Of a stretch of 33,635 nucleotides of DNA, positions 1 to 33,635 are shown piece after piece; the first letter of the stretch is position 1; each line of letters opens with the position of its first letter. The position numbers and the translations under genes are program-made. The notes under the pieces were generated by a model. That model was not told where the DNA came from. It worked only from the letters and a program-made list of their open reading frames with translations, and did not search any database. The stretch is from Myxococcota bacterium (GTDB taxonomy: Bacteria > Myxococcota_A > UBA9160 > UBA4427): contig CAUJGH010000461.1 of NCBI GenBank assembly GCA_963169575.1, forward strand, positions 1 through 33,635, written 5' to 3'.

Positions 1-292
1 GGCCGTCGACGAACGCCCCCGCGCGGGCTCCGAGATAGGCGCCCGCGACGCCGGCTGCCCCGAAGAAGAGCGCGGTCCGGAGCTCGACGTTGCCGGCGCG
101 CCCGTGCTGATAGGCGCCGGAGAGGCTGGCCGCGGCGACGATGAGCAGCGAGCTCGCGATCGCCTGCTTCGGCTCGAGTCCGAAGACGTAGACGAGCAGC
201 GGGACGGTGAGGATGGAGCCGCCGCCGCCGAAGAAGCCGAGGGTCACGCCGATCAGGACGCTCAGGGCGAGACCGAGCGCGAAGCCCTCCAT
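1..292 (-). CDS. Sulfite exporter TauE/SafE family permease (partial, runs off left edge)
   Basis: Reverse-strand translation [61 protein letters not shown]... has the glycine-rich N-terminal motif typical of TauE/SafE; starts 2 bp after the rhodanese gene stop. Confidence 0.88.
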   Translation of the reverse strand, partial: [97 protein letters not shown]

Positions 293-294
293 GC

Positions 295-891
295 TCAGAG
301 GCCCGCGAGCCAGCGTCGATACGACGCGAGGCTGAGCGCGAGATCGGGCGGCGGCGTCGCGGCGCTTCGAAACGATCGCTCGACGAAGTCGATCGCCTGC
401 GCGGCCTGCTCGCGCGTCGGGGCTGCGCCGACGTCGCGGCCGCCCATCGGATGGCCGAGCGCGCTGCCGACCGCCGACTCGAGCTCTTCGCGCACCGCCT
501 CGCGCGGTCGCGCGCCGACCTGGGCCGCCCAGGCGACGAGCCCCTCGACGAGCTCGGCGAGCGATCGCGGATCGGTCTGGTCGATCGGGAGGTCCGCCTC
601 GTTCCAGCCGATCATGCCGCCCGTCAGGTTCGCGACGGGCCCGAAGCCGCGGGCCGCGAGGAGGTCGCAGGCCTTCCGCGAGCGGACGCCGGAGCGGCAG
701 ACGAGCAGGAGCGCTCTCCCCGTCGGCAGCTCGGCTGCGCGGGCCTCGAGCTCGGGCAGCGGCAGCAGGGCCGCGCCGGGCACGCGGCCGAGCGGGCCGT
801 GGTATTCGTGGGCGCCGCGGACGTCGACGACGACGTAGTCGTCGAGGCGCACATGGGCTTCGCGGGGCGTGAGTTCGTGATGGGCGCTCAT
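295..891 (-). CDS. Rhodanese-like domain protein
   Basis: MSAHHELTPREAHVRLDDYVVVDVRGAHEYHGPLGRVPGA...LLLVCRSGVRSRKACDLL...LTGGMIGWNEADLPI; CRSGVRS is a rhodanese active-site loop. ATG overlaps the upstream gene's TGA (ATGA). Confidence 0.9.
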   Translation of the reverse strand: MSAHHELTPREAHVRLDDYVVVDVRGAHEYHGPLGRVPGAALLPLPELEARAAELPTGRALLLVCRSGVRSRKACDLLAARGFGPVANLTGGMIGWNEADLPIDQTDPRSLAELVEGLVAWAAQVGARPREAVREELESAVGSALGHPMGGRDVGAAPTREQAAQAIDFVERSFRSAATPPPDLALSLASYRRWLAGL

Positions 892-1754
892 CGGCCGCAA
901 CCTCCCCCGAACGCGTCGAGCGGGATCTTGAGATAGGCGATGCCGTTCGCAGCGGGCTCCGGCAGCTCGCCCGCGCGGATGTTGACCTGGATCGAGGGGA
1001 GGATCAGCGCGGGCGCGTCGAGCTCGGCGTCCTTCTTCTCGCGAAAGGCGACGTACTGCTCGCGGGTCGTTCGCGCGTCGATCTGGACGTTCTGCCGCTT
1101 CTGCTCGCCGACGGTCGTCTGATAGGCGAGCGGGCGGCCGCCGGGGAGATAGTCGTGGCAGACGAAGAGCCGCGTCGCGTCGGGCAGCGCGTAGAGGCGC
1201 TGGATCGAGTCGAAGAGCGTCGCCGCCGAGCCGCCGGGGAAATCGCAGCGCGCGGAGCCGTAGTCGGGCATGAAGAGCGTATCGCCGAGGAAGACGGCGT
1301 CGCCGATCTTCCACGACATGTGGGCCGGGGTATGGCCGGGCGTGTGCATCGCCTCGAGCGCGAGCGATCCGAACTCGAGACGCATGCCTTCGTCGATCAG
1401 GACGTCGAACGGACGGCCGTCGACGGGAAAGGCGTCGCCGAGATCGTAGACGTCGCGGAAGACGCGCTGGATCTCCCCGATCCGCGCGCCGGTCACGCTC
1501 TTCGCGCCGTAGCGGTCCTTGAAGAACGGGATGCCCGTCATGTGATCGGCATGGGCGTGGGTGTCGACGACGTAGGGGACCGTGAGCTTCTCCTGCGCGA
1601 GGTAGGCAGCGACCTCTTCCGACGAACGCCACGACGTCCGCCCGCTCTTCGGATCGTAGTTGCGCACCGGATCGATGACGACCGCGACCCGCCCGGCATG
1701 GACGACGTAGGTCAGCGTCCACGTCTGCTCATCGAAGAAGGCCCGGATCTCCAC
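888..1754 (-). CDS. MBL-fold metallo-hydrolase, persulfide dioxygenase-like (ETHE1/Blh type)
   Basis: THAHADHMTG, HTPGHTPAHMSW, GDTLFMPDYGSARCDFPGGSA and CHDY motifs; GTG start proposed at 1754. Confidence 0.88.
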   Translation of the reverse strand: MEIRAFFDEQTWTLTYVVHAGRVAVVIDPVRNYDPKSGRTSWRSSEEVAAYLAQEKLTVPYVVDTHAHADHMTGIPFFKDRYGAKSVTGARIGEIQRVFRDVYDLGDAFPVDGRPFDVLIDEGMRLEFGSLALEAMHTPGHTPAHMSWKIGDAVFLGDTLFMPDYGSARCDFPGGSAATLFDSIQRLYALPDATRLFVCHDYLPGGRPLAYQTTVGEQKRQNVQIDARTTREQYVAFREKKDAELDAPALILPSIQVNIRAGELPEPAANGIAYLKIPLDAFGGGCGR

Positions 1755-1906
1755 CTCGCTCCCCCCTGCCCCGCGCCGCTCGAGCGCGCCCGATCTTCGT
1801 CCCCGTCGCCCGGCCGAGCGGGGCGGGCCGAGCCGGTCGCCCCGGAAAATGGACCGCTCCCGCGGCGCCGTACCGCCCCATTGCGACGAAGGCCTCGCCT
1901 CTCTAA

Positions 1907-1942
1907 TGTGAACTGCGTTCACAATTATTGAGGAGCCTCAAT
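1907..1942. promoter_or_regulatory. Two adjacent perfect palindromes in the divergent promoter region (candidate TetR-type operators)
   Basis: TGTGAAC-TGC-GTTCACA (1907-1923) and ATTGAGG-AG-CCTCAAT (1927-1942). Confidence 0.6.
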
Positions 1943-2712
1943 TGGACCGCCAGAAGCTGAACGCCCTCTTCGACATGACCGGCCGCGTCGTCCTCGTGAC
2001 CGGCGGGACGCGCGGGATCGGCCGCTCCCTCGCAGAAGGCTACGTAGCAGCCGGGGCGAAGGTCGTCGTCGCGAGCCGAAAGGCCGAAGCCTGCGAGGAG
2101 ACGGCGAAGCATCTGCGCGGCCTCGGCGGCGAGGCGATCGGGGTTCCGACCCATCTCGGCGATCTCGATGCGCTCGGCCGGCTCGTCGAGCGCGCGGTCG
2201 CTGCGTTCGGCGGGATCGACGTCGTCGTCAACAATGCGGCGACGGCTCTCGCGCAGCCGGTCGGCGAGTACACGGCCGAGGCCTGGGCGAAATCTCTCGA
2301 CGTGAACCTGCGCGGGCCGGTCTTCCTCGCGCAGGCGGCGCTGCCTCATCTGAAGAAGAGCCGCCACGCGGCGATCCTGAACGTGCTCTCCGGCGCCGCC
2401 TTCCTCTTCTCCTCGCGCGTCTCGCTCTACGGCATCGGCAAGGCGGGTCTCATGTCCTCGACGCGCTCGATGGCGGCCGAGCTCGCGCCGTTCGGGATCC
2501 GCGTCAACGCGCTCTCGCCGGGGACGACCGAGACGGACATGGTGCTCGCGAATACCCCCGAGCAGCAGGCCGAGATGACGGCGATCCAGCTGATGCCGCG
2601 CATGGCCCATCCGGACGAGATGGTGGGGCCCGCGCTGATGCTCACGTCCGATGCCGGCAGCTTCATCACGGGGCATGTCGTCTTCGTCGACGGCGGGATG
2701 GTCCCGCGTTAG
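1942..2712 (+). CDS. SDR family oxidoreductase
   Basis: VTGGTRGIGRSLAEGY cofactor motif, NNAAT, S...YGIGK catalytic motif, C-terminal FITGHVVFVDGG; TTG start. Confidence 0.93.
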   Translation: MDRQKLNALFDMTGRVVLVTGGTRGIGRSLAEGYVAAGAKVVVASRKAEACEETAKHLRGLGGEAIGVPTHLGDLDALGRLVERAVAAFGGIDVVVNNAATALAQPVGEYTAEAWAKSLDVNLRGPVFLAQAALPHLKKSRHAAILNVLSGAAFLFSSRVSLYGIGKAGLMSSTRSMAAELAPFGIRVNALSPGTTETDMVLANTPEQQAEMTAIQLMPRMAHPDEMVGPALMLTSDAGSFITGHVVFVDGGMVPR

Positions 2713-2750
2713 GTCGATCGCGGTCGCGGGATCGCAGCGGAGGAGCGGCC

Positions 2751-3518
2751 ATGATCGAGAGCGCGATCCGGCGACCACCCGAGGCGGCCGAAGTCGCCGT
2801 CGCCTCGAGCGAAGAGGCGAGCGATGTCGTGGGCAGGGTCGCAGGCGATGTCGCGAGCGCCGCACCGGCGCGACGGGGGCGCCCGGCGCGGCTCTCGCGC
2901 CAGCGCATCCTCGACGCCGTCCTCGCAATTCTCGCGCGCGATCCGAAGACGGTTCCGACGATCTCGGCGATCGCGCGCGAGGTCGAGGCGGTCCCCGCCG
3001 CCCTCTATCGCCATTTCGAGAACCTCGAGGACATCTTCGACGGTGTGATGGCCGAGATCCTCGCGGCGAGCCCTGCGCAGGCGACCAGCGAGGCCCCCTG
3101 GCCAGCCCAGCTCGAAGCGTGGATGCGCGGTCTGCGCGCCCGGCTGCTCCGCCATCCCGCGATCCTCGCGATGATCGGGCGCTCGGGCCGGACCTCGCCC
3201 GCCTGGCTCGAGGCTTCGTCCGCGCTCGTCGAGATCCTCGGCCTGGCTGGGCTCGCGGGGCGCGAGCTCGCAGCCGCCTATCTCTGGCTGCTCGAGACGA
3301 CGGTCGGCCTCGTCCTGCAGGAAGCCATGATGCCGCTGCCCGAGCAGATCGCGAACGCGCGCGCCGCGCGGCATGCATTCTCGCCCGCAGCACGCCGGCG
3401 ATTCGCGCCGATCGCGCGCGAGATCGAAGAGGTCGGCGGCGAAGAATTCTTCGATTTCGCCGTCGCCCAGGCCATTGCCGCGATCGGGCTGCTCGCCCGA
3501 TCCGAATCCGAGGAATAG
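2751..3518 (+). CDS. TetR/AcrR family transcriptional regulator
   Basis: LSRQRILDAVLAILARDPKTVPTISAIAREVEAVPAALYRHFENLEDIFDGVMAEILA is a TetR-like HTH. Confidence 0.85.
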   Translation: MIESAIRRPPEAAEVAVASSEEASDVVGRVAGDVASAAPARRGRPARLSRQRILDAVLAILARDPKTVPTISAIAREVEAVPAALYRHFENLEDIFDGVMAEILAASPAQATSEAPWPAQLEAWMRGLRARLLRHPAILAMIGRSGRTSPAWLEASSALVEILGLAGLAGRELAAAYLWLLETTVGLVLQEAMMPLPEQIANARAARHAFSPAARRRFAPIAREIEEVGGEEFFDFAVAQAIAAIGLLARSESEE

Positions 3519-3523
3519 TCCCG

Positions 3524-4582
3524 ATGGACATCGAACGCGCGAAGATCCTGCGCCCCGTGGCCGAGCCCCGCATCGTCGAGCGGATCTATTCGGACGATCA
3601 GCACGCCCGGCTGCTCGGCGTCGTGAAACAGAACGGCCCCTGGCCGCTCATCCTCGCCCACCACTTCAAGAACGCCGAGGAGCTCATCGCGACGACGTCC
3701 GGGATGATCCCGGAAGGCGTCGAGCCGAAGCTCGAGATGTTCCTCAGCCCGGTCTTCCGCGGCTTCCTCTCCTACGACAAGGTCTGTCTCTACCCCGAGA
3801 TCCAGGACTGCTTCTACGCCCCGCGCATGCTCGATCTCGTGCGCGCCTACTGGGGCGCAAAATACGCCGAGCCCGACGGCATGCTCTTCAACATCCAGGG
3901 CCCGTGCGCGGGCGGCGGCTCGCCGCATGTCGACGCGACCCGCTTTCGCGGCATCACGCTCGAGAACACGCCCGTCTGGCTGATGAACACCATGGTGAAG
4001 ACCGGCCTCTTCGAGCGCTGGCAGGCCCGCAAGGCCCAGGTCATCGCCTGGTACTACAAGGGCCGGATCGGCGGCGGATTCACCTACTGGCCGGACGGCC
4101 CCCACGAACGACCGAAGCAGCTGCGCGCCCCGATGTGGGGCCGCGCCGCCGTCGTCGAGAACGAGATGATGTTCCATACGGCCGAACCCTGTGGCCCCGC
4201 CGATCAGCGCATGCCCGCCGGACTCGGCTTCGACTCCTTGATGGGCCCGGACCCCGAGCGCGATGGCGCCTGGCAGATCACGACCCGCGGCGAGGTCATC
4301 CAGCGGATTCCGGAAGAGGAGTTCCGCTTCCTCGTCCATTGGGGCGCATCGGTCTACCGGGATCTCGACGAGCTGAAGACCGCGATCGACCACACCGACG
4401 ACCTCTCCCACGACCGGATCTTCGAGATCCTGCTCGCCGATCTCGCGACGCGGGGCGTGCCTTGCGAGACGCCCTCCGACCCGATGAACGACAGGCGCTT
4501 CATCGCGCTGCTGAACGATGTCTACGGCATCGATCGCCCGCTGCATTTCCCGCCGGAGCCCGAAGAGCGACTCGCGGGCTGA
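3524..4582 (+). CDS. Uncharacterised protein, possible Fe(II)/2OG (PhyH-like) oxygenase
   Basis: 352-aa ORF immediately after TetR (5-bp gap); contains GGGSPHVDATRF (HxD) and a later MMFHTAEP histidine. Family not certain. Confidence 0.7.
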   Translation: MDIERAKILRPVAEPRIVERIYSDDQHARLLGVVKQNGPWPLILAHHFKNAEELIATTSGMIPEGVEPKLEMFLSPVFRGFLSYDKVCLYPEIQDCFYAPRMLDLVRAYWGAKYAEPDGMLFNIQGPCAGGGSPHVDATRFRGITLENTPVWLMNTMVKTGLFERWQARKAQVIAWYYKGRIGGGFTYWPDGPHERPKQLRAPMWGRAAVVENEMMFHTAEPCGPADQRMPAGLGFDSLMGPDPERDGAWQITTRGEVIQRIPEEEFRFLVHWGASVYRDLDELKTAIDHTDDLSHDRIFEILLADLATRGVPCETPSDPMNDRRFIALLNDVYGIDRPLHFPPEPEERLAG

Positions 4583-4776
4583 GAACGCCCGAGCCCTTCA
4601 TTCGAATGCGCCGTGGAGCGCTCGAGAGATCGGGGGGAGGGAGCGCCATGCGATCCGGGGCTGCCGCCCCATCCGGCCCGCCCCTTCCCCTGGTCCGCGA
4701 CCCGAATCGGGCGAAAACGGCGCAAAATCGTTCGGATCGAGACGCTGTCGACGCTCGCCGGTGTGCAGCCGATCTC

Positions 4777-4803
4777 CGAAATCGTCCATTCGACACGATT
4801 TCG
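4777..4803. repeat. Perfect inverted repeat upstream of the PEP-CTERM gene
   Basis: CGAAATCGT-CCATTCGAC-ACGATTTCG (9-bp arms, 9-nt spacer). Confidence 0.6.
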
Positions 4804-4864
4804 TCGCCCACGAACCTGACCATCCGTGAGATACTGCTCTCGACTCTTGGGAAGGAGCCAGAAG

Positions 4865-5614
4865 ATGAAGCTCGGCAAGCTGATCGCCCTCGGACTCGGA
4901 ATCGGAAGCGCGGTCGCCCTCGCCCTGACCGTCTCGCCCAGCGATGCGCAGGCCGTCTCGATCACGGTCGGCTTCGCCGGCAACGAGGCCTCGTTCCGAA
5001 CCCTCACGGACGCCGATCCGGGCCTCGGCTGCTCGAGCGCCGGCGGCGAAGGTCAGCTGAGCTGCGTCGGCTCGGGCTACAACATCGGCAACAACTGGAC
5101 GCTCGACGACTGGAGCCTCTTCGTCGACCCCGATCCGACGATCAACAACGTCTTCTCGGTCACGAACAACACCGCGGGAACCCAGAGCTTCGTCGTCACG
5201 GTGACGCTCCCGAGTGCCATTTCGTTCGGCCCGCCGAGCCTGATCCGGGGCTCGGTCCAGGGCGGCGCGACCGACAACAACTTCAATGGCGTGACACTCT
5301 CGAACACGGGGACGACTTCGATCTACGACGGCCTGATCGATGGCGTCTCGGTCCGCACGCTCTTCGACGATCCGACCACGGCCTCGGGCCCGGGCAGCGT
5401 CTCGCTCGGCGCCGCGTCCTTCGGCATCCCGGTGCAGGAGTCGGTGTTCGTCGCGACGACGACCTCGATCGCCCTCACGCTCCGCTTCGACCTCTCCGCC
5501 GGCGACTCGGCCTCGTTCACGAGCGTCTTCGACGTCCAGCCGGTTCCGGAGCCGGGCACGGCGCTGCTGCTGGGCCTCGGACTCGCCGGCCTCGCAGCGC
5601 GGCGCCGGAGCTGA
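4865..5614 (+). CDS. PEP-CTERM sorting-domain secreted protein
   Basis: N-terminal signal peptide MKLGKLIALGLGIGSAVALALTVSPSDAQA; C-terminal VPEPGTALLLGLGLAGLAARRRS; preceded by GGGAAGGAG. Confidence 0.93.
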   Translation: MKLGKLIALGLGIGSAVALALTVSPSDAQAVSITVGFAGNEASFRTLTDADPGLGCSSAGGEGQLSCVGSGYNIGNNWTLDDWSLFVDPDPTINNVFSVTNNTAGTQSFVVTVTLPSAISFGPPSLIRGSVQGGATDNNFNGVTLSNTGTTSIYDGLIDGVSVRTLFDDPTTASGPGSVSLGAASFGIPVQESVFVATTTSIALTLRFDLSAGDSASFTSVFDVQPVPEPGTALLLGLGLAGLAARRRS

Positions 5615-5712
5615 GCGTCCGTCCACGGATCGCTGCTTCGCCGGCCCCCGCCCCGTATTTTCACTGACGCTTTCGGCAAGTGTCGCCGCCGCCGCGCGCG
5701 TGTGCGATTGGA

Positions 5713-5746
5713 CGGCGCTACGCCGCTGTGGGCGGCGCAGCGCCGC
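5713..5746. repeat. Tandem small hairpin repeats (20-bp period)
   Basis: GGCGCTACGCCGCTGTG (5714-5730) and GGCGCAGCGCCGCTGGG (5734-5750) are 14/17 identical; each folds (CGGCG-CTA-CGCCG; GCGGCG-CAG-CGCCGC). Confidence 0.5.
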
Positions 5747-5994
5747 TGGGACGTGAGCCTGTTTCGACCTAACAGTCATCGATTCGGCACCCCTCGGCCG
5801 CCGGCAGATCGCGCTGGGCGGACTGGATTCCCGATCGGGCCCGCGCTCTCGGAGAACGGCGGTCGCAGGATCGCGTCCGCGACATCGCTTCATGACCCGA
5901 AAGATTCCAGCGTCGGGACCGATGTTTTTCTGGCACACTCCGCCCGCCCCCGCCCGTCTGACGAAGCGGCCGGACGACCCATGGAGATCCTGCG

Positions 5995-7698
5995 ATGAAT
6001 GCAGCGCACGCCCTGACTTCCCTCGCGACGAACGTTTCGGACTGGTTCATCGGGCGGAAGTCGGGACCGCATGCCGAGGAGCTCGTTCGCAGGGGTCGCC
6101 TCCTCCTCGTGCTCGTCGCGCTCTCGGCCTTCACTCTCGCCTGGACTGCCGCCTACCAGATCTCCTTCGGCTCCCAGTTCGCCGGAAAGGCCTGTCTCGC
6201 TTCCATCCCTTTCGCGCTGCTGCCGGCCATCGCGCTGCGCGTCGGCGTCCCGATCCCCTTCATCACGACGCTGGCCGTCATCATCCTCTATTCGATCGCA
6301 TTCTCGATCACCCTCGCCACCGGCGGTCGCTGGCCGGCCGGACTCTTCTTCCTCGTGCTCGTTCCCGTCGAGGCCGTCGTCCTCGTGGGTCGCAGGGCGG
6401 GACTCGCCTGGTCGGCGATCGTGATCGCGAGCCTGCTCTTCGCGGCCTGGACGACGAGCGGCCCCGGATTCTCGCCGCTGCTCGCGGTCTCCGACGCGGA
6501 GTCGATCGCGGCCTCCTATCGGATCGCCTGTCTGGTCACGGTCGCGGTCTTCTCGACGGCCTACTTCTACTCTTCGCTCTACGAGCGCACCAATTCCGCG
6601 CTGCGGGACTCCGTCGCCGAGCACCAACAGGGCGAGCGGCGCTTTCGCGCGCTCGCGGACAACGCCTACGACCTGATCTCCGAGCTCGACGAATCCGGTC
6701 GGCTGACCTACGCGAGCCCGGGGTACGAAGAAGCCGTCGGACGAACGCCCGAAGAGCTCGTTGGACGCAACGTCTTCGACACGATCCATCCCGACGATCT
6801 CGATCGCTGTCGGGCGGTCTGGGCGAGGTTGCTCGAGAAGGGCTCGGCCCAGGACGAGGCGATCCGCTTCCAGCTCGTCAATCGGGGGCTGCGCTTCTTC
6901 GACGTCTCGCTCCGCTCCTACCTCACGGCCGAGGGCACACTCCGGGTCGTGGCGGTGACCCGGGACGTCACCCAGCGCCTCGAGCGGGATCGCCTCATCC
7001 GCCATCAACAGAATCTCGTGACGATGGGAACGATGGCGGCGGGAACCGCCCATCAGCTCAGCAATCCGGTCGGCTCCATCCTTTCCGCGGCGCAATACGC
7101 CAAACAATTCTCGTGGCGCTCCGACTTCGGATCGATCGCGAGCGAATGCTTCGATGGCATCGAGGAAGACGCACGGCGCTGCGCGCTGATCTTGAAGTCG
7201 ATGCTCGCCTTCGCGCGCGAGGAGCGTGCGGAGCGGTGGGTCGAGAAGCTCGATCTCGTGATCTACCGCGCGATCACCGCGATGCGGACCCACGGCGAGC
7301 GCCCGCCGATCGAGATCGTTCCGCACCTCTGCCGGGAGCAGCCGCGGGGCCTGATGAGCCCCATCGAGATCGAGCAGGTGCTGATCAACCTGATGCGGAA
7401 CGCGACCCAGGCGAACGCGAGTCGGATCGTCGTCGAGTCCCGAATCCGATCCGGCGAGCGGGTCGAGATCACCGTCGTCGACGATGGAACCGGCATCGCC
7501 CCCGACGTCCAGGCCTCGGTCTTCGCCCCCTTCTTCACGACCCGCCCGGAGTCGGGCTCCGGGCTCGGCCTGAGCATCGCCCGCGAGATTCTTCTCGACC
7601 ACGGCGGGACACTCGAGCTGGTCCGATCGGATCGCGACGGAACGACCTTCCGCATCGAGCTGCCGCTCGCGGTCCGCACGGACGCAACGAACGCCTAG
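5995..7698 (+). CDS. Membrane PAS-domain sensor histidine kinase
   Basis: Hydrophobic N-terminal segments; PAS (RRFRALADNAYDLISELDESGRLTYASPGYEEAVGRTPEELVGRNVFDTIHPDD); phosphoacceptor GTAHQLSNPVGS; NLMRNATQA, DDGTGIAP and GLGLSIAREI ATPase boxes. Confidence 0.93.
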   Translation: MNAAHALTSLATNVSDWFIGRKSGPHAEELVRRGRLLLVLVALSAFTLAWTAAYQISFGSQFAGKACLASIPFALLPAIALRVGVPIPFITTLAVIILYSIAFSITLATGGRWPAGLFFLVLVPVEAVVLVGRRAGLAWSAIVIASLLFAAWTTSGPGFSPLLAVSDAESIAASYRIACLVTVAVFSTAYFYSSLYERTNSALRDSVAEHQQGERRFRALADNAYDLISELDESGRLTYASPGYEEAVGRTPEELVGRNVFDTIHPDDLDRCRAVWARLLEKGSAQDEAIRFQLVNRGLRFFDVSLRSYLTAEGTLRVVAVTRDVTQRLERDRLIRHQQNLVTMGTMAAGTAHQLSNPVGSILSAAQYAKQFSWRSDFGSIASECFDGIEEDARRCALILKSMLAFAREERAERWVEKLDLVIYRAITAMRTHGERPPIEIVPHLCREQPRGLMSPIEIEQVLINLMRNATQANASRIVVESRIRSGERVEITVVDDGTGIAPDVQASVFAPFFTTRPESGSGLGLSIAREILLDHGGTLELVRSDRDGTTFRIELPLAVRTDATNA

Positions 7699-8026
7699 CC
7701 GCCCCACACGCTCCAGGATCGGCCTCGAGCCGGAGCGCGGTACGGAGCGGGGGCGCGAGGCGTCGGAATCCCCCGAAAGAGCGGCGATTCGGCAGAAGCC
7801 GAAAACTCTGCTAGGGTCCGCCTCGATTCGTGCTTCCGATCGGAATTCAGCACGCGGCCGAAACAGGCCCCACTGTCCCCAATCGAAAACCCAATCGTGT
7901 TCCGAGACCGACCGAAAGGCCGGATTTCGGGGCGTTTCATCGCCGGAAGCTCCCGAGTCCAGACGATCTGGATCAGGCGCACGGCATGTCGGCGGACCGC
8001 ACTGACGGCCCCGACGAGGAATTCAT

Positions 8027-8293
8027 TTGAGCAAGAAGATCTATGTCGGCAACCTCCCCTTTTCTTCCACCGAGAGCGACCTCCGGTCCCTCTTCGCACG
8101 TCATGGCGACGTGGCCTCGGTCAACGTGATCATGGATCGCGAGACCGGTCGCGCCCGCGGCTTCGCCTTCGTCGAGATGGAGCAGGAAGATTCGGCGCGT
8201 GAGGCGATCCGTTCTCTCGACGGGACCGATCTCGATGGCCGGAGCCTCCGTGTCAACGAGGCCGAGGACAAGCCGCGCGGCAACCGCCGCTAG
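8027..8293 (+). CDS. Small RRM-domain RNA-binding protein
   Basis: KIYVGNLPF (RNP2) and RGFAFVEM (RNP1); TTG start; 88 aa. Confidence 0.92.
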   Translation: MSKKIYVGNLPFSSTESDLRSLFARHGDVASVNVIMDRETGRARGFAFVEMEQEDSAREAIRSLDGTDLDGRSLRVNEAEDKPRGNRR

Positions 8294-8335
8294 GCGGTCT
8301 CCGGGGGCAACCGCCGCCAGGTGGTCTCCCCGGGC
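8279..8335 (+). repeat. 27-bp-period imperfect tandem duplication spanning the RRM stop codon
   Basis: GGCAACCGCCGCTAGGCGGTCTCCGGG (8279-8305) then GGCAACCGCCGCCAGGTGGTCTCCCCG (8306-8332). Confidence 0.7.
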
Positions 8336-8354
8336 AAGCCCGGACTGAATCTGC

Positions 8355-8382
8355 GGGGCATGCGCCATCGAGCGCATGCCCC
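8355..8382 (+). terminator. Strong stem-loop downstream of the RRM gene; possible terminator or structured 3' UTR
   Basis: GGGGCATGCGC-CATCGA-GCGCATGCCCC, perfect 11-bp stem with 6-nt loop; not followed by a T-tract. Confidence 0.5.
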
Positions 8383-8466
8383 GTCGATCCTCCTCCCGCC
8401 GCACCGCTCCCCTCGCCGCGCTTCATCCCGCGCCCAGCCAGCGCCCCGTTCCGCGAAGGGAAACCG

Positions 8467-8931
8467 ATGGCCCGCACCCGCGTCTTCGTAAGCTTCGATC
8501 GAGAGCACGACGCCGATCTGGTCGCGCTGCTGCGCTCCCAGGCGAAGCGATCGGATTCGACCTTCGAGATCGTCCCGAACGCCGCCGGCGCTCCGCGCGA
8601 TGACGTCGGAAACGATGCCTCCTGCAACACAGCCAGCGACGCCGCGCGAGCGGCGATCCAATCCGCCGACGAAGTCGTCGTGATCTGCGGCGAGCATTCG
8701 TGCGACTCGAAGCGCATGGCCTCCGAGCTCGGCATCGCCCGCGAAGAATCGAAGCCGATCCTGCTCCTCTGGGGTCGCCGCGAGAAGATGTGCACCAAGC
8801 CCGAAGGCGCGACCGCCGCCGACGCGATGTACAGCTGGACGCGCGACGTCCTCGAGCGCCAGATCTCGTTCGTGCTGCAGAACGCGAAGCCCCGACCGAT
8901 CCCCGAGAACTGCAAGCGGATGCAGGGCTGA
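8467..8931 (+). CDS. TIR-like domain protein (MTH538 / Thoeris ThsB-like fold)
   Basis: RVFVSFDREHDADLVALLRSQAKRSDSTFEI...AAIQSADEVVVICGEHSCDSKRMASELGIAREESKPILLLWGRREKMCTKPEGATAADAMYSWTRDVL resembles the MTH538 TIR-like family. Confidence 0.83.
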   Translation: MARTRVFVSFDREHDADLVALLRSQAKRSDSTFEIVPNAAGAPRDDVGNDASCNTASDAARAAIQSADEVVVICGEHSCDSKRMASELGIAREESKPILLLWGRREKMCTKPEGATAADAMYSWTRDVLERQISFVLQNAKPRPIPENCKRMQG

Positions 8932-9153
8932 GGGGCGGATCCGGGATCCGGCGAGCAGCGCCGATTCGAGGCGCTTGCGCTCCCCCGTCGAGGGCTCGAC
9001 TCCAGTTCTTCATGTCCCCCTTCGCATCCAGAACCGACGCATGACCGATTCGTCCCGAATGGAGGGTCACTCCCGCGTCGAGTAGGCTGGGTCGCCTTCG
9101 CACGCGGCGCCTTTCCGGCGTTTCTCGCGCAGCGACTCTAAAGTGGCGATCCG

Positions 9154-10362
9154 ATGCGCTCGATTCTCGTTCGAACCCGCCCGCCGCTCTGGCTCCTGAT
9201 GCTGCTCGCGACGGCCAGCCCCGTCTCCCTGCTCCTCTTTATTCCGGCCCTTCCATCGATCGCGCATGCGCTCGGCGCCGGGCTGGGCGAAGTGCAATGG
9301 CTGATCACGGCGTTCCTGCTCTCGGTCGGATCCATGCAGCTGTTGATCGGCCCGCTGGCCGATCGGCTCGGGCGCCGCGCCATCGTGCTCGTCAGCCTGG
9401 TCTGCCTCGCCGCGATCAGCCTCTTCGCGATGACGGTCGAGGACATCCGTCTGATGATCGCGTGCCGGGTGATCCAGGCGGTCTGCTCGGCGGCCCTCAG
9501 CGTCGTCTCTCGAGCCGCGGTACAGGACGTGTTCGACGGCGTCGAAGCCGGCCAGGCGATGTCGCTGATCACCCTGTCCCTGCAAGTTCCGGCCTTCGCG
9601 GCTCCCGTGATCGGCGGGCTCCTCGTCCAGCATCTCGGCTGGCGCTCGTTGTTCGGGTTCATGGCGGCCTCGGCGATCGCCTTGTTCGGCCTCGCCTGTG
9701 TCTATCTGAGGGAGACGAAGTCCGCGGAGCTGCGGGAAGACGCGGCAGCAGGGCGAGCGTTCGAGGCGTACGGGCGCTTGATCGCCAACCCGCAGTTTTC
9801 CCGGAACGCGGCGATCCTCGCGCTCTGCGCCGGAGCCTCGATGACGTTCCTGACCGTGCTCCCGTCGGCGCTCAGCGATCTGTTCGGCAAGTCGGCCGAC
9901 GAGGTCGGGCTCTACGCATCGGCGAGCTCGGTGGCGTCGATCCTCGGCGCCTTGATCGCGGCCCGACTCGTGGTCCGTCTGGGCATGACGAAGCTGATGG
10001 CCGTCAGCCTTGCTGGGGTCTCGGCCTACCTCGCGGCGTATGTGTCGCTGCTCGCGATCGTTCCCCTGACGGTGATCAATCTGCTGCTGGCCCTGCTCGT
10101 CGTGTCGTTCTGCCAGTCGATCGTGGTCTCGATGGGCTTCGCAGAGGCGCTGAGCGCCGACGATCGATTGCGGGGGACGGCTTCCGGCTTCGCCGGCGCG
10201 CTCGCATCCATCGCTTCGGCCTCGTTCGCCGCGCTCGGCGCGATGTCGTATGCGGCAGGTCCCGTGCGGCCCCTGCTGATCGTCTTTGCCTGCTTCGTTC
10301 TCGCGCTAGTCGTTCTCGCCGTTCATGCCGCCCGCCCTCATCGGGATCGGGATGCGAACTGA
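9154..10362 (+). CDS. MFS transporter (Bcr/CflA-like drug efflux)
   Basis: Multiple TM segments; GPLADRLGRRAIVLVSL motif after the second TM helix; Bcr/CflA-like N-terminus FIPALPSIAHALGAGLGEVQWLITAFLLSVGSMQLLIGPLADRLGRR. Confidence 0.9.
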   Translation: MRSILVRTRPPLWLLMLLATASPVSLLLFIPALPSIAHALGAGLGEVQWLITAFLLSVGSMQLLIGPLADRLGRRAIVLVSLVCLAAISLFAMTVEDIRLMIACRVIQAVCSAALSVVSRAAVQDVFDGVEAGQAMSLITLSLQVPAFAAPVIGGLLVQHLGWRSLFGFMAASAIALFGLACVYLRETKSAELREDAAAGRAFEAYGRLIANPQFSRNAAILALCAGASMTFLTVLPSALSDLFGKSADEVGLYASASSVASILGALIAARLVVRLGMTKLMAVSLAGVSAYLAAYVSLLAIVPLTVINLLLALLVVSFCQSIVVSMGFAEALSADDRLRGTASGFAGALASIASASFAALGAMSYAAGPVRPLLIVFACFVLALVVLAVHAARPHRDRDAN

Positions 10363-11781
10363 TACGGCGGCTCCGTCCGGCCGACCGATGGGGCCGCGAA
10401 TCTGGAGCTTGATCCCGTCGGGATCCTGCAGCTCGACGACATTCTCCTCGAAGCGCTCGACCACGCCTTCGATCCCGAGCGCCCTAAGCGTCTTCGCGAC
10501 GGCCTTGCGCTCGAAGCCGACGACCTCGACGGCGAAATACGCTTCCGAAGAGCCGGTCTCGAGCGTCACCCGGGCCGGACCTGCCCGGAATGCGCGGGCC
10601 CGCCCGTCCGCGTCCGGGTCGGCGAGCAGCTCGCGGTAATAGTCGGCAGACGCTTCGAGATCCTTCGCCTCGAGCGCGACGTGCGCGATCCGGATCGTCT
10701 GGAATACGGCCGGACCGTGGATCGCGTCGAGCTCCTCGGCCGGGACGGCGTGGGCGAGTGCATCGAGGCGCTCCCAATAACCCTCCGGATCGGCATCGAT
10801 CTGGAGCAGGTTTCCGGCCGGGTCGCGCGCCCAGAAATCGGTCGCGATCTCGTAGCTCGCGAGCCGCTCGTATTCCCGATTCAGCGGCGCCAGCTTTCGC
10901 GCCATCTCCCCGGGTGAAATTCCGCCGAAATTGAAGCAGGGATGATCGAAACCCGGCGGGCCGTTTTCCGGCGATGCCAGCGAGATCGCGAGATAGCTGG
11001 CGCCCATGTGGACCCAATAATGCGGGCTCGGGACCGAGGTCGGATGGGCGACGATCGGCTGGGGCGGCTTCTTCGCCGCCGGCCCGAAGAGCTTCGCGTA
11101 GAACTCGCCCGATCTCTGCATGTCCGAGACGCGGATCGCGAGATGGTCGACACCGACGACGTGGGCCGGCTCCGCGCCGGTCGCGGCCCGGGCCGGCGCC
11201 GGCGACGGATGCCGATCGTCGACCCGGCGGAAGCCGTCCCGATTGGGCATGCGGACTCCGGCCAGGCGCTTCGCATCCAGCACGGCGTCCTGATCGACGA
11301 TCCCGTTCAGGGCGAGGATCCAGGCACTGACGGCGTAGACCTCGTCGTCGCTCAGCAGCCCAGGCGCCGGATACGGCATCGCCCGGCGAACGTAATCGAA
11401 GAGCGTCGTCGCGTACGGCCAGTAGCTCCCGACGGTCTTCACGGGCCTCGACGTCGCGAGCGTGTCGCGGCCGCCGACGAGCGCATCGTTCGTGCCGCTG
11501 CTTCCGTCGAGTCCGTGACAGGCGGCGCAGTGCTCGCGATAGATCGACTCGCCCCGACGAGCCGACCCGCTGCCCGGCGGCAGCCCGGTCCCGTCCGGGA
11601 GGATGACGGGCGGGCCGAGCGCGGCGGGGTCGAGCCGTGCTCCGAGGTCGGGCGAGCCGCCGCCCAGCAGCGCGAGGGCGAGCGCGCCGATCGCCGCGCG
11701 CAGCGCGAGACGGACCGTCGGGCGCGGGCGAGGACGAAGGCGATGCGAGAGGGCCGGTCGCTGGCGCTCAGGCTTCGACAT
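10306..11781 (-). CDS. SoxD-like c-type cytochrome with C-terminal tandem VOC (glyoxalase/bleomycin-resistance) domains
   Basis: Haem motif CAACH and SoxD-like KTVGSYWPYATTLFDYVRRAMP...DEVYAVSAWILALNGIVDQDAVLDAKRLAGVRMPNRDGF, followed in the same frame by VVGVDHLAIRVSDMQRSGEFYAKLF (VOC1) and IRIAHVALEAKDLEASADYYRELL (VOC2). Overlaps the soxC-like gene end by 14 bp. Confidence 0.87.
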   Translation of the reverse strand: MSKPERQRPALSHRLRPRPRPTVRLALRAAIGALALALLGGGSPDLGARLDPAALGPPVILPDGTGLPPGSGSARRGESIYREHCAACHGLDGSSGTNDALVGGRDTLATSRPVKTVGSYWPYATTLFDYVRRAMPYPAPGLLSDDEVYAVSAWILALNGIVDQDAVLDAKRLAGVRMPNRDGFRRVDDRHPSPAPARAATGAEPAHVVGVDHLAIRVSDMQRSGEFYAKLFGPAAKKPPQPIVAHPTSVPSPHYWVHMGASYLAISLASPENGPPGFDHPCFNFGGISPGEMARKLAPLNREYERLASYEIATDFWARDPAGNLLQIDADPEGYWERLDALAHAVPAEELDAIHGPAVFQTIRIAHVALEAKDLEASADYYRELLADPDADGRARAFRAGPARVTLETGSSEAYFAVEVVGFERKAVAKTLRALGIEGVVERFEENVVELQDPDGIKLQIRGPIGRPDGAAVSVRIPIPMRAGGMNGEND

Positions 11782-13012
11782 ACGTGTTTCCCACCTTCCC
11801 CGAGCGCGAAATCCGCCAGGCCTGGATCGCGTTGCAGTGATAGTTGAAGCTCGGGCCGTGCTCCGCGAGCCACGCGGGTCGCGACGGCTGAACCCGACCG
11901 GCGGAATCCGTCGCCCGGCTGAGAATCACGGATTCCTGCCCCTGCCATTCCCAGTCGAATCGGAAGCGGGTCAGGAAGCGATCGAGGACGACGCCGTCGA
12001 GCTGCGCGCTGCGCCAGCTCCGGCCGCCGTCGACCGAGACCTCGACCCCGCGGATCGCCCCAGCGCCGCTCCAGGCGAGTCCCTTGATCGCGTACCAGCC
12101 GGGCCCCGCCATCGCGAGGCCGGCCGCCGGATGCGTGATCACGGACTTGACGCCCATCGCGAAGCTGAACTGGTCCGCGATGCCGTCGGGCCGCAGATCG
12201 GTGTACTTCGACGTCTCCTCGCGCGTCATGGCCGGCTCGGACGTGAGCGTGATCTCGCGCAGCCACTTGACCTGGATGTTGCCCTCCCAGCCCGGGAGAA
12301 GGAGGCGCAGCGGATAGCCGTTCTCCGGTCGCAGTCTCTCCCCGTTCTGGTAGAGCGCGATCATGCCGTCGTTCATCGCCTTCGCGAGGGGAACGCTGCG
12401 ATTCATGCGACCGGCGTCGGCGCCTTCGCAGACGAGCCATCGCGCGCCGGGCGCGAGCCCGGCTTCGCCGAGGAGCGTGCGCAGCGGAATTCCCGTCCAT
12501 TCGCTTCCGGAGACGAGTCCATGGATCTCGCCGCAGGTCTGTTCGACGGCGACGGGGGCGACCAGCGCGGCGCTGTTGCCCGAACACTCGAGGAAATGCT
12601 GCCGCGAGACGAGCGGGTAGCGCTTCAGATCGTCGACCCGGAAGGAGAGAGGCCGGTTCACCCGACCGCGGATCACGAGGCGGTGGGCGGAGGGATCGAT
12701 CTCGGGGACACCGCTGTGATGTCGCTCGAAGTGGAGCGAGGTAGGCGTGATCGTTCCTTCGAGCTGCTCGAGCGGAGTCCGCGAGGCGCCACTCGCTGGC
12801 GCACCCGGCATGGACACGAACCCGACACGACTGACGGCGGCTTCGAACGGTGATGGCGCCCCGTATCGGCTCGGCGGCGCACCGGGCGCTCGCGGCGCGG
12901 CGGCGCCGCCGGCCGGCCGCGCCCCGCTCGCCATCGCCGCCGGGGCCCCGATGGTCGCCGTGGTCAATGCGACCGTCGCCTGAAGAAAACGGCGGCGGGT
13001 CGTCGCGCTCAT
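11768..13012 (-). CDS. soxC: SoxC-like molybdopterin sulfite dehydrogenase, TAT signal
   Basis: TTRRRFLQATVALTTATI twin-arginine signal; HFLECSGNS Mo-ligand Cys motif; HGLVSGSEWTGIPLRTLL; YPLRLLLPGWEGNIQVKWLREI; NYHCNAIQAWRI. Confidence 0.9.
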   Translation of the reverse strand: MSATTRRRFLQATVALTTATIGAPAAMASGARPAGGAAAPRAPGAPPSRYGAPSPFEAAVSRVGFVSMPGAPASGASRTPLEQLEGTITPTSLHFERHHSGVPEIDPSAHRLVIRGRVNRPLSFRVDDLKRYPLVSRQHFLECSGNSAALVAPVAVEQTCGEIHGLVSGSEWTGIPLRTLLGEAGLAPGARWLVCEGADAGRMNRSVPLAKAMNDGMIALYQNGERLRPENGYPLRLLLPGWEGNIQVKWLREITLTSEPAMTREETSKYTDLRPDGIADQFSFAMGVKSVITHPAAGLAMAGPGWYAIKGLAWSGAGAIRGVEVSVDGGRSWRSAQLDGVVLDRFLTRFRFDWEWQGQESVILSRATDSAGRVQPSRPAWLAEHGPSFNYHCNAIQAWRISRSGKVGNTYVEA

Positions 13013-13198
13013 GATTGCTCCCCCGTCCGCCTTCGAGCGATCTCGGTCGGGCCCGCGATGCGAGCCGAGCCGACGCGATCTCGAGCGCGGCATTCCCTGA
13101 CGGCAAAGCAGGATAGGAGCCGACGGGTGGGCTGCATCGATGGGGTCCTCGAAGCCGAATGGCCGGCGGGCCGACGGTCGAGGCGATCCTACTCAATT

Positions 13199-13235
13199 TT
13201 TCTACTTTCGAGTAGAAATTCTACGTTGGCGTAGA
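13199..13235. promoter_or_regulatory. Two tandem CTAC-N6-GTAG palindromes upstream of TetR (candidate autoregulatory operators)
   Basis: TTTCTAC-TTTCGA-GTAGAAA (13199-13218) and TCTACG-TTGG-CGTAGA (13220-13235), 19 bp centre to centre, ending 12 bp before the ATG at 13248. Confidence 0.75.
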
Positions 13236-13247
13236 TAGTCTAGGGCC

Positions 13248-13910
13248 ATGCCCGATCTCGACCCCCTCTCGAACCCGAAGACCGCACGCTGGGAGCGTCG
13301 GCGGCTCGAGATCCTCGCCGTCGCCGAGGCAGTCTTTGGCGAGAACGGCCTGGCCGGCGCCCGGCTCGAAGAGGTCGCCCGCCGGCTCGGGATGCGCCGG
13401 CCCTCGCTCCTCTACTACTTCGCCGACAAGGACGCGCTCTACGACGCGGTCTTCGCCGACATTCTCGACGCGCTCCGCTCGCGCATCGAGGCGGCGCGCT
13501 CGGCCGACGATCCGATGGCGCGCATGGAGGCGATCGCCTCCGCCTGGGTCGACTTCCTGAGCCGGCGTCCCTGGGCGGCCCGCATCCTGCTGCGCCAGAT
13601 CGCGGACGAGCTGCCCCCCCGCAGCAGCAGCGTGCAGACGCGCTCGGAGCAGATCCTCGCGTCGGTGCGCGAAGAGATCGAAGAAGGCGTCGAGCTCGGG
13701 CTCTTCAAGCCGATCGACGCGGGCGTCTTCGCGACGGCGATCGCCGGCACCTCGATGTTCTGGGTCACGGCGCAGCCCGTCGTCGAACGATCGCTCGGCT
13801 TCGATCCCCTCGCGCCCGAATCGCTCGAACGCTTCCGAGAGGTGCTCGTGCTCCTCACGCGTCAGATGCTGGGCGCCGGCGACGGCCATTCCGAAAGGAG
13901 TCGATCATGA
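13248..13910 (+). CDS. TetR/AcrR family transcriptional regulator
   Basis: RRLEILAVAEAVFGENGLAGARLEEVARRLGMRRPSLLYYFADKDALYDAVFADIL HTH. Confidence 0.93.
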   Translation: MPDLDPLSNPKTARWERRRLEILAVAEAVFGENGLAGARLEEVARRLGMRRPSLLYYFADKDALYDAVFADILDALRSRIEAARSADDPMARMEAIASAWVDFLSRRPWAARILLRQIADELPPRSSSVQTRSEQILASVREEIEEGVELGLFKPIDAGVFATAIAGTSMFWVTAQPVVERSLGFDPLAPESLERFREVLVLLTRQMLGAGDGHSERSRS

Positions 13911-14776
13911 CCATCGAATTCGCTCCGCTCTGCGACGCGCTCGGCGCCGAGGTCCGTGGCCTCGACCTGAAGCGCCTCGACGACGCCGATCGCGCGCGAC
14001 TCGCAAAGGCCCTGCCCGAGAACGGCGTGCTGCTCGCCCGGGGTCTCGACCTCACGCCCGAAGATCACGTGACACTCACGCGTGTCTTCGGCGATCCCGA
14101 CATCCACCCGATCGAGGCAATCCGGCTCGAGGGCCACCCCGAGGTCATCGTGCTCGCCGCCGGCCGCTTCGATCAGATCCGCGAAGGCGACCCGGGCGCG
14201 GAGGATCTCGTCGGCCAGATCTCCTGGCATTCGGATCTGACCTATACCGCGTTCCCGAGCCGCGGCGCGCTGCTCTACGCCCGCACGATCCCGCCCGAAG
14301 GCGGCCAGACGGGCTTCATCGATCTCGCGAACGTCTACGACGCTCTCCCCGACGGGCTGAAGCAGCGGATCGAGGGCCTCGAGGTCGTCCACAGCCTCGG
14401 CCCCCTCCAGCAGGCGATCCACCAGGCCGCCTCGACGGACTACGCCCGCGATCCGGCGACCGTCCCGGACTTCGAGCCGGTCGTCCATCCGCTCGTGCAT
14501 CGCCATCCCGAGACCGGCCGCCGCGTGCTCGACATCAGCCCCGCCTTCGCGCAGTCGATCGTCGGCCTCGAGGAAGACGAGAGCGCAGAGCTCCTGCGTG
14601 AGCTGCGCGAGTTCGCGACGCAGCGGCGCTTCAGCTATTTCCATCCCTGGCAGGTCGGCGACCTGATCATCTGGGACAACTGGCGCACGATGCACGTCGC
14701 CACCGGTCACAAGCGTCGCCATCGCCGCGTCATGCACCGCACGACGCTGCGCGGCGGGGTGGCGCTCAGCGCCTGA
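13907..14776 (+). CDS. TauD/TfdA family Fe(II)/2-oxoglutarate dioxygenase
   Basis: ISWHSDLTYTAFPSRGALLYA (HxD), DLIIWDNWRTMHVATG (distal H), distal Arg region RRVMHRTTLRG; ATGA overlap with TetR. Confidence 0.93.
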   Translation: MTIEFAPLCDALGAEVRGLDLKRLDDADRARLAKALPENGVLLARGLDLTPEDHVTLTRVFGDPDIHPIEAIRLEGHPEVIVLAAGRFDQIREGDPGAEDLVGQISWHSDLTYTAFPSRGALLYARTIPPEGGQTGFIDLANVYDALPDGLKQRIEGLEVVHSLGPLQQAIHQAASTDYARDPATVPDFEPVVHPLVHRHPETGRRVLDISPAFAQSIVGLEEDESAELLRELREFATQRRFSYFHPWQVGDLIIWDNWRTMHVATGHKRRHRRVMHRTTLRGGVALSA

Positions 14777-14839
14777 AGAGACCCCTGCGCGCACGGGTGC
14801 CCCCGCATTCGACGCGACCTTCTGCGCGCCACATGCAGC

Positions 14840-16078
14840 TCATGCCTTCGTTTCGGAGTCGATCACGATCGGCAGGGATTGCAGGCGGCGGATCCCCATG
14901 CTCGGCTTGTGCCTCAGCGCTGCGGGATCGCAAGCGAGCGCGATCCGATCGGCGTGCGCTCGCAGCGCCTGCAGGGCGACGCGCGTCTCCATCCGGGCGA
15001 GCGCCGCGCCCAGACAGAAATGCTTGCCCAGCCCGAAGCCGAGATGGGTCTTGATGTTCGGGCGATCGAGTTCGAAGCGCTCCGCTCGGGGAAACTGGAA
15101 CTCGTCCCGGTTCGCGGATCCCCAGAGCAGGGCGACCGTGCTGCCTTCGGGCAGGGAGACGCCCGCGAGCTCCGTATCGCAGGTCGTCCGGCGGAGATTT
15201 CCGATCGCCGGACCGTCGAGGCGGATGCACTCCTCGATGAACGCCGTGACGATCTCGGGCTCTCCTCGCATCCTCGCCCAGAGGGCGGACTGCTGCGTCG
15301 CGTGATGGATCGCTGCCGAGATGAGACCGACCGTCGTCTCGACTCCGCCCACGACGAGCTGGAACAGGATCGCCACCGCCGCCCATCGCTCGAGACCCTC
15401 ATCTCCTCGCTCGGCTGCCTGAACCGAGCGAGCGAGATCGCCGATCACGTCGTCCTTCGGATGCGACGAAGCCGCGTCGAAGCAGCGCTCGAGATAGCCG
15501 TGGAAGCGGTTCGTCTGCTCCATGTCCTCGGCGAGCTCCTTTGCGTTGGCAAGCCCGCCGGCCATCCGGAGCGCATGATCGGTCCAGCACTGGATCTGCG
15601 CCTGATCGTCGAGCGGGAGTCCGATCAGCCGCGTCGTCAGCTCGAGGGGAAGCGGAATCGCGAGAGACTCGACGACGTCGAACCGATCGAGCCCCGCGAC
15701 GCGGCCGACGCAGCGCCGGGCGATTTCCGAGGCGAGCTGGGACATCCGCTCCATCCGCGAAGGGGAGAAAGTCCGCCCGACGACACGGCGATGGCTCGCA
15801 TGCACCGCCCCATCGGCGACGCCGAGGACGCGGGCCTGCGGCTGGTCGACCAGCTCGGTCTTCAGCAATCGCGCGCGCCCCGCCTCGTCGCGCTGCACGA
15901 TTCCGCGCAGCTCCGAAGAGTAGGTCTGCGCATCCCGGCTCACCCGGAGCACGTCCGCGTAGCGACTCACGAGGAAGTATCCGGCCTCGGGCACCGCGTG
16001 GACCGGCGATTCCCGCCGAAGCCATGCCCAGAGCGGATGGGGATTCTCGACGACGTCCGGATCGACCGGATTCCACAT
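14840..16078 (-). CDS. Cytochrome P450
   Basis: FGLGKHFCLGAALARMETRVAL haem-Cys signature; I-helix VVGGVETTVG; N-terminal VENPHPLWAWLRRESPVHAVPEAGYFLVSRYADVL. Confidence 0.96.
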   Translation of the reverse strand: MWNPVDPDVVENPHPLWAWLRRESPVHAVPEAGYFLVSRYADVLRVSRDAQTYSSELRGIVQRDEAGRARLLKTELVDQPQARVLGVADGAVHASHRRVVGRTFSPSRMERMSQLASEIARRCVGRVAGLDRFDVVESLAIPLPLELTTRLIGLPLDDQAQIQCWTDHALRMAGGLANAKELAEDMEQTNRFHGYLERCFDAASSHPKDDVIGDLARSVQAAERGDEGLERWAAVAILFQLVVGGVETTVGLISAAIHHATQQSALWARMRGEPEIVTAFIEECIRLDGPAIGNLRRTTCDTELAGVSLPEGSTVALLWGSANRDEFQFPRAERFELDRPNIKTHLGFGLGKHFCLGAALARMETRVALQALRAHADRIALACDPAALRHKPSMGIRRLQSLPIVIDSETKA

Positions 16079-16177
16079 GGCGGGCGTCCCTTCGTCGGAG
16101 AAGGTCGCCGACGGATTCCGCGCGCCCCATCGGCGGATCTGCCAATCCCGGCCGTCGAAACCGACAGCCGCGCGCGG

Positions 16178-17185
16178 TCAGCCCGCCCTTCTCCCGTTCG
16201 GCAGGGTCGCATGCAGGGCGAACTGCTTGCGATAGGCCGAGGGCGTGAGTCCCGTCTCGCGCTTGAAGACACGGCGGAAGAACGCGACGTCGTCGTAGCC
16301 CACGTTGCGACCGATCTCCTCGACTCCGGCATCGGCCTGCTCGAGATCGTGGCGAGCAGCGCGAATCCGGAGCTTCTGGAGATATTCGACGGGGCGCAGG
16401 CCAGTCGCGGATCCGAATCGCCGGATGAAGTTGCGAGGACTCATGCCCAGCCGCTGAGCGAGCGCGTCGAACCGAATCGATTCTCGACAATGGGCATGAA
16501 TCCACTCTTCGGCACGAGCGATCGCTGCATCGGCATGAGCGCTACCGATCGGGAGGACCGAAAAGCCCGCCTGACAGGCGCGCGGCATGTCGACGACGAG
16601 CGAGCGCGCGCACTCGAGCGCGACCTCACGACCGCAGAGCTTCTCGACGAGGAAGAGGGCCAGGTCGATCGACGCGTGGACTCCTCCCCCGCAGCAGATG
16701 CCTCCGTCTTCCGTCACGAGCTGCTCCGGCTGCCAGAGAACCCGAGGGAATCGGATGCGATAGTCGGCGGCCAGACCCCAATGCGTCGTCGCGCGGCGGC
16801 CATCGAGGATCTCCGAGGCCGCCAGCAGCGCGACCCCCGAACACACGCCTGCGACGCGACTTCCGCGCCGATGCGCGTCCCGGATGAAGGGGATCAGCTC
16901 GGCATTCACCGCCAGCGCAGACGCCGGGTCCAGCCCGATCGACGGAACGAAGACCAGGTCGGTCTCGCCGACGTCCTCGAGCGCTTCGTCGGGCAGGATC
17001 GTGTAGGGGGCGTCGGGCCGAACCGGTCTTCGGCCGGGCGTTGCGGTCCGCACGCGGAAACGCGGGCTCTCGGGCTTCCCCTGAAGGGCGTTCCAGAGCC
17101 TTCCCGCGTCCCGGAAGACCTCGAGCGGGCCCAGCGCGGTCGAGGCATGACCGCCATCTGTCAGGAGTACGGTGACGTCGAGCAT
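16178..17185 (-). CDS. GlxA-type AraC family regulator (DJ-1/PfpI + HTH_AraC)
   Basis: MLDVTVLLTDGGHASTALGPLEVFRDAG...RVAGVCSGVALLAASEILDGRRATTHWG...RLGMSPRNFIRRFGSATGLRPVEYLQKLRIRAARHDLE...VGYDDVAFFRRVFKRETGLTPSAYRKQF. Confidence 0.94.
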   Translation of the reverse strand: MLDVTVLLTDGGHASTALGPLEVFRDAGRLWNALQGKPESPRFRVRTATPGRRPVRPDAPYTILPDEALEDVGETDLVFVPSIGLDPASALAVNAELIPFIRDAHRRGSRVAGVCSGVALLAASEILDGRRATTHWGLAADYRIRFPRVLWQPEQLVTEDGGICCGGGVHASIDLALFLVEKLCGREVALECARSLVVDMPRACQAGFSVLPIGSAHADAAIARAEEWIHAHCRESIRFDALAQRLGMSPRNFIRRFGSATGLRPVEYLQKLRIRAARHDLEQADAGVEEIGRNVGYDDVAFFRRVFKRETGLTPSAYRKQFALHATLPNGRRAG

Positions 17186-17268
17186 CGAACCTCTGGCAGG
17201 ATGCTCCCTGACCAATGTCCATCTCGCCAGTGTGCCCCTACCCGATCCCGCGACAGAATGGGTCCCAT

Positions 17269-17290
17269 GTCCGGAGGATCCGCTCCGGAC
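17269..17290. repeat. Perfect inverted repeat in the DUF4242 5' leader
   Basis: GTCCGGAG-GATCCG-CTCCGGAC (8-bp arms, 6-nt spacer), 19 bp upstream of the ATG at 17310. Confidence 0.55.
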
Positions 17291-17309
17291 GCCGACGAGG
17301 AGACGACCC

Positions 17310-17594
17310 ATGCGTAAATTCATGATCGAACGGGAGATCGAAGGCGTCGGGGCCTTCGATGCGTGTCAACTCCAGCAGGCCGCCGAGACTTCGAACTCGG
17401 CGCTGGCTCGGCTTGCGCCCCGGGTGCAGTGGCAACAGTCGTACGTGACGGGCAATCGAACCTACTGCGTCTACCTCGCGGAAGACGAGTCGGCGATTCG
17501 CGCGCATGCCGAGCTCAGCGGCTTCCCCGCCAACCGGATCACCGAGATCACGTCGGTCATCGATCCGTCGACCGCGGCCGCGCGCCGAGCCTGA
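17310..17594 (+). CDS. DUF4242-like small protein
   Basis: MRKFMIEREIEGVGAFDACQLQQAAETSNSALARLAPRVQWQQSYVTGNRTYCVYLAEDESAIRAHAELSGFPANRITEI has the DUF4242 pattern. Confidence 0.85.
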   Translation: MRKFMIEREIEGVGAFDACQLQQAAETSNSALARLAPRVQWQQSYVTGNRTYCVYLAEDESAIRAHAELSGFPANRITEITSVIDPSTAAARRA

Positions 17595-17622
17595 GCGCCG
17601 ACCGCGTGACGCGCAGCGATGG

Positions 17623-18909
17623 ATGCGCCGCTTCATGGATTCGCCGTGCGCCCCGCCGCAGGAGACCCTCGCCTTGAAGACGCTCTTCCCGCCGATCGAC
17701 TTCGACACGTTCCACCGCGAAGTCCTGCCCGCGCGCATCGCGGCCGGCCACGGCGCGCTGGCCGCCCGTGCGATCGCGGGCCTGCCTCCGCTCGCTTTCC
17801 GGCTGCCCGACGGGCGCGCGTTCACCTTCTTTCCCCGACCCGGCGGCGTCGAGCTGCGCCCCGGCGTCGAAGATGCAGGGACGCTCGTCGATCTCTCCCT
17901 CGCGGCCTGGGAGGCTTTCGTTCACGAGATCCGGACGCTCTATCGCCTCTACTACACCGGAGAGCTGACGTTCGCGCACGGCGACTTCGAGGGTATGAAC
18001 GCCTGGGAGCCTGCGCTCCGGGCGTTGTTCCACGGCCGGCCCGTCTTCGACGCCGCCGACCTCGACCTGCGCGACCGCAGCGGAGATCCACTCGACCTGC
18101 AGCGCACCTTCACGCTCGACGACGACGACGAAGACATGCGTCATTTCCTGCGCGAGGCGGGATTCCTTCACGTCCGGGGCGTCTTCTCGCCGGACGAGAT
18201 CGAGACGATGCGCGCGGAAGCGCGCCGCCTCGCAGAAGCCGCCAGGCCCGGCGACCGTAATTCCTGGTGGGCGATCACGGGGGCCGGCGAGACCGCGCTC
18301 TGCCGCGTCAACTACGCCGGCCTCGCCTCGCCGCGCCTCGGCGCACTCGAAGAAGATCCGCGCGTCCGCCGGCTCGCGACGCTCGGCGGCGAAGTGGTGC
18401 GTGCGGTGCCCGATCGCATGGACGGCACCTTCGTGCTGTTCAAGCTGCCCGACGCGCGCGAGGGCATGGCCGATCTGCCCTGGCACATCGACTGCGGCTT
18501 CGGCGGACACTCGGTCTTCTGCCCGTCGGTGCTCGTCGGCGTCCAGCTCGACGCCGCGACGCCCGAAACCGGCCAGCTGCTCTTCGTGCCCGGATCCTGG
18601 CGCACGGCCTGTCGCCAGGTCGCGGACCCGGTAAACGACGGGATGCCCGTCGTCGCCGTCGAGACGGCGGTCGGCGACTGCACGGTGCACATGGGCGACG
18701 CGCTCCACGCGGCGCCTTCGCCGAAGGGAGCGGGGCCTGCGCGCCGAACGCTCTACGTGCAGTTCTACCATCCGGCCGTGTTCGGCGTCGTCGAGCCCGG
18801 GACGGGCTTCAACGACGTGATCTTCGATCAGGACGCCGTGGTGCCGAAGTCGCGTCCCGAGGCGCCCGTGCCGGACGAGACGTCCGCGTCGGCGCGGATC
18901 GAGGCGTGA
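17623..18909 (+). CDS. Phytanoyl-CoA dioxygenase-like protein with N-terminal SCP2-like domain
   Basis: N-term LAFRLPDGRAFTFFPRPGGVELRPGVEDAGTLVDLSLAAWEAFV...LYYTGELTFAHGDFEGM (SCP2-like); C-term FLREAGFLHVRGVFSPDEIETMRAEARRLAEAA...LPWHIDCGFGGHS (HxD)...QLLFVPGSWRTA...GDCTVHMGDALHAAP (PhyH-like). Start uncertain (TTG at about 17676 possible). Confidence 0.75.
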   Translation: MRRFMDSPCAPPQETLALKTLFPPIDFDTFHREVLPARIAAGHGALAARAIAGLPPLAFRLPDGRAFTFFPRPGGVELRPGVEDAGTLVDLSLAAWEAFVHEIRTLYRLYYTGELTFAHGDFEGMNAWEPALRALFHGRPVFDAADLDLRDRSGDPLDLQRTFTLDDDDEDMRHFLREAGFLHVRGVFSPDEIETMRAEARRLAEAARPGDRNSWWAITGAGETALCRVNYAGLASPRLGALEEDPRVRRLATLGGEVVRAVPDRMDGTFVLFKLPDAREGMADLPWHIDCGFGGHSVFCPSVLVGVQLDAATPETGQLLFVPGSWRTACRQVADPVNDGMPVVAVETAVGDCTVHMGDALHAAPSPKGAGPARRTLYVQFYHPAVFGVVEPGTGFNDVIFDQDAVVPKSRPEAPVPDETSASARIEA

Positions 18910-19553
18910 TGCTCGAGGCCTACTTCGATTACCGCAGCCCGTTTCCCTATCTCGCGATCGGGCGGGTAGCCGAGCTCGCGCAGCGCCACGGCATTCGCGT
19001 CGAGTGGCTCCCGATCCGGCTCCCGGCGCTCGAGAGCTACGGCGAACGGCCGATGGGACACAACTTCGCAAAGCGCAACGCCTACGTCGGCATCGATCTG
19101 CAGCGCTGGGCCCGGCGCGTCGGCCTCGAGGTGCGCACGCCGCCGGCCCTGCTCCGGCGCCTCGAGAGCCCGCCGGCACGCCAGACCGTGCTCGGCCGCG
19201 ACCACCCGCTCGACACCGAGCTCGCGCTGCGCGGCGCGGTGGTGGCGCGCCGGATCGGCTGCTTCGACGCCTATCACCGCTCCCTGTCTCGCGCGCTTTG
19301 GACGGACGGTGAGGACGTGACGCAAGACGAGGTCGTCGCCCGGGCATTCGAGCGGGCAGGTGCGGACGGCGGCGAAGCCCTGCTCGAGGCGAAGTCCGAC
19401 GGGGCGGGCAATGAGCTCGCTCGGCTCACGCGCGAGGCGGACGAGCGCGGTGTCTTCGGAGTGCCGACGTTTTTCGTCGGCGAGCAGATGTTCTGGGGCC
19501 AGGACCGGCTCGATTTCGTCGACGAGGCTCTCGCGGGCCGTCAGAGCGCATAG
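18909..19553 (+). CDS. DsbA-family / 2-hydroxychromene-2-carboxylate isomerase-like protein
   Basis: MLEAYFDYRSPFPYLAIGRVAELAQRHGIRVEWLPIRL...RGVFGVPTFFVGEQMFWGQDRLDFVDEAL; start overlaps the preceding stop (TGATG). Confidence 0.9.
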   Translation: MLEAYFDYRSPFPYLAIGRVAELAQRHGIRVEWLPIRLPALESYGERPMGHNFAKRNAYVGIDLQRWARRVGLEVRTPPALLRRLESPPARQTVLGRDHPLDTELALRGAVVARRIGCFDAYHRSLSRALWTDGEDVTQDEVVARAFERAGADGGEALLEAKSDGAGNELARLTREADERGVFGVPTFFVGEQMFWGQDRLDFVDEALAGRQSA

Positions 19554-19593
19554 CGTCCTCCGCCCATGCACCCGGGTCCGGCCCTCTTCCGCT

Positions 19594-20342
19594 TCATTCC
19601 CCGGCGAGCACCTCGCGCAGCGCGTCGATGAAGCGGCGATTGTCCTCGGGCAAGGCGGTGGTGATGCGAACGAATCCGGGTCCGAGCATCGGATCGTTCA
19701 GCGGCTTGATCAGGATATCCCGTTCGCGAAGCTTCGCGGCGATCTCTGTCGCGTCATGCGGCGCGAGGTCGGCGAGGAAGAAGTAGGTCCGGGTCGGGTA
19801 GGTGCGCACGCCCAGCGGCGCCAGCTGCGCCGCGAGCGCCTCCGTCCAGACCCGCAGCTGGACGACACGGTCGCGAATCTCGTCTTCGCGGAGAAGCGTG
19901 GCGATGGCCGCCGCCTGGCTGGGTCGAGCGAGCGGGTAGGCATCGTTGTGACCGTTCAAGTCGTCGGCGATGTCCTCGGGCAGGATCGCATAGCCGATCC
20001 TGAACCCCGCCAGACGATGAGCCTTGGAAAGCGCACGGGGGACGAGCAGGTTGGCGTACCGGGGTACCCGAGGCGCCGCGGATCGTCCGGCCATCCCGAT
20101 GAATGCCTCGTCGACCAGGAAACGGGTATTCGGGCGGTGGCACAACAGTTGCTGCAAGCGCGCCATGTCGAAGATGCCGCCGTTGGGTTTGTTGGGATTC
20201 ACGATGACGGCGAGTGTGATGCCCTCTGAAATCTTCAGACCGCCGAGATCGAACGTGACGTCCTCCTCGGGGAGCAGGCGGGTTTCGGTTCGCTTGCGGC
20301 GATCGGGCGACGCAGTGAGACGCGAGGCGATGTGGGAAGACA
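19594..20342 (-). pseudogene. N-terminally truncated class I/II (HisC-like) aminotransferase
   Basis: VIVNPNKPNGGIFDMARLQQLL, FLVDEAFIGMAG, RALSKAHRLAGFRIGYAILPEDIA (PLP Lys) and YPTRTYFFLADL are present, but the expected N-terminal third is absent. Upstream in-frame sequence is antisense to the divergent gene. GTG at 20342 is a possible start. Confidence 0.65.
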
Positions 20343-20419
20343 CGCGCAAAGGCCGCTCCAGCCCCCGCGAATCCTGTATCCTCCCGCTCCCGTTCCGGGA
20401 TCGCTCGAGGATCTCATCG

Positions 20420-21268
20420 TTGACCGCCCTGCCCCTCCGCCGCATCGCCTTCGAATTCGACGAACGGACGCCCTTCCAGTGGAACCGCCGCAATCCGCAT
20501 TTCGGACTGCTCGGAAACACGGTGAGCTTCTTCGCGCAGCCCTTCGAGCGATACATGGTCGCCGCGATGCGCGAGGCGCGGCCCCGGATTGCCGATCCCG
20601 CGATCCGCGAAGAAGCCGAAGCCTTCCTGCGACAAGAGGCGCAGCACGCCCGCATCCATCGCCTGCATGTCGAAGCTCTGATCGCGCAGTACCCGGGCCT
20701 GCAGCAGACCCTCGACGCGATGCAGGCCTCCTACGACGCGCTCCATGCCTCGCAGCCGCTCGAGTTCCATCTCGCCTATGCCGCCAACATCGAAGCGACC
20801 TTCGCGCCGCTCTTCGGGACCTGGCTCGAGCATCCGGCCGAGCTCTTCGACAACGGCGAGCCGCGGGTCGCGGCGCTCTTCCTCTGGCATTTCGTCGAGG
20901 AGATCGAGCATCGCGCCTCGGCGTTCCGCGTCTACAACGCGGTCGTCCCGAGCCGGCTCTATCGGCTTCGACAGCTGCCGCGGGTGATGCGGCATGTCCG
21001 GGAGGTCGGTGAGATCCTCGCGGCGGGCTTCAACGCCCATGTCCCGCTCGCGGAGCGGCTCGTCGACGCCGGCGGCCCCCGCGTCGCGGAGGCCTTCGCC
21101 TCGATCCCCGCGCGCGCCCGGCAGCGCATGAACCTGCGCCTGCTGCTCTCGCAGTGGCCCTATCACGATCCGGAGCGCGAACGCGTTCCGCCGATCGCGA
21201 CGCGCTGGCTCGAGGCCTACGACGCAGGAGGCGACGCCGCGAGTTGGTACGCCCCGCCCGCCTCCTGA
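20420..21268 (+). CDS. Predicted metal-dependent hydrolase (PF10118-like)
   Basis: LRRIAFEFDERTPFQWNRRNPHFGLLGNTVSFFAQPFERYMVAAMREA...EAEAFLRQEAQHARIHRLH...LFLWHFVEEIEHRASAFRVYNAV; TTG start. Confidence 0.82.
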   Translation: MTALPLRRIAFEFDERTPFQWNRRNPHFGLLGNTVSFFAQPFERYMVAAMREARPRIADPAIREEAEAFLRQEAQHARIHRLHVEALIAQYPGLQQTLDAMQASYDALHASQPLEFHLAYAANIEATFAPLFGTWLEHPAELFDNGEPRVAALFLWHFVEEIEHRASAFRVYNAVVPSRLYRLRQLPRVMRHVREVGEILAAGFNAHVPLAERLVDAGGPRVAEAFASIPARARQRMNLRLLLSQWPYHDPERERVPPIATRWLEAYDAGGDAASWYAPPAS

Positions 21269-21369
21269 TCCGAACCGGCGCCGCGAAACGCGCCGTCGGC
21301 CGTCGCTCGAGCCGCCACCCCGCCCACGACCGCGATCCGCACGAACATCATCCGAGAGAGAGGTCCGAA

Positions 21370-22833
21370 ATGGCAGATCGAATCACCACGCAGTTCGCGA
21401 TCATCGGCGCCGGCGCAGGCGGCCTTTGCGCGGGCATCCAGCTGCGCAATTCCGGCCGGAACGATTTCCTCATCTTCGACCGCGAGCCGAAGGTCGGCGG
21501 GACCTGGTACCGGAACACCTACCCGGGCGCCGCCTGCGACATCGCCTCCCATCTCTACTGCTATTCCTTCGCGCCGAGCCCCGACTGGTCGCGCCCCTTC
21601 GCACCGCAGCCCGAGATCCAGGCCTACTTCGAGAAGATCGCGACCGACTTCGGCCTGCGGGACCATCTCCGCCTGAGTGTCGGCGTCCGCAGCGCCTGCT
21701 GGGACGAAAGCCGTGCGCGCTGGCGCCTCGCCCTCGACTCGGGCGCCGAGGTCGAGTCCCGCTTCGTCGTGAGCGCCCTCGGCATGTTCGGCCGCCCCTC
21801 GATTCCGGCCCTCCCCGGCCTCGCCGATTTCGCCGGAACGCGGTTCCACTCCGCCGAGTGGAACCACGACCACGACCTCTCGGGCGAGCGCGTCGGCGTC
21901 ATCGGCAGCGCCGCCAGCGCCGTCCAGTTCGTTCCCGAGATCGCGAAGCAGGCGAGCCAGCTCTTCGTCTTCCAGCGCACGCCCAACTGGGTGCTGCCCA
22001 AGGAAGACGTCCCGTACACACCCGAGCAGCGCGAGGCATTCCGCCGACAGCCCGAGCTGATGGCCGAGCGGCGGCAGAACCTCTTCAACCTCGTCGAGTA
22101 CAGCCTCGAATACGAGCGCAAGGATTTCTCGGCCGTGCCCGAGGAGATGGGCCGCAAGGCCCTCGAGGTCGTGCGCGATCCCGTGACCCGGGCTCGGCTC
22201 ACGCCCGATCATCCCTTCGGCTGCAAGCGCCCCCTGCTCTCGAACGACTATCTCCAGACGTTCAACCGCGCGAACGTAGAGCTCGTCGTCGACCCGATCG
22301 ATCGGATCACGGCGGACGCCATCGTCACGCGCGATGGCCAGAGCCGCCCGGTCGACACGATCGTGCTGGCGACGGGCTTCGAGACGACGCGCTATGCGAG
22401 CGCGATCGAGACCGTCGGCCGCGGCGGTCGCCGGCTCGACGAAGTCTGGGCGGAGGGCCCCGAGGCCTACCTCGGCCTGACGACGAGCGGATTCCCCAAC
22501 CTCTTCATGCTCTACGGCCCGAATACCAACGGCGGCAACTCGATCATCCTCATGCTCGAATACCAGGTCGAGTACATGATCCGCCTGCTCGACGCGGCCG
22601 AGAAGGAGAACGCCGATTGGATCGACGTCCGCAGCGACGTCCTGCGCGACTACAACGATCGGCTCCAGCAGGAGCTGGCCGGCATTCCGGTCCTGCAGGC
22701 GAGCTGCAACGGCTACTACCGCTCGCCGTCCGGCCGCATCGTGACCCAGTGGCCCCACAACTTCGCCGCCTACCGCGCGCGGATCGACGAGGACAGCCTG
22801 GCTTCGTTCGAGACGGGGCGGGGATCAGCGTGA
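21370..22833 (+). CDS. Flavin-containing / Baeyer-Villiger-type monooxygenase
   Basis: FAIIGAGAGGLCAGIQL FAD motif; GGTWYRNTYPGAACDIASHLYCYSF; BVMO-like FAGTRFHSAEW; VGVIGSAASAVQFVPEIAKQASQLFVFQRTPNWV. Confidence 0.93.
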   Translation: MADRITTQFAIIGAGAGGLCAGIQLRNSGRNDFLIFDREPKVGGTWYRNTYPGAACDIASHLYCYSFAPSPDWSRPFAPQPEIQAYFEKIATDFGLRDHLRLSVGVRSACWDESRARWRLALDSGAEVESRFVVSALGMFGRPSIPALPGLADFAGTRFHSAEWNHDHDLSGERVGVIGSAASAVQFVPEIAKQASQLFVFQRTPNWVLPKEDVPYTPEQREAFRRQPELMAERRQNLFNLVEYSLEYERKDFSAVPEEMGRKALEVVRDPVTRARLTPDHPFGCKRPLLSNDYLQTFNRANVELVVDPIDRITADAIVTRDGQSRPVDTIVLATGFETTRYASAIETVGRGGRRLDEVWAEGPEAYLGLTTSGFPNLFMLYGPNTNGGNSIILMLEYQVEYMIRLLDAAEKENADWIDVRSDVLRDYNDRLQQELAGIPVLQASCNGYYRSPSGRIVTQWPHNFAAYRARIDEDSLASFETGRGSA

Positions 22834-23451
22834 CGCTTTGACGGTCTCGTAGCTGTTCATCAGGTTGCGATAGTCGGGGATGTGGTTCGAGAAGAGCGTC
22901 CCGAGGCCCGCGACGTCGTTGCGCCAATCGCGATGCAACTCGCAGGCGACGGCGAACCACGTCATCAGCTGGGCGCCGGCGGCGGACATGCGATCCCACG
23001 CGGATTGACGCGTCAGCTCGTTGAAGGTCCCCGACGCGTCGGTCACGACGAAGACGTCGAAGCCCTCCTCGAGGGCCGAGAGCGCCGGGAAGGCCACGCA
23101 GACCTCCGTCACGACGCCCGCGATCAGCAGCTGCTTCCTGCCGGTCGCCTTCACGGCCTTCACGAAACCCTCGTTGTCCCAGGCGTTGATGTTGCCCGGG
23201 CGCGCGATGTAGGGCGCCTTCGGAAAGAGCGCCTTCAGCTCTGGAACGAGCGGTCCGTTCGGCCCGTCCTCGAAGCTGGTCGTCAGGATCGTCGGCAGCT
23301 CGAAATACTTCGCGAGATCCGCGAGCGCGAGGACGTTGTTCTTGAACCGATCCGGATCGATGTCGCGGACGAGCGAGAGCAGGCCCGTCTGATGGTCGAC
23401 CAGCAGGACCGCGGCGTTCTTCTTGTCGAGTCGGACGTAGGGTCGGGACAC
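22825..23451 (-). CDS. Isochorismatase-family cysteine hydrolase (YcaC-like)
   Basis: AAVLLVDHQTGL, TILTTSFEDGPNGPLVPEL, LLIAGVVTEVCVAFPALSALEEGFDVFVVTDASGTF; GTG start at 23451. Confidence 0.92.
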   Translation of the reverse strand: MSRPYVRLDKKNAAVLLVDHQTGLLSLVRDIDPDRFKNNVLALADLAKYFELPTILTTSFEDGPNGPLVPELKALFPKAPYIARPGNINAWDNEGFVKAVKATGRKQLLIAGVVTEVCVAFPALSALEEGFDVFVVTDASGTFNELTRQSAWDRMSAAGAQLMTWFAVACELHRDWRNDVAGLGTLFSNHIPDYRNLMNSYETVKASR

Positions 23452-23522
23452 GTCTTCTCCTTTCCTCGGTGGGGGCGCCTGGATGGATGCCCTTCTCGTC
23501 TCGGGGCGACGCAGACCGCGCC

Positions 23523-24557
23523 TCAATCCGCCACGTACCGCCCCGTGATCAGCGGCAGATCCGCATACGTTCGAATCCCCGGCGCCGCACCGCAGACCGC
23601 CGGGATCGCGTTGACGACCGGCATCGCCGTGATCGGGTTCGCGAGGTCGGCGACGCGGCCCGAGGCGATCTGCTCCTGCGAGGGGCTGAACTTGACGCGC
23701 GTATGGATGTTCGGGCTGCCCTCGACCTCCATCGTATAGCCGTGGTGGACGGGCCATTCGGGCTCGAGGCCCTTGCCGGCGTTCCAGACGACCTCGAGCT
23801 CGATGACCGAGCGATCGCCAACCATGCCGCGCCAGGTGCATTTCTGCCCGGCGAGCGAGCCCTGCGGCATCGTGAAGCCCTTGATCGTGCGCTCTTCGGG
23901 CGTGACGGCGGGCTCGTATTCGAAGGCGACCTCGCGCAGGGGGATGCGCAGCATGTTCGCCATGACGTCGACGCATTCGGCGTATTGGCCGAGGACCTGC
24001 CGGTTGATCTCGGTCCATTTCGGATCGGGGTCGAAGGACCAGCCGAGGTTCGTGTAGTTCGCGATCGCGTCGTAATGGGTCAGGTCGACGGATTCCAGGA
24101 AGCGGATCTTCTTGAAGTCGCGCGTCGCGCCCGCCATCAGCGCGGCGATGAAGTTCGCGAAGCCGGGGAAGATGCCCGAGCCGAAGACGCTCGCTCCGCC
24201 CTTCTTCGCGGCCGCTTCGATGCGCGCGCGGGGCTCGGCGCCGAGCGTCCGCCCGTTGATGAAATAGCTGCTCGAGACGTTGACGCCGGCCTCGAGCAGG
24301 CGGACGACCTCGTCGACGTCGAGCTGGTTCGGCGTGTAGCAGACGCAATCGGGGCGCAGCGCGAGCAGACCGTCGATGTCGCGGGTCGCAGTGACGCCGA
24401 CCTTGCCGACGCCGCAGAGCTCGCCGACGTCGCGGCCCTCCTTGTCGGGGCTCCAGGCATAACAGCCGACGAGCTCGAGCTCGGGATGGCGGAGGATGCC
24501 GCGGGCAGCCTCGCGGCCGACGTGGCCGGTGGTCCATTGGACGACGCGATGGGTCAT
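23523..24557 (-). CDS. Dihydrodipicolinate reductase-like NAD(P)-binding protein
   Basis: MTHRVVQWTTGHVGREAARGILRHPELELVGCYAWSPDKEGRDVGEL...IDGLLALRPDCVCYTPNQLDVDEVVRLLEAGVNV. Confidence 0.85.
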   Translation of the reverse strand: MTHRVVQWTTGHVGREAARGILRHPELELVGCYAWSPDKEGRDVGELCGVGKVGVTATRDIDGLLALRPDCVCYTPNQLDVDEVVRLLEAGVNVSSSYFINGRTLGAEPRARIEAAAKKGGASVFGSGIFPGFANFIAALMAGATRDFKKIRFLESVDLTHYDAIANYTNLGWSFDPDPKWTEINRQVLGQYAECVDVMANMLRIPLREVAFEYEPAVTPEERTIKGFTMPQGSLAGQKCTWRGMVGDRSVIELEVVWNAGKGLEPEWPVHHGYTMEVEGSPNIHTRVKFSPSQEQIASGRVADLANPITAMPVVNAIPAVCGAAPGIRTYADLPLITGRYVAD

Positions 24558-24707
24558 GGGGGGCTCCTGGGAAATGGATCTGCTCGTCCCACGATCTCGG
24601 AATTCGGGGCGATGTGCCAGTCGGCCGGGACGACCGGGCGCCGGCGACCGATCCCGGCGGCCGCCGCGCCCGGCCATCGTCGACCTCGCCGGCCCGCGCG
24701 CCGCCGC

Positions 24708-25775
24708 CTACCGATAGAGCTCGGGCGCAGGCGCGCGGCCGAGCAACACGCTCGCCGCGCGGCCATGGCGCTCGAGGAGCACCGCCTGCTCGGCGGTCGG
24801 CGTCGCATGCGCCGCCTGGCCCTTGCGCAGCAGAGCGCAGGCTTCTCCGATCCAGCCCGGCTCGTCGGGCAGATCGAAGAACGCGACGATCCGGCCCAGC
24901 GCCGCTGCCGGGTCGCTCATCATCTCCTCGAACGCGATCTCGGCATATTGCCCGGGCGCGAGATCCTGGACCGCCCGCATCCCGCGCAGGATGCAGTCGC
25001 TCCAATCCTGCAGGAAGCAGTCGAGGGGCACCGGATGCTCGAAGATCGCGCGGAGCTTCGGCGACATCGGGCGCGCGCCGTCGAGATCGTGCTCGTCGAG
25101 ATCGCTCCAGCGGATGCCGCTCGCCGTCTGGAGGTCGTAGTGCTTGAATGCGCGCAGGCGGAAATGATGATGAGCCTGCATCGATAGGGCGGCGTCGAGC
25201 GGATCGCGGTGGAGATGCAGGAAGCGGCCCTCCGGAAAGAGCTCGACGAGCTCGGGCAGCCAGGCGATCGATCCGCCGCTGCGCTCGATCCAGTGGCGCT
25301 TGCCGGCGCGGCGGGCGATCCAATCGAAGAGGAATCGGTACTGCTCGCTGAGGGGGCGCGTCGGCTGCGCTCGGGCGAGCGCCACGATCTCGTCGAACAT
25401 CGCCGCCGGATCGTCGAAGAGCGGGCCGAGCGGCAACAGCACCAGGTCCGGCAGGACGCCGTCGCGATAGCGGCTCGGATCGATCGGCGCCGGGGCCTTC
25501 GCCGCGTCGAAAGTGATCTCGGGGGTTGCGAGATGGACTGCGATCTTCTTCATCTCGCCGGTCGAAGCGAGGCCGCAATCGAGGAGCTCCGCCAATGCCT
25601 CGCCCGAGATCTCGCGCTCGCCGAATTTTCCGTAGAAATCGAACGTGACCATCAGCTCGCTGAGGATCGCGACGCTCGGATGCAGGTCGACCATCCTCGA
25701 GAGGATCGTCGAACCGCAGCGGCCGGTCCCGACGATGAACCGCGCAGGGGCCGCATCCGCATCGCGCTGCTCCAT
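24708..25775 (-). CDS. Sulfotransferase family protein
   Basis: ARFIVGTGRCGSTILSRMVDLHPSVAILSE (5'-PSB-like loop) and LFPEGRFLHLHRDPLDAALSM (3'-PB-like). Confidence 0.9.
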   Translation of the reverse strand: MEQRDADAAPARFIVGTGRCGSTILSRMVDLHPSVAILSELMVTFDFYGKFGEREISGEALAELLDCGLASTGEMKKIAVHLATPEITFDAAKAPAPIDPSRYRDGVLPDLVLLPLGPLFDDPAAMFDEIVALARAQPTRPLSEQYRFLFDWIARRAGKRHWIERSGGSIAWLPELVELFPEGRFLHLHRDPLDAALSMQAHHHFRLRAFKHYDLQTASGIRWSDLDEHDLDGARPMSPKLRAIFEHPVPLDCFLQDWSDCILRGMRAVQDLAPGQYAEIAFEEMMSDPAAALGRIVAFFDLPDEPGWIGEACALLRKGQAAHATPTAEQAVLLERHGRAASVLLGRAPAPELYR

Positions 25776-25916
25776 TTTCCGCCTTCTCCTCTTCGTTGCG
25801 CGCGTGGTCCCTGGCGTCGCCCCGCGCACGAGCCCCATCCTCGGCGAACACCCGCGCTACCGTCCTCGAACCGGTCGCCTGCCGCGACGACCCTACCCGA
25901 TCGAGAGGCCCCGAGC

Positions 25917-26372
25917 ATGACCCCTGCCCGTATCGACATGGACGACCGGATCGCGATCACCGATCTGCTCGCCGCCTACTGCCATGCGATGGACGCCTCG
26001 CGCGCCGATCTCGCCATCCGCCTCTTCGCGGACGACGCGATTCTCGAAACCCCCGTCGGAAACGCCACCGGCCGCGCTGCGATCCTCGCCTGGATCGAAG
26101 GCCGCCTCGCGCTCCGGTCGAGCGTTCATCAAGTCGGCCACTATCTGCTGAACCCTCTCTTCGCCCGCACGAGCGAGACCCGCATCCGCGTCCGCAGCAT
26201 GCTGCTCTACACCCGCCAATCGCTCGAGGAGAACGGCCGCAGCGAGCTGCTCAGCACGGGGATCTACGAAGACGAGGTCGAGCGATCGGCGGGCCGATGG
26301 CGATTCGTTCGGCGCTGCTGGCAGCTGAAGACGCCGCTCGACGACGTCTACTTCGAAGCGTTCTCGATGTAG
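25917..26372 (+). CDS. SnoaL-like / nuclear transport factor 2 family protein
   Basis: MDDRIAITDLLAAYCHAMDASRADLAIRLFADDAILETPVGNATGRAAILAWIEGRL...RSSVHQVGHYLLNP...TGIYEDEVERSAGRWRFVRR. Confidence 0.9.
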   Translation: MTPARIDMDDRIAITDLLAAYCHAMDASRADLAIRLFADDAILETPVGNATGRAAILAWIEGRLALRSSVHQVGHYLLNPLFARTSETRIRVRSMLLYTRQSLEENGRSELLSTGIYEDEVERSAGRWRFVRRCWQLKTPLDDVYFEAFSM

Positions 26373-26521
26373 CCCGCGCGGAGGGGCCCGCACGCCAGTC
26401 CCGGTGTCGCGCGCGGATCCGATCCCACGGCGCCGAGCCGAGCCACCAGGCAGAACGCATCGAGATCGGCAGCGCGCCGTCGGAGCGGGCGCGCCCGAAC
26501 GCACGACGCCATACTGACCCG

Positions 26522-27325
26522 ATGCCGGACACCGCGGAGACGACCTATCAGCTGTCGCGAGGCGTGACGCTCGCCGTCGCGCTCGCGCTCGGCCTGATGC
26601 TCGAGCGCCTGCGGCCGCACGCTCGGCTCCGGCCTGCATGGCGCGCGAACCTGGGCCTCTGGGCGGTCGATGGCATCACGATGGCGCTGATCTGCGGAGC
26701 GTGCGGCTGGGTCGTCGCCGCCTGGGCCTCGAGGCGGGGATGGGGGCTTCTCCCCTTCGCGGGGGCGCAGACATGGTTCGCGAGTCTGGCCGGAGTCGCC
26801 GCGCTCGATGCCGTCTCCTACTTCTGGCACCGCGCGAACCATCAGATCGCGCTGCTCTGGCGCTTCCACCGGGTTCATCACGCCGATTCGAGCTTCCACG
26901 TCACGACGGCGCTGCGCTTCCATCCCGGCGAGCTGATCCTCGCCCTGCCGGTTCGGCTCGCCGCGATCGTCGTGCTCGGCGTCCCGCCAGAGGGCGTCCT
27001 TCTCTTCGAAATCTCGTTCGGCGTCGCGAACCTGCTCGTGCACGGCAACTTCGATCTTCCGCGGCGTTTCGAACCGTTCGTCCGGAGGATCCTCGTCACG
27101 CCCACGCTCCATCGTGCTCACCACGCCGCCGACTGGAACCTGCTCGATACGAATTTCGGCACCGTCTTTTCGATCTGGGATTGCCTCGGCAGAACGTTCT
27201 GCGCGAGCGATTCCGGTCGCGTGGTGACCACAGGCCTCCCCGGCCGGTCGCAGTCGGAAGCGCCGACCCTCGCCGAGTCCCTGCTGATGCCGTTCTCCGG
27301 CGATCGCAGCGGCCTCGGACGTTGA
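26522..27325 (+). CDS. Sterol desaturase / fatty acid hydroxylase family protein
   Basis: HRANH, HRVHH and HRAHH histidine boxes among TM segments. Confidence 0.93.
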   Translation: MPDTAETTYQLSRGVTLAVALALGLMLERLRPHARLRPAWRANLGLWAVDGITMALICGACGWVVAAWASRRGWGLLPFAGAQTWFASLAGVAALDAVSYFWHRANHQIALLWRFHRVHHADSSFHVTTALRFHPGELILALPVRLAAIVVLGVPPEGVLLFEISFGVANLLVHGNFDLPRRFEPFVRRILVTPTLHRAHHAADWNLLDTNFGTVFSIWDCLGRTFCASDSGRVVTTGLPGRSQSEAPTLAESLLMPFSGDRSGLGR

Positions 27326-27331
27326 CGTTTC

Positions 27332-27366
27332 GGCTCGGTTGCGGATCGATCGGCCGGAGCCGAGCC
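27332..27366. terminator. Possible bidirectional stem-loop between convergent genes
   Basis: GGCTCGG (27332-27338) pairs with CCGAGCC (27360-27366) across a 21-nt loop in a 68-bp convergent intergenic gap. Confidence 0.3.
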
Positions 27367-27393
27367 CCGATCTCGACGAGTCACAGGACGCGC

Positions 27394-27645
27394 TCAGTCC
27401 CCGACATCGCGTTCGAGCGTCGCGCGCGCCGCCCGAACGCCTTCCCCGACGCGCGCGCACAAGCGTGCGAAGCAGTCTTCGGTTCCCACGTGCTGATAGG
27501 CGTAGACGAAGGCGAGCTGCTCTACGAGCGCGAGAAATTCCGCGTCGCGAAGCGGGTAGATCGCATCGAAGATCGGCTCGAGCCCCACGCTCACTCCGCG
27601 ATCGATCGCCCCCTCGCGCAGCCTGTCGATGCCTCGCCGAACCAT
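27394..27645 (-). CDS. Hypothetical small protein (83 aa)
   Basis: MVRRGIDRLREGAIDRGVSVGLEPIFDAIYPLRDAEFLALVEQLAFVYAYQHVGTEDCFARLCARVGEGVRAARATLERDVGD; plausible helical composition, no family recognised. Confidence 0.45.
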   Translation of the reverse strand: MVRRGIDRLREGAIDRGVSVGLEPIFDAIYPLRDAEFLALVEQLAFVYAYQHVGTEDCFARLCARVGEGVRAARATLERDVGD

Positions 27646-28233
27646 TCGCCTTCTCCAATTCCGGATCGCGGGAATCCTCGGCTGCGCATGAGGCCCTCGA
27701 GAGACCATCGAACTTCGCCCTCGCGAAGCGCCGCGAGCAAAGATCGACGCCGGATCGGACGAGGGAACACCACGAGACCGGGAGCGATCGTCGTCGCTCC
27801 GACGACGTGCGTAGTTTATCGAACGATGGGGCCCCGGCGACGCGCGCGTCCTCAGGCATCCCGTATCTTTGCAGGCAGGTTCACGAAGATCATGCGGGTC
27901 ATCGGCATCTCCTCCTGGTCGGGCTCTCGCGTCGCGCGCCCGTTCGATCGATTCGCTTGCAGGCTCTCCTGCACTGGATGACGGGCGGCCAGCGCGCATT
28001 TCGACCGTGCGACGAAAACAATCCTGAGGGTGACCTCTCCGGGCCGGGGCGTGCTCGAAGCCCGCCGCGTCGATCGCGGGTAGCCGTTCGTACGGGGCAG
28101 AAGGGCGATCGTGCAAGCCGCATTTCCGGCCTCGGGTCCCAGGGGAGCGACTCCCGAAGGAGATCGAGCCGTCGTCGCCGCCCCAACATCGGGTGACCCG
28201 GGAGCGATCGCAACTCGCCGATCGAATCTCCGT

Positions 28234-29679
28234 CTAGCGCGCCGCCGGATCCGCCCGGATCACGAGGTTGCGGATCTCCGTCATGTCTTCCATCGCGAAC
28301 AGGATGCCCTCGCGCCCGAGGCCGGAATCCTTCACGCCGCCATAGGGCATGTTGTCGACGCGGTAGGACGGCACGTCTCCGACGACGACGCCGCCGACCT
28401 CGAGCGTATTCCAGGCCCGTTCGACTTTGTAGAAATCGCGCGTGAAGACGCCCGCCTGCAGGCCGTACCGCGACGCGTTGACCTCGGCGAGCGCCGCATC
28501 GAAATCCTCGAACTTCGAGAGCACGGCGACGGGGCCGAACGCCTCTTCGGCGCAGATCTTCGCCGTCGGCGGCACGCCCTCGAGCAGCGTCGCCTCGAGC
28601 ATCGCGCCCTCTCGCCCGCCCCCGCAGAGCAGCCGCGCCCCCGCGTCGACCGCTTCGCCGATCCAGCGTTCGAGGCGGACCGCCTCGGACTCCGAGATCA
28701 TCGGCCCGATGAAGGTCGACTCTTCGCGCGGATTTCCGGAAACCAGGGTCTTCGTCTTCGCGACGAGCTGCTCGCGCATCGCGTCGTAGATCCGCGCGTG
28801 GATCAGGATGCGCTGGACGGAGATGCAGCTCTGGCCCGATTGGTAGAACGCGCCGAACACGATCCGTTCGACCGCATCGTCGATCTGCGTGTCTTCTTCG
28901 ACGATCACGGCGGCGTTGCCGCCGAGCTCGAGCACCACCTTCTTCTTGCCGGCGCGCGCCTTGAGGTCCCAGCCGACGTCGGGAGAGCCGGTGAACGAGA
29001 GGAGCTTCAGGCGTTCGTCGGTCGTGAACAGCTCGGCCCCGTCGCGGGTGCAGGGCAGGATCGAGAAGGCGCCTTCGGGCAATTCCGTCTCGGCGAGGAC
29101 CTCGCCGATCACGAGCGCGCCGAGCGGCGTCTTCGAGGCGGGCTTCATCACGAACGGACAGCCGACCGCCAGCGCGGGCGCGATCTTGTGTGCAGCGAGG
29201 TTGAGAGGGAAGTTGAACGGCGAGATGAACGAGCAGGGTCCGATGGGCACCCGTTTCCACATCCCGCGGTAGCCGCGCGCTCGCGGCGAGATGTCGAGGG
29301 TCTGGAGCGAGCCCTGCATGCGAACCGACTCTTCGGCCGCGATCCGGAACGTATCGATCAGCCGGGTCACCTCCCCCCGCGCGTCCCGGATCGGCTTGCC
29401 CGCCTCGATGCAGAGCAGCTGCGCGAGCTCCTCCGCGCGCTCGCGGAAACGCGAGACGCAGTGGTCCAGGACGGCCTGGCGCTCGTAGGCGGCGAGCTTC
29501 GCCATCGCCGGCGCGGCCGCCGTCGCCGCCGCGATGCCGCGATCGATCGCCGCGGCGTCGGCGAGCGCGACGCGCGTGACCTCCTCGCCCGAGAATTTGT
29601 CCGTGACGGGGAGCGTCGCGGCGACTTCGACGGGGCGGTTCGCGAGGTAGTAGGGATAGTGGGAGCGGACGACGGACAT
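28234..29679 (-). CDS. Aldehyde dehydrogenase family protein
   Basis: ISPFNFPLNLAAHKIAPALAVGCPFVMKPASKTPL; LLSFTGSPDVGWDLKARAGKKKVVLELGGNAAVIV; FGAFYQSGQSCISVQRI (catalytic Cys); EEAFGPVAVL. Confidence 0.97.
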   Translation of the reverse strand: MSVVRSHYPYYLANRPVEVAATLPVTDKFSGEEVTRVALADAAAIDRGIAAATAAAPAMAKLAAYERQAVLDHCVSRFRERAEELAQLLCIEAGKPIRDARGEVTRLIDTFRIAAEESVRMQGSLQTLDISPRARGYRGMWKRVPIGPCSFISPFNFPLNLAAHKIAPALAVGCPFVMKPASKTPLGALVIGEVLAETELPEGAFSILPCTRDGAELFTTDERLKLLSFTGSPDVGWDLKARAGKKKVVLELGGNAAVIVEEDTQIDDAVERIVFGAFYQSGQSCISVQRILIHARIYDAMREQLVAKTKTLVSGNPREESTFIGPMISESEAVRLERWIGEAVDAGARLLCGGGREGAMLEATLLEGVPPTAKICAEEAFGPVAVLSKFEDFDAALAEVNASRYGLQAGVFTRDFYKVERAWNTLEVGGVVVGDVPSYRVDNMPYGGVKDSGLGREGILFAMEDMTEIRNLVIRADPAAR

Positions 29680-29710
29680 GGCTGCTCCTCTCTCGGTCGA
29701 CGACCGAAGA

Positions 29711-31360
<1,650 letters not shown>

Positions 31361-31624
31361 TCGGACCCCCGCTTTCGGGTGACGCCGCACGCTCGACGGT
31401 CACGCTCGGCGATGCTCGTTCCATACTAGGACGGATCCCGGACGATGCGAGCGGATGGGCGGAGTACGGCCCGGGCTGCGCCGAAAATGCGCCGGGACGA
31501 GGGCAGAACGAGCGGGGTGCGGAAGCCATGCGCGTGGCGCCTCGCGCGGGCAGATGGGCACGCGAGCGGGATCAGAGAGCGATCACGAACCCCGGACTGC
31601 GCTTCGGACCGCGACCGACCGACG

Positions 31625-32110
31625 CTAGGCGCCGCTCGTATCGAAGTTGTACTGCATGCGACGCCCATCTTCCCCGACGACCTCGGCGACGCGAATCGGC
31701 CCGGGGCAGAGCACTTCGATGGACCGCGACCAGAACGCCAGGCCGGGACGATTGCGGAGATGGACCTGCAGCTCCCAGGCCCCCGAGAAGCTTCGGAAGA
31801 CGAGCTCGAGGGCTTCCCGCCCGATCCCCGATCGCCGGGAGCGGGGCTCGACATAGAAGTCGGACATCTGGATGACACCCTCCGCGGGGACCTCACGCAC
31901 CAGGAGAAAGCCGACCCGCTCGCCCAACCGCGTCACGAAGAAAGGGTGACGCCCGGGCTCGCTCCAGTAGGCCGGGAGGTAGCTGTACTCGGCTGCGGTG
32001 GTCGGCCCGACCGGGACCTCTCGGTGATTCGCGAGCTCCAGGAGGTATTCATCGACCAGCTCGGACAGCGCGGGGCGATCGATCTCGCAGACGCGAATGA
32101 GCTCGACCAT
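31625..32110 (-). CDS. GNAT family N-acetyltransferase
   Basis: HPFFVTRLGERVGFLLVREVPAEGVIQMSDFYVEPRSRRSGIGREALELVFRSF; RRSGIG acetyl-CoA loop. Confidence 0.82.
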   Translation of the reverse strand: MVELIRVCEIDRPALSELVDEYLLELANHREVPVGPTTAAEYSYLPAYWSEPGRHPFFVTRLGERVGFLLVREVPAEGVIQMSDFYVEPRSRRSGIGREALELVFRSFSGAWELQVHLRNRPGLAFWSRSIEVLCPGPIRVAEVVGEDGRRMQYNFDTSGA

Positions 32111-32229
32111 CGGCAATCTCCCTCCGCCTCATCCTCGGGATGCACGACGATCGGGACAAGGCACTGGATGCGTTGGGCCGGACGGCTCCCGGATCACGAC
32201 GGGGCCGGAGAGTGGTCGTCCCGGTCGCG

Positions 32230-32703
32230 TCAATCCAGTGGGCGGTGCTCGATCCGCACGCGCCTCGCCTGCGCGGCCTGTCGCAGCTCCGCTGTCGGCG
32301 CCGCCGGACTGACGAGGATGATCCGCAGGCCGGGGAGCGCGCCGCTCTCGTTCAGGAGCAGGCCGTTCAAGACGAGTCGATCCGAGAGGTCGGGAAAGGG
32401 CCCGCCGACGATGTAGTCGATTCTGCGAAGCCGCCCGAGTCGGAAGCCGTCCGCGAGCTCGAGGGAGAGCGGCGAGGACTCGGGCGTGGATTTCGCCTCC
32501 GTCTGGAGGACCCATGCCTCCATCTTCGTCTGCGCATGGATCGGAAAGACCCGCCGGATTGCCTGCCGGGGCGTGGCGGTCTGGCTCACGCGCGCCAGAC
32601 GCGCATCGAGCTCGGGGGCAGACAGCTTCGTGCCACAGCCTGCAAGCAGGAAGAGCACGAGCAGGCCGACGAGGAGGGCTCGAGTGGGATGGCGCGTCCG
32701 CAT
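32230..32703 (-). CDS. Putative lipoprotein of unknown function
   Basis: MRTRHPTRALLVGLLVLFLLAGCGTKLSAPELDARL has a lipobox LLAGC; no family recognised. Confidence 0.72.
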   Translation of the reverse strand: MRTRHPTRALLVGLLVLFLLAGCGTKLSAPELDARLARVSQTATPRQAIRRVFPIHAQTKMEAWVLQTEAKSTPESSPLSLELADGFRLGRLRRIDYIVGGPFPDLSDRLVLNGLLLNESGALPGLRIILVSPAAPTAELRQAAQARRVRIEHRPLD

Positions 32704-32903
32704 GGAGGCCCCATCGACCAGCGCGGCAGGCGGCTTGACTGCGAGCATCCCCGGGCGGGCGGCGACGCCCCGGTCGTCTTGCGATCGGACGATCGCGGGT
32801 ACACTCGAAATCGAGCATCTCCGAAGCGTCACGCGCCCGCAGGATCACGAACGTCGCGCCCGGGCCCGCAGGCACCGCGCCGAGGGATCGGAAGGAGGGG
32901 ACC

Positions 32904-33635
32904 ATGACCCGGTCCGAGGAGTTCGATGAAGCCCGAACACCCGGTCGGGCGACGCAGACCGCGCTCGCTCTGGGCCTGCTCCTCGTTCCCGGCCTCGCCC
33001 TCTTCACCGTCCACGCGATCTCCGGCTCGGCGCCGATCGCCGCCGCCGTCGCGCTTTCGTCGTCTTCGTCGATCCAGCTCGTCGCCGAGCGCATCTGGCC
33101 CGCGCGCCCCCTCGCTCCCCATCCCGCTTCGCAGCTCGCGGTCGAGGCCTTCCAGGGAATCGTCTACGGACTGGTGCTCGGGGTCGGGACGATCCTCGTC
33201 GTGGCCGCGCTCGTCTCCTCGGCGAAGCAGGGGCTCGGCCTGACCTTCGCTCTCGCGCTGCCGCTCTGGGGGCAGGCGCTGGTCCTGGTCGTCGCCTCGG
33301 ACTTCCTCGACTACTTCCGCCATCGACACGAGCACGAGTCGAACGGGATCTTCTGGCGCGTGCACTCGGTCCACCACTCGATTCGCGAGTTCTCGCTGCT
33401 GTCCGGACTCGCGATCCATCCGCTCGAGCCGGTCTTCACCTTCGCGTCGTACGGCCTCGTCGCGGGGCTGCTCGGCCTGTCGTTCGACGCGACGATCCTC
33501 GGCTTCACGATCGCGATGATCGCGATGGGCGCCCAGCACGCCAACACCTGCTCCCGAATCGGCTGGCTCTCGAACGTGATCGCCCACATCGACGGCCACC
33601 GCTGGCACCACGACATGGCGCTGTCGCAGGGCCGC
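32904..33635 (+). CDS. Sterol desaturase / fatty acid hydroxylase family protein (partial, runs off right edge)
   Basis: Frame open to window end: LVVASDFLDYFRHRHEHESNGIFWRVHSVHHSIREFSLLSGLAIHPLEP...HIDGHRWHHDMALSQGR; HRHEH, HSVHH and HRWHH boxes; GAAGGAGGGG before the ATG. Confidence 0.9.
   Translation, partial: MTRSEEFDEARTPGRATQTALALGLLLVPGLALFTVHAISGSAPIAAAVALSSSSSIQLVAERIWPARPLAPHPASQLAVEAFQGIVYGLVLGVGTILVVAALVSSAKQGLGLTFALALPLWGQALVLVVASDFLDYFRHRHEHESNGIFWRVHSVHHSIREFSLLSGLAIHPLEPVFTFASYGLVAGLLGLSFDATILGFTIAMIAMGAQHANTCSRIGWLSNVIAHIDGHRWHHDMALSQGR

Follow-up and report, generated by a model that had tools for sequence, protein, structure and literature searches.

A SoxD-type cytochrome c in frame with two VOC domains: a probable fusion gene of an orphan soxCD operon in a Myxococcota bacterium

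THE LOCUS

The window, a 33,635-nucleotide stretch of contig CAUJGH010000461.1 from a Myxococcota bacterium, carries a soxC gene followed by a soxD gene that runs on in frame into two vicinal oxygen chelate (VOC) domains. Divergent from this pair lie a regulator and a putative dioxygenase. The features are as follows.

10306-11781, minus strand: SoxD-VOC-VOC fusion gene, 491 aa (stop-free frame; Pfam cytochrome c and Glyoxalase domains)
11638-11781, minus strand: N-terminal Sec-type signal sequence (RLALRAAIGALALALLGGG), residues 1 to about 48 (read by eye from the sequence)
11230-11604, minus strand: SoxD-type monoheme cytochrome c domain, residues 60-184 (phmmer match to 2xts_B and to the SoxDs of the class)
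11515-11529, minus strand: CAACH heme-binding motif, residues 85-89 (the sole CxxCH of the protein)
11377-11379, minus strand: Met135 (RRAMP), presumed axial heme ligand (alignment; the ligand role is presumptive)
11161-11229, minus strand: Ala/Pro-rich linker, residues 185-207 (contains a G+C palindrome at 11175-11204)
10747-11160, minus strand: VOC domain 1 (VOC1), residues 208-345 (Pfam PF00903, alignment, AlphaFold2 model with Foldseek)
10393-10695, minus strand: VOC domain 2 (VOC2), residues 363-463 (weak Pfam match, FosA profile match, alignment)
11768-13012, minus strand: soxC, molybdenum subunit of a sulfite dehydrogenase/sulfane dehydrogenase, with a TAT signal (TIGR04555; 2xts_A)
13248-13910, plus strand: TetR-family regulator, divergent from soxC (PF00440, 46 bits)
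13907-14776, plus strand: TauD-family Fe/2-oxoglutarate dioxygenase, overlapping the tetR gene by 4 bp (PF02668, 215.6 bits)

The fusion gene is a single open frame of 491 codons with no internal stops. Its product consists, in order, of a signal sequence, a SoxD-type monoheme cytochrome c, an Ala/Pro linker, and two VOC domains. An initial annotation, made from the sequence alone, had proposed this in-frame arrangement, and its particulars held up: the CAACH motif, the stretches taken as typical of SoxD (SYWPYATTLFDYVRRAMP, and MPNRDGF at residues 178-184), the signal-like N terminus, and the 14-bp overlap with soxC, whose start we set by the TAT motif MSATTRRRFLQ. A Pfam search likewise agrees with a cytochrome followed by two VOC modules, the first clear and the second weak. 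Cytochrome_CBB3 (E = 8e-10) and Cytochrom_C (E = 9e-9) both match residues 73-158; Glyoxalase (PF00903) scores 35.6 bits against a cutoff of 20.6, in two stretches with the best at residues 211-279; and Glyoxalase_6 matches residues 368-458 below threshold. The domain identities and the open frame are solid. Given the signal-like N terminus, the VOC domains are predicted to be exported along with the cytochrome. The 3' end of the gene overlaps a convergent MFS gene (9154-10362, plus strand) by 57 bp (10306-10362).

WHICH KIND OF SoxCD?

The SoxC protein scores 522 bits against the TIGR04555 equivalog model (cutoff 420) and matches 2xts_A with an E value of 8e-98. The SoxD domain aligns over its length with Paracoccus SoxD, 2xts_B (phmmer E = 5e-35), and is 43 to 60% identical to 18 SoxDs of the class, among which Met135 is nearly invariant (from the alignment that combined the fusion, the SoxDs, and the VOC pair, only the SoxD columns were used, as the VOC row was misaligned). 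Three features identify it as a SoxD: its homology to the SoxD chain in 2XTS, its CxxCH motif, and its position directly after soxC. Both SoxC and the heme-1 domain of SoxD are thus homologous over the full domain length to the Paracoccus pantotrophus complex.

SoxDs come in two forms, however. Those of Sox operons are diheme, with an Ala/Pro linker ahead of the second heme domain, whereas those of orphan pairs are short and monoheme. The window protein has one CxxCH in 491 aa, compared with two in the SoxD of P. ferrooxidans. It shares with the latter an extra C-terminal domain behind an Ala/Pro-rich linker, but the addition is a second cytochrome c in the Sox-operon protein and two VOC domains here. 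Neither the carrier SoxY (PF13501) nor SoxB (TIGR04486), both needed for a complete Sox pathway, was matched in the window genome (G000, 86% complete) or in a sister metagenome-assembled genome (MAG) of the same genus (G002), while the same profiles detected both in a control relative (G043). Most relatives of the window genome likewise lack the two. With SoxB and SoxY absent from the genome, this is an orphan SoxCD rather than part of the Sox pathway, and the window gene is an orphan-type SoxD with VOC-VOC where the second heme domain would sit.

The closest parallels are the orphan soxC-cytochrome c pairs of Methylobacterium oryzae and of Caballeronia plasmids, in which a short, monoheme soxD comes after soxC and overlaps it, with no other sox genes adjoining. 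In M. oryzae the overlap is 14 bp, identical to that in the window. Unlike the fusion, these cytochromes are 180 to 202 aa long, end just past the MPNRDGF point, and lack a VOC tail. The initial annotation had taken that point as the place where SoxD normally stops, which is right for the short orphan type but not for Sox-operon SoxD, which continues through its linker into the second heme domain.

THE VOC DOMAINS

VOC1 belongs to the VOC superfamily both by its PF00903 score and by its fold: an AlphaFold2 model built from a deeper alignment (pLDDT 79) matched, in Foldseek, VOC enzymes that include methylmalonyl-CoA epimerase (TM 0.64) and the C-As lyase ArsI. Membership is weaker for VOC2, which has a profile match to FosA (E = 2.4e-4). 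A model of the whole VOC pair, built from two sequences, reached a pLDDT of only 41 and was discarded. Among the NCBIfam VOC families, none reaches its cutoff for the fusion protein; for ArsI/CadI (NF041414), VOC1 scores 21.3 bits.

Are these domains likely to be enzymes of a familiar kind? In the alignment, VOC1 keeps His213 and His280 and has Gln327 where its relatives mostly carry Glu. The metal triad of VOC2 is degenerate (His367, Tyr415, Gln460), and across the window genome and G002 the three sites hold His or Gln, Tyr or Phe, and Gln. The Gln noted earlier at the terminal metal-ligand site of each domain is real (Q327 in NLLQI, Q460 in IKLQI), which supports the altered metal ligands suspected then; VOC2 has lost the middle His as well. 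Neither domain has the His/His/Glu triad of Fe(II) extradiol dioxygenases. Because the terminal Glu is Gln in both and the triad is lost in VOC2, extradiol dioxygenase activity seems unlikely. Gln is a metal ligand in some VOC enzymes, such as human glyoxalase I and methylmalonyl-CoA epimerase, so it is possible that VOC1 binds a metal. The fusion is thus like methylmalonyl-CoA epimerase and ArsI in the modeled fold of VOC1, and like FosA in profile, but it differs from these and from the extradiol dioxygenases in having Gln for the terminal Glu and an exported cytochrome c as partner.

Judged from the comparison of the window genome with G002, both VOC domains are under purifying selection, with dN/dS values of about 0.16 for VOC1 and 0.29 for VOC2, next to 0.26 for SoxD; as dS exceeds 1, the ratios are rough.

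IS THE JOIN GENUINE?

The fusion comes from one MAG, 86% complete and in 668 contigs. Could soxD have been joined by misassembly to an unrelated VOC-VOC gene, or a stop codon have been lost to sequencing error? MAG data, the occurrence of the fusion in one genome only, and the G+C palindrome within the linker all lend this idea some weight. Yet the frame is open and GC3 stays steady at 0.85 to 0.93 across the linker. From codon 178, which lies in SoxD, up to codon 210 no frame contains an ATG, GTG, or TTG, and the earliest candidate VOC starts lie at or within the first VOC strand, so that a missed stop or frameshift would make the VOC part untranslatable. A search of the rest of the genome for junction repeats of at least 20 exact bases found none that could explain a misassembly. 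In addition, the VOC pair adjoins soxC and soxD in an independent MAG, although there too it begins at an abrupt and genetically implausible join, which suggests a region that is hard to assemble or tends to rearrange. On balance we consider an artifact improbable and the fusion probably genuine.

That independent MAG is G002, whose contig JAPYTP010000273.1 carries a VOC pair 64% identical to that of the window together with a partial soxC, a soxD, and a TauD gene (locus 1009-4240). Unlike in the window, soxD is separate, with a DMFA2-type gene (PF20254) directly after it, and the VOC pair abuts a truncated soxC in the opposite orientation. The TauD gene follows the VOC pair, and its product is 48% identical to the window TauD. 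Does this contig disprove the fusion? We rejected it for that purpose. Its soxC is cut at residue ~305, no further piece of soxC was found in the G002 genome, the VOC frame has no start codon before the first strand, and the homologies abut within ~6 bases. The contig itself is thus probably chimeric or the product of rearrangement, which disqualifies it as the unfused ancestor. It supports the association of the VOC pair with soxCD and TauD while neither proving nor disproving the fusion. The initial annotation had held that homologues always encoded separately would count against its reading; that point is half answered, in that the sole homologous VOC pair is unfused but startless on a rearranged contig.

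How widespread is the architecture? Eighteen other SoxD genes of the class stop no more than a few tens of residues away from MPNRDGF, near the start of the linker, and 41 plasmid records match the SoxD part only. No SoxD fused to VOC was present in any other genome or plasmid found in these searches, which bears out the earlier opinion that SoxD-VOC-VOC is not a standard architecture. The VOC pair itself turned up in one relative only, G002, in a scan of 85,000 genomes with two short peptide patterns and in profile searches of up to 379 Myxococcota genomes. Beyond G002, the phylum-wide searches returned only distant single-domain VOC genes, and no viral contig contained the pair. The papers searched contained nothing relevant on SoxD with VOC, or on VOC with periplasm and cytochrome c. 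The parts are ordinary, but the join is unusual and, among the genomes checked, unique so far.

VOC AND TauD GENES BESIDE soxCD

Gene calling and profile searches at 17 further soxCD loci in the class showed that VOC genes can also be separate neighbors of orphan soxCD. A stand-alone VOC gene immediately adjoins the pair in three loci: after soxC in G008, after soxD in G056, and before soxC in G253. These are 3 of ~28 available flanks, against about 0.17 expected from a background of 580 VOC matches per 99 Mb and an assumed gene density of one per 1.05 kb (P ~0.0007, or 3e-5 with the sister MAG added); the hypothesis came from the fusion, but the count is small. The VOC genes at these loci belong to different subfamilies. 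A first tblastn scan with the window proteins had missed the VOC and TauD neighbors because they are of other subfamilies. For the sampled orphan soxCD loci on plasmids of Pseudomonadota and Bacteroidota, an incomplete gene table shows no VOC gene next to the pair. Since separate VOC genes adjoin soxCD in relatives at a frequency above that expected by chance, VOC and SoxCD look like a working partnership.

TauD-family genes also recur near soxCD, in five loci from two phyla: the window, G002, G253, G192, and a Pseudomonas aeruginosa plasmid. The TauDs of G253, G192, and the plasmid form one family (33 to 67% identity), and those of the window and G002 another. The window protein can be called a TauD-family member only, since it scores 175.7 bits against the taurine dioxygenase model NF007104 (cutoff 313). 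The plasmid operon, in P. aeruginosa H15 (NZ_CP093017.1), reads TauD-sulfurtransferase-soxC-soxD-MFS-MFS-sulP and suggests that a TauD-SoxCD pathway has spread across phyla.

POSSIBLE FUNCTIONS

What might a cytochrome with a VOC tail do? Our best reading is a periplasmic molybdenum/heme oxidase whose cytochrome has gained a VOC module, with a link to organosulfur compounds or, in two relatives, to arsenic. In the model suggested by the gene neighborhoods, SoxC, a molybdenum enzyme exported folded by the TAT system, would oxidize a small sulfur oxyanion in the periplasm, most likely sulfite. Electrons would pass from SoxC to the monoheme SoxD domain and from there into the respiratory chain. 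Held on a flexible Ala/Pro linker where Sox-operon SoxD has its second heme domain, the tandem VOC module would be exported with the cytochrome and might serve the same organosulfur stream as an accessory that binds a substrate or a metal, perhaps as a lyase or isomerase. The divergent TauD-family dioxygenase would probably provide the cytoplasmic step, the release of sulfite from an organosulfur compound. We see about an even chance that the whole of this is correct, namely, a genuine fusion within an orphan soxCD operon whose VOC module is an accessory for the organosulfur substrate stream of SoxCD.

A periplasmic system for the oxidation of sulfur or organosulfonates had been suggested from the start. 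The sulfur or organosulfur part of that idea is plausible, given a genome without SoxB and SoxY and the recurrence of TauD-family genes next to orphan soxCD; organosulfonates are a candidate substrate only, and two loci in relatives speak for arsenic instead. In G253 (contig C279, 33-4230) the operon is TauD-ArsM (315 bits)-ArsI/CadI (184 bits)-soxC-soxD, and in G192 (contig C266, 4607-10116) the gene for the arsenite efflux protein ACR3 is divergent from ArsR-TauD-soxC-soxD. With ArsM and a true ArsI/CadI in the one and ACR3 and ArsR in the other, a link to arsenic is a live rival: orphan SoxCD with VOC and TauD would serve the detoxification of arsenic or of thio- or organoarsenicals, and the VOC pair would descend from an ArsI-like C-As lyase. 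The appearance of ArsI among the Foldseek matches of VOC1 is in keeping with this. Against it, VOC1 falls far below the ArsI/CadI cutoff (21 versus 116 bits) and has no terminal Glu and only one Cys, and no arsenic gene was recognized among the Pfam-scanned genes of the window. For the window we judge an arsenic role to be quite unlikely. Somewhat less so, though still doubtful, is the notion of a chance capture, with SoxD now tolerating the VOC pair as an inert tail in the periplasm, as the altered metal ligands in both domains and the restriction to one genome might suggest. The low dN/dS across both VOC domains and the recurrence of VOC genes beside orphan soxCD speak against an inert tail.

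Why does such a fusion deserve attention? Orphan SoxCD turns up repeatedly, in these genomes as well as on plasmids, without the remaining Sox pathway, and what it oxidizes is poorly defined. The fusion names VOC as a partner, and the VOC genes beside soxCD in relatives, with TauD in two phyla, turn this into a concrete pathway to test. If the fusion is real, VOC domains would work outside the cytoplasm, on a heme carrier. A bolder and rather speculative extension is that orphan SoxCD, VOC, and TauD make up an undescribed periplasmic-cytoplasmic module for the oxidation of organosulfur or organoarsenic compounds, here with VOC welded onto the cytochrome and the VOC reaction coupled to heme. 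We know of no described case in which a VOC reaction is coupled directly to heme.

Three further genes are of incidental interest. The G192 locus with ACR3 also carries a SoxH-like metallohydrolase divergent from ArsR-TauD-soxC-soxD. In the window, positions 888-1922 (minus strand) encode an MBL-fold protein whose nearest match is the sulfur dioxygenase portion of bifunctional Blh (318 bits, cutoff 625), and positions 8467-8931 (plus strand) encode a small protein carrying a TIR-like domain of the Thoeris ThsB type (PF08937, 29.5 bits).
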